Source: Zychaea mexicana (Eukaryota; Mucoromycota; Mucoromycetes; Mucorales; Lichtheimiaceae). Taken from it: DNA of 64,000 nucleotides. Under the pieces are notes generated by a model. It saw only the letters and a program-made list of their open reading frames with translations, was not told the origin of the DNA and searched no databases. The stretch spans positions 40,009 through 104,008 of the forward strand of contig NW_026516804.1 in the NCBI RefSeq assembly GCF_025766255.1, in the 5' to 3' direction. How positions within the stretch are numbered: position 1 is the stretch's first letter; the number at the start of each line of letters is the position of its first letter. The position numbers and the translations under genes are program-made. Shown here piece by piece: positions 1-64,000 of this stretch.

Positions 1-31
1 AAAATTTCTCGATTTTTGACAGTGATGGTTT

Positions 32-45
32 AAGTCAGTATACAC
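32..45. repeat. Left target-site duplication of LINE copy 1
   Basis: The 14-base sequence AAGTCAGTATACAC ends one base before the ORF1 ATG of the first retrotransposon. It recurs with one mismatch (A to G) at 5420-5433, just after the element's A-rich 3' end. Placement and length fit the target-site duplication left by target-primed reverse transcription. The mismatch suggests an older insertion. Confidence 0.7.
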
Positions 46-1508
46 ATGGCTCTTCCCGATTTTACTTATGAACCGCCTGTGCATGATACGGGCACCAACC
101 AAGAACACTCCATCTACACCTTTCAACCAACTGTGGTGACACGGGCTCGCATAGCCCGACTAGAATGAGTGTCGCTTGTTCATGCTCAGCGTCAACTAAG
201 CACTAGTGATGAAAAAAATTGTGCTACTTCTCTTGTGTTTGGCGTGTAGGCCGTTCTCCAGGCAGTGTCATGCTTGACATCAGCCCTGTGCCAGGCTCTT
301 TTGACAACGCCGTCGAAATACTGATGAAAGAATATCCTCTTAGCAATGGTGTCCTTACACACCGCGAAGGACAATGTGTAGTCGCTGAAATCAACCTCAG
401 AACTGAAGAACAAAGGACCAGTGCCATCAAGCAGGGCATCGAGTTCACACCAACCATAACGATCTGTACCACTCCTGCCTTGGCAAAGAATGCCACGATC
501 AAGAAGCTTCGCCTCACCCATCTCCTGCTACTCCACCCTTAAGATCTGGAACGCGGCTTGCAAGAAACGTTTCGTCCCTACGGTGACATCCTCGATGTCG
601 GTATCCATTGCAATCTAAGAACGAAAGCTTACATGGGCCAAGGATTCGCCGTCCTAGATATACAGCCACTACATAATCAACAACTCCACGCCCTTAGTCA
701 TCATATTCTTTGGTGCGGCAACCAGGAAGAGTTGATCTATGCCAATTTTGATCAGATGCTGCTCCACTGCTCGCGCTGCCATGAGCCAGGGCATGCCGTT
801 GCTGACTGCCTACGCGCCTGACGTAACCAGAAAGGATGCTTTAAGTGGGGTGCTCAGAGCCACTATGCTGCAAGCTGCCCCACTGTGTGAAACAGTGAGG
901 ACTGGACCCCTGGTGCCAACAAAATAAGCCGCCGCAAGACTGGTCACACGCGTGATCAAAACCCCTCGAAGGAGCTCCTGAAGTCTAAACACGCGACTGT
1001 AAAAGGCAAGCCCGTGGAACCGACCAACCGGTTTGCTCATCTGGAAAACTTGGATACCAATGACGACAAATTAGCAACCGACGCGGAAACCACCTAAGAA
1101 GAGGTGGTCGATTGCTCCCCCACTTTCATGCGATGAGAGTACCTTGAACAAGCACTTGACGACATCGTCATAGAATTTACGGACTATCAGACTGATAGAC
1201 TGATGATCCCAGCTGAAGAACAAGATCTAGTTTTGGAAGTCAACCCTCCTAAGGACTGGATAGATAGCATGGAACTCTCGGACACTGCCAAGGAGATCCT
1301 ACAAGATGCACACTTCCCTGCAGACCTGAAACAAGTCCTGTATGTCCGACTCTCACGCCAACGAGACATCAGCCTGCAAGAATATGAACAAAGTTTACTC
1401 TCAGACAACAGCTCAGGCTCCCCTTCCGACCTAAGCACACGCATACCTACAAAATCGCAGCTCGAATGCAATCCCAGTGATGATCAACCCTCACTCCTCT
1501 CTCAATAA
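46..1508 (+). pseudogene. LINE copy 1 ORF1 (nucleic-acid-binding, zinc knuckle), broken
   Basis: ORF1 opens at the ATG at 46 and runs about 40 codons to a stop. Coding then continues in changed frames (about 219-542, 558-821, 1203-1508). A single zinc knuckle is legible at about 770-815 (CSRCHEPGHAVADC, spacing C-x2-C-x4-H-x4-C), the motif by which LINE ORF1 proteins bind RNA. The last segment is acidic and Ser-rich, like the C-terminal tail of ORF1 in copy 2. At least three frame breaks are present, so no full-length protein can be made. Confidence 0.65.
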
Positions 1509-1513
1509 TTTTT

Positions 1514-4500
1514 ATGATAGTAAAAACCAACGATATCTCACTCGCGTCCATTAATTGCAATGGATTACTTACACCCAACAAAACACAACTCATTCGACAT
1601 ATCAAACAACATCAATCACATATCATTACTATGCAAGAAACACATATATCAACACCCTCACAGAAGAACAAATTCCACCGTTATTTCAACGCAACGCAAT
1701 CATTATAGACACATCATTGCAGCATCGTATCACTTAGCGCCGACCTCAATCTCACACAAATTTCAGTGTTCGATAACCCTCGACATCTTCTCGTTAAAGT
1801 CGAACACCACCAACGACTTTTTCAGCCTTTTTATATAGTTACCATCTATGCACCAGCAACGTCGCCGACCCAACAACGGCAATTTTTCACATCCCTCTAC
1901 AACTCAACCATCTTTAATCAACAACATCCCTATCCCGAACGATTGATTCTCTCTGGGGATTTCAACTTTAGCCACCAATGCTCAGGGTACCATCTCAACG
2001 CACTGTCAGCCTGGTTCACTATGCTACACCAACACGTCATCAACTGCATCAACCATGATCCGCAAGAGACACTGCAGCCGACGTTTCGTCGAGGTGATAT
2101 ACGATTTTCACCATTGACTACATCTATGCCGCTTCACCAGTTGTCCAAAATATGTTAAAGACCAGGGAAGTATTGTACGTTGCCAGTTCATGGTCCGATC
2201 ATGCATTATTGTCTGCAACCTTTAATTTGGGTCCCTCTCCCACCGGCAAAGGCTATTGGCGGGGCAATCCTCTGATTTTGGCTTCCAAGGACTTCCGACA
2301 TCAACTTGCAACTCAACTCACAGCTTTCTTCGCACGCAGCGACAGCACTTCAATACCGCAACAGCAATGGGAGGAACCGAAGCGTCTACTAAAGCGGCAG
2401 ATGCAAGAGTATTGCTGGCAACGCATCAATAAAACAACAGCTTACCCCAAACAACTACAATCGAAATGCAACTGGTTTTTATGGTCAAATCCACCCATCA
2501 CTACACGCATATGGCTCTTAAAGATAATTGAACAACAAATATTAGCAGCACAACATGAAGTTTGCGACACCCTCACTTTACGTGCAGGAGAGCACTGGCG
2601 GGAGCAAGGTGCGAAATCTGCTGGTTACCTCAAATGAACCATACAACAACGCACGTCACAGGCCAACATTGTCACTCTACAACATCCTCACACTGGCGAC
2701 ATATGTAACACAGTGGAATCGATGCATTCAGCCGTAACAGCTTTCTATGAACAGTTGTATACCCCTGACGACGTTGACGACTCAGCTATCCAACAACTGC
2801 AGCACAACATACCATCCTCAGCACACCTCAGAACCAACAGCAAAGAAAGCTTAATCGATCCCTTCAGCATTGAAGATCTCCAAGACAGAGCTAAACGAGC
2901 CCCACACCAAAGTAGCCCTAGAACCGACGGTTTACCATATGGCATTATTTAGAGGCTCGTATTCAAATACCCGGCAGCCAAAACACTTACATGTCAAGTA
3001 TATGAAGATGCATTGAAAAATGGTCTTTTTCCTGATTCTTAGACCGAAACCTGTATCCGTCTCCTCCCAAAAAAGGGCGATCTGACTACACTCAAGAATT
3101 GGTGGCCGATCAGTCTCATCAACTGTGATGCCAAGATATACACACAGCTGCTAAATAAGCGCGTCGTGCTGGCTGCTGCACCCCTGATTAACCCACAGCA
3201 AATGGGATTCATGCTGGGTCGCTTTATTGCAGAAAATGGCCTAGTAGCATGCCTTGTCATAGAACACGCCTCAAGCAATACGTCGTCAGCCATTAGCCTC
3301 CTACTCGACCAGGAAAAAGCGTATGATAGGATCCATCCACAGTACTTAGTTCAAACTTTGCAACACTTTGGTTTTCCCGATCAAATTATTAATAGCATCA
3401 ACTCACTGTTTTTCAACACGCGTATACGTATCAACATTAACGGTCATCTTAGCACACCATTTGCACAATAACGCGGATTACGACAAGGAGATCCACTGTC
3501 GCCGATCTTTTCAACCTGACTCTGGAGCCTTTGCTGCGCTCGTTACAAAGAGACGTATCATATCAAGGATATATCTTCACACCACCGAACAATGACATTG
3601 CACCAGCCACCATGCCCACCCCCGAGCCAATTAAAACACTCGTCTACGCGGATGAGATTCTTGTTTTCCTGCAATCTCCCGAGGATTTGCGCCGGGTTTT
3701 GTACCACATGGATGTCTATCAACGCGCTTCAAATGCCAAGTTCAATTAAGAAAAGACCCAAGCAATCTCTCTAGGAGGGGCACCACAACTTCGATCGAAT
3801 GCTTTGCTACACCAACATGGAATTCTGCCTTGTCACGATCGTACGCAGGCCGACCCCGTCACATATTTGGGCTATCCACTGACCTTCTCAACAACCCAAC
3901 TGAATACATTCATGAACCGGTTGCTGGAAGCGGTCAAGAACCAATGCAACATTCACTTGAGCCGCAACTTGTCTATCCGCGGCCGTGCCACCGTGCTAAA
4001 CACCTTGATTTTGTCAAAACTATGGCATGTTCTGTGTATCATTGGCGCACCACTGTCAGGCTTCCACCAAAAACTGAGAAGCACCATCAGCAGCTTCCTG
4101 ATGCATCGAATGTTCCCACACGTGTCCTATCAGAAACTATGTGCACCACGACACCAGGGTGGGATTGGCTTATTGGACCCCATTTTACAACAAAATGCGC
4201 TCCAGCTAAGGTGGATTCAACTGATGCTGGATGAAAGCGGTATGCTCCCACAACATATTCTATATCTGATCCATCGACTACTTGTCATCAAAAAGTAATC
4301 CGCAGACCACTGGCTGGTCTTGTTCTCTCCAGCTAGTCGTAAACAACGAGCGTATGAATCAGCATCGCCAGTTGCCTTGGTCCTTCATGCCATTGATGTG
4401 GCTGGTTTGTCCTAGGATACACTCGACAACTTAACACCTGCAACAGCATTAGAATCACCACTCTCTGTCATCATTCAGCCATCATCCGACAACCCAGCAC

Positions 4501-5302
4501 CTAGACGACCAGGTTTCTCCAAGTAACAGGTGAAGGATTTTTCATTTTTGATCAGTCCCTTAGGTATATTCGCCTGCGCCAGCGCCAGCTTGACGACGAC
4601 GTCAGACACCCAACGCTTCTCAATCAACTCAGACACGACGTGATCCATTTCCACTATATCATTCGCCCTTTCTTTGCATGACTTCGCATTCACAGCGCTA
4701 ATGCACAAGATAGGTGTTCACATCAACCTGACTCTATCAACTTTCAACCACTAACCAACGCCATCAAAAATGACCCAGCATTCACCTTGTGGCAAACCAA
4801 GGCGTACCGACGCAAACTCACTCCAGGAACACCCATATTCCCATGTTCCACCAAAAACTAGCGTGTCTTTTGGGCCACCCCCATGGACCATGCTGCTAGA
4901 AATGTCCTCTTTCGCATCTGTCATACAGCCATACCTAATGCAGAACGACTGTTTAGTATGAACACCACCTTCCTTCCCTCTCTGGAATGCCGGCTTTGTG
5001 GTTGTCCCAACGAAACACTGGCTCACTTCTTCGTTCTATGTCCACGCAAATTTGATATATGGCAACGAGTCTGGAACCGCATCTGCCACCATGACCTGCG
5101 CCCATCTGCCTTTCTTCATTTCATCTCCACTGGGGATCCACCGTACTCCTCTTTCACTCACACGCAACTTCTCCTCATTATCACTTATACTCTTTTGGCC
5201 ATCTGGCGAGCCCACTGGGCTTTTATTTTCGCCAACACACCCTTTCTTCCTGCTAAGACTGCTGCCATAGCAGTCAAGGCAATCTTTCGATATGTTTTCT
5301 AA
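1514..5302 (+). pseudogene. LINE copy 1 ORF2 (endonuclease-reverse transcriptase), broken
   Basis: Order seen: an endonuclease of the exonuclease/endonuclease/phosphatase fold (start with ASINCNG, then TMQETHIS, GDFNFSH near 1960 and SDHALL near 2200); a reverse transcriptase (WWPISLINCDAK near 3100, GFMLGRF near 3205, LDQEKAYDRIHP near 3310, LRQGDPLSPI near 3480); and a C-terminal C-x2-C-x7-H-x4-C motif near 4990-5045 (CRLCG ... HFFVLCPRK). The catalytic YADD box is changed to YADE at 3645-3656 (GAT GAG). Frameshifts or stops fall near 1735, 2158, 2637, 2952, 3470, 3749 and 4298. The enzyme would nick target DNA and prime cDNA synthesis if intact; here it is dead. Confidence 0.8.
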
Positions 5303-5419
5303 TTTCTTGTTATTTTTCTTCCTTCTGCTTATTACACTTTCAAGGCCGCTGTTACCTCTCTTCTGTTGAACGGGTATCAGCAAATAAAATCTGAGGGTAA
5401 AATCCTCTATACAGATAAA

Positions 5420-5433
5420 AAGTCAGTATGCAC
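5420..5433. repeat. Right target-site duplication of LINE copy 1
   Basis: AAGTCAGTATGCAC follows the A-rich 3' end (GATAAAA) of copy 1 and matches positions 32-45 at 13 of 14 bases. Confidence 0.7.
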
Positions 5434-5794
5434 CATACCTTGTATGGCTAAACTCAATTTCCAAAGTTGTAACTTTTTATGGACTCTACTTTTTATGATC
5501 CTTATGAGCAAAATTACTTTTGCAGTGTATACTTTTTGTAACAACAGCTTGTCATGCTCAAATCATATACCTGTGGATTGTGTACCAAACTATATTTATT
5601 TCTGATAAGTCACCAATGCATTCTAATAATGAAATTTAATAATATTCAATCCTACAAACAAGTTGTATTTGCGTTTTGAAGTGCAGGGAAAGAGAGGGGA
5701 TGTTTTAGCGACAGTTTCAATTTACAGCTGCCATCATATTTTAGAAAGAATTCCTAGGCGCCATGATGTAAAAAAGCGCTCTGACAATCACTAG
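5434..5794. other. AT-rich stretch between the LINE copies
   Basis: No convincing coding exon, RNA gene or repeat was recognised. The sequence is AT-rich. The end of the stretch (CACTAG at 5789-5794) can act as a splice acceptor for the host-gene fragment that follows, so part of it may be an old intron or promoter of that gene. Confidence 0.4.
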
Positions 5795-6043
5795 GAAAAA
5801 TCCTGTACGAAATCGCCAAAGTCGTACGAACGCTACAGAAGATATTCCACGACTTACATAGCGGTCCCAGCCGCATTGGTACATTAGCATATAAAGTAAA
5901 ATATTGATTACCAATTTATTTTGATTACACTATTTTACCTATTTAGGCACATCGACGCTTATTGGCGCGTTGGGTGGTTTGCCCAACGTGACGTAGATGG
6001 GCTCGAACGTACGTTGCGAAACCATATCAAAGAGCGCTTAAAG
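5795..6043 (+). pseudogene. Decayed host gene fragment, 5' part
   Basis: Two exon-like blocks of ordinary amino-acid composition are visible. Block one (5795-5895) reads ILYEIAKVVRTLQKIFHDL and ends LAYK before a GTAAAA donor. Block two (5947-6043) starts after a TTTAG acceptor, reads HIDAYWRVGWFAQRDVDG and ends with ERLK before a GTGAGA donor. The reading frames do not join cleanly across the intron (one base out of phase), so the gene is probably decayed. The family was not recognised. The second LINE was inserted 75 bases downstream, and a similar helical coding fragment continues after it at 11871. Confidence 0.4.
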
Positions 6044-6117
6044 GTGAGAATATGCGCATATGTAGCGAGTGGTTAAACAATCTATAAATAAAACTCAACT
6101 ATTCGCTAAAAAGGGAC

Positions 6118-6129
6118 ACAAATGCGTCT
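6118..6129. repeat. Left target-site duplication of LINE copy 2
   Basis: The 12-base sequence ACAAATGCGTCT lies two bases before the ORF1 ATG of copy 2 and is repeated perfectly at 11859-11870, directly after the element's 3' A-rich tail. This is the classic footprint of a LINE insertion. Confidence 0.85.
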
Positions 6130-6131
6130 TC

Positions 6132-7794
6132 ATGGCTCTTCCCGATTCCCTTCAAAAAGTGCCTGGGGTCACTCCTGATGGTGACTCCAACCAACCCAAG
6201 GAAAATCCACCAACACATCCAAAACGAACCTATGCTCAAGCAGTTACCCAGAAACGTCCGGAAATCAGTCGAGGTCGTCTGATAACCCAGCTTAACGAAT
6301 ACATCCCTGAAGATGTAAAAATGACACTTGGCAGCATGGCAGCCAACAGTCAACCAATCGCATCCCATTTACTTCGTCGAGGAACGGAAGAATACAGTGT
6401 TTTCTTTGATATGTCGACACGCTCAGTCAAAGAGGACGCGTTTTTCCGAGCAGCTTGAGAAACGTTTGAAAACTGGGATGAGGCCATAGGTCTCATCCAC
6501 CATCGCGAAAAGAAACAAGTCCTGTATGAGATGACTTTTGCAGACGAGGACATCTGCAACTTAGCACTGGAAAAGGGCGTTACCGTCGGTGATGTTCACT
6601 TCCTGGCTGTCAGATCGCTCCCTCCGGAACACGATCTCACCAAAGTACAACTCGAAAAACTGCCTACAGGCGTCAAAATGTATGAGCTGGAGGTCTTGTC
6701 GCGCCAAACACTTACCCAATTCGGACACGTGTTGCAACTTGGATTATACCGCTCTGTAGAGGGTGGTTGGTTCCAGGGTAAAAGATACGCAGTGCTCATG
6801 AAATCTAAGAACACCATCCCAGAGTCGTACAAGCCCCTCACCTACAAGGTCGACTTCGGTCTCGTGCAAGGCCGAGAACGGTCTTTTTACGCTACTTGGC
6901 AACCCATGGGTGATTACTGCCGATACTGTCACTCCCAAGACCACACTCTGTAACAATGTCCAAGCCGCGTTCAACCAGAATGCTTCAACTGTGGAATGAT
7001 CGGTCACTATGCGAGAGAATGCGATCATCCACACAACGCACTCCCGCGCAAACAACCAAAGACGACGACTGGTTCAGCATCGCCAAGCAATAAAGTCGAC
7101 GACAACCAGCAAAGGTCCAAAGAAGACCAAAACCCAACAATCGCATCCACCAGCTCAACATTTAAGTGATACACAATCTGATCATCGCTCTCATAATGTT
7201 CACTCGAAGTCAGCTTTGGACAAAACGACGATTACCATTCCCAACCCGAATTGTGAACAAGAGCGTGAAAACCAGGCTCAGCTACACTCGAAGGTCAACG
7301 AGGCCACACCAAAGCAACAACCCAAAGGGAACTCAAAACGTCGAAGTTCCCAGCCTAAACATGTACCCATGGTCACCGAGGAACCGCTCAGCGACAACAT
7401 GGATACCTCAGACGAAGAATTCACACCCCCAACAGACGATGAATCATCATCTCAATCATCCTCCGATGAAACTGATAAGGATGAAACAGAAGACATGATA
7501 CTCTGCTCGGACGAAGTGGATGCATTGACCCAGGATGCTACCCAACCGCTTCCGTCGGAAGCAGGAGGTTTGGTGGATTCCGCCTTCACACTTGAAGAGC
7601 ACCGGAACACGTCGCCTATCAGCACACCATCGGGTGCCTCGGCCTCGAAGCACAATCCCCAGCAGCAGCAAAGTGAAGACTCAAGCGACGACAACAAATT
7701 CGACGCCACTGAGTCAACGTCCCCCGACAGCGGTCCACAGCACGCCAACAATTTGATCAACCGGTCAATCGTCCGCGGAGACTATGGCCTCTGA
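6132..7794 (+). pseudogene. LINE copy 2 ORF1 (two zinc knuckles, acidic tail), interrupted
   Basis: Starts MALPDSLQKVPG at 6132. There is an in-frame TGA at 6456-6458, after which the same frame continues. Two CCHC knuckles are legible at about 6915-7025 (CRYCHSQDHTL-stop-QC and CFNCGMIGHYAREC); a TAA at 6952-6954 sits inside the first. A frame change near 7030-7060 leads to a Lys/Gln-rich then acidic Ser-rich tail ending at 7794. Knuckle-bearing ORF1 proteins coat the element RNA. If the two stops and one frame change are real, the protein is not made whole. Confidence 0.75.
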
Positions 7795-7909
7795 TTAGAT
7801 CAACCCCTCCTTTTTATATTTAAAATTTTAAAAAAGATAGGAGAGCAAAGAAGTTCAGAAACAGAGAAAACACAAAAGCAAACCAAAAAAAAAAAACAGA
7901 AACAAAAAA
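7795..7909 (+). other. A-rich linker between LINE ORF1 and ORF2
   Basis: A spacer of about 115 bases, strongly A-rich on the coding strand just before the ORF2 ATG at 7910. Copy 1 has almost no spacer at the same place (ORF2 ATG six bases after the ORF1 stop), so the two subfamilies may start ORF2 translation differently. Confidence 0.6.
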
Positions 7910-10900
7910 ATGACACTCACTATTGGTTCGTTAAACGTGCGACATCTTGTCAAACATGACCCACACAACCCCAACAAAACAAAACACTTCATCTGTCATC
8001 TACGCCGTCAAGCCCTGCACCTGCTGGCACTTCAAGATACGGGCACTCATAATGATGAACACAACAAAACTTTACAACAACGGGTTCTGTGCTCGCGACA
8101 GTTCATGGAGTAAACACTGTGCCATTATCAGCTTTTCTCCCGTTGTCAACATCCAACATGTCTTTGCGTCGCAAAGCGGCCGGATATTGTTGGTGACGGT
8201 TACACACATCAATAATAAATTCCCACCGTTCAACATTATCAATTTTTACGCGCCTGCCGCCTACAGGGATCGGAAAGACTTTTATAGTCTCGAACTCCTT
8301 CCAATCCTGCAACAGCCAAATATGATTCCGCATGGTGATAGGTTGTTTATCCTTGGAGATTTCAACTATTCATATGCGCAGCGCGACTCATCATTCATGA
8401 AAGCAGCACCAAAAGAGTGGTGCGCACACTTGAATGAAAACTTTGTCAACATGATGCTGCCGTCGGACGGATCCAATAACCTCACGACAACATTCTACAA
8501 CGGACGAGGCACATCGTCAATTGATTATATCTTTGCGTCATCATCACTCTCCCTGCTGTGCTCAGCACCCGATGTCCGCCATGTGAATAGCAACTGGACA
8601 GATCATGCATTGATAGTGATCAGCATGCGGGCCAGTAATATCTGGCAGGGTCAAGACATATAGAGAGCCAACCCACTTATTGTCAACTCGGTATAGTTTG
8701 AAGAAGAACTGAATTCAGCACTCTCATCGGCACATATATGAATTGCCAACATAACCTCGCCACAAGAGGCCTGGGATGAAGTCAAAAAGATTGCGAAAGA
8801 GGAATGCCGTCAATATGGACGTTATCTAGCCAAGAAAAAAGACCATCGCGAAAAACACCTACTTCGTCAACGTAATAAGATGATGCGCCATTTCAAGACA
8901 ACAGGAAGTCGACCTCAGCGCCTTGTTGATATTACCGCCGAGCTCAACAGGATTCAAGAAGATCACGCTAGAATTTTAGCTATCAAAGCTAATGTCCGCT
9001 GGAGAGAGCGTAGCGAAATATCGGCCGGCTATCTAAAACGCACAGCACAACAACGAATGGCACAAAGGAACATCCTCCAGCTAGAACATCCAGTAACAGG
9101 CATCGTAGACTCTTCGATTGATCATATGCATCAAGCAGTCTGTTCATTTTATTCACAATTATACTCACCGGAACCGACGGATGCAGCAGCTATATCAGAC
9201 CTGTTGGACCATTCACCGCCATCATGCGTGCTCTCACAAGACTCTTGCGACATCTTAACAGAAGACATGACTCTCGACGAGTTACTTGACGCAACCAAAC
9301 GTGTACCGAAAGGAAGCAGTCCGGGACTAGACGGCCTGCCCTATTACATGTTGTCTACCATATTCAAACACCCGTTATATGGCAGAATGGCTGTTGATAT
9401 TTACAACTCAGCTTTACATCAGGCACTATTCCAGCATCATGGTCAGACACATGTATTTATCTCATTCCGAAGAAAGGGGAGCTCTCCCAACTACGAAACT
9501 GGCGTCCAATTGCATTGATCAACACGGACTCTAAAATATTTACCCGTATCATGAACTCAAGAATAGTCCGTGTTAGTAATGCATTAATTAACAAGTATCA
9601 GACGGGTTTCGTGCACGGACGCTACATCGCAGACAATGGGCTTGCTGTACGACTTGCTATGGACCATGCCGCCAGCGTAAATGCCGATGACGTCGGTTTA
9701 TCTTTGGATATGGAAAAAGCGTACGACCGCGTTCATCCAGAATATCTCGAATGTTGTCCTAGCAAATGGGGATTCCCAGCAAAGATCATCTCTTCTATCA
9801 AGACTCTTTTATTCGGCAGCAATCTACGAATCAACATTAACGGGTCCTTGTCTCCAGCATCTAAACAACAACGTGGCGTTCGACAAGGAGACCCTCTCTC
9901 GCCTATTTTGTTCAATCTGGCCTTAGAGCCTTTCTTGGTCCGCATCCTCAACGATGAACAATTACACGGATATGATATATTGATGGCAGCAAGTAAAGCT
10001 CTTACCCCAGTCACACCGTCTCCAACTAAGCTATAGGTTCTAGCCTACGCCGATGACTGCTTTGTTTTCATTCATAATGAATCAGATTTGCAACAAGTCC
10101 GCCACCACTTAGACACCTACTCCAGAGCATCAAACGCCAAGGTCAATATGGGCAAAACGCACGCCATATCGCTATCTGGCAAGTCGTCATCCACATTGCG
10201 CTCGTGTTTGGAGGGAATGGGCATTAGATCATGGTTCGATCGACGAGCCCATCAAGCCTTGGTATATCTCGGATATCCTTTGTATCAATCGCCGCAGCAA
10301 CGGGATGGCTTCCTGGACAAACTCCTAGGCAAGATCAAATCAGCCTGCAACATCCATGCGCACCGGTCACTCTCGATTCGCGGTCGAGCGACAATTCTGA
10401 ATGTGCTGATATTATCATCACTTTGGCCCGTCTTACGAGTTTGCGCGGTCCCTCAAGCATCCCAGAAGAAAGTTCGCAGCATTTGCCATGACTTCTTGAC
10501 TAAAAAGATGCTTCCCAAAGTTGCATTTCACCGACTGGCACCACCTCGCAAACAAGGGGGCCTTGCAATATTAGTCCCGGAAGCACAACAATCAGCACTC
10601 CAGCTCAGATGGATCCAACCATGTTTACTAATGACACCAAGCAGCGATCGTTCATACATTCGTGGATAATTAATACTCAGGCAACATGGACTCCAAACCT
10701 GGACCCACATATGTGTCTCCTATTTCCCCGACTTCGGACTGCTTCAATGAGTAAACCCGTCAGCTTCTCAAATCAGCTATGCAAGGCCTTAGACAATTTT
10801 ACGGTTGACTATCAATCCCAACTCATACCGCCCGCTACAGTTCTACAACTGCACGTCCTAGATGCCATGACGCCGACACAGCGCTTGCTCACCAAAACCT

Positions 10901-11751
10901 TAGACGTATGCTTACGACGCATCGCCAAACACAGGATCCTAATGGATGATTTATTCATCTTTGATTTAGCGAATGGCTGTTTATGGAGACGGCTCGCCAC
11001 GGAATTCTTGATTTACCCGCGCCTTTTGGGTCTACTGGTTCGCTTCTTGGACTTGGGTGAGTTGGGATTCCAACCAGCGGTGTTTCAGACTTTGATCCCG
11101 AGGCATCTTCTTCACAACTCTATTGATCCCGCTATCCGTGAACATAAGGCGGTCGATCTGGGAGCATGGTGCAAGGTCCAAGATAAACAATTGACCACGA
11201 TCACAGCAAAAGAACTCAGACAAGCAATCATCGACAAGTCTATACACGTCAAAGCCCGGGAAAACACGATCTTAGCACCTAGACAATGGGATACCTTCTG
11301 GCGATTGAAGATATCGCCAACGGCAAGAAATGTTTGGTATCGAGCGCTTCACAATAAGATTTCATGCCGTAAAACTCTACATTCAATTATGCCCTCCGAA
11401 TTCACATCCGCTGTATGCCCAATTTGTAACCAAGATGAAGATGATTTGTCTCATTTCCTGTACCAATGCCCTCGCAAATGGTCGATCTGGTGCTCCGTGT
11501 GGCCCGACCTACTATTACAATCTGTTACAGAATCTGCTGTACACTATGCCATCTTTCACCTGTATTTTCCCCAAAATGCTCCCCGTCTCCCTTCAGATAT
11601 AATTATCAGCTGTATATTAGAATGTCTTTGGAACGCCCACTGGCGCTTTGTTTTAAACAACTCTCCCTTCGTTCCCGATAACATTATAACGCAAATCCAT
11701 TCTCTTTTGTTAACCCGCACCCAAGAAATTCTTCCTTATATCGCCAACTAG
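7910..11751 (+). pseudogene. LINE copy 2 ORF2 (endonuclease-reverse transcriptase), interrupted
   Basis: The N-terminus (MTLTIGSLNVRHLV) opens an endonuclease domain with ALQDTGTH (usually QET), ILGDFNYS near 8355, SSIDYIFAS near 8520 and SNWTDHAL near 8595. The reverse transcriptase follows with LRNWRPIALINTDSK near 9495, TGFVHGRYIADNG near 9605, SLDMEKAYDRVHP near 9705, VRQGDPLSPILF near 9880 and LAYADDCFVF near 10040. A C-terminal Cys/His motif (CPICNQDEDDLSHFLYQCPR) lies at about 11416-11475. Breaks: frame change near 8095, TAG 8661-8663, frame change near 9485, TAG 10034-10036, frame change near 10615. The last 380 codons are open. Confidence 0.85.
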
Positions 11752-11858
11752 TCAAACGCTACTTAGCTTCTTCTCCTCACCTCTCATATTTAATATGCAC
11801 GTGACTTGAAATAAAAACCGACGCAATAATTTGTTGCGCGCCTAAAAAAAACAAAAAA

Positions 11859-11870
11859 ACAAATGCGTCT
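11859..11870. repeat. Right target-site duplication of LINE copy 2
   Basis: ACAAATGCGTCT, identical to 6118-6129. The first bases merge with the A-rich tail, so the boundary is uncertain by one or two bases. Confidence 0.85.
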
Positions 11871-12080
11871 CCAAGAACTGTTTAATGGCAGCATTGCGAA
11901 TTTTATGAAGACAGTAGATGATCAGTCAGCTAATAGATTTGTGACTCTACTTTCCAGTAAGCGACAAACTGATGTAAAAAGGTGCACGACACAGAAGTCA
12001 GCAACACAATGGTCAAGGCTTCAAGTAACTCCACACCTGTCGTCCCTGAATTTGAAGTTGAAGATCTTTTAATTTTGTAA
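11871..12080 (+). pseudogene. Decayed host gene fragment, 3' part
   Basis: Reads LQELFNGSIANFMKTVDDQS and continues to LLSSKRQTDVK. After a run of five A near 11975 the frame appears to slip by one, and the continuation VHDTEVSNTMVKASS ends EFEVEDLLIL at the stop 12078-12080. With copy 2 removed and one repeat kept, the exon would read straight through the insertion site (MRLQELF...). Composition is like a normal C-terminus. The family is not recognised. Together with 5795-6043 this is best read as one host gene broken by copy 2. Confidence 0.4.
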
Positions 12081-12556
12081 CTATTGAGCAAGCTGAAAAT
12101 GACTGTCTGACAAGAGCGCCTTCACAGCCCCCTCATGCCTGACATCAACGTATGGCCCACCTCCACCGTCGTCACTTAGTATAAGTTAAGGTGCTGTGTT
12201 TTATAGCATCCTGACGCTTTTACCTACCATGTAGCCCAAGGGATCCACCCGACCAGTCGATGATACACATACAACAGATACAGCATGATCAAGCTCATGC
12301 ATCATGGAAGGCCACATTAGCTGAGCGCCAACATGAAAAGTATCTTTTTTACCCACATCTGCCTGTGTATCAGCCCTTCCATATCTTCCTTTTTTTTAGC
12401 AGGTATGCGGTTGCCACCCTCCTGTAACGCTGTGTTCTAAAAAAAGTAATTACATGACAAACCAAAACAAGCGTACTATATTCATTTATTAAATTTTTTT
12501 GAGTGTGTTTGCTGGAAATGAGTGTGAACTAACACAGACTTTAATGTACATGGGAT
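12081..12556. other. Intergenic, 3' side of malate dehydrogenase
   Basis: No exon, RNA gene or repeat was recognised. The right-hand part (about 12440-12556) is the likely 3' UTR of the minus-strand malate dehydrogenase gene. Confidence 0.5.
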
Positions 12557-13961
12557 CTATTGGACAAAGCTGTTGCCCTTGGAGATGTTCTTCTTGAGTT
12601 CAGGAACGGCCTTGCTGATCAAATCCTTTTCGTAGTCGGAGATTTCGCCCAAGCCGTGGATCTTTTCAACACCGTCCTTACCAAGCTCGATGTTGGTGGA
12701 GAAGTATTCGACGCCCTGGTCCTTGAAAAGGTCGGACTGGACAAACGAGGGCTCAATAACATTCTTCTTGCCACCAACGGTAGCGTCGAGGACGGAGCTG
12801 GCGAAACGGGCACCAGCGAAAGCCATGGAAAGAGTGGCGGAACCAGTGCCGTTCTTGGCCTGGACAACTTCGTCACCACCAAACTGAATACGGTGGGTCA
12901 GAGCATCAATTTCTTCCTTGGTGAACGATTCACCCAATTGCGACAAAAGAGGGACGATCGTAATACCGGAGTGACCTCCAACCACGACGCAGTTGACGTC
13001 CTTGGGGTCCTTGTTCTTGATTTCAGCAACGAAACGCGAGGCGCGGACAACGTCGAGGGTGGTGACACCATACAAACGTTTGGGGTTAAAGACACCGGCC
13101 TTCTTCAAGGTTTCGGCAAAAATGGGGACGGTGGAGTTAACGGGGTTGGAGATGATCAAGAAGTGAGCGTTGGGGCAGTACTTGGCGGAAGCCTCGGCCA
13201 AGTCACGGACGATGGAGGCGTTGGTGTTGAACAAGTCATCACGGGTCATACCTAAAACAGGAAGCGTTACAGTAAGTCATACAGTTTCATTTAGTGATAA
13301 CCATCCACATTGTCATTTAAATAGAGAGATGCTTACCGGGCTTACGGGGGACACCAGCAGGGCTAAATAAACAAGATTATAACAATTAGATTCAGCTTTT
13401 TAAATTATGCACATTCCTGGTAAGCCTTTATTTTAAGCAGTAACTTACATGATGACAACGTGAGCATCCTCAAGAGCAGCCTTCAAACCTTCGTTCTCGG
13501 CAGTGAAGCCCTTGACCTACAAAGAGAAATTCGCATTATCCCAGAGAAAAACTCTTAGTACCCTTCATACTTTCCATCCGTGTTGCTCGTCTGTCCGAAG
13601 AAAAAACTTACAACAGATTTGGTGTTGATGTGGCTAAACAAAGAGACGCGTATATTTAGTATCTATATTGCACACATACACACACACACACACACTACTA
13701 GTAACAACACAGATAAACCTAGATTGACCTAGTAGATATGAAGGTACCGTGTATTTACCTGATATCAGCGGCAACACCGGGGGTGTTGACAATATCGTAG
13801 AGAGAGAGCTCAGTGACATGGGGGTTCTGCTTCATGAGAAGCGAGAGAGGTTGACCGATACCACCGGCAGCACCGAGGACGGCAACCTTGGAAAGGTTAG
13901 CAGCGGAGGTGGAGAAAGCACGCTTGGAGGCAGCAGAGGCAATACGCGAAACAACGAACAT
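12557..13961 (-). CDS. MDH1: Malate dehydrogenase, mitochondrial
   Basis: NAD-dependent malate dehydrogenase of the TCA cycle (malate to oxaloacetate). Five exons (13759-13961, 13612-13633, 13449-13516, 13337-13362, 12557-13251) join in frame to 337 residues, the usual size. The N-terminus [20 protein letters not shown] is rich in Arg/Ser/Ala, as in a mitochondrial presequence. The dinucleotide-binding loop is [15 protein letters not shown]. Other landmarks are [19 protein letters not shown] (substrate loop; its Arg pair sits on tiny exon 4), [21 protein letters not shown] and the catalytic His in [13 protein letters not shown] near residue 200. Three exons of 22, 68 and 26 nt are unusually short. 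A long ORF on the opposite strand is a codon-bias shadow. Confidence 0.95.
13673..13695. repeat. (CA)n microsatellite in MDH1 intron 1
   Basis: A run of about eleven CA units lies within the first intron of the malate dehydrogenase gene, close to exon 2. Confidence 0.8.
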
Positions 13962-14227
13962 GGTTATTTTATTTTGTTGAGAAAGAAAAAGAAAGAGAAA
14001 AAGATTTCTGACCCATTCACTATTTCAGGCCCCTTGCAACTTGTTTTTTTTTTTGTATTCCAGCTCTTTTTTTGTGCGAGGCGGGGTGATGAAGTCACAG
14101 CGGCTAACAGTTCTGCCGTCCGCAGTAAGTTTCCAGTCCTGTCTCCCGTAGACTAGGAGCACTAAGCTTTTTTCTGACAGCAGCAAAAAAAACCTGATCA
14201 TTGATATTCAATCTTTGTTATATATAA

Positions 14228-15185
14228 TTATTTGGAGTAGAGTAGATCGTGATCGATGCTTGGACTGACAGCCAGGTCAGATTGTAAGGTAAGCACAGCC
14301 GCTTTCTGAGCTCGGCTAATTATTTGTTTCCATAGCATTATTGCATTGTCGGGTTCTTGTTCTTGGATGATATCAGCAAGGTGTTTTCGGAGATTGGCCA
14401 GCAATGTCCCGACAAAACTATTATGATGATGGTTTTTTTTTTTGAGATGAGTAATTCAAAGTTCTTCCACCCCTTCTCCTTATCCTTGGATTTCTTTTTA
14501 CCAGTCCCCTGCGCCTGTGACACTAATAATGCTGCTGTCGACTTGTTCCGGCTCAAAGTATTGCACGATGGCTTTGCCAGACTTGCTTGATCTTCCAGTG
14601 TACAGACAACCATCTTCGCCCAATTTGGTAATAATGTGTGGAATCATGTGAGAGAGATGAAGAGCATATGGAAGCACGCGTTGTGCCAGTGCTGGCCCTG
14701 ATTTATTAAAACATCATATACACACCCCCACAAGAATTAATTATTACATGTCATTTATTACCGCGCTTGAATTTCCATCTTACCTTTCACCGTCAGAGTT
14801 GTGTGCTTATCGTCAACAAGAGTAGATGTTATCGACCTGGCTGTTTCACTCATGGCTTCTAGCTCAAAATGATTGGGTGATACGAACTTGATTGCACCCG
14901 ACGAAAGGACAGATCCGTTTTGCTCGAAAATCTTGAGCGATTTTGGCACTGATGTCGGCTCAAAGAACACTTGTATATACAATCTCAGTTATTACCACTA
15001 AAGTAAATTTGTCGTTGAAGGTATACAGTTTGTTACCTGGGATACCAAGTTGAGCACTGGTTGCTGCGAGACGGGCCATCGTATTAGTTGCTAGGTTACC
15101 ATCAAAACATACGAGTGCTGGCTTTTCCGTATGCAGGATTGTGTCTATCTAGTAGACAGCTCTAGTGACAATGCGTAGTGTGTAT

Positions 15186-15216
<31 letters not shown>

Positions 15217-15880
15217 ACCTTGGCAGAATTTAGCGCATCAAAAATATCCATATCCGCCACAGCGGCGATCAATTGCCCCGACTTGGAATGAATCGCATTG
15301 TACACCTAATGATAAACCCAGTTTTAGCGTCGATCTTTGTTTCATATATGGCATCGTTGTTACAAATGACTATATTTCATTTAATTACAGCGGTAGGATG
15401 ATCAGGTATGCATTGGACATACTGTGTAGACTACAGGACGAATGACGAAAAATAAAGCGAAGGTATCAGATAGCGATGGGATAGAAAGATATTGAAGATA
15501 TCATAGTGGTGACAATACCATGCCGATCATTTCCATGCCTTGTCGAATCGTCTGAGCAGCCAGATCATTCCCAACAGCCGAGACCAGGAACGCGGGTGTG
15601 CCTGTGCGCATAGCCGCTTCACACACATTGCGACCCACACCCCGAGTGTTTGTTTGATATGCCCGGGACTCGAAGTATGCAGCAGCGACGTGAGCTGTGT
15701 GACGCTTTTGCTAACTGTACTTGTCATGTCGAGTGCAACACCCCCAATCACAAGCACCTATGACGCAAAAGAGTGGGTGGTGAAATGAAAACGTTAGAGC
15801 CGTATTTGTTCGAGAAAACTCACACTTCCCCCTTTTTTTCGAGTTAAGTTGACTACATTGCCAATCGCAGACTTGAGCAT
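14228..15880 (-). CDS. PfkB-family carbohydrate kinase, probably pseudouridine kinase; one-base frameshift
   Basis: Eight exons (15824-15880, 15519-15757, 15389-15430, 15219-15305, 15037-15148, 14784-14969, 14502-14697, 14228-14417) would give about 369 residues. Landmarks: VLVIGGVALDMTSTV near the N-terminus, GGVGRNVCEAAMRTGTPAF (PfkB signature 1), VYNAIHSKSGQLIAAVADMD (pseudouridine-kinase-like), ALVCFDGNLA, FVSPNHFELEAMS, ITKLGEDGCLYT, and SVTGAGDCFVGTLLANL with the catalytic Asp near residue 306. Exon 2 is 239 nt although both flanking introns are phase 0, so one base is missing. The break sits in a run of four G (15640-15643 on the plus strand), just where signature 1 begins. This is either an early pseudogene or a consensus error. 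In many fungi this kinase is fused to a pseudouridine-phosphate glycosidase; here it stands alone. Confidence 0.8.
15186..15208. repeat. (GT)n microsatellite
   Basis: About eleven GT units lie inside the intron next to exon 4 of the PfkB kinase gene, a few bases from its donor site. Confidence 0.8.
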
Positions 15881-16316
15881 CGTTTTTTTTAACGCGAAAA
15901 AAATAACAAGAAAAAAAACCCTATTTTGGCTTTGCGACCTCCGACAAAGCAAGGTGCAGGAGCAGAAGTTTTACGCACAGAAGTAACAGCTCTCTGTTTT
16001 TTTACTTGTCCAACTTTCTATTAGTTGAACTCTCTCTCTCTCTCTTCTCTTTCTCATCTTCCCCTTTCCCCCCATCCCACCTCTTCCCCTCGCTTTGCCT
16101 CTCCTTCACCAGTCCCATATTGTCTTTTCAAAAAGCTTCCACATTCTATTTGCCCCAGAAAGAAGATAACCCCGCGTTTGCGAAACTTGTAGACTCAGCG
16201 CAATTTACCCACATCTCGAACAAACGCTAAATTCCTATAAACCGTCAAACACCAAACCCATCCGAAACAGCCCACTCCAACCCAGAAAGCATAAGCAACA
16301 CTTCGTCGAAACATCA
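15881..16316. promoter_or_regulatory. Divergent promoter between PfkB kinase and PP2A B56 gene
   Basis: This 436-base interval separates two divergently oriented starts. It contains A/T homopolymers near the kinase start and a long CT-rich tract at about 16025-16110 on the plus strand, a typical fungal core-promoter feature before the B56 gene. No specific factor site was identified. Confidence 0.5.
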
Positions 16317-17689
16317 ATGATGAAAGGGTGGAAAGGAGTTGTATCCTTTTTATTTGATATAATGCATTAACTTTACAAAAAGAAAAACGATTTCACCAGA
16401 TTTCTGCTGGTCAAAAAAAAGCATCTTCTTCCTTGACTCTATACCTATGTTGTTATACTCGATTGATAGCTTTCTAGGAACAAGGCACCTGGTGCTACTC
16501 CAGTCAATGGCCATCCGAGTCCAGAGCAACAACAGCAACCGCAACAAGCACAGCCGTCATCTCCGCAACAGCCTTACTATACTACAACACCCCCTCCGCC
16601 GCCACCTTCTGTTGCCACTATCGAAACAACAGCAGCAACAACCCCTTCCTCGCCTCAGAACAGTAGCAACAACACACCATCTATTGTTGTAGTGAACGCC
16701 GAAGACGGATCTGACTCTGTAAGTAATTTGATTTTCTGTTATACTTCGTAGTCCTGTTATGGCTGTCCCCATCGTCTTTGTTTGTAGGGTGATACTCATC
16801 TTTTTATTCCCGCTTGCTGCTGCAGCCCCAACATCAGCAACAGCATCAACAACAACAACAACAACAACAACAGCAGCAGCAGAAGCGGGCGAACCCGCAA
16901 GTGTCGTTTATGCACCATCCAAAGTCAGGTGAACGCGATATCCCAAAGACAGGTGCACTGAACCGTTTGAAGAACGCTCCCAAGGATCAGATCCCGATCA
17001 GCAAGGCTCCTCGTCGACAAAAGTCGTCTCGCTTCTACGTTAAAGAAAAGGTTCAACTAGAAAAAACACCTGGTTTTCATGGTAAGTTAGTGGACAAATA
17101 TAGAAATGATGGTGATAAGATGGAGTGATTATGTATGTAATAAACGGCGGTGGCGGTGGCGGCTTTGTTATTGGTTATTGGTTTTTAGAGGCACCACCCC
17201 ATTTGCGACCGGACCTGTTCATCCAAAAGATCCGTCAGTGCATGGTGTGCTTTGATTTTAGCGATGCATCATCAGAGCTGCGCGAAAAGGAGATCAAGCG
17301 GCAAACGCTGCAGGAAATTTTGGAATATGTCAACATGAACCGCGGAGTGCTTACTGAAATGGTGTACCCGGAAATCGTCAATATGGTAGGAGGAGATAGA
17401 GCAAGATAGGTACACGGTAAGGGAGATTAACCAACCTATCATCATTGTCTATAGTTTTCCATCAACCTCTTTCGTACGATACCACCTCAAGTGAATCCTG
17501 TGGGGGATGCATTTGACCCCGAGGAAGACGAGCCTGTGCTGGAACTGGCATGGCCACACTTGCAGATCGTATACGAGTTCTTCTTACGCTTCCTGGAATC
17601 GCCCGAGTTTAACATCAACTATGCAAAGAAGCACATCGATCACAAATTCATCTTACTGGTTCGTTTTTTGTTGTCTTCCCGTTATTTAC

Positions 17690-17725
<36 letters not shown>

Positions 17726-19535
17726 CGCTAATACACTTATATTTCACGGAACAGCTTCTCGAGCTATTCGACAGTGAAGATCCTCGAGAACGCGATTTCT
17801 TAAAAACAACGCTTCACCGAATATACGGCAAATTCTTAAACCTGCGTGCATTCATCCGTCGGTCGATCAACAATATCTTTTTCCAATTCATTTACGAGAC
17901 CGAACGTCACAACGGTGTGGCCGAACTGCTCGAGATTTTGGGCAGTATCATTAACGGATTTGCGTTGCCACTCAAGGAAGAGCACAAGATCTTTTTGACT
18001 CGGGTTTTAGTTCCTCTGCATAAGGTCAAGTCGTTGGTCCTTTATCATCCACAGCTCGCCTACTGTGTCGTTCAATTTTTAGAAAAGGATCAGATGCTCA
18101 CACATGAGGTAAAAGAAAGAGAGAGAGGGAGAGGGAGGGAGAGTATATGTGTGTGATTGACTGTAAAAAAGGGTGTCAACACAAAGGAGAGGATAGTTAA
18201 TTAATTTACATATACAAAGGTTGTCACAGGTCTGTTGCGCTATTGGCCCAAGGTTAACAGTCCCAAGGAAGTCATGTTTTTGAACGAGTTAGAGGAAATC
18301 CTCGATGTGATCGATGCCTACGAATTCCAGCGGGTCATGGTCCCTTTGTTCACTAAACTATCCCAGTGCGTCTCGAGCTCACATTTCCAGGTAATAACTA
18401 GTCGATGGGGATCCGGCAAAAGGCGGAAGGTGTCTGTATACTAAACTGGAAGGGCAATGATGCATAATTCATAATAGGTTGCTGAGCGCGCGCTGTATTA
18501 TTGGAACAATGACTACGTTGTGAGTCTGATGGCAGAAAACATGGATGCCATTATGCCTATTGTTTTTCCTGCGTTGTACAAGACATCCAAGGCACATTGG
18601 AACAAGTAAGCAAATTATGTGATGAATAGTTATAATACATACCAGCAGTCACTGACCGTTGTTTGTTAGAACGATTCTCGGACTAGTCTATACTGCGCTC
18701 AAGTTGTGCATGGATATCAACCCGGTCTTGTTTGATGAGTGTGCGAACCAATACAAGCTGCAACGTCAATTGTAAGTGAATTTCAAATTGGCAATCACGT
18801 TTCCTAGCTTATCTCACCACCCAATAAAAATGATGTAGGGAACGTAAGCGACAAAAGGAACTCGAAGACAGCTGGAAGGCACTTCATCAAAAAGTGTCCG
18901 TCATATCCGCAAATCCGCCCGATATACCGAAACCTGCATCTCCTGGTGGTGCCTTTGCATTCCCTACTCCACATCAGACAGTGGAGGACGAGCCCATGGA
19001 AGTAGAGGAAGAAGAAGACGATGATATCCTGACCGACGAAGAAACAGATGCCGAGTCTGAAAACGCGGCCGAGCATACGGATGCGATCCACCCAGACATG
19101 GTATATGTTTAAGTCTAAATTATTGTGCTCGATCCTCTCTCGTCAATAGATTACTGACGTAGAATCAAATCTACCGATATGTATAGCAACAATTTGACAA
19201 CGCTCCAGTGCAATACCAGCAATTTAGACGCAAATCGATTATACCCGTGGATGAAACGGTAAAAAGATATAAGCCTTTCATTTTGTTGAGGGGATTTATG
19301 TGGTTTCGACATTGAGACTAATATTCTGTTCTCTCTTTAGGTATTCAACGAACTTTCGCGCCACGTCAGTTTAGACGAAGTTTTGAATCAGGCGCCTGGT
19401 GCATCTTCCGCAGCTGCTGCAGCGGCAGCTGCAGCCGCCGCTTCGTCGAGTGGCACGGATGCAAGCAGTAGTAGTAGCAGTAATAACAATGGTGGACACG
19501 AGCAGATGAGTGTAGATCAAAGCGGTCCGATGTAG
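16317..19535 (+). CDS. RTS1: Protein phosphatase 2A B56-type regulatory subunit
   Basis: Regulatory B subunit that targets PP2A (yeast Rts1, fission yeast Par1). Exons: 16317-16327 (tentative), 16478-16718, 16826-17081, 17189-17385, 17455-17658, 17755-18108, 18220-18390, 18478-18605, 18670-18771, 18839-19100, 19187-19258, 19341-19535, in frame to 730 residues. The N-terminal 170 residues are Pro/Gln/Ser-rich with a poly-Gln run. The HEAT-like B56 core follows: [80 protein letters not shown] and [20 protein letters not shown]. An acidic tail precedes a C-terminus with an 11-Ala run and a poly-Ser run. The weak point is exon 1: the ATG pair at 16317/16320 needs a GTGGAA donor. Confidence 0.93.
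16838..16884 (+). repeat. CAA/CAG repeat encoding poly-Gln
   Basis: A mixed CAA/CAG tract at the start of B56 exon 3 encodes about 16 Gln with one His. It is likely length-variable. Confidence 0.85.
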
Positions 19536-19681
19536 AAAAAGAAAAGAATTCCCCACAAACTTCAGCAATCCCCCCTTCCCCTCCCTCCCCTCTTTTCCTT
19601 TCTTTCTTTGTTATCAAACAACTTTTTTCTCAGTAAATATATTATAAAGTGCTCTAAAAAAAGACTTTTCCAGAAAGAAGG

Positions 19682-22670
19682 TTACAACGAAGTGGAATGT
19701 TTTGCTTTTTTGAAAGATGGCAGACGGAGTCGTAATAAGCTATCATTAGGCGCCTTGCTATTATTTGCAGACGTTGGTCGAGTAAACGCTTGATCTAATG
19801 ATTGAAATATTTCATCATCGATGTAATACGCCTGGAACAACTGCTCGAGCGTATGTAACCGATCTTCCAAGTGGGCCATTCGTTCGACGTGTGTCGCTGA
19901 TGACGATGTTCTCTTTAGTAGCGGGTGCACAATAGGAACGTTTTCATGCTTTTGCTGGAATTTACTGAGCAGGCCTTGAAGAAGTGATAGACGCATCTGT
20001 CCTATCGACCACCGTTGAATAACGCCCCAAGGTGATCGTGGACGGTAACCAAATAGCCAATGTTGAGCTGTTACCAGCAAACCAAACACACCACCCAAAA
20101 CGCCAATCGCTTGAACGACAGTAAAGGCACGCTGCTCTGCCGTGATCTGGGTTGTATATCGTTCTGGAAACAAATGGAGTGAGCCTAGTGGTTGCTTGCC
20201 ACCGCCGCCACCCGTCACGTATGTAGGTGGAGATGATTCTGATATCAGTTTGGAGCTGGTGATTTGGTGCCATGTAGCCGTGTCTGAGGCGTACCCAATA
20301 TAGTTCCACCATGAGTCTTCTTTTAATACAATGCGTTTGCCGAGTGCATAGCTGCCTGTGTGTACCCGGTTGGCTGTCACCAAGTGCTGTTGCTCCTGGT
20401 AATGATGGTATGTTGTTGACTCAGCTGCACGAAAGTGGCTTTCTTCATAAGGTGACGTCCATTCAAACATATCATCGCCGTCGTTTTCTTTTTTTAAATT
20501 GTAAATTTCGAGATTCGGATCATGGTCTCGGTGGTAAAGACTAATTTGAACTTGGGTTACGTTGCCGTAATAGTCGAACTTTAGATACGATCCTTCTGCT
20601 TGTCGATGAACGGGCGAAGCCAGCCGTACGGTATCAGGCGCTCGAAATAAGATGCATACTCGTTCGCGCGCTGTAGGCGGGTAGAAGGTTTGCAAGTATT
20701 GTGAACATTGCATGCCATAATCTGTAGCACACCGGACATACGGTTCTGTTTGCTGATAGTCATCAAAGCAGAATCGGACATCTATACAATATTTTCCAAA
20801 CATTCATGCGTTCAATCCCACATAAATGAATAAATAATACTTGTTATTTAACGTACCAGGTACGTAGATTGATCCATCTGTAGTTTCATCATAGTACTGC
20901 TGATCGATGATGGGACTATGGATGATCTGTCTGGTTAGAGATAGTACGAGGTAGACCATATACGCGCCAAAAGTAAACTTTAACGCCAAGCGAGCGAACT
21001 CGGTCCATCCAGGCTCACCGGGTCTATTACGGCAAGGTGTTAAGCTCTTATGATTTTTCAACAGCTTGACAAACAAAATCGCTTTAGCTACCTGGGATCC
21101 CACAACTCATGCTTAATCGATGAGATACCTTGAAGGATAGCTTTTCGCCCTAGTCTCCACAACAACCAAATAAGAACAATCACCGCTATTACGGCAAAGC
21201 ACAATGCAATGATGACGGCAGCGCTCAGCATGGCTGCTGAAGATGCAAGTTCGTCTCCAGACCCGAGCCATGCAGTCGAAGAAGAACCAAGTGCTCCACG
21301 TGGTAACCATTCTAATGTTTCACTATCCAAAATATATAAGCCATCATGTATGGTTTGATAGCTTTGACCTATTTACGAAAATATACGGTCGGTTTCGCTT
21401 GATAAGCATATAAATTCTTTAATGTGATATGGTAATGTCTATATGTAAGGATCATACCAAGACCGTAAAGCATTTTGGTACCATCGATAAGCAGGGCAGA
21501 CGCCATAGACTGTGGTAGCGGCTGGTTATTTGTAGAAGGAATTACTGCTTGCCATTCCCATGTTTTGGTGTTTAACAAAGCTGTCATTTCTTCCAAGTGC
21601 TGCTGATCTGCTGACAAGTACGTATGAAAAGGTGGAGGAACATTATCTTGACCTGTACGTACACAATACACATTATTAGAACGAGGGGGGAGAGAGACTT
21701 AATAAATTTGTTGGTTTTCTCTCACCTCCACAAATGACAATCTTATCATAAACAGCTTAAAGTGTTTAAAAGAAATGATATCAGTATGCAACAAGAATCT
21801 AATTTTAATGTTTCGTATAACAATAAAGGGCGAATACCAAACTTGTTACTTCACTGTGGTACATTCGTGATGCAGGAACGCGTCCACCCAGAGTTTTTTC
21901 ATGCCATTGGCCACTGTGAGTGTCGTATACTATTGCATTCGCAAGGTCAACCAGCTCATCATTCTGACCACACGCTTTTGCTCCACCTAAGACTACCAAC
22001 TGGCCGTTGCTTATTATTTGATTTAAATCAGTAAATTCCAAATTTGATTTGCAAGAAAAAAACGCTGCAGATCAAGCAAAACTTACCTAAGCATGCTCAT
22101 GGTATGACCATAATATCCACGACCGTCTTTGCTTGGATGATCCGCTAGAGGTGACCATTGCTGCTTAACTAGATTATATTTCCAGAATGTAGTATCTAAT
22201 GCAGACGTTGTTGTTGCTGTGGTGGTGGTGGTGCCGTTTTTTTCAATGGGTTTTCCACCGTAAAGAAACAAATGCTGATAATCAACTGAAGACACGCTAG
22301 CATGTCCAGTACGAGGAGCAGGTACCAGAGCCGTCGTTGTATGATTGTGCGCGGACGGTATTGACATCAGCTGACGAGTTTTAATAGCGTAACTGTATAT
22401 TGTAAAGGTATCATCCATGATGAAGAAGCCTTCATCTTCGATGGTGGTTTTGTCGGTGTAAAGCGTCGCTGGTAGCGTTATCACTGTCATTGTTGGTACT
22501 CGTGCCAATGCTGTGAGTTGTGGATGCTCGTTCTTGAGTGCATCATTGGTAAGTGACCAGATCATGGTGTCGCTGACAATGTAGATGGTGTCGTCCAAGA
22601 GAACTGATCCAAGCACTGGCCGAGCAAGTCCGATGGCACGTTGCTCCTCATGGTATTCAACAACTTTCAT
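19682..22670 (-). CDS. Kelch-repeat protein with central and C-terminal membrane segments
   Basis: Seven exons (22087-22670, 21855-22009, 21726-21755, 21458-21652, 21092-21368, 20857-21023, 19682-20781) sum to 835 residues. The first ~355 residues are kelch-like (HLFLYGGKPI, QLVVLGGAKACGQND, YDKIVICGG, MLYGLG, HDGLYILDSETLEWLP). A strong TM helix follows (MLSAAVIIALCFAVIAVIVL), then a second hydrophobic segment (FGAYMVYLVLSL), a Cys-containing domain with CFDDYQQTEPYVRCATDYGMQ, a third TM (VQAIGVLGGVFGLLVTAQ), and a tail with a probable short coiled coil (MAHLEDRLHTLEQLFQAYYI). Exon 3 is only 30 nt. The N-terminus is uncertain: no signal peptide is in this frame, and the ATG may be a splice artefact (an AG follows six bases later), so an upstream exon with a leader could exist near 22850-22930. 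Function unknown; topology suggests a cell-surface sensor or adhesion role. Confidence 0.75.
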
Positions 22671-23011
22671 TTGGGATAAAAGGGAGAAAAAAGTAAGTGG
22701 GAAGGAAAAAGGAGAGCAAAAAAAGCTGTCGCATTGAGATGTTATTGAAGGTGTGCATAGTGGGTAATAAGGGGCTGGAAACCAATTGAAAGAACACCAA
22801 CGCCTTTTTTGCAGTCCTTGCATACATATTGGGTCAACAGATTACATAAACAGTGAAAGTAAATTATATGGTGATCAGGGAAAGCAGCAACAGCAGTAGG
22901 TAACGCAGAAACACAAAGGCTGATGCTATCAGCACATGTCAAGTATACTTTACTGAGAAGATGTACGTGTTCTTATTTTTTAATATATTTGAAATGCTGG
23001 TATATAGCGAT
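22671..23011. other. Intergenic between the kelch gene and the protease-like gene
   Basis: Both neighbours are on the minus strand, so this is upstream sequence of the kelch gene plus the 3' UTR of the protease-like gene. A leader-like stretch (FVFLRYLLLLLLSLIT on the minus strand, about 22850-22910) lacks an ATG and a donor in frame. It may be a missed or decayed signal-peptide exon. Confidence 0.35.
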
Positions 23012-25494
23012 TTAATTAAGGGGCTGATCGCCCGCTTGACCAGGAGATGAGCCAATGGAACTGGCTACAGTAGATCCTTCTGGCGCTATTTGGTTTGGAG
23101 ATGTTGGTGCCAGTTTACCTGATGGAGCATTATTAGCTCCCATCGGTGACGCAGTAATACCGCTGCCGTCCGTGCTCAATCCTGGGTTAGCACCAGTATC
23201 AATGCCATTGCTAGTTGCGCTTGTAGCAGCATCAGGATTAGCCCCGACCGATGCGTCTTTTAGGTGATTGCCGCCACTGGGTTGTGTAGGGTTTGCATCC
23301 GTGTTACTGATGCCACCATTGGGTGCCATTTCATTATCAACATTGTTATTTGCTGCTGCTGTTGAAGACCCAGGATCCTGTCCGCCTATTGAAGATCCAG
23401 GATTCTGCTGTGAGCTAGGCGCATTCTGACCTACTGGTGCTGCTGTACCGCCATTTTGAGGTGCTGCCGATGGACTTTTAAGAGCGTTTGCATTAGGTTG
23501 CTGAGGTTGTGCTGGTGGGGCTTCAATTGCGGGTGGTGTCTGTGGATTATTGGTGTTTGTCAATGCTGGGGCTGTAGAATCTTGATCTGCTGCACCGTTT
23601 GATGCAAGCGTTGCGCCAGTATTGGCAGCACTTTGTGCAACATACAATGCCTTTTCCGTGACAGCAAAACCGAGATAATATGATCGAAAGAAGGGGCCAC
23701 CGAGATACACAGTATGATCGTCAGGGCCATTGACAATCGTCGAAAAGCATGCTTCCGACTGTCCAGTGGGTATATGTTCATATTCGTTAATATATTGTGA
23801 TGCTGGTATTTGTGCATCAAGGCCTTGAGAGAACTCAACCACAAGAGACGGGAGCTTCTTTCGCCAGGCACAGGAAATTGTGTACATTCGGGTTTTTGCT
23901 TGGTACTTTGCACCAATAGCATCGTTGAGGGCGCTTGCCATAGAAGGGGGTACCATGATATACGGTGTGCTGGAAGAAACCGTGCCATAGAATCCACCGG
24001 ACAGCGTGAGCTCCTTCTTGCTTTCTTGTAGAGCCAATCCTTTCAGCGGCACCTTCCAGAATGGCGAAGATTTACTATCGATCCCACTGATTAGGGCCAG
24101 CCTGTACAGTGGACCAGTGTACATGCTGGGATCGTCGCCCAGAATCCATAGAAAGTTATCTGATGCGTTTGGATCTCGTTTACGGAAACTTGGCGATCCG
24201 GACGCGGTAGGGCCCGTCGAGGTATGTGCATCTCCAGCTAATATTTTATCGTCGAATACAACGGCGAACATGTTAGCAAATATGTATTCCAAACTATAAT
24301 ATATGGGACACCATATTACCTGCTCTGCGTTGCAAACTGGCACCTATTATTTTAGAGAAGAGGGAAACGTTAATCAATCTGCTTCTATTTCTCTAACAAC
24401 TCTTCTCCCTTTTATTTCTCCTACAACTCCTCATTAGAGACCCATCATCTTTACCCCTCCCGAGAAAACCTTTACATCAAGGAGCATGATATTTTACTTA
24501 CCGACAGGCGCATTAAAATCTTTCGACATCTTTGATGATTTTGGATCGAGTATGTCGTTACTATAATCGCCCACACCAATTCTAGCATCTTTTTGTTTTC
24601 AGTCGTCAGGTTTTATCTCATGAAACGGTTGGCCTTGAGTAACTTACTCGCTGCAGGTACAAAACCTGCTGGATATCCGACCATTGTCGCTTCGCCGATC
24701 AGATGGTGTGGAAACTTATAGGTTTCTGCAAGTGTCACGGTATCCTAGCATACACATTTGGGTTTAGGCTTTTTTATTTCCACTTTGCATGTCACTTGAC
24801 TCTTTCATATCCTTTTCCCTAATCCTCACCCCTTCGATTTCCTTCCTCCTTTGATGTTTCTCTTTCGGTTCTCTCTCTCCCCCTTCTCGAGCATTTGAGC
24901 GAAGCTAGGAACAACAATAACTTACCAATTCTGGCTTGAGATGCACATGTGTGCCATCCAAATAACTTAACTCGATTTCACTGGGAAATGCAGTGTTTGT
25001 TGTTGATGCTGCTCGATTAAATTTTTCACTCATGGGCACGTTTTCACAGCCCGTGTCTCGACATTCAGTGGACATAACCCATGTAATAGGAGATCCTGTA
25101 TCCAACACTCCGGTGAAATTCTGAGGCGGCGTACCTTATAATTGATAACACAGTCAATAGATTCAAGTGAGTATACATTTTCTGTTTGTATTCGTTGTGG
25201 GACTACTGATAGTTAAAAAGACTCAGTGATTTACCGATAGCAAAATCAGCTGTGGGCTATAAATCAATGGAAACTAGTCAGTAAAAGGAACCATATCGTA
25301 GTAGTCATCTCTTTCTATATCCTAGACTATATGTTAATACTTACTACACCGCCTTTAAAAATCAATGGGACGCTTGGTGGTTTATCACCAGTATAAGCAG
25401 GCGACGGAAAAATCATGTCCTCGATTGAAATGGCGTCGGCCATATGGCTAGCAAAGAAGATAAACTGCAGCAGTGCTAATAATGGCACCATCAT
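23012..25494 (-). CDS. Secreted aspartic-protease-like protein lacking the second catalytic Asp
   Basis: Six exons (25345-25494, 25235-25256, 24926-25134, 24648-24744, 24502-24588, 23012-24336) sum to 629 residues. A clear signal peptide (MMVPLLALLQFIFFASHMAD) leads to a pepsin-type N-lobe: FAIGTPPQNFTGVLDTGSPI with the first catalytic Asp near residue 69, then a flap-like LSYLDGTHV. In the C-lobe, where active pepsins have V-D-[ST]-G-T-[ST], this protein reads GTVSSSTPYIMVPPS (about residues 306-320), so the second Asp is replaced by Ser. The final third (~200 residues) is a low-complexity Gly/Asn/Pro/Ala/Ser stretch, as in wall-linked fungal proteins, but no GPI-type hydrophobic end is seen. 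FRKRDP between the lobes could be a Kex2-type cleavage site. Probably a pseudo-enzyme; the family assignment is firm, the role unknown. Confidence 0.85.
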
Positions 25495-26963
25495 TTTGTG
25501 TGGAGTTTATAGGTATGTCGTTTCTTTTTTTTATATCAATCACGTAAACCTTACTTTTATATAAAAGCTAAAGGAAAGGGGAAAGCTCTAGATGGCTGCT
25601 GATTCGCAAAAGGGGGTTATTATTAGAGGCATAAAGGAAAGTGTATCGATTGCATGGCTTACATGGTAAAGAAGAATATAGTATGCTTTCAAACGAACGA
25701 GCACGCGATTGGATATGTGCTAGAAAAGAAAAGGGGTATATACTCTTATTACCTCCTAGATACCCTTTTCCCTCGGAAAAAACCTCCAAGTATGTCATTG
25801 CAGGGAATTAAAAGGACATGGGCGTCATTACCGACGCTTGCACCTGTAAGATACTCTTTCATGTTATCGTTTACTCGTTTCAGAATGAAAAAGTTACAGC
25901 GTTGTTGTTCTTTTGACAACCATACTCCGTGGAAACACTCACATAATACATATTTTATGCTTCTCCTTCATTAGGTGCATATGTATACGAACCATCATGA
26001 CAAATCCCTTCAGTACTGGTACTACTAGATCGACACTGAAATGTATGTTCTCGAGTAAAATCTGGCCCTTCATACTTTTCTTTGTCAGTGCTCGTTCATA
26101 TTCCCATCACAAGATGATATATAATATGTCCATTTTTCATATCTTTATATTATCAATGAGTTCTTAGGTCAAAGTGACCAGTCAAGTATAAGATAGGTAT
26201 TACTGTTTTTTCATCTCCTCTGTTTCCCTTTGTGTGCCTTCTTCTCAGTAAAAAATAATCCGTGCTTCTGTATGTTCCCCCAGGACACATTTAGCGAAGA
26301 GGACGGATACGTTGACGATGGGAACACTACTAATACACAACATAGAAGAAAGTAGAGTTGTCTTGGACATACAAAATTGCTCTAATACATCAACAATGGC
26401 AAAGAATAGGAGGGAAGACGGCCGCCCAAAGGGGTTAGAGGTTACCAAGGTGTAATTGAGAGCTTATTTTCTTTTTACTATCCGTCTAACTATTGGAATC
26501 GACTGATAAGGGACACTGCTTGCAACGATTGTGTTTTCTGTAATCGTGCTAGTATAATGGTGCTTCACATTTTCTTGGTATGATATGTAAAAAAGGAAAA
26601 GAGTCTAGTCATTCGGATAAATTCTGATACGACAGTAAGTAGTATATTATGTACATGAATGCCAAGAGACGAGCATAATTGTGAAATTTAAACTACATAG
26701 TATATTAAACCTTTGTGTGTGTGAATGTGTGTATGTGTATATTCGATAAGTGAAAAGGGTATCTTCTATCGACTGTAGTTGCTATGATACGTTTGTTAAA
26801 CCACTGTGAAATCGTTGTCCAAAAGCTCTTGTTGGCATAGGGAAATTCTTCTTTATCCATAGATACTGCAAGCGAAGGAGCACTATTCGGGTACGCCTCG
26901 GAATGACCGTAAACATTGTGATGGTGTTGTGGAAGCGTTAGGTGACGGTGAGTGTGGTATCGA
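25495..26963. other. Intergenic, promoter of the protease-like gene and 3' flank of the 7-TM gene
   Basis: About 1.5 kb without a supportable exon. TTTTATATAAAAG at about 25555-25567 lies 60-70 bases upstream of the protease-like ATG and fits a TATA element on the minus strand. Short ORFs on both strands have no family features. Confidence 0.5.
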
Positions 26964-28483
26964 TTAAGCCGAGAAACATTTGTCACAAAGAGGGTGGGTG
27001 AAAGTTTGATTACTGCTCTGTAGAGAATGAGGTGACGAGAGATCCACTGTCGAATCTTCGTAACATGAGGCCTGAAAAGCGCTGAGATAACTTGGAGAAT
27101 AAGAGGCTTCTCGGCTTCCACATTCAGCGTTTGAATTGCTGGATGATAGCGTAGTAGCGGCAAGAAAGGAAGGGGTAATTGATATCGCACGTTGTCTGAG
27201 AAAAAACCTATGCCTTTCATCGTCAAGGGCTGCTGGTGTCGCCAACTCGTCTGATCGTCTACGGCCACAGTAGGGACACTGGGAGGATATTGCTGTGAAA
27301 GGGTCTACATTATGATTATTGCCTCCTTGTGGATATGTCATTGCTGGTGTTTGCGGAGGCGGCAGTCGATGTGCGTATACTGTAAAGTGCAGTCTACGCA
27401 TAGCTTGTGCAAGGTCGACATCATAACCGATAAGCAATACAAAAAGCGTATTGACAATAGGCCAGATTACCATGATGCCATATGGAGAGTTCCCCTACAA
27501 TATAAGCGACATCATGGTCCATTTATTAATCCTAAACGAATCCTGGTCTGACTTCGCAATTTTCCCTCAGACACATATACACCCTTAAGCTCTTCTACCC
27601 CTCCCTGATGATATATGGTTCTTTTTATATTACCCGAAGTATAAAGACAGCCGAAGCAAGATTGACGACTGTCAATATCAAGGTGCGGAGTATATTTTGT
27701 ACGACAATGCCAACGTACGATGGGATGTTCCCTTGAGTTTGGGCAGCACGCAATTGATGAATATGCCTTGCAAGAAAGTATGCAATCATAATAGTGACAT
27801 ACAGATCGATGGCGGTGTCAAAAAAGGTATAAACGGGGCCCCACTGTCAGTAAAAAATTGCAAAATTAACAAAAGTGTTTCCCGCGAATAGCATTATAGC
27901 ATACTTGCAACGGCGCTTTCGAGGTAAACGCAAAGGGACTGGCCGCGCTTCTCAAAATCAACGAGGATGACATCAATGATTCCGATCGCCAGGCGGAAAA
28001 GCACAATGCCAATGTGGAAAACTGTCAAGTGGGACAGTAAGCCCAACGGCAGCACCGCTCTGAGCCGTAACAGTAGCACGCATACACCTGCTGTTACACC
28101 AAAATGATAGAAAAAGTCGGCACTGCGGATACTCGAGTTGCAATCGCCAACGAGGGCGCTGCATATGACAATCGATCCGTTTATATCAGCTTTTGTTTCT
28201 TAATTCAGCAGCAACGGAGCTTATAATCACCCACCACTTACGTGTTAAATGTCATGAAAATGACCGCCTTGATAAAAAAGCTTATTGACATTATTACCTT
28301 GAAAATTCGTATCAAAAGATTGGCTGAATCCATTTTCACAAATATACATCGGTACATGATCTCGACGCAGTATGCGCAGACCGTACTATAGAAACCGATG
28401 ACAGCTACGTTGCCCGGTTCGACGACAGCTGTTCCGGGCAGTGGCACGCCGGCCGTAGTATAGTGAATCGGCATTCTTTGCAT
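26964..28483 (-). CDS. Polytopic membrane protein (about seven TM segments), unknown function
   Basis: Four exons (28242-28483, 27909-28158, 27634-27843, 26964-27494) join to 410 residues. Hydrophobic segments in order: NVAVIGFYSTVCAYCVEIMY; FKVIMSISFFIKAVIFMTF; YHFGVTAGVCVLLLRL; LLSHLTVFHIGIVLFRLAIG; DTAIDLYVTIMIAYFLA; NILRTLILTVVNLASAVFI; and IMVIWPIVNTLFVLLIG. A Ser-rich cytoplasmic-type tail of about 130 residues holds CPYC and CDKC Cys pairs. The architecture resembles fungal receptor-like 7-TM proteins, but no named family was recognised. Intron 2 (27844-27908) starts with GC, in the context GTT|GCAAGT, instead of GT; this is the only donor that keeps the frame. MPIHYTT at 28474 is an alternative start. 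Confidence 0.75.
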
Positions 28484-29091
28484 TCATGTATACTACCGAA
28501 AAAAAAGAGAGAGAGAGAAAAGGCAGCATAGAAGAATGTCTCACTTTCCAGCATGGGACGCTTCTTTTGAAAAAAAAAAGATCCATGCCTGCCCAACCCG
28601 GCATCTGAAACCGTGGAAATCCTAGGCGTGCTGCGTTTGTTCTTTTTCCAATGCTGGCGAGCTCATGTCATATTCTCTCCACTAGTATACACATCTCCAT
28701 TGAGTACTTACACAGAGACTCTTTTATAGAAGGACTCATCATCCTCTCTCTACAGACCAAAGTGCGCTGTAGTTCCAAATAACCGCTCGAAGCTCTTCTA
28801 AATGATTCCATACTAATGCTCTTTAATGAATAGAAAAATGCCAGCATACACCTGTGTGCCACATTTAATGCTTCAAGATCCTGTTAGCTACCAGATGCAG
28901 CCAGTTGTTGCAAGAGCGTGTCTGTTTGTCATAGCAACCAACGCAATGCAACCCGACAAATTCAATTCGTCGGAGATTGATAAAAGAGGCACACAGAGAG
29001 AGGACCTCTTGCCCTTTGCAATGACGCGGCTTTTGGCGACGTGGTGCCTTTCTTTTTTTTCTGCTCTACACTCTTTTAAACTTTTCAATCA
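28484..29091. promoter_or_regulatory. Divergent promoter between the 7-TM gene and proteasome beta6
   Basis: A 608-base interval between two divergent ATGs. It has a CT-rich minus-strand tract at about 28500-28525 near the 7-TM start and a T-rich tract (29050-29060) before the proteasome ATG. No exon was recognised. Confidence 0.45.
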
Positions 29092-30142
29092 ATGGACTAC
29101 TCTATCGCAAACCCTACAGAATACGTCTCAGCACCCATTGAGCATCGTTTTGAACCTTATGATGATAATGGCGGGTGAGTTTCTTTTTTTTACTTGTTAT
29201 TAATTAACAACAACCCGTAGCTACTTTATCATCAATGTGTGCGGCAGTGAAAGGAGGGAAAAAATAGTAACATCACAAAATGCCTTTAATTCAGGACGAG
29301 TTTGGCTATTGCTGGCAAGGACTTTTGCGTCGTTGCCTCAGATACCCGACAAAGCACAGGCTACAGCATTAACTCACGATACGCACCGAAAGCCTATGAA
29401 TTGGGCGACAATGCCGTAATCGCCATGAACGGTTTTCACGCCGACGGTTTGACGTTGAAGAAAGTGTTGGAGCAAAGAATGAAGGTACTGTAAACGTTTT
29501 TGCTCAAAGCAAAATGTCTTTCACAGTTAAAGGGCTGGTCGGAAACGTACATATTTACTCATGTATGGACACGTTTCCGTGTGTGTCGCAAAAAATGATA
29601 CAGTGGTACAAGTTTGCACACGACAAGAACATGTCTGTCACAGCATTGGCACAGATGCTCTCTATTACGCTCTATCAAAAACGATTCTTCCCTTACTACA
29701 GTTTCTGCTGTATGGGTGGTGTGGACGAGGATGGTGTTGGCGCTGTGTACTGTTATGATGCTGTTGGTTCATCCGAACGTGAGAACTACCGTGCAAACGG
29801 ATCAGCAGCTTCGTTGATCCAGCCATTCTTGGATAACCAGGTAACAAAAGAGAAAGGCACTAGGAGGAGGAAGCAATCTTCCTTGTGTATGAAGCGCATT
29901 ACCGAAACTGTTTGCTAAGCATGAAGAGATTGGCTCTGTAATATCGTCTATAGGTTGGGCGTAAGAATATGGCCAACTCAAAGTACACACCGATGGAACT
30001 GGACAAGGTGATTTCGGTCGTCAAGGATGCATTCACATCAGCTACCGAGCGTGATATCTACACCGGTGATTGCCTGCAGATCTTTATTATCCGGAAAGGA
30101 CAGCCTGTGGAAACCCAGCACTATCCCCTGAAGAGAGATTAA
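29092..30142 (+). CDS. PRE7: 20S proteasome subunit beta-6 (beta type-1)
   Basis: A structural beta-ring subunit of the 20S core (yeast Pre7/C5, human PSMB1). Four exons (29092-29174, 29295-29484, 29604-29840, 29954-30142) join in frame to 232 residues. It begins MDYSIANPTEYVSAPIEHRF and continues YDDNGGTSLAIAGKDFCVVA, SDTRQSTGYSINSRYAPK, RFFPYYSFCCMGGVDEDGVG, GSAASLIQPFLDNQ and FTSATERDIYTGDCLQ, ending YPLKRD. All are hallmark stretches of beta6, including the IEH-F-PY-NGG leader. Like other beta6 subunits it is not one of the three catalytic threonine subunits. It is convergent with the AMN1-like gene (285 bp apart). Confidence 0.97.
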
Positions 30143-30426
30143 TGCGGTTTAGCACCATAATAACGAATGAATAAACACGCCACATATCATCATCATCCCT
30201 TTTCCACATCATCAACCCGGTTTTATTTCTTTAGCAAAACGATAGGATCGTGAGGGTGCAGCATTAGACTTTACGTAGGGGACGTAATTCAGAGTGTATG
30301 TATGTCTGTATGGTAACTTGATTTAAGTTTGAGAAACAGTAAATCAAGAATAATTACTACTTTTTGAGGTACAAGGGGGCTGGTATTGTATGGCGGATAA
30401 GAGCAGATGGTTTTTTTAGGGAATGT

Positions 30427-31728
30427 TTAGCTGATGCTTCGGGGTGATTTCACAACCCAAGGAACACCATGCTTTTGCGTCCACGCAAAACATGCGCGAT
30501 CTTGTTGTTTGCACAATGTCATGAGCACCTCTCGTTGAGCAAGCGCGACTATTGTCTCCCAATCATCAATCAGATGACATTCCTTCATTTCAAAGACGGA
30601 TAGGTTCGGACAATACTGTGCATACGCGCGGATGGCGGCGTTGGTGATACGATGACAGCTATTGACGGATATACGCTCTAGATGACGGTTGCGATGTTGA
30701 GCCAGCAGTAGCATACATTCATCATCGATCTGACAGCCTGCTAATCCCAAAACAGTGACGTTTGTGTGCATTGCAATAAGCCGAATCGACTTTATGGTGA
30801 TACGATGTCTTTCACGGACACGACCCACGTTCAAATGCTTTAATGCCCGACATTGCATTGCGATCGCCGAGATCGAAACATCTGATATCAGTCCACACGC
30901 ACGCAAGTCCAAGTGCTCCAACTGTGAGCATTGCTTAGCAACTTGAAGAATACACTCGTCCGTGATCTGGAAGCAGCCTGCTAGTGATATTTGAGTGAGT
31001 TGGCCATGCTGAATGAACGGTGCCAGCGTTGCATGCTTGACATGGTCGCAAATGTACAATTCAATATGCTCGAGACGATTGCAGTGGCGTGCTATTTTAT
31101 CGCAGAGCAGGTCGCTGATTGTGCTCCTTTTCACTTTTTGTATCGTCAAGGATCGTAATACTGAGCGATAGAATGGCATATTGGATGGTGGTGGTGATGA
31201 TGATGATGATAACGATGACTGGGGAGCTATTGCGGCTTGCTTTTCGTTGGAGTCGTTGAGCCGCATGTCATCGCCCATTACTCGCTCCTCCTCGTCTACG
31301 GGTGTTGTGGGTGGCGTAAATAAAAACTCTAGGCAGTTGGAGAAAAGGTTGGTACGGCGAATGGTTGGATTGTTGGCTACGGCGAGTGAAGATGCTGTGC
31401 TGGTACTGGTACTGTTGACGGGAGTATCATTTGCTGCATCGCCCTGACCGTGCGGAATTTCCCCTACAATGTTGGCAAACTTGACTAACGCATCGTAATT
31501 CGATTCGTCAAAAGAAACGTCGCGCCATAGGAGTCGCGCTGCGCAATCGTGCCACAGTTGATTCACTCGCAAACACTGTAGCAATCCAACAAAAGCCCTC
31601 TTTTTCGTCGTTGCTGTGGAGTCGGGAGCAACAAACGCTAGGATGTGGCTCACAATTTCGGGTATGAGTAATGCTGGGTGTGGCGGGCAAAAAGTGGTTG
31701 TTGGCATGTTCGGTTTCGTGATATACAT
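30427..31728 (-). CDS. F-box/LRR protein, AMN1-like
   Basis: A single-exon gene. I chose the start MYITKPNMPTTTF at 31728 (433 residues); the frame stays open upstream to 31959 but that part is a Phe/Leu-rich translation of a purine-rich promoter tract. An F-box-like segment (LLIPEIVSHILAFV ... VNQLWHDCAARLLWRDVSF) is followed by a Ser/Thr/Asn-rich spacer and then leucine-rich repeats: LEHIELYICDHVKHATL, LTQISLAGCFQITDECILQV, LEHLDLRACGLISDVSISAI, VTVLGLAGCQIDDECMLLLA and LERISVNSCHRITNAAIRAY. The repeat pattern, with LNVGRVRERHRITIKSI, resembles the yeast mitotic-exit antagonist Amn1. A role as an SCF substrate receptor or cell-cycle inhibitor is an inference from the family. Confidence 0.8.
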   Translation of the reverse strand: MYITKPNMPTTTFCPPHPALLIPEIVSHILAFVAPDSTATTKKRAFVGLLQCLRVNQLWHDCAARLLWRDVSFDESNYDALVKFANIVGEIPHGQGDAANDTPVNSTSTSTASSLAVANNPTIRRTNLFSNCLEFLFTPPTTPVDEEERVMGDDMRLNDSNEKQAAIAPQSSLSSSSSPPPSNMPFYRSVLRSLTIQKVKRSTISDLLCDKIARHCNRLEHIELYICDHVKHATLAPFIQHGQLTQISLAGCFQITDECILQVAKQCSQLEHLDLRACGLISDVSISAIAMQCRALKHLNVGRVRERHRITIKSIRLIAMHTNVTVLGLAGCQIDDECMLLLAQHRNRHLERISVNSCHRITNAAIRAYAQYCPNLSVFEMKECHLIDDWETIVALAQREVLMTLCKQQDRACFAWTQKHGVPWVVKSPRSIS

Positions 31729-32243
31729 TGGTTCTCTCTTTAACTGTTGGATTACTGTAGTTGCTTCCAAAAGTAGCGCGTCGTAAGGGCAGGAGTTGTG
31801 TAAGCGAATAAGCGGATAAGTGAACGAATGGAAAGGATAAATATAGAGGCTATAGACGAAAGGAAAGGACGGGGTGAAAGAAGAAAAGAAAAAGAAGAAT
31901 AGAAGAAAAGACAAAAATGCACGGATGAATAGAAGAAACAAGAATCGGACGGTACCCAAGAGCTTGGATACAAGAACGCATTACATGATGTTCGCATTCT
32001 TCATTCATTTATTTGTTTTTTCCGATAGTACATGGTTGCTTCTTACTTGGCGCCCTCGCCTCCCCGCTCCCCTTATAATCTAACGATCCTCCCGTCCCCC
32101 TGTGTTTTCCTAATTGAGCAGGCTCAGGGTTCAATTCCTCTGTACAATTGCCGCTCTTCAAAACGGATCGGGACAACCATACGATCGCGAAGTGTCTATG
32201 TTCATGAACAGATATAGCAAAAAAATAAGAGGACAATGGTCCA
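31729..32243. other. Promoter of the AMN1-like gene and 3' flank of the fusion gene
   Basis: 515 bases between two minus-strand genes. A purine-rich plus-strand tract (about 31850-31940, CT-rich on the coding strand) fits a fungal core promoter upstream of the AMN1-like start. No other feature was seen. Confidence 0.45.
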
Positions 32244-34884
32244 TTAGATATTGGTGTTGAAAAGGTGGTGTAATAAATAAAGTACGTAAGCTAGGATCTG
32301 GAAAAACAAAAGCACCTGAAAGTAAGAAGAATCTTGTTGCTGCTTTTATAGTTACCTGACATTGTTCAGCGCTTAAACTACATTCTTGGCACACAAATTC
32401 TTCCAAAGATCCATACTTTGTCCGAATATGCTTTATGGTCAACAGGATTCCAGGCATACTATCGTAATTTCCGTTGTTTCAGGGCCTTTACTGTTCGCTC
32501 GAAATAGAAAAAGTCAAGATGCCGCACTTCCTGACACATGCACTTACGATGCCGTCAACAATTCTTCAAGTTGTGCGGGTGTAATTCTGGACTCCTTTGC
32601 ATGTTCCTCGATCCTTTTTTTCGTCTCTACAGTACATGTATACATTAGTGAAGCTGCTTTAAATATGCAGTAGTTCAAAAAGAAAAGTATTATCGAAGGC
32701 ATCAACCGAGCCTTACCCCAGATACCCAAATTCGTTAAACCGTATTCGTTGACGATGATGTCTTCATCAACACCGCATAGGCTAAGCAGAAGCATGAAAA
32801 ACAGCCCTGTACGGTCTTTTCCGATACGGCAATGTACCAGGATGCCATCGTCCGGATGCTCCAGTAGGTACAGGAAAATCTTACGGTACTGCTTCTTTGC
32901 ACGATATAGCATTTCAGTGTAGCCTTTCCAATATGCCAATTGTTGAATTTCAATTGTTAATACAGTGCTGTAAGTAATAATTAAAACTGCTGCAAGTTAC
33001 CCTTGCAGACGCCCTCGGGTCCCTGGAAGAAGACACGGAGATTCTTTTCCTGATTTCCAGGTGCAAAATCTTCGTCGGTAAACACACCGGAAGGATGATG
33101 TGTGATTCCAGGAATGTCACTAGATAGTCTCACACGATCCAGGTCTACTTTTAGCTTTTCTCTCTTTCTCTACCTTCGTTACTTCATTCACAACTTATCA
33201 CTCATGTGAATGCTAATGCAACCTACGGCATTCTTTCACTGTCGCCCTTCATTTCAGCGTCAGATCGAAAATCAAAAACAGCAGTTATTCCCAAGTGGTG
33301 TAACGTTTGAATACCCTGTTCCGTGATACCCCCAAGTCTACATGGAATTTATACAATTAGAAAAGTGAGGGGCAGCAGCAGGAATAATGTCAGCTCAAAC
33401 ATATATCGACTGCAGCGAATAAAAGAAACCTACTGTGCCGATCGAAACACGGTACGCTCACGCACATATCCGCTACCGTCTTTGAGAGGCCATCCACCTA
33501 TATCACGAAAGTTCTTGACTCCATCCACGTCAACCCAACGTGGAATACAGATACTATTGTGATGGCCAAATTTTTGAGCTCGTTCAAAAGCACTGTTCTC
33601 ATGCTTCTCGAGGTGGCTAGTGATGATAGAGATCAGTTCCTCTTCCTTGCCGTCAAACGTATGATTGGCTTCTGGTATAAGCTCAAGAGTATGGTTTGAT
33701 ACTTTGTTGGCAATCATGGCTGCATTGTCAGCTGTCACCACCTATTCCGCAAAAGTATACTTGTATGAATCCTAGATTTCAATTTAGTAAAAAGTCAGAT
33801 ATTACCGTATCATTGAGACCATGACATGTCAATACACAGGTTGCCTTGGAAATTCTGGATACTATATACGAGGTGACAAGGACACTATTTAGTCAAAAGA
33901 TGAAAAGCAATCGATCTATACAATTGTATATCTAGAAAGGGTTCACTACCATGTGAGTTATCCCAAGAAGCATAAGCAGCAACGTCTGCCTGAGTGACTT
34001 TGACTTTGAATAGCTGTCCATTTTTATCCACTGGCCATTCAAAGTAGCCCTGACAATAATGCAACAAGTTAGCAGCATGCTGATACAAGAAACGGTTCTG
34101 GCTCATGTTTTTTGCTAGCTATACATGGTACCATATTACCTTGTCAGCAAGATCTTGTTTTGCTGAATCTTTGAGTCGACTGCTATCACCCATCTTGTAT
34201 CTCGCAGCAATATCAACTACGTGTGACAACGGGGGTGCTTCACGCAAGTCAGCTGCATATTTTAATGCAGCAATAGCACCTATTTTGGGTATTTTTTTTC
34301 TGTGAGTGATACAACCAGCGAGCCTCAAAATGCTGAGCACTATTCTTTATACCTCGCGAATGACCGATGACGGTAAACACGTTATAGCCTTGTTCTTTAA
34401 AATAGTTTGCCACAGTATAGATATCATGCGCATTGTCCTAATGTATAAGTAATAGCAGATAGATGTATTTCAATAAAAAGAACAACGAACGAATTGAGCA
34501 ATCCGTGACAGATGATAGCTTACACTCATATTGTTATATTTAGGTTTGCCTCCACTTTCACCGCTTCCGCGAAAGTCAAAGCGAAAAGAAGAGTAAGGCA
34601 GTCTTTGAGCCAGCAGTGGAAGAAAATAATAATTCTTGTGACCTAGTTTTGATGGTTCGCAATATGTGTCATTTAGAAGTTTGCTGTTAGTTGCTTAGCA
34701 ATACGTACAGGGCTGCCCCAGAAAAGGCTGACAGCAGGTTAAGAGAGCTAAAAAAAGGAATCGCAATAGTACCCGGTGCACCGTGTGTAATGAGCACTAA
34801 GCGCTTGTCAGATCCCCCTTTGTCATTAAGAATGCCGGCAATGATCTCTTGTCCTGGAATTTCTATACGTTTTTCTGCTGTCAT
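32244..34884 (-). CDS. Alpha/beta hydrolase fused to a tyrosine phosphatase (FRDIGG type)
   Basis: Thirteen exons (34773-34884, 34524-34642, 34353-34437, 34140-34279, 33950-34049, 33806-33861, 33434-33741, 33240-33337, 33001-33147, 32717-32923, 32548-32656, 32356-32458, 32244-32315) sum to exactly 551 residues. Residues 1 to ~265 form an alpha/beta hydrolase: LVLITHGAPGHKNYYFLPLL, FRFDFRGSGES, nucleophile in FTVIGHSRGAIAAL (Ser ~104), Asp in LTCHGLNDTVV (~203), His in IPEANHTFDG (~231). Residues ~270-551 are a Tyr-phosphatase: VKNFRDIGGWPLKDGS, VFDFRSDAEM and the P-loop HCRIGKDRTG (Cys ~420, Arg ~426). A single exon (33434-33741) spans the domain junction, so this is one gene. The last exon encodes a hydrophobic end (VLLFFQILAYVLYLLHH), a possible tail anchor. 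The exon joint near 33147/33240 is the least certain. Confidence 0.85.
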
Positions 34885-35213
34885 TAGGCTGGTGAAAGTA
34901 GTGAGAATAGACAACAAAAGGAAAGTGTCGGGGCTTTTCAGACTGTCGCGAACTTATATGCAGAGGGTCATCCTGCAATTATTCACACCACATAAACCTT
35001 GAATTGTGGACAATGCATACAAAGAATGATACGAGCATTTGATTCATGCAAATCGACAGTCAAAGTGCTATAATATCAACAAAGCAAAAGCGCAATGAAC
35101 AATTACTGCTCACAGTTTAGGTATGCGCACGTCATTCATATGTTTTTGAAAGGAAGATGATATATTTCACATTTTGTTACTGTATTAAGCCCAGTCTATA
35201 CATGTTTACTTTT
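34885..35213. other. Intergenic between the fusion gene and asparaginyl-tRNA synthetase
   Basis: 329 bases holding the promoter of the fusion gene and the 3' UTR of the synthetase gene, both minus strand. An in-frame upstream ATG for the fusion gene lies at 34917. Nothing else was recognised. Confidence 0.45.
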
Positions 35214-37287
35214 TTAAGGGGTGCATCTGCCAGTGTAACGAGGGTACAACGAGCATTCGCGGACAGTGTAGCGGTTCAACAACCAGGCGAGGAAACGTTC
35301 GACACCCAGACCGTAACCACCGTGGGGAGTGGTACCGTACTTGCGCTGATCAGTGTACCAGTAGTAAGGCGAGGGGTCAATGCCTTCCTTCTTGTATGCC
35401 TCCAACAGCTCCTCCTACAGCGGCCAAAACAAAATAACATAAGTATGCACAATAAGCAACTAGGGCTTAGATTCAACAAAGGATAAACTTACTCTATCGT
35501 TCATTCTCATACTGCCACCGACAATTTCACCAACGCCAGGCATCAAAACATCTACACTTTCGGTAATGCCTCGGTCGTCAGCGCATTTCTGCATGTAAAA
35601 GGCCTTGATATCGGCAGGGAAGTGGGTCAAGAGAATAGGACGGTTGATCTTATCAGTCATGGCGCGCTCAGGAGCTTCAGGGATATCTTCGCCGAATTCG
35701 TAGAAAGAGCCGTCTTCCTTTTTGATGTCATTCTCCTTCAAATACTTGATAGCATCGGCATACTTCATGCGCAAGAAGGGGCGAGCAGGTGGCTGGAAGC
35801 CAGGGTTAAGCTGCTCAATCAGCTTGCGGGTAGGTTCGTGGGCCATGATACGGTCAATCACGTCACAGATCAAATCCTCCAAACAATCCAACATTTCATC
35901 AAAGTTCAGGAATGCCATCTCGGCTTCCAAGTGAGAGTATTCCGACAAATGTCTTCGCGTATGCGACTTTTCGGCACGGTATGATTCTGCCAAGCAAAAG
36001 ACGTCACCGAGCGAGGGCAAGCACGTCTCCAAGTAGAGCTGCGACGATTGTGTCAGATAAGCCTTTTCGCCATAGTAGTTGAATTCAAACAGGGTGGAAC
36101 CACCTTCGACCTGGGTTTGCACCATGCAAGGAGGCGTCACTTCAGTGTAACCGCGTGAGTCGTAGTGAGCACGGAATGCCTTGATCACTTCGGCACGAGC
36201 CTTCAAGACAGCAGATGCGGTCTCACCACGGAGAACAAGGTGGCGGTTGTCCAACAAATACGAGGGATCAGCATCGGCAGAGACTTTGTTGTTGAAGGCT
36301 TCATCACCACCAGGAGCCTTGCCAACAACATACCAGTAGTCAACAACCAACTCGTGGTTATCAGGTGCCTGGAGTATCGTTTGCCCAGATATTGTCAGTT
36401 AACTCGTCTCCATCTTCCTAATGCGTTGATTGTTTGGAGGATACTTACCGTCTTGCCTTCGGGAAGAGCGTTAATGACACCGTGAACGGTGATGGTGGAT
36501 TCGACGGTGAGGGTAATAGCGTCATAGGTGTGGCACTACCTCATGGTTCAGTTATCCAAGTTTTCGCGTGATATGCAAACCCAGCCCTTTTTTATCAGCA
36601 TCTTTACCTGCTTTCCAGTCAACACACACTGGAGATAGCCAGAGCCGTCACGAAGGATAACGAACATCATGTCCTTGCCCTGAACACGAAGACGATGGAC
36701 CCAACCAGAGACCTTGACGCGCTTACCACGCGATTCAACGCCTTGTCTAATTTTGATCTATACGTACAAAAAAAAACAGACAATCAATTTCTGATTTTTT
36801 CTTCTTTCGCATATCTACTACACAAAGCGATTCTTCTTTACCTTATCAGCCTTGGGAAGGGTTTCATCTTCAGTCAAAACGATGGATTTAGCCTGCTCAA
36901 GAACCTTGGCCTCTTCCTCAGCCTTCTTGGCCTGTTCTTCTTCTTGCTTTTGCTTTTGTTCCTCCAGCTTCTTAGCCTTGCGCTGTTGTTCAAGAAGGGA
37001 CTTTTTGGCCTTCTTCAAAGCGGCACCCGAGATATCCTTGTAGCCTTCGGCATCCTTCTTTACTTGGATTTTGGCATTGTCGCCACCCTTTTCAACAGCC
37101 TTGAGAGCCGTCTTGAAAGGAGACGATTCGGTACCGTTGCCAGTCTCGTCGGAACCGGCAAGTTCATCGACATACACAACTGTTTTATTAAGAAAAAAAC
37201 ACAACAACGCGAGTTTTAGTATTGTAATGGTGTAATGTCACGTTGTGTTTTTCACTGTGCTTCCTTACTGTCTGCTGGTGAAGCCAT
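35214..37287 (-). CDS. DED81: Asparaginyl-tRNA synthetase, cytoplasmic
   Basis: Class II synthetase charging tRNA-Asn. Six exons (37269-37287, 36842-37179, 36608-36757, 36449-36535, 35493-36368, 35214-35414) join in frame to 556 residues. The N-terminal extension ([20 protein letters not shown], then a Lys/Glu/Gln-rich helix) is typical of eukaryotic cytosolic AsnRS. The OB-fold anticodon domain holds [20 protein letters not shown]. The catalytic core has [40 protein letters not shown] (motif 2), [26 protein letters not shown] and [15 protein letters not shown] (motif 3). Exon 1 is only 19 nt (six codons). Divergent from the molybdopterin synthase gene, ATG-to-ATG distance 162 bp. Confidence 0.97.
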
Positions 37288-37449
37288 TTATAAAAATATA
37301 AAGTTCGTTTTCAGAGAAAATAGCTACTTTGGAAAAAGAGAGAGTTCGGGTATATATATGATCTCTCTTGCCCCTTTCCCGAAATACAAGCCACCATCTT
37401 ATCAAAAGTGTTGCTGAAGTAAAAATGGCTGGAGATATATCCATATATC
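37288..37449. promoter_or_regulatory. Compact bidirectional promoter (AsnRS / MPT synthase)
   Basis: Only 162 bases separate the divergent ATGs of the tRNA synthetase and the molybdopterin synthase subunit. A TATATATATGA-like stretch lies at about 37351-37361 near the centre. Confidence 0.6.
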
Positions 37450-38098
37450 ATGGCTACTACCACTACAGCAGTATCAGGAGACAAGGACATTGTTGAAATC
37501 AGTGAACATAACTTGCCCAGTTTAGAGACTGTTAGTCAACTTGTACAAGATGACACGGCAGGAGCTATCGCTACCTTTTCGGGATTAACACGCGATACAT
37601 TCCAAGGTGACTCATAATGACCCCCCTCTCTCTTCTTCTTTTAGAGTAGCGAATGACTCACTTGTCACATAAAAGTGTGTAAATAACACACACTCAATCA
37701 CAGTAAGCTTGTAAATTTTCTGACTCATAACTAACTAATTTGCGAATCAAACAAAAAAAGGCAAGAAAGTGGTTCGACTTGATTATGAGGCGTATATACC
37801 CATGGCAACAAAAGTCCTGCATGACCTCATTAAAGAAGCCAGAGAGAATTGGGCTGTGAAACATGTGGCTATCTATCACCGTATCGGCACCGTGCCTGTA
37901 GGTCAAGTGAGCGTAGTAGTGGCCGTATCATCTGCCCATCGAAGGGAGGGTCTACGTGCAACTGAATATCTGATTGACCGTTTGAAAGATCGCTGTCCTA
38001 TCTGGAAAAAGGAAGTGTATGAGGATGGCAGTGTCTGGAAAGGTGCATGTGAAGGATGTCGATTCAACAAACATACCCACAGCAACAACAACAACTAG
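37450..38098 (+). CDS. Molybdopterin synthase catalytic (large) subunit, MoaE/MOCS2B type
   Basis: Transfers sulfur from the small-subunit thiocarboxylate to precursor Z to make molybdopterin. Two exons (37450-37606, 37761-38098) join in frame to 164 residues. Landmarks: DDTAGAIATFSGLTRDTFQG, LDYEAYIPMATKVLHDL, HVAIYHRIGTVPVGQVSVVV, VSSAHRREGLRATEYLIDRL, and CPIWKKEVYEDGSVWK with the conserved Lys residues. The C-terminus is a short His/Asn-rich tail. The presence of this gene implies molybdoenzymes such as nitrate reductase or sulfite oxidase in this organism. Confidence 0.95.
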
Positions 38099-38207
38099 GC
38101 TTGTTTATACAATACATCTTCTTTACATAATACATTGTATTTTATTATAACATGTCCTGTACTTGTTTATACTATATAATCCTCCCCACAAAACATTGTC
38201 TCTGTCA

Positions 38208-40368
38208 TTAATATCGTTTCATCAGTCGAAGTTGCAATCTGTCGGGTCCCAATAAGCCAATACCACCACTCTTTGCGTTCTTGAGTCCATCTCGATGCTC
38301 ACTCAAGGGCACCAACTCCCACGTATACTTGCGAAGCATCATTGCCTGTACCACTCGCTGTTCTGCCAAACTGAAATTCATCCCGATGCACGCACGAGGG
38401 CCATAACCAAAGGGAATGTATAAATTGTTGTTGTTGACGTTGCTGTCAGTGTCGATACCACCATCGCCGTGTTTGCCGCTAAATCGATCTGGGTTGAACT
38501 CGTTGGGATTCGGCCAGTACTTGTTTAGATGATGCGCGCAGTACAGTTCCATGGCAATCGGTGTGCCCTCGGGAATGAAATGGTGGCCAATGTGGGTGTC
38601 ACAGGCAGCGATACGCGGTAAATTGCCACTGGTAGGCGGGTTGATGCGCATCGTCTCTTTGATACAATTGTTCAAAAAGGGCATCTGGCGCAATTGGTCA
38701 GCGGTTGGCAGGATATCTTGATATGCGTCACCAAGAACAGAAATCACTTCCTGTCGTGCGCGTTCCTGCATATCCGGATGCTCTGCTAGATAGTACATGG
38801 TGCTAGCTGTGGCGCTTGCAGTCGTCTCGTGTCCTTTATAACAAACAATAAACAAATAACGAGAAACAAAAAGTCAGTACAAATTTGGAGAAAATACACT
38901 ATTACTGCTTATTCTTATTTACCAGCAACAAAGAATACGGCAAGATTGGCCACCAGCTCGCCATTGGTAAGGAAACGGTCATTATCACCGTGTTCTCCCG
39001 TTATTAACGATGCTTCAATCATGAGCGTCAATAAGTCCTTGTGTTCATCGACTTCTTCTGGGTTAGCTAGTATAGAATCTTTACGCTCTTGTATAATATC
39101 ATACAGAATCCGTCGTAGTTTTTCATTTGCGATACGAGCTCGATTTCGATACGGAATCCAGCGGGATGGAACAGCAGTATATGCTGGGAAGAGATAAACC
39201 AGCGGGTCTCTCACGATACCTAAAAGTCAACATGTTGATATCAAAATTTGTTGATTGATCGTACAACGAAAACAGGGGATGACATGTATATAAAGAATTT
39301 ACTTACTGAAAGCATGCTTATACAAGACTGCATAAGGCGATTCAGGATCACGAACTGCACCCATATCAAAGTTCTACCAACCATTAAGTAGATGGTATCA
39401 CTAAACTGCTGCCCAGAAAACCCCGCTGCTTGCAAAATGAAATTGTACTTACAAAAACGCCAAGTCCCAAGCAATCCAGTGCGTATCTGAGGGATGGATG
39501 TTGTATGAGTGACATGATGCATGGTATTCTTTGTTATTTTGACAGCAAATTCCTTCTCCCCTTAGGTTTTTTTTCATCCAGAATCACCACCCCCCTAGCT
39601 ATTTTGCTTTTGATTGTTGTTGACCTTTTTTGGTCGTTATGTACCTCCGCATATAATCGGCAAAATCGATATCAGCCGTCTTTTCAGCATCAATGGCCGC
39701 AAACATGGTTGAGACAATGTTGCCAAATACTTGAACAGGCATCGCACGATGAAATACAGGATTAGCCACACGTCGCTGTCGTCGCCACCCAATATAGCCA
39801 GAATTGCCCATGTTTGGTTCAGGGTTCGTCAAAATCAAATCCTTTTTTTAAAGTAAAACATGTTTATATCAGTAAAAAAAGGATCATCATCATCATCATC
39901 ACCATCAAAATGTCTGCTTTTGCAGGATCATCATCATCATCACCAACTTACAGGATCGAGCGATGCATTCACTTGCTTTGGAAATGTTCGAACGTCTTTA
40001 AGTACTTCCTGCAGTAGGGTAGGATCTCCCACAGTAACGGTCCATCGACCCATTTGATACTTTAAACATAGGCCATGCTCGTCCATCAAAGACATCAACA
40101 GTCGCTCGGATCGCACATCGACACTCTCGCCCTTGATGATGCTCCAGAACCAAGCAATGCTGCTGACGCGTGGAAGATGCCATAAACGAGGAGGGACCAC
40201 AACAGCTTTGCTGATCTTGTACGCAAGTGTTAACAAGCCCACAGTCAGGACAAACTTGCGTGGGTGGCGTTCGAGATAATGGCCCATCAAGATTGCGTAT
40301 GGGCTACTGAACTTGAAAAAATCGACGCTGGTGTTTTTAAGAATGGTAATAGCAGTACTTGGCTTCAT
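38208..40368 (-). CDS. Cytochrome P450 monooxygenase
   Basis: Six exons (39952-40368, 39645-39841, 39453-39486, 39307-39373, 38923-39219, 38208-38833) join in frame to 545 residues. A membrane anchor near the N-terminus (KFVLTVGLLTLAYKISKAVV) is followed by a Pro-rich hinge. Other landmarks: GYIGWRRQRRVANPVFH (helix C), the I-helix AGGHETTASATASTMYYLAE split by an intron, KETMRINPP (ExxR), NPDRFSG and the heme loop FGYGPRACIGMNFSLAEQ with the thiolate Cys. All catalytic hallmarks are present. Exon 3 is 34 nt and exon 4 is 67 nt. Substrate unknown. Intron 1 carries ATC/CAT trinucleotide repeats. Confidence 0.95.
39882..39943. repeat. (CAT)n/(ATC)n repeats in P450 intron 1
   Basis: Two short ATC/CAT trinucleotide runs (about 39882-39905 and 39926-39943) lie within and next to the first intron of the P450 gene. 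Confidence 0.75.
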
Positions 40369-41127
40369 CTGATTACTGCTGTTGTGATGAGAAAATGTTG
40401 GAAACGTGTAAAAGAGTGAATAATCTAGTGGAATAAACGAGAAAGAGAGAAGTTACTGTCCTTTTTGCATTTCTCCCTGTTACGGCTTTTATAGCCTCTG
40501 GTTTTATCTACACACTATATCATGACTATTATAAAATGCAATGTGGCTTTGATATAACAGGGCTCTGACAAGTTTAGATCAAGTAGTGTTCGCTTCCAGC
40601 AACGGCCGTTCAATGCATGTGTCTTAGCCCCTGGATGTCTGTTCTATAAAAGGGTAAAATCCGAAGTTTTGGTGCTCACACATGCATGGTGAGCGACCCG
40701 TGAACAAACACGAGATATATACATCATGCATTGCTGGCCCCTAGACAATGGCAGTACCTGAATATATATACCATGGTCGCCTTTCCATCAAACATCACCC
40801 TATCACAAGGTACATTATGTAATGATTAATTTGAGAGAAGTAGAAGGCCAAAGGAATAATAAAATAATTCTTTTTAAATAGAAAATAATAATAAAAATAA
40901 AGGGGGATGGTAGAAATGCCTAAATGGTTTGTGTGAGTAAGTGAGTGTGTCTGTAAAAAAAATAGAAAGAAAGAAGAATTATGTCAAGTGTGGTGCTAGT
41001 GTAGTATGTAGGTTTGTGGATATTGTCTAAAACTACGGTTAAAAGAAAGGGTGGTGTGCTGTGCGTGAAGGGAGGCGTGGTGGGTATATTATAACTCGTC
41101 TTTTGTGTGTGTCTTTCAGCTTTTAAC
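40369..41127. other. P450 promoter region and RAX2 3' flank
   Basis: 759 bases without a supportable exon. The part near 40369-40500 carries a purine-rich plus-strand tract and TATAG-type sequences and is the likely P450 promoter. The AT-rich stretch 40855-41100 is probably the 3' UTR/terminator region of the RAX2-like gene. Confidence 0.45.
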
Positions 41128-44100
41128 TTATGACAATGACGGTTTGGTCTCTGTCACGTAATTACTGGGGAACAGGCCTGAGATTGGGTTTCCAGAACCA
41201 TCGTCCTTGCATCCCATCCACCATACATTGTCACTCATGTCCGTTACCACAATAGGAATACCGGTATCGAATCCTAACTCGCCATGTTCCTTGGCATCGA
41301 ATGGGTATTTGGCATAAAAGAGTCGTGGATTATCGTCGCTTGCTTCCTCTGAAGTATTGCCAGCTGCTGCTGCCAAAAGTGCTCCAAACGCTGTGATACC
41401 ACCACCACCACCACCTGCTGCTGCTGCGGCGGCGGCTCCAGCAGCTTCGAATCCACTGAAATCATGGCCGGGTGATGATGATGTGTCTACTACACCCTTT
41501 TCATTGGATGGCCCCGCTGCTGCTGCTGCTGATGCACCGGCAATAGCCGCAGTGGCACCTGCACCAATCGTACCAGCTTGTGCTGCATCCAGCATGGCGA
41601 CTAAACTCGAGGGTCGGTTTTGGCCAGGGATATACGGTGGCATTGGCTCTGGAGCATCTTTGACGCTGTTGCGACGCTTGGCAAACAAGACCAATAGGCC
41701 AGCTGCGACAAGGAAAAAGATCACACCGAGGGATATAGCAATAGATATAAGGATGACTGCTGGCACCGGCAAATGATCTAATGGAACATAACCTTGCTGT
41801 TTAGATAAATCATATTTTGATGACAAAAAGGTGCATTTCGAAGAGAAAACCAGAACTTACGAATAATTTCGCTCACAGTACAGCAGCGCGTCTCATGGAA
41901 TACTTGTTGAAGCTGTCCTGGCGCTCCGTCGTATTTTGTCGACATGGTATAAGGGTACCAATCATTGCCGTCATAGAGCGCTGCACTAACATTACCATGG
42001 TCTTGTAACTCCAAATGGCCCACCAAAAGAAGCATGGTATCGGTATTAGGCGGATACCGAGCATCGGAGGGAGCGTTTTGGATAGGCATAAATAACATTT
42101 GGCGAATATCACTCGAGGAGCCAAGTTGAGCTAACAAGTCAAAGGTAGCCAGTTAGAAAAAGATAAATGCTATCCGATCAATGTCACAATAGAATCGCAA
42201 TCTTTTACCAAGGCTCGAATACTGCTGACCATCCCAAGTACCGACGTATCCTGCTGATCCGTTGGATCCTGCTACAATCACGTTACTTGGTCCATTTAGT
42301 ACAGCTGAGGGTGTTCCACTGATTGCATCTGACGACGACATGGCAGTCCAACTGGATGAATCTTGAGTACGGGCGGCAAAAGTTGGGTTGTTGTTCACTG
42401 CAATATCGCCAACAACGGTGACTTGATTGTTTGCTGCGGCGATATCACGTACTTGACCACTGATACCCGGCGCCACTTGGTTCCATTGACGTGTCTGGGT
42501 ATCAAGTTTACAAACAGACGTACAATGCATCGAGCCAACCGATGCAAAGTCACCGCCAATGAAAACAACGGTGCCATCCGGCTGCGACTGGATCACATTC
42601 ACTGTTCCTGGAGATCCTTGTTCTGAACCGTAGACGCTGCCCACGTCTTGTGCTGTTTGGTGTGCAAGATCATAGATGGCAAAACTGGTGACGCGCGTGT
42701 CACCTACGGTACCGTGAAAACGGCCACCTATGTACAAGGTATCTCGCAGAATATGAAGCGAGCTCACTTCACCATCCAACTCGCCGAGTCCACGCCATGT
42801 GCCATCTTGATACAGCGCCAAGTTGGAGACGTTGTTGTTGGTCGTGAATCTACCGCCCATGATAACGACAGTCTTGTTCTGGCCATCTGATGTGACATTG
42901 TGCCAAAATACACCGGCATGCACGGTACCATTGATTGGGGAATTTGATGCCAAGGTATAAGGCGACCAGATCTGCTGAACGTCCATCACAGCAGCGTCGT
43001 CTGCACGGTATGTCTGGGCGCCTAGAATGCCACCGGCAAGTATTTGGGTGGTTTCGTTAAGAGCATGTGAGGAGACCAGCTGTCCGACGATCAATGATTT
43101 GGGCTGTGCCCATTGTCGTTCTGTGATGTTCCAAGCAGCATTGCCAAAGGATGGAATATTGGCCATGCCAGGTGTTGGTTGCTGCAAGATGTGGGAGAAG
43201 TTTCCGGAAAAGGTAACTGTGGCGTTATCAGCTGATGGGACAACATTGGCAGCCGCACCGTCGACACCCTGCATGTTTGTTTTGTCAGAGAGAATGATCC
43301 GTATGGTTCTAATTGCAACCGAGTTGCTCCTTTTGACTCTCCTACTTCCACTCATTTACTTACCATTCCTATGGCATTCCACGAAGAGGAACTGATATCA
43401 AACTCGGCCACATTGTTAAACGACTCTGATGGCGCTGTCAACGTGCCATCGAATTCACCAGCAACAAACAAAGCTAAAAACGTTGCGAATGTCAGATCAG
43501 GGTTCGATATGCATGATGATACTCATAACAATAATAAAAAATCAAAGCACCACTCACATGACCCGATCACTTTCAGATCGTATACCGTGCCATTAACGCC
43601 GCCGTTCAAGGGCACCATGGCACCACCGTTGCCTTGACGATAGTCATAGGATACAGCACCTCGGTAAGTGCTATTTAGACCCGAGAACTGACCGCCAATA
43701 TACAATAGATTTCCAGTGGTTGCATCAACGGATCGTACAATTGAACCAGGTGTAAGTTGCTCTGTCAAAGATCATGTTAGTTCCCTCAATTCGTCAAGCT
43801 AAAAAGGCTTGTTACTGTAATTTTTACCTGCAAGAGGGTGCCATGCTGGAGTTATGTTCTGTGTAAAGTTGGATGGACTATACTCCAAAATACTGACAAG
43901 GGTTGCGTTGGTACCGTTGCGAATAAACTGGATTGACTCAGCCACAATGCTAACTGTGCTGCTGCTGGCGGGTGCCGTAGCATTCTGTGCTACGGCCAAC
44001 GTGATCGAAGGCTGGAACGCCGACGTTGATGCAGCAACAAAACCGCTATAAATCAAGGTGGTCTTGTCGTCATAATTGGTTTGATCAATGGTGAGTGTCG

Positions 44101-46025
44101 TGCTTTCACCGCCAGGTGTGAATTGCATCGTCAAGTCGACCTGAGTTCGTTGATTGCACGTGCTACTACCGATACAACCGGGCGTGGTCGCGTAAACGGC
44201 GTACTGGCCCTGGACAGGAACATATCTAATTAACCGAATAATATTAATTTTTTTTGCTCTTTTGAATATAATTTGTTGTGTGGCACTTTACGGTGAGTAG
44301 GTGACCGAGGTATTCGATGTGGTTAGTTCCGAAGCAGGAAACGTCGCCGTCATAAAGTTCTGGTATGTTCCATAGACAAATCGGTCCTCCCAGTTGCCCG
44401 TTGTGTTTGTTGAAGCAGACGGTGTGGAAGCGCATGGGCTTGCACTACCAGAAGCGCCTGTATGCGCGTATACAGCGATATCTGCAACAGATGGCAGGAA
44501 TATGGAGGTGAGTTCCAAGTGATTATGCATGCACCCTCTTCTAGCAGTACCAGCAGCAGCAGCAGCGGCAATCAACACGGAAACGAAAAAAAAAGGAGAG
44601 AAGCAGACTGATTCTTTAGCTGTTTGAAATACTAACCTGATTGAAATATCTGGACGTTGCTCAGACCACCGCCTTGGCCATACCAAGAGTCAATTTGAAC
44701 TCGGATGCCCGTTGCAGACATTGAGTTGAGCACCGTGAAGTCTTGGTATTCGACATTAGCGTCGTTGGAGAGTTGGCAGTCGGTCGTGCAGGTAGTTACT
44801 TGTTGAGTTGTAGGATCTACGTAGGACAGCTCAAAGTACTCGTTCGTGCCCAGTGTAATGATGCTGTTGTATTGTGTTTATTGTTTTTGCTTGTTTTAGT
44901 AATAGTTTTTCGTCTTCTTTTGTGGTGTGTTTTACCTAAAAGTACGCGTGCCATAGTCCGATTGCCTCACGTTGGAGATACGAAACACGGATGGTTGGAT
45001 AGGATAGGCAAAGTTTGCATCCCAATAGCCTGGGACACCGTCTTGAAGCAGCCACGGTTGACTGTTACCGGATTGATTGCTCTGGCACACGGCATTACTC
45101 GGGTCACTAAAGTTTCCCGCCAAAGCACCGTTTCCTGATGAAACTTGCTAATATATCGCAATCAAGAATATATAAAAATAAACAGTATCAGTTCCATTTA
45201 CGCAATACACACACACACACACACACACGACAAACAATAAGAAATCAACGATAAACAAAAAGCTTTTGCAGTGATGATCATGTCATTTACCGTAGGCGCA
45301 CCGAGATTGACAGCTTGACTCGAGATGGCATTAAAGTAGTATCCATCACCAGTAGCTTCAAATCGACCGCCAAACAGAATCGTGTTCATGAGTGCATTGC
45401 GCGTGATCGTATAGACAGGTCCATTGAATCCTCTCCAGGGCACTGGACCCCATGTTCGATTCCCGGTATGCCAGATAGCTGCATGACCGCCAAAAGAAGG
45501 CAGACTGTCGTTCGTTGCGCCAACAGGTACAGTAAAATCGCCACCCACATAGACGGCGTCCGTGTCGCAATACAACGCATACACAGGTCCATCAAGACCC
45601 TGATCGAGTGTTTCAAATGTATCGTGGGTCGGATTGTAGCGTGCAATACGGTTGACGAATGTGCCATTCAACGTCGTAAACGAACCGCCGACATACAGAT
45701 CGGACGTTGTCGCGTCTGCTGTTGATGGAACAAGACATGTTGCAAAGATCTGACCGTCTGTTGCAGTGCCCAAAAGTTCATATGTATCGTTGTTGAGCAA
45801 AATAATGGCTCCGGGGTCAGATATTGATTCGAATTGTTTGATGCTTTTGTAAGGTGATATGCCTGCATAGTCGCCTGCAAAACCGAGTTGGCCTACGGCT
45901 TCTAGTCGAACGTCCGGTAGATCAAGGGCATGCGTAGAATGGAGTAGTAGAGCGGTGACGAGGGCGAATAATAATTGTGGTGGCGATAGCAGTATTCGTA
46001 GTACTGGTAGTAATGGTCCAATCAT
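41128..46025 (-). CDS. RAX2: RAX2-like cell-polarity protein with a C-terminal SH3 domain
   Basis: Ten exons (45291-46025, 44936-45147, 44637-44863, 44292-44481, 43828-44225, 43558-43761, 43364-43473, 42209-43268, 41861-42130, 41128-41792) sum exactly to 1356 residues. A signal peptide (about residues 1-33, ending LLLHSTHA) leads to a very large exodomain with Rax2 repeats such as SDLYVGGSFTTLNGTFVNRI, AVYVGGDFTVPVGATN, LLYIGGQFSGLNSTYRGAVS and VVFIGGDFASVGSMHCTSVC. One TM helix follows (VPAVILISIAISLGVIFFLV, ~1143-1175) with a basic stop, then an Ala/Gly-rich linker and a C-terminal SH3 domain (YAKYPFDAKEHGELGFDTGI ... WWMG ... GLFPSNYV). Yeast Rax2 marks cell poles with Rax1. An SH3 on the cytoplasmic tail is not something I associate with ascomycete Rax2 and suggests direct recruitment of Pro-rich polarity factors (inference). 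Confidence 0.92.
45207..45228. repeat. (CA)n microsatellite in RAX2 intron 1
   Basis: About eleven CA units lie in the first intron of the RAX2-like gene. Confidence 0.8.
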
Positions 46026-46846
46026 TGGTAATGTTGTAATTATAACGATTGCTGTAGTGTGGATTCCTCTCTTTCCACCGTCTTTCTCTCTCTTCCAAGC
46101 CCCTTAGTGATGGTAAGGCTTTTACTCTTTTATTTTTCACAAGAGATGATGTTAAAAAAAGTCAATGGCGTAGAGAAAGTGTTGTTGTTTAGACCTTTTT
46201 ATGGTGCTGAGGCTCACACTTGTCGTTTATCTTCCAGACGAAAAAGGGTCGTATCGTATATATCGTACACACTTGGTCTATAAACAGTAGAATCAAAAAC
46301 AAAAGGCCTGAAAAAAAAAGTTGGTTTTTGGATGATATATAAAAGTTGAATGTTACATCAAACAGGCGGAGCGAACCTACCGAACACCGACAAGTTTATT
46401 AAGAGCGCAGTAATCCTTATAAAAGACCAAAGGAAAAGGGAGAGAGAGAGAAAAGAAGAGTGCACTCGAGAAGGAAAGAGAATTTTAGGAACGGCTCATA
46501 TGTTTGCCTGAAGGGGAAGATGACTTTTTTGAGGAGAACTTTTACTTTTCCGTATTATTCGTGCGTGTGTGGGGGAGAGAAAGAGAGAGAGACGGTTTCA
46601 TGAACGGGATGGCAAAGTAGCAGTAGTGGCAGTAGTAGCAGTAGTAGTAGTAGTAACAGCTAAATAATAATAAGGGGCACGCGTTGCGAATCAATCCCAC
46701 CACGATTTTTTTTCTTTTCCCATGTTACACACACGCCCTAATTTGATGCCCCACCAGCCAGTTTGGGTTTGGGAAACCGCTGTTGGTGAGTGGGTGGTGA
46801 TACCCAAGTAACTGACTGAAACATCCTTTCTTTCCTTCACTCACAT
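46026..46846. promoter_or_regulatory. Divergent promoter between RAX2-like and RhoGAP genes
   Basis: 821 bases between two divergent starts. It contains GA-rich tracts (46435-46460 and 46570-46592), a GTA/GCA-type trinucleotide run (46618-46655) and CT-rich sequence right before the RhoGAP ATG. No exon was recognised. Confidence 0.5.
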
Positions 46847-49800
46847 ATGGTTCAGTACCTCATCGCTCTTTGGGATTATGCTGCCGAGGGCGAGTTTGAA
46901 CTGTCCTTCAAGCAAGGAGACAGAATAAAGCTTCTTGAAAAACACAACGACGATTGGTAAAAGGAGCTTTTTTGCGTCTTTGATATTCCTGCAAAACTCT
47001 AACCATAGTGTCTTTTTTTTTATAATGTATGCATGGAACGTCTTCATGACTGACATTGATACCTTCCAATGCCTTTAGGTGGGAAGGTATTATTTGACAC
47101 CAATAACGATTCTATCTTCTCCTTCACCTTTGAATGAAGGTCATATTATAGCGAGCAAACATAAACTAAAAACTGGCCTTTTTTCAATTGTTAGGCGAAT
47201 TTGACGATGAAATTGGGTTCTTTCCCGCCAACAGAATCCGTCTCGAAACTGATAAAGAAGCTACAGGTATAAAGTTTTTTTTTGTTGTGTGGTAATAAGA
47301 AAAAAGAAAATGGCGTACTTAAAAGAAACCGTGTATTCTAGAGCGCGAAACACGAGTAAAAGATGTTACCACAACTTCAACAGAGTCAATGTCATCTGCT
47401 TTGGTGCCTGAACAAGCCGATGGTTTCAATGACCTTGACAGCACCAAACAACAACAGCAACCACAATTACCACCTCGACGTCGTAGCAGCGGTAGCAGCA
47501 GCAACAACAACAAAAATAACAATAACAACAGCAGTAATAGTATTAATAACAAAACGGCTGGTCCGGGCAGTAGCGAGAAATCGCTGGTAGACGATAGCAT
47601 CCTTGACAGCAGTAATAGCAGCAGCGGTCCCGGGACGTTACCCGACGGGTGGCAACACGCATATGGTTAGCAAATAAACAACACATTTTCCGAGGAGATG
47701 ATGGTTTATGGAAATAAGCTAGGATATTCTTTTGGCGGTACTTTTTGTTGCTAATCTCTCATCTTATCGCTTTTATCCAGACGATCAAGGTGCAATCTAC
47801 TATTTCAATGAACGTACCGGCGAATCGCGTTGGGATAGACCGGATGGAGACAACGTCATGACAACACAACTCCACACCATGTCACTGTCACCACCACTTT
47901 CAGCTACTACGCCAACAACTACAGCAGCTGTCACTACATCTACTCGCAGCGTACCACCACCTCGACACGATGAAGAAGTGGAACTACAGAGTGGTCTTGA
48001 AAAACTGAACCCTTTTGAATTAAAGCAACTGGTGAGTGTAACACTGCCTTCCTTTGGAAGGGGTGGTGGGCTGTATAATACTACAAGTAACGATATACTG
48101 AACCAAAAACAAACAAATGGGGCTCGGGCAGCAATTAGATCAACTTCAGCCAGAATGGATTCGTCAGCAAGGTTTTATCCAGATGAAAATGACAGCCGAG
48201 AAAGAGGATGGCGGTGGAAAGCTTAGTTCATGGAAGATATATCATGCAGTGCTTTCCAAAGGATTCCTTATTCTTTACAAGGATAGCTTATCTAAAGCCA
48301 AGGTTTGTTTTTGAAGGTTTGAGAGGAATGCAGCATACCCTCCATCACCTCATCATGGAGTGAATTGTTTACTCACTAGTTGCCCAATCACCTTGTCTTT
48401 ATAGAAATATAGCAAACCATTAACGCCTGTTGGATGTTTTGATCTTGACGATTGTCGCATCGAGCCTGCTGGAAAAGGCGATACGAAGCGGAAACACTCG
48501 TTCCTAATCAATACGCCGAGAAAGGTGACAATATATATTCAAACATCAAGCGAAAAGGAGCTTTCTGCATGGCTTGACGCTATTATGCGAGAACTCATTG
48601 CGCGTAAAGAAAATCAAAATGAGGTAAAGCTATATAACCCGCCAGTGGAAAAAGTATAAAGTATGAAGCTTAATGTATCTGTGTATCTCTCTTTTATTTT
48701 ATTAGGAGAGTGGTAAGCTTTCACGTGAAAAGGCAAGGACACCACGTCCGTTGTTCAAATTGGCTAATACACAGAGGATATATAACATTAGATATTTTGC
48801 GGTTATTGCGGAAACTGACCTCAGACTCTGAACAAATGAAAGTAAACCGTAAAATGTCAAGAAAGAAAGGTAATGACTGCTGAAAAAGAAACTTTACTAT
48901 ACAATGTCATATCATGACATAATATCCTCAAGAGACAAACAATTGGAAATGCTTCTTATTAGAAACGGATGACAGAGATTGGCGACACCGACTGAAAAAC
49001 GAACCGGACGAGAAGGGCAGACCTAAAAAGATTGGCAATTGGTTTGGAAAGCCTGGTCGAACAACAGACAAGTTACCACCACAACGTATAGCTGGAAATG
49101 CTCCTCAACAGCCCCTAGGTAACAAACTATATACTTGTTATTCAAAATCTTTGGATCAAGCTTTTTGACGATCTTGGGTATTGTAGGAAACGAATTGTTT
49201 GGCGGATTTTTGATTACGACAAAGGAGGGAGACGTGCCACCTGTTGTACGCATGTGTGTAGAAGAGGTAGAAGCACGAGGTAATGTTCGGCCACCCTATA
49301 CATGTTTTGTTTTGTTTATTTTGGATGGAGGGTTACTATCTGTAATCACTAAGCTTGTATCATACATATGTAGGATTGACAACGGTAGGAATTTATCGCT
49401 TGTCTGGCCCTGCTTCAAGTATCCAGCGATATCGAACAGCGTTCAACTGTGGTAAGTATACACGCCATGCAGATACTACAAATGATCTGAGTATTCATTG
49501 ATAGCTCACGCCAACGTTGGTTTAGACGAACCGGTGTCCTTTGAAGATGCAGATATCAATGCTGTGACAGGATTGCTCAAACTCTATTTCCGAGAACTCA
49601 AGAATCCGCTAATGACCTTTGAGTACTATGACTGGTTCATCGATGCTGCGAGTAAGTTCTATTTTACCCTTCCCACTCTGGGTGATGACCATCTATCCCC
49701 TCCCTCCCTCCCTCCCTCCCTCCCTCCTTTCTCTCTTTTTTCCAATATACACCAATAATGGCTATATTGAATTTTCTTCTCTCTTCTGATTCTAATATGT

Positions 49801-50184
49801 CTTTCTTTTTCTTTAATGTTCAACCAAGGGGAGCCCGAATATGATGATCGCATGTACAGGATAAAAGCAACCATCCACGTTCTTCCCAAAGCCAACTTTA
49901 CTGTATTGGAATATCTGATGCGACATTTGCACCGAGTCGCAGAACATTGTGAAATCAACAAAATGGAGCCGTCCAATCTCGCTTTAATATTTTCCGTGGG
50001 TTTGTTGCGACCGCCTGCTGACGACTTGAGCGGTATCATGCAGACGGATCTGCAGAGCAAAGTGATTGAAGCCATTATCCAACAAGTCGACTGGTTTTTC
50101 GAAAAAGACGATGAAGGAGATGAAGAACAACAATTGGTACAAGAACAACAACAACAAGACGGCGGCCCCCAGTATCAAAACTAA
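46847..50184 (+). CDS. SH3-WW-PH-RhoGAP protein
   Basis: GTPase-activating protein for a Rho/Rac/Cdc42-type GTPase. Fourteen exons: 46847-46956, 47079-47086, 47195-47266, 47342-47665, 47781-48031, 48132-48302, 48405-48623, 48706-48712, 48792-48869, 48963-49118, 49187-49279, 49374-49451, 49505-49651, 49829-50184; the sum is exactly 689 residues. SH3 at 1-63 (LIALWDYAAEGEFELSFKQG ... DDWWEGEFDDEIGFFPANRI); Asn/Ser/Gln-rich linker; WW near 163-192 (LPDGWQHAYDDQGAIYYF ... SRWDRP); PH near 268-385 (SSWKIYHAVLSKGFLILYKD); RhoGAP from ~466 with the arginine finger in VGIYRLSG (~505), KLYFRELKNPL and NLALIFSVGLLRP. The domain set matches the animal ARHGAP12/15/27 group. Exons 2 (8 nt) and 8 (7 nt) are micro-exons required for frame and domain integrity. 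Confidence 0.93.
49695..49723. repeat. (TCCC)n microsatellite in RhoGAP intron 13
   Basis: About seven CCCT/TCCC units lie within the last intron of the RhoGAP gene. Confidence 0.8.
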
Positions 50185-50335
50185 TATGACAGATAGAACA
50201 AACCACATAGTCTACAGTACAAGTTTGGGGTTTTTTTATTGCCATATACCCTAAAAATGATCTAATCAATATTTATTGTTTTAAAATGTGATTGTATATA
50301 AGCACTGCTTATTCATGCGTATCAAACAAAGCGTG

Positions 50336-53300
50336 TCATTGCTGTTGACTCTCACGCGCTCCTCTTTTAGCGATATGGATATCGCGGTATATGCAATCTA
50401 CAGCATTTTTCACTCCATTTTCCTAAAAAAAGCACATTGAGTTTCATGTTAAAGACTTTCAATAGTCAATGATTTCACTACTTTACCTGTCGAATCGTTG
50501 CTCCCAGAGCTGTAGCCTTGGCGATAATCACAGAGTTTTGCGTGATTTCGACCAATGCCTCTGCCAATTTATCAGTTGTCAGTTTAGAAATACAAACGCC
50601 CACGTTGAGTTCCTCAAGACGTTGGCCCCAAAAGCGCTGATCACCAAAAAACGGTTTGATCACTGTCGGCAAGCCTGCACGTAGGCCAGCAGCCGTAGTA
50701 CCAGCACCGCCATGATGCACAACGCCCTGGATTTGTGGGAATAGCCAGTCGTGTGGGATCGAGTCCAAATTAAAAATATGCTCTTGACCGTGAAGGATGT
50801 CTGTCGCATTCTCGTTTTCTTTATCGACTTGACGTTCTTCCTGTTGACTATTGCTGTCAACACTGCGCGATGACCAGCCTTTGCACACAATGGCCCGCAC
50901 GTTGGCCAGTTTGACTGCTTCCACAATCACGCTACTCATGCCTTTCGGGTCTGGCACAATGATGGATCCAAAGCCAATGTATACGATAGGTCGCGGATCG
51001 TCAGCTTGTTGGTGCAGAAATTTCAAGAGGTCCTCACTCGGTTTCCAAGAGGAATCCGGGTTATCCAAGAACCAGTAGCCGGTACAGTGCACATAGTCTG
51101 GCCAATCTTTTGGAGGTGGAAGTACAGACGAACTAAAAGAGTAAATGTATGGTACGTTCCATAGCTCGAGCTTTTCTCGTGTAGTAGGGGCCAAGTTGAG
51201 AACTTTTCGTCGGAATCGATTGATTGCTTTTGAGGTGCCTGTCCACAAAGCAATGTCGATCATAATATAGGTCATATCATTATAGAGGAGTCGTCCAGAG
51301 GTATAGTTTTGCATCGCAAATGGATGTGGGAATCTTGTAGTGCGTGTCCAGGGGAATGGCATCGAACGGAAATAGGGTATCTCTGCAGCATTATATCAAC
51401 TGATGAGTATATATCAAAAGAAAAACAGGATCTCCGTTGTCAACACAGAGAAAAAACATATATGCGCTGTTATATTCACCTAATTTCTCAGCCATGTGTA
51501 TTCCAACCATAGCGCTTGGGCTCTCAATAAGTAGATCCGTGCCTTGACATGCCTCCCAAGCCGTAGCTAGCAGTTTGTCAAACCAGGTATAGAACTAGAG
51601 CATATAGACAGATTTAGCCTGTTGCTTTCTTGCCGGACAAAAGAGAGCATACTCACGAATTTGGACGCATCTTTGACGAATGAGTATGAGAGGAATCCAT
51701 TATCGATGCACAATTTCTATAGAATAGAAGGTGAATAATTATTTTTCAAGAAAGCAAATCCCTCAAAAAAACCTTGAATGATGCTACTTACCATCAGTTC
51801 TCCAGGATCCCCTCCTACTGAACGGAATTCAAGTCCATGATTTTCCACCCAAGGTTGATATTCACTGTGGGATGCAATTCGACAGCGATGACCTTCTCTT
51901 TGTAATTGTTTGCACAGTGCAATATAGGGTTGTACATCGCCTCTTGATCCAATAGTCAAGCATGTAATATGCATGTTCTTCTTTGGTGGTAACGGCTGAT
52001 GGAACGATGATTCAAGTTTTGGAGAGCTCGCTAGCAACGGTGGTCCGTCTATTAACAAGAAATAAAACGATGAAGAATTTTTTTCCAATTGGCTTGCTGT
52101 GGTACTATCAATAACTCGGATACAAAGAAAGAACTTACTGTACTCCAAAGGTGGCATGACATGTTCTGTAGAGGTGGCCAAAATATCACTCATTCTAACC
52201 GAACGCGGGCGTCTGTCGCTGTGTGTGAAATTATACGCAATGTCGGCATCCGTCTTTGTATCATTTATCAAGATATACAACAGTGCATAGCAAGAGTCTC
52301 GGATATCCAATGACGAAAATTCAAGGAAAATCTGTGACATAATATGTACAGTATTTACAGATCTTTAGGTAAGAATTATTCTTCCAACAATAACAAAATT
52401 CAAACTAATATAAAGACAGATGGAGTGCTATGCACGCTCACTAACCTCCTCATGCATATCCTTGGCAACAACTCCAATACTATGAAGGAGGTAGTAGCCT
52501 CGACTTTTGAATCGTCGTACTGCTGTAATATCTGCAATGGGTATAACCAGCTATGTATTATCAAGTTCCATTGTGTGCGACATGATGATTAGTAAACAAA
52601 GTAACATGGAATAGAGACAAGAAAAAGAAGGTTTACTTTACCGACCTTTTGACGTCCTGCAAGCACCTTGGAATAAAAGCAGACATAGTTTGATGTAAAA
52701 TACAACCGACCATAATATGGCAATGTTCTCCAAAGCGCAGAGCTGAATGCTATTCAATAATATACATTAAGAGTAAAAACATAAATGAAAAGAACCATGG
52801 GGGAAAACGAACAGCAAGAATGGAAATCCTCTTTCATACCTGCAACAACTTTTTCTGAATCACCCAACATTGGAAACGTTTCATGCAACTTGTGCTCTGC
52901 CAATCGTTTCTGGGATTCATCCATATCGGTCGTGGCAGTGTCTTGAAGACTACTGCTCTTTGGAGGCATGGACGTTTGTTGCAGCACATTTCGAAGCTGT
53001 GGAGCGATCCATGCTGACTGAAGTTGTGTTGTTGTTGTTGCCTGGTGCTGCAGCTTTTGAATGCTTGTTGCTGATGATAATAGAGCATGCAAGTCCGAAT
53101 TGGATGGGGTCCGAATATGTTTTTTTAATCCACTACCAAAACTGCTAGATCGAATATGTCTTGTCTTGGTTGGAGAGAGTAGTAACTTACCATTACTACT
53201 ACCACTGCTGCTGCTACTACCACTCCCACCGCTACTGCTACTTTCCACGCTATGATTGGTTTCACCGCTACTGCTAGTAGTAGATGAATGCTGTAATGAA

Positions 53301-55709
53301 TATTTAGGGGATGAGGGACTTTGTGGTTGTGATTGTTGGTTTTGTTGTTGTGGTTCTTTATTGGGATGTGTTGCCGTAGCGGATCCTGTCGTCGTCGTCG
53401 TTGGGATGGGGGATGTTGTTAATCCTAGAGTACTGCGTGCAATTTGTTTGATGGATGCAGTTGATTTGCTCCGGAATCGTCCTTTTTTCTTGGGTGCAGC
53501 TTCAGTTTGTCCAGGATTTAATGTTGGTGGTACGTTGTTGGTGTTTCTAGTGGTAGTGCTGCCGCTTTTGCTTTCGGAAGGTGGCTCTATCACTTGTTGG
53601 GTTGATACGTTCGGCAATGTTAATTGTGGAACTTGCTGTAAAGGCGTTTCAGGCAATGGTGATGTTGGTGCAGACGAAAGCCATCCGAACGACCAAGAGT
53701 TGCGTTGTTTTTGCCGGACAGTGTCATCAGAATTCAATGCCAAAGTGCTGTATGGTGCCGGCGATACGGGCTCTTCATTATTACGAGGCTCATCCGTTCC
53801 AGAACTTAGTGTCGAGCGCCTACTGGAGGATGTCTCCTCGTTATTCTCTTGCTGTGCCGTTGATGCTGCTCCTGAGCTGTCTGTGTTCCGATGTTTAGCC
53901 TTGTTGTTGCCATTGCTTGTCCATAGTGATGTAGGGTTTGTGAGTGCACCAATGATCATGGCGGACATGCCGGAAGCGTTGCTAAATACATTGTCTAGGC
54001 TCGGAAAAGGAGATGATTCCGCACTGTTGTCCTCGCTGATATTCTGTTCAAAACGCACGCCTGGAGTTCGTGTCTGCGCTTGCCATAACTTTTCAATTTG
54101 TCGATACGCCTTATCTATGTCAGGAAAGAACGAGAAATAGTACTATGAAAGAAAAGCGCAGTTCTTGTTAGCATCCTCTCATACTCTTTCATCCAATCAT
54201 CACGTTACATGTCAGCGCCTCATATAATACCTCGTCATCCAGATTATCCATGTCATTCTTGTGGCTCAATTTCACGCGAATGTATTCGGCAAATTTGAAG
54301 GCAAAGGTTCTGTTGATCTTGGCTATCCGAGCGAAAGGCAGCACAATGCGAACACTGTTACCAGAATTGCGCGCTATAAAGACCGCTCTTCGCAGTTCAT
54401 CCATCCTATACAAGCAGAAGGTTTATCGCACGTGAGCAAACATGTACTCTATCATAACCTCACCCTCAATGCCCTTCCCATACTAACCACTCCTTCTTAG
54501 AAACATCGGAATCCGCAGCAAAAGCCCAATCTCGTCTTTCCCCCACAACACGGAAGCCAAACTTTCGAGTGGTCGAATCCTGGACGTCAATTGCTTGCTT
54601 CAGGTCGATGCTGTCGATAGGTTCATATTTATCTTCGGCCGAGTTATACCATGAAAGGACGTTATTTTTGAGTTGAAAGTAGCTTCGTTGAGATAATGGT
54701 GATTTGCGGTGCGATTTTCTGAACAGATAGCCAGTTTTCCGTAGGTCATCCTAAATTTTATGACAATAGCAAGACAAACGCATGAATTTATCCATCCCGA
54801 ACGCCCAACGCAATCCAATTTTCTTTTGTTTAGCAATTGCATTTTTTCTTCATGTGGGTAACATGTGTGTATGAAGCCTTCTCTAGTATCCAACCGGAAT
54901 ACTAACCTTTTTTCCAGGTAATGCTGCATAGAAGCAAAGACCTTGATTCGTGATATACAACCATCCGGGCAGAGTCACTAATCTCAGCAAATAGCATGGA
55001 TACTCTAGAAACAGAAACGGAGAAAATTTATCAGCAAAAAGGATTTTCGAGAAATATAAAAAGAAAGCTGTTGTTATGTATACCTGCAATAAGTCGTTCG
55101 GTTGATGTAAGGCCAAACAGCTGTTGGACCCTTTCGGTAGCATCGGCTTCTTGGTCAGAAGAGCAGTGCTCATAATCGTCTTGTTCGTCTTCTTCTAACT
55201 TATCTGACGTCGATGATACGGATTTTCTATTGTATAGTCGTGAGTGGGTGATTGCGTATGTTTGTAAGTGAATAAATAATAAGACAAGACAAATAGCTGA
55301 CAGGGGGAGCCTCAAAGAAAAGCGAAAGAAAATAAAAGTGCGACGTACGGTTTTTGAAATGAATTCGCAGGTTCAACACATTCAATGGACATTTCTCGTT
55401 GTAAAGGAGGGAGTCCGGGCTGATTGAAAGGGTCTTGTGAACTCTCCGTGTTTATGTTTTGTTGGTTATTGTTGTTATTGCTGCTAGTATGCGTTACTCC
55501 TTGGCAGCAGTTGACCTGTGCCGTGCTTTCTGTTGCACCCCCTTGGCGGCAATGGTTGGCATCTTGGCACGCCAAGTTGTCGTCAGTAGTGGTCGTAGCG
55601 TCGCCATCTTGCACTTGCAGTAATTGAATACGTGTTTGCTTGACTTTCAGTTACTCGTAAAGTTATCATACTTACTAGTATGCGTATCCTTGACAGAATG
55701 GTCGTACAT
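50336..55709 (-). CDS. ATG26: Sterol 3-beta-glucosyltransferase, ATG26/UGT51 type (GRAM-PH-GRAM-UGT)
   Basis: UDP-glucose:sterol glucosyltransferase. Fifteen exons: 55676-55709, 55349-55643, 55084-55226, 54907-55004, 54488-54750, 54231-54405, 52840-54142, 52642-52749, 52446-52531, 52139-52331, 51792-52048, 51657-51716, 51480-51594, 50487-51382, 50336-50422; total exactly 1370 residues. GRAM-1 near 140-190 ([20 protein letters not shown]), PH near 195-336 ([20 protein letters not shown]), a Ser/Thr/Gln/Asn-rich insert of about 420 residues, GRAM-2 near 755-840 ([20 protein letters not shown]). The transferase begins [20 protein letters not shown] and has [15 protein letters not shown] and the UDP-sugar motif [20 protein letters not shown] ... 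[12 protein letters not shown]. The start [11 protein letters not shown] on a 34-nt first exon is inferred from frame and a good donor. Convergent with the RhoGAP gene, 151 bp apart. Confidence 0.94.
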
Positions 55710-56620
55710 TGGACATTAGACAGAAATGTGTCAGTTGAGGGTCCCCAACTGTAATCGTTGCCCTCACTTACTTAACTCCCTTACTTGTCTGGGATTCAGA
55801 GAATGGCACGTGCGGGGATTTCGGTCCGGATACATGCCGAAACCACATGAGGCAATGTGGACGTTGAATATTTTTGTTCCACAGTATTCCGCAGACCTAT
55901 ATGATTTGAATTTCTCGGATGAATATTTTTTACATGCTTCACAACAGTCGCCTTATATACACCAAAGACTAAACATGCACCGAGTAAAGTTTGACTTTTC
56001 AATAGTATCAGCCTTTAATTAATTCATGTATACAGTTGTGCTATAACCTCACTCGCTTTCTATCAGCCCTAAGCTTTTTCAGCGCCCTTTTTAAGTTGAA
56101 ATTAAAGGGGGAGGAGGAGGAGAAACCACTGTTGTATCGCGCCCGACACGGTCTCCCAGTAAAGCATGAAAGTACTTTACGCGCTATGTACAACTACCTG
56201 TTTTACACTCACTAATCAGCGCCAGCGCATACATAGTTTATCTTTGGTCACTCATTACCCGTGCAGACGTACATACTCATGTAGGAAACTAGTAAGTTTC
56301 TACAAGTTTCTACGATGATTTGAAACACCAGTTGCGTGCTATGATATAAGATAAACAAAGGAAAACGATATGGTTCGCGAATGTAAGCATGTTGAATAGT
56401 GATAAAATATTTATTTAGATTTAAGTGATTAATGTAAAAAGTATTCTGGCGACGAGGTATTAGAGGAATGAACAGGGGTGGGAAAGTAGCATACTAAAGA
56501 AACGGAAGACGTTTCCAGAAAGAGGAAAAACTATACATGATTTTTACAGAGGGGGATTGTACAAAATTGAAAGAAGTCGTAGTAGTGGCAGCATTTGTTT
56601 GAGAGCTTTGACTTGTCTTT
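55710..56620. other. ATG26 promoter region and 3' flank of the 4-TM gene
   Basis: 911 bases. A 98-codon plus-strand ORF (55726-56022) has no family features and is not called. A purine-rich run GGGGGAGGAGGAGGAG lies at about 56107-56122. Nothing else was recognised. Confidence 0.45.
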
Positions 56621-57200
56621 TTACCAACCTTGGGCAAATGCAAGACCACCCATGGCAAGGGTGAGTGCATAGAAGATGGCGCTGTAACCAAGGCGGATAA
56701 AGCGATTTGCATAGATAAGTTCACTGAAGGCACAAACGACCGTAAAAGCGAAATAACTGTTGTGATGATGACAATAACAGAAGCAGTACATATAATCTTA
56801 GAAACAACTGTTTATAAACGAGGAAAACGTCATCCTGCCCAAAAAAAACGTGTATAATGATCCTTATTACTTACATCCAAGTAATAATCATCACTGCACG
56901 AGTCGAACCGTTGCCAAAGGTGTTAAGAACCAGCACGCACAATAAAAGAAAAGTGTTTTCTTGCAAGACACGGTAAAGATGGGCCACACGCGCAGCAAAG
57001 CCGTCAGGTGCGGACAAGTTGAGAGCAGACTTCTTTGCAGCCGTTTCCGGATCCTCGGAGGTAGCAGCGGTTTTCTCAGCATCTCCAACAACATGGCGCA
57101 GGAGGTAGACGGCACCCAAGAGAACAAATTGAGTGAAGAAGGCAATCCAGGTTAAGCGAACATTACCATCGGCAACGAAGAGAGAGAGGTCCTTGTCCAT
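56621..57200 (-). CDS. Small four-TM membrane protein, unknown function
   Basis: Two exons (56875-57200, 56621-56756) join in frame to 153 residues. Hydrophobic helices: LTWIAFFTQFVLLGAVYLL, then a charged Glu/Lys loop, NTFLLLCVLVLNTFG after VAHLYRVLQE, IITWIYFAFTVVCAFSELIY, and YSAIFYALTLAMGGLAFAQG at the C-terminus. The layout (four helices, RV-x-LYRVLQEN before helix two) is faintly like MAPEG-family proteins, but this is only a resemblance. It starts MDKDLSLFVADGNVRLTW, with no signal peptide. Confidence 0.7.
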
Positions 57201-60200
57201 GATGATTAGGGTTGTTGTTTAGATTAAAAGAAGAGATAATAGAAGAGTGAGTGCTGTATGTTTGTGTTGGTACTGGTATTAGTATCTTTATAAACAGCTG
57301 AAATCGTGGAAAAGCTGACAGTTTTATATACCGTTTTGCTTAGTGGGTTTGTCTGAGCTGCTGCTGCGCTGCTGATGCTCACAAACATCATAACAGAACA
57401 CGAAATCAACCGCCATGGCAAAATCTTGGTCCGGTCCTAGTCACAATCAGACGTCGATCCGTTTCTATGGGCCTCTGCAGAATTAAGCTTTTTTAATACT
57501 AGCAACACTTTTGTGTAAGGTTACATGAACTTCTCATGTGTTGACATTTTTCAAAGTAGCACTTGGTTATTAGTGCTTGCTATGTACTGCTAGTAGTAAA
57601 GTTTCATAAAGACAGACAGCACTATGCGCTGTCAAGCAATTCGTTTCAAAGGCAGTGAACAGTGTAAATTTTATTCTTACAAGAAGGATACAACATTGCT
57701 GCCGATTGTTATCCATTCTTCTTCAGGGTCTACGTTTTGTTGATGCGATATCGTACTCTTTGGCTATTCTTTTTCGTACCACCACAACTGAGTCGGATAT
57801 ACTATGCTGCATTTAACCGGAAGAAAATGTTTTACCGATACAAACAGGTGATTGTTTTCCTGGAAACCGACTGAAGCATGGTTGTTTCGCTCACCTTCTT
57901 TCTTCCAAATATCAGATGATCGATTTCGGGCACTGAATTCTTACTTCCGAGGAACAAAATGACGAGTAAGTAGCACAATTTTCCTGGTTAGGCGAGCGAA
58001 AGTTTCCAATCCTTACCCCTTCTACACTTTGTGTACTTTTACGAGCCTAATTGATGAGTACATATTGACATGGGCGGCTTGCAGGGGTCCGAGGTAAAAG
58101 GTACAGTTCCTAGGGTGATATACAATTGCTACACAGGAAAATACTCATAACAGAGACGTGGTACTATCATACTGTACTCAAGAAGTTCGATGTTTTAAAA
58201 CTTATTGCCGGGCTGTCAAAATGTTTTAGAGCCAAATGTTGTCATGCGACCGAAATAACGTTATGTAAAGGGCCTTACAAACAGCGCTCGCGCAGCAATA
58301 CTGCATCACTGTTACATGGCTAAATCATCAAAGAGATGACCCGTTGGTGCGCGCGGCATTATCAGTAGATTTCAAATGGTATGTTCACTTGACAGCCAAT
58401 TGCATATCGGAGCGATGTTTACAATGATAAAAAAAATTATCGATGGCTTCTGGCCACTAGTGCCACTCTGTGAAGCTTAAAGGAACTCAATTCATCCGAG
58501 CCGTGGGTCACCAAAAAACCAGATTATTGGAAAACAAAATAAAAAAAAAAGTATTTCCACGCGTACTATGATTACGAAGGTCTTTGCAATTTACTACCGA
58601 TACTACAACACGGGATCAGGGACCGCATCAACGAATAAAAAGTTTTTTCCTTCTTTATATTAGTCAAGTAAAACGTTGACGACGACGACCATTTCACAGC
58701 AGACAAGGGCTCTTTCACAGACCGGCATCATACACCGATGCGTGGCGTGGTAAAGCTGCGCAACACCTTTTGATACGCCATCACCTCAGTAATGTATGCA
58801 CGCGCATCTCTTACTTTTTGGTCTCGAAACAGCTCAGCATCAAGCAACCGATTACTAGAGCTTTCTTTTTCCCACCCAATGTCAAAGGAGCAAATTTCAA
58901 GTGCACAGATGACGATCTTCCTTCGTGTTATGTGCTTGTAACGATATTCTCTAATAGTAGTGTAGATTATAGTGATGCCTACGCCCTTTCACTGTTTTTT
59001 TTGTCCGTCCCAACAACAGCAACTTGAGCGAGGTTGCTCCTTACAAGGGCATAATATGATCTAACTTTTTTTATAACAATTCATTGCTGCCCAATGCAAT
59101 GAAAACAAGCCGTAACGAACTTTATGGCTGGGGAATAAAGAAAACCACAGTTAAACAGCTAAACTCATGAAATTCATACAGAGAGTTGCGCTTAAAGAAA
59201 AGAGATAGAGGATTCACTGCTTGATTTGGCTTCAAACTCTTTACATAATGTGTTCTTTTACATCATACATATAAAGCTTCCTTTGCAACACAACTTCTTT
59301 AATGTAAGCTAAATGGCAATGTCAAGTCGTGATATGCTACTCGCTTTCTTACTATGTACGAAAGATTCTACTTCTGTTGTTCGTCCCGAAGCATAAACAC
59401 AACCTTTGTTGTGTATAGGAAGCTGTGAGTTTTTTCTCCGAATTATTGCTCTAGCAATGTGTATCCTTCTTTGGCATATTTGTCAAGGCCTTAATAAGTT
59501 GAGAAGCTCTAGTAGTGTTCTGTTTCTGCGAATTCAATATTACATACAGATCAATGCACCAATAAATACTACATCTATCGTTCATGATTACCAAAAGAGA
59601 CTTCAAAATAGTACTGAGCCAAAATGAAAAGGAACAAATCCTTTTATTGTATACGGAACAAAATGACGTGGTCGATACAGTAAATGCTTGTCACAAGTGT
59701 GGGTTGATTCAGTCATGGTTGCCTTTTGCATATTACTTTTCAATAATTCGTTTGCATCTCTTTTTTTCTTTCTTTGAGAGTAAGGAAGACTGAACTAGCT
59801 TTTGCTCTCTATGTTGCTATTGCCAGGATGACTTTAGTTATATAATCTAGACATCCTGAATGCTGTTGTTTATTCGTTACCGCATCTGCAGGGTATTACA
59901 ATGCTATCCAATCCATTGAGCGGAGTTGGGATCCAGGAAGCTTACTAGGGTGATGTTTATATCTTGGTTGACAGCACACAGTAGCACTCCAGCGTCTTGT
60001 ATCAGGCTTGCCTTTTCTCTGGCGTTTTGAGCTTGCTATCGTATTGTTGCTCGTTTGGTAAGCATCAAGCTTAAGACACTGGGTTCATTTACTGAACAAC
60101 TGCTCATGAGTTTGTTACATATAGAGTTTAAACAGACAAAGTACTGTAGTTAGAATTTGCCCAGAAAATATGAGGAACACTTTCCGGGAATCGCTATATT

Positions 60201-60824
60201 TCAAGATGTTCTTGATCCCGTATATATCCTAGCATGTGGAAGATGATAATGTTCCCGCTTACCATAAATATTGACCTTTGTCAGTAAACTTGACTCCAAT
60301 AAGTCCTCTGCGTAGTATAACTCTCAAAGCGGTTCGAGTATAGTTGCAGCAGCACGTTGGCCAATGAAATCCAAATACCGGGCATTAAAAATCCACTGCC
60401 CGACATGAACAGGAACGCGCGTATGCGCATACATACAGCATACAGACTGCTTTTTTTTGGTCATAAAGGGAGAGGGGAGGAGGCGACGATGGTCTTTCTA
60501 TTCAACAACGGAAGAAAGAATATTCTCACTTCATTTTTTTTTCTCTCTTCTGTCACAGAGACTATATCATATAGAGTGCGAGGTGATCCCTTTTGTGACG
60601 AAAAGAGGTACACAAGCATTTCTGATATATAAGGAAAGCATAGGGTAACCAAAAAAAATTAGTCTGTGCTTTCGCTCAGGTTTGAAGGGCACCAGACTCG
60701 CTGCCGACCAGATCCACATCGTGCTGCCTTTCCATCAATCCTGGATCTAGTAAGTGTATATGTAAACATTTCAAATCGATGCTTGACTATACAGATATCA
60801 CAACAATCCAACCTGGAAAACTGA
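57201..60824. other. Gene-poor 3.6-kb interval
   Basis: No exon with family features, no LINE motifs, no tRNA and no long tandem repeat were recognised on either strand. Longest ORFs are about 90 codons with irregular composition. The left few hundred bases should hold the promoter of the 4-TM gene, and the right end the 3' region of the broken F-box gene. Confidence 0.5.
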
Positions 60825-62722
60825 TTAATTAAACATGCTGCCAATATTGTTTATCAGCTCATTATAAATAAAAGTACAAGCCAGACTGCAAATATCACCG
60901 CAATGGTACTCAATTATTAAAAATATGTTGTATGGCATACGAAGATCATCTGTCCGAGATAATCCTGAACACCCCACGACTTCAATCTTTTTACTAGATC
61001 CTTCAATGATACGAAAAGCATTGATGCCTGCATTGGTGAGACTATAGATCCGTGAAACACGCAATAGCACCGAGCTTTCGACTTGTTCAAAATGCTCAAG
61101 GACAGCACCAGTAACACCTTTCACGGCTGTCAGTTCCAGATTCAGTATTTTGGTTTCCTCAAGTCGTTGTGCCCACACAATCCATCCTGCCTCTGTGAGA
61201 AAGTCGTCGACACTATTACTGTACGGTGATGTGCGGGTTCAAGCTTAATCTCCTGACTAGTGGGTGCTGTGATGGTTCGCACAACTGCATTAGACCTTGG
61301 TTGTCGATGGGTATGTTCGTGAGACGCATTTTTTCAAGCTGTTGCAAACGTCGAAGCGGAGTAAGATCGCAAAGAGGATTCTCGCTGAACATGTGAAGGA
61401 AATTTCGCAAGGAAAGTATACGGAGCCGTTGCAGCGTACCGATGGTTGCGATAATGCTATTCAGATACTGCGTTATTCCAGCGCGATTTCCAACTTCCAA
61501 GATCTCATTTTGTTGCTGCATGAGCAAAATCTGGGACCAATCTTCGCTTGACATACCAGTGATGTCCGTCAACCCCAAACTTGTCAGCTGTGTGAATTGG
61601 TTGCGTGCCAAGACATCCCAGCAATGAATATCAGAAAGACCACAGGCGACTATACGTAAATGCTCTAGTATCGGCTGCGATTTTACTACTATCGGCATGA
61701 TCCTCTCGTGTCCCTTGCCGTTGAATAGCAGTTCATAAGCCATACTGCCTTCCTCGCCATCATTCGATGCTTTCCTTTCAGTTACTTAATATAAGCACTC
61801 GTGCTTCTTGATAGTGAAATCCATCTGTCTGCTATGACTGGTTCGCTGCATTCCCACATAATGTAGCGTAATAGAGGGCACAGCTCATAAGCTGTATAGA
61901 TGTTGGTTGGAGATACGTTGTTGAATCGTGAGTAAGGCGATAATATCAAGTACTTGATGTGGGAGCAACGCTGCAATAAGGGACGGATCCGGTATTTAAA
62001 ACTGAGAACACCGTCCAGTCTTAAGAAGATAATGTTGTGTATCGGTGGCCTTTTGTGTCTGCTTCTGCCATCAACTTGTTCAAGAGTAGCGTCTGATAAG
62101 TTAGTGCGGCCATCAAACATCACTGAAAGATGCGTTAATGACGGCAAGAAGTCCAGTAGCATTGGCAGCGAGATATCGCAAGTGTGAAATGAAATCGTCA
62201 GAGCAGTTAGCGTATGCGAGAAATATCTGATGAATCCTGGCAGTAACGTGCTACTGTCGACAATAGGTTGTAATTGTTTGCTATGCACATGGTTGCTGAT
62301 GTCTTATTTTTTTTTATTGGAAACAAAGAAAAAGCTTTAGTATATCTTTTGCGCATAAGCAGTAGTAAGTACTACCGAATACGCGATCCTCTTAACGCAA
62401 AAAAAAAGAGTATCGTTTTACTTCACCAAGGAAGCGAATGCTGTATCTTCGCCAAGCAAGTCGTTCCAGTACTTTATACGTGGCTTGAGATTTGATGTAT
62501 ACTGATTCGACTTGTTGTCCCAAACATTGAAGCATCGCGTCGCTCCTTTTGTTCCATGCATCAGGCGAGATTCCCACCAGTGTCCACAGGGCTGTCTGGT
62601 AAGTGGGGATCGCGTATAACCAGCGGCGACATACTTTCACACATTCGACACAGCCCGCTGTCCGATAAACGAGAAGATGTACTGAATGATTCGGGAGGCA
62701 AAATCGAGATCAAATCAGTCAT
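60825..62722 (-). pseudogene. F-box/LRR protein gene with multiple frameshifts
   Basis: The start MTDLISILPPE at 62722 opens an F-box whose continuation IQYIFSFIGQRAVSNV and then KVCRRWLYAIP lie in two further frames, each needing one extra base. The exon (62427-62722, 296 nt) has the right phase at its GTGAAG donor only if two bases are restored. The second exon (from 62302) reads PGFIRYFSHTLTALTISFHT and further LRR-like text to a stop at 61782. A third segment (MAYELLFNGKGHERIM ... LRRLQQLEKMRLTNIPI) lies in another frame without a possible intron between. A fourth (EAGWIVWAQRLEETKILNLE) again shifts by one near 61216. With four frame breaks the gene is almost certainly non-functional. Unlike the AMN1-like gene, no close family was recognised. 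Confidence 0.75.
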
Positions 62723-63865
62723 ATTACGTGTATGTGAAAGGGGACGCGCGAAAAGAAATTTGGCACGAGGCTTTTAATCGAACAAAGCCTGTATAACATA
62801 ATCCGGACTCGTGAAATAATATGTCCGACAAAGGAAAAGCAAGTCGAACCAGGTAGCTCACCTGAATTTTATTTGGAAAAGGGGGACCCTGAAGATTGAT
62901 CTATTGTAACCACCAGTAACTTCATTAAATCTATGCTATCATAGCGATACGCAGATACACATTAGAACAGGCTCTTTCTAAAACCATCGACTTCTCGATA
63001 CGAAGGAAAAGGCTTCAATCAATACTCGGGTTTATTGTTTGCGAGCCGCAAAAGTCATATATAAGTAACGAATCGCTTGGCCTGGAAAACACAGCATCCC
63101 TGTGTGTGTGGGTGCGTGCATGTTTTGGTAGAGCAAATATATCATATCTTCAACAGGTCCCCCTGATATCTTTGGTGAGCGATCATCACTTTCAAATAGG
63201 TAACGCATACCTTGAAAATATGTAACGAAGTAAAGTTAAATAAGAAAAGGAAGAGAGAAGTGAAGGTGTAAGGGGAGGGAAAGAGCTGTTACAAGAATCA
63301 CGCTTTAAAGGCAGGCACATCGGAAAGATTAGTGCAAGCTTTTCGATCCAGGTGAAACCCAAAATGATAAGAAAATTGTGTTGTGATAAGCTACGTGCAG
63401 GAAGAGTGAGAGAGACGAACAGCTGAAAAAAAAAACATTCCAATTTTTTACAGATCTGACAATTATACAGGTCTGCTGGCGTATGCTCTGGCGTTGCCTC
63501 TTATAAAATAACCGACCATATCCTCGATAACAATTTTTTTCTTGACAATTGCTTTGGCAATTTAGGCGAACACAGAAAGTGAAAAAGAGTGCCAAAGCAT
63601 TGTGATCGTGTTACTTTCGGCTACGATACAGAGCCACTGTCACTGTTCCCCGCTTTGTTTAGCACGGAGCTGTGAATGGATGGAGGGGGGAGTAATTAGC
63701 TTTTTGTTCGCGAAAAAAGAAAAAGGAACTTGTCGTGCACATAAAAAAAAGGCGAGGCAAAAGCGGTAAAACGTTTATAAGAAGAGTGCGAAAAAGAAAA
63801 ATATATTTTTATTTTGTTTATCATTTTCTTATTTGTGTGTAATAAATAATAAAAAAAAGTTCGTT
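62723..63865. other. Intergenic before the right-edge gene
   Basis: 1.1 kb with no supportable exon. It contains GT-rich sequence near 63100-63120, purine-rich plus-strand tracts (63240-63290, 63705-63730) and an AT-rich end (63790-63860) that fits the 3' UTR of the gene at the right edge. Confidence 0.45.
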
Positions 63866-64000
63866 TTAATTATCCCAACATATACCGTTGGCATCACATG
63901 CACCCGAAGGTTCACGATCGGCTGCCGGAGTATATGACCACATCCCACTGGTATATATTGCAAATTTTCTTTCAGGGCGGACCACTGAATCTGCCGATCA
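63866..64000 (-). CDS. C-terminal exon of a gene running off the right edge
   Basis: The last exon (63866-63947) reads GMWSYTPAADREPSGACDAN and ends CWDN at the stop 63866-63868. It is preceded by an ATACCAG acceptor (minus strand). A further exon must end between 63948 and 64000, perhaps at ATTCAGTG before GTCCGC, but the donor is not typical. Two Cys in a short hydrophilic end suggest a secreted or extracellular protein. The family is not recognised. Confidence 0.5.

What the first reader, a model, noticed from the sequence alone, without database searches (positions are those of the whole stretch)
32244..34884. Single gene fusing an alpha/beta hydrolase to a tyrosine phosphatase, both active sites intact
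The hydrolase triad (GHSRG Ser, LND Asp, EANH His) and the phosphatase P-loop HCRIGKDRTG are both complete. One exon (33434-33741) runs from the hydrolase His into the phosphatase FRDIGG motif, so the fusion is in the coding sequence. Coupling a serine hydrolase to a phosphatase of the FRDIGG type (a group that includes inositide and phosphotyrosine phosphatases) suggests a bifunctional lipid- or ester-processing enzyme.
Basis: partly seen in the sequence, partly recalled or inferred. Interest (0 to 1): 0.75.

Follow-up and report, generated by a model that had tools for sequence, protein, structure and literature searches.

The report
Fungal two-in-one hydrolase-phosphatase enzyme
A single fungal gene makes one protein that joins an ester-cutting enzyme to a phosphate-removing enzyme; the same fused protein turns up in many distantly related fungi, yet we found no paper describing what it does.

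Summary
A minus-strand gene (34884 to 32124, 13 exons, 12 GT-AG introns, 536 aa) fuses an alpha/beta serine hydrolase (Ser104, Asp203, His231) to a PF13350 phosphatase (P-loop 414-423); exon 33434-33741 carries the hydrolase His and FRDIGG in one frame. The fusion is not unique: a second intact copy lies elsewhere in this genome, and the architecture recurs in Mucoromycota, Glomeromycetes, Mortierellales, Zoopagomycota, chytrids, Taphrinomycotina and yeasts. Active sites are well conserved (of 140 aligned: Ser 136, His 140, Cys 138). The phosphatase resembles 'atypical lipid phosphatases' (PtpB/LipA), the hydrolase bacterial feruloyl esterases and lipases. Ten paper searches found nothing on the fusion; the paper naming the phosphatase family calls its members single-domain. 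Two further points: this copy is a fast-evolving duplicate with a rare basic residue (Arg416) at a P-loop position linked to substrate range, and some Mucor/Rhizopus paralogues have lost the hydrolase serine but kept the phosphatase. Substrates are inferred.

The parts
32124..34884 (-). whole gene, 13 exons, 536 aa hydrolase-phosphatase fusion
   Evidence: spliced model translates without an internal stop; all introns GT-AG; Pfam both domains; relatives
34773..34884 (-). exon 1, ATG 34884, to HGAPG
34524..34642 (-). exon 2, HKNYYF...RFDFRGSGES
34353..34437 (-). exon 3, nucleophile elbow GHSRG (Ser104)
   Evidence: aligned to the nucleophile of Lactobacillus cinnamoyl esterase LJ0536
34140..34279 (-). 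exon 4, hydrolase
33950..34049 (-). exon 5, hydrolase
33806..33861 (-). exon 6, GLND (Asp203)
33434..33741 (-). exon 7 (from Val205): hydrolase His231, linker, phosphatase FRDIGG
33227..33337 (-). exon 8, phosphatase VFDFRSDAE
   Evidence: intron 8 (33226-33120) chosen by fit to homologues among 10 distinct GT/AG pairs that keep the frame open
33001..33119 (-). exon 9, phosphatase
32717..32923 (-). exon 10, P-loop HCRIGKDRTG (414-423)
32548..32626 (-). exon 11, phosphatase
32356..32458 (-). exon 12, phosphatase

Best explanation
The gene makes one soluble protein with two working active sites on a flexible tether. The N-terminal half (about 1-255) is an alpha/beta serine hydrolase of the feruloyl-esterase/lipase-like type; it cleaves a carboxylic ester through Ser104-His231-Asp203. 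The C-terminal half (about 270-525) is a cysteine phosphatase of the PtpB/LipA atypical lipid phosphatase type; Cys415 attacks a phosphate monoester, Lys419 and Arg421 bind it, and Asp420 acts as general acid. The most likely joint job is stepwise breakdown of a phosphorylated amphiphile, a phosphoinositide or a lyso-phospholipid, by removing the phosphate and the acyl chain. Shown here: the fusion, its wide conservation in fungi, the intact residues. Inferred: both activities, the roles given to single residues, the lipid substrate, the order of the steps, the soluble location. This copy is an old, fast-evolving duplicate beside a more conserved copy on C265.
Against: No assay of any fungal fusion was found, and no transcript of this gene could be looked up with these tools. 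P0085 joins the same phosphatase type to glucosyl-3-phosphoglycerate synthase, which suggests sugar-phosphate substrates. Three sister paralogues lack the hydrolase serine, so the two activities need not be coupled. pTM of the model is only 0.54, so no fixed arrangement of the two sites is predicted. No membrane anchor is seen; the best 19-residue hydrophobicity is 1.81, inside the phosphatase fold.
Confidence: 0.5

Rival explanations
1. Same fused bifunctional protein, but the substrates are small soluble metabolites (for example acylated and phosphorylated sugars or glycerates), not membrane lipids.
For: The same phosphatase type is fused to glucosyl-3-phosphoglycerate synthase in P0085 (NF010496 304.8 bits, cut-off 262), and that domain falls inside the fungal fusion group in a midpoint-rooted tree of 76 phosphatase domains (supports on its path 0.22, 0.808, 0.985, then 0.791 for the whole group). 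Nearest solved hydrolases include hydroxycinnamoyl and chlorogenic acid esterases as well as lipases. No membrane-binding part seen.
Against: P0085 is one cluster of 20 sequences from unnamed samples. Tested members of the phosphatase family act on phosphoinositides (PMC3091653).
Confidence: 0.3
2. The hydrolase half is mainly a binding or regulatory module for the phosphatase; its chemistry is dispensable.
For: In a Mucorales paralogue clade (support 1.0) the nucleophile is Gly in 3 of 5 members (P0006, P0008, P0024), kept in P0012 and missing from the gene model in P0033, while all five P-loops are intact.
Against: In this gene and in 136 of 140 aligned sequences the Ser is kept and in 140 of 140 the His. 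Mucor flavus and Rhizopus microsporus, which have Ser-less copies, also have Ser-intact ones (P0014; P0026, P0040).
Confidence: 0.12
3. Two adjacent genes wrongly read as one.
For: Some species carry separate gene models for the two halves, e.g. Dichotomocladium P0283/P0177 and Blakeslea P0298/P0047, whose source contigs have equal lengths, so splitting in annotation, or true fission, occurs.
Against: One exon holds both domain ends; no in-frame Met between His231 and FRDIGG; fused proteins across the fungi; transcript-length contigs carry the whole frame in relatives.
Confidence: 0.02
4. This copy is a decaying duplicate without function.
For: Long branch (0.72 against 0.11 for the C265 copy); departs at 10 of 74 columns conserved at 80% or more, C265 at 2.
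Against: Open frame through 13 exons, all splice sites GT-AG, catalytic residues kept, 27 of 27 columns conserved at 95% or more kept.
Confidence: 0.05

Closest known systems
Atypical lipid phosphatases (ALP; PtpB/LipA type; Pfam PF13350 Y_phosphatase3)
   Different: The paper that named ALPs says they contain the phosphatase domain only; here a serine hydrolase is fused in front. P-loop position 2 is Arg, against Thr/Ser/Ala in 134 of 138 readable fused P-loops.
Bacterial cinnamoyl/feruloyl esterases and lipases (LJ0536, Est1E, TTL lipase; Pfam Hydrolase_4)
   Different: About 20% identity; no phosphatase part in the solved chains
Stand-alone Agaricomycete hydrolases deposited as 'ectomycorrhiza-regulated esterase'
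   Same: Closest stand-alone relatives of the hydrolase half outside the early-diverging fungi (up to 47% identity to the Rhizomucor query)
   Different: Lack the phosphatase; 99 stand-alone sequences form one clade (support 0.911) outside the clade that holds the fusions (0.995)
Uncharacterised fused proteins of other fungi (e.g. Rhizomucor pusillus P0001, Debaryomyces hansenii DEHA2D07678p)
   Same: Same two domains in the same order
   Different: This copy is only about 50% identical to its nearest relatives; Arg416 in the P-loop

Membership tests
Atypical lipid phosphatases (Beresford 2010) | P-loop HCXXGKDR[TA]G | tested here: met
   HCRIGKDRTG at 414-423
Atypical lipid phosphatases (Beresford 2010) | PF13350-type domain / PtpB fold | tested here: met
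Atypical lipid phosphatases (Beresford 2010) | no WPD motif | tested here: met
   no WPD string in the 536-aa protein
Atypical lipid phosphatases (Beresford 2010) | phosphatase domain only | tested here: not met
   hydrolase domain fused N-terminally; described as domain-only in section 5 of PMC3091653. So: a phosphatase domain of that type in another architecture, not a typical member
Atypical lipid phosphatases (Beresford 2010) | activity on phosphoinositides | not testable with these tools
   needs purified protein
Alpha/beta serine hydrolase (Hydrolase_4, feruloyl-esterase-like) | Pfam score above cut-off | tested here: met
   45.0 bits, cut-off 27
Alpha/beta serine hydrolase (Hydrolase_4, feruloyl-esterase-like) | Ser-Asp-His triad in order, GxSxG | tested here: met
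   Ser104, Asp203, His231; aligned with LJ0536. Spatial triad geometry was not measured
Alpha/beta serine hydrolase (Hydrolase_4, feruloyl-esterase-like) | esterase/lipase activity | not testable with these tools
   needs purified protein
Classical protein tyrosine phosphatase (PF00102) | PF00102 above cut-off 20.9 | tested here: not met
   not reported at E 0.01 or better for the 536-aa model; 14.1 bits for the earlier 548-aa model. Note that the C265 copy (22.9 bits) and P0006 (24.6 bits) pass that cut-off, far below their PF13350 scores

The most novel reading that the evidence does not exclude
An old, overlooked two-activity enzyme of fungal phospholipid turnover, of which this genome keeps a conserved copy (C265) and a diverged copy (this window) whose phosphatase has naturally shifted towards multiply phosphorylated phosphoinositides: Arg416 sits at P-loop position 2, where an added basic residue (Lys in the paper) is reported to alter phosphoinositide range in this enzyme family, though not in every enzyme tested (PMC3091653 section 8). 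A basic residue there is found in only 2 of 138 readable fused P-loops (this one, Arg; Saitoella P0134, Lys).
Probability: 0.15. Interest if true: 0.65.

Novelty: new variant of a known kind. Interest (0 to 1): 0.45.

Why it matters
If the two sites act on one molecule, this is a ready-made, old fungal route for stripping phosphate and acyl groups together. The joined halves would then be a clue to the unknown job of PF13350 phosphatases in fungi and to the substrate of the Agaricomycete 'ectomycorrhiza-regulated esterases'. The Ser-less paralogues and the Arg416 copy are natural experiments that allow each activity to be tested apart.

Tried and rejected
Intron 8: one search printed 17 rows, which are 10 distinct GT/AG pairs with an open frame (the rest are repeats and three rows from a donor I had set one base off); the pair 33226/33120 was chosen because it gives the length and 'DIPGITHHP' context of relatives, so residues about 337-350 are the least certain part. 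Two-gene and pseudogene readings: see rivals. Origin of the fusion: in the hydrolase tree, rooted by my choice on P0087 and P0110, the 51 fusions share one clade (support 0.995) with 7 stand-alone models of early-diverging fungi, some of which look like broken gene models, which fits one fusion event. The phosphatase tree is less clear: the fusions' common node (0.791) also holds seven sequences labelled as other (P0085, P0090, P0109, and P0182, P0186, P0187, P0191, which begin inside the hydrolase half and look like truncated fusions), while the Serendipita phosphatase P0084 lies just outside it. So fission in Basidiomycota is only a suggestion, and P0084 speaks against it. Literature: ten searches (listings only, several capped) gave only PMC3091653 as relevant; of it I read the abstract, sections 5 and 8, and passages. 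Its supplementary sequence list was not read, so whether its yeast group 8 contains these fusions is unknown. Rfam (gathering threshold) and tRNA scans of the window: none. The window copy's own structure was not predicted; relative P0001 stood in.

Full report
Gene model. The gene is on the minus strand of a 50.3-Mb, 305-contig genome (window = C48:40009-104008). The second copy on C265 is 90.3% identical to a partial Fennellomyces protein (P0195, 227 aligned) and 89.5% to a partial Circinella protein (P0189, 277 aligned), so the host is most likely a mucoralean fungus near these genera (inference). Spliced by hand and checked by script, the gene has 13 exons and 12 GT-AG introns of 64-160 nt, ATG 34884, stop ending at 32124, 536 aa. 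With this change and the better intron 8, PF13350 matches from profile position 2 to 239 of 240 at 190.7 bits, against 180.6 before.

Is the fusion real? A search of about 5.8 billion proteins gave 141 hits (120 listed; 7999 candidates scored); 69 of the 120 listed carry both domain types in the precomputed Pfam column by my count. A profile search gave 746 (120 listed; 7996 candidates scored). Named owners include Rhizomucor, Apophysomyces, Mucor, Rhizopus, Cunninghamella, Lichtheimia, Umbelopsis, Endogone, Rhizophagus, Geosiphon, many Mortierellales, Calcarisporiella, Phlyctochytrium, Blyttiomyces, Syncephalis, Basidiobolus, Saitoella, Protomyces, Lipomyces, Debaryomyces, Candida tropicalis, Lachancea and Henningerozyma; their grouping into phyla is recalled. 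Some clusters come from contigs hardly longer than the frame (P0005: 542 aa on at most 2021 bp; P0022: 538 aa on 1766 bp; P0044: 561 aa on 1686 bp), although the window gene needs 2761 bp with introns; I take these as transcript assemblies (inference; intron-poor genes are possible in distant species). In this genome, exon-level searches with P0001 and with a stand-alone hydrolase (P0193) find the window gene and the C265 gene, plus a distant phosphatase-only gene on C291 (only the best candidates are scored, so this is a lower bound). The C265 copy is also fused and intact, 542 aa, 45.8% identical to the window copy.

Active sites. Over 140 aligned sequences (138 database proteins of 450 aa or more plus the two copies here; 49 shorter and 4 other proteins left out), the nucleophile Ser is kept in 136, the acid is Asp in 128 and Glu in 9, the His is kept in 140; the P-loop Cys in 138, Lys in 139, Asp in 140, Arg in 140. 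All seven residues together (Glu not counted) are intact in 122 of 140. Of the 18 exceptions nine differ only by Glu for Asp; six look like faulty gene models (P0031, P0032, P0033, P0173, P0178, P0183); but P0006, P0008 and P0024 align without gaps and read GFGRG, GHGRG and AYGRG. They share a clade of support 1.0 with P0012 (Ser kept, GYSKG) and P0033 (region missing), and all five P-loops are intact. So the hydrolase chemistry seems lost in some Mucor and Rhizopus duplicates while the phosphatase was kept; I rely on deposited gene models for this.

The window copy. In a FastTree tree of 134 sequences (524 columns, midpoint root) it falls with one of two Mucorales paralogue groups (support 0.953), the C265 copy with the other (0.79); its exact neighbour is unresolved (0.19) and its branch is long, 0.72 against 0.11. 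It keeps 27 of 27 columns conserved at 95% or more, 38 of 40 at 90%, 64 of 74 at 80%. Its P-loop reads HCRIGKDRTG; among 138 readable fused P-loops only this one and P0134 (Saitoella, HCKAGKDR) have a basic residue at position 2; P0181 (Entrophospora, 427 aa, outside the set) also has Lys, and three stand-alone proteins (P0099, P0106, P0108) have Arg. The family paper links a Lys at this position to a wider phosphoinositide range, with an effect that differed between the enzymes it tested and did not extend to multiply phosphorylated substrates in one of them (PMC3091653 section 8). That this copy has shifted its range is therefore a testable guess, not a result.

Where the halves come from. 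The nearest stand-alone hydrolases outside early-diverging fungi are Agaricomycete proteins, many deposited as 'ectomycorrhiza-regulated esterase'; no paper in the library uses that name. In a hydrolase tree of 161 sequences, 99 stand-alone ones form a clade (0.911) and the 51 fusions share another (0.995) with 7 stand-alone models of early-diverging fungi, which fits a single fusion. The phosphatase tree is less tidy: the fusions' node has 0.791, holds seven sequences labelled otherwise, and leaves the Serendipita phosphatase P0084 just outside. Early fusion with later separation in some lineages is thus possible but not proved. P0085 fuses the same phosphatase type to glucosyl-3-phosphoglycerate synthase (NF010496, 304.8 bits, cut-off 262), and its phosphatase falls within the fungal group; this is the main reason to keep a sugar-phosphate substrate open.

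Verdict. The finding is correct and, at the level of architecture, common among fungi in sequence databases, yet apparently undescribed: the ten paper searches gave one relevant paper, and that paper states that such phosphatases have a single domain. I rate it a new variant of a known kind, interest 0.45.

Noticed in passing
L008 (G000:C265:10000-16500), 1199-3750 +: Second intact hydrolase-phosphatase fusion in the same genome, 542 aa, 45.8% identical to the window copy; here an intron separates the parts coding for the two domains.
   Followed up: yes
L009 (G000:C291:158000-163500), about 1966-3463 +: A third PF13350 gene, phosphatase only, distant from the fusions.
   Followed up: partly
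P0006, P0008, P0024 (Rhizopus microsporus, Mucor flavus, Mucor circinelloides): Fused paralogues whose hydrolase nucleophile Ser is replaced by Gly while the phosphatase P-loop is intact: natural pseudo-hydrolases.
   Followed up: partly
P0085 (605 aa, unnamed source): Same phosphatase type fused to glucosyl-3-phosphoglycerate synthase; may point to a sugar-phosphate substrate.
   Followed up: partly
P0198-P0307 (mostly Agaricomycetes): Stand-alone relatives of the hydrolase half, many deposited as 'ectomycorrhiza-regulated esterase'; no paper with that name in the library.
   Followed up: partly
window 35463-36398 -: Neighbouring gene with a class II (D, K, N) tRNA synthetase domain, PF00152 188.9 bits; perhaps asparaginyl-tRNA synthetase (recalled, not tested).
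   Followed up: no
window 30427-31980 -: Neighbouring ORF with leucine-rich repeats (PF12799 27.6 bits, cut-off 27).
   Followed up: no
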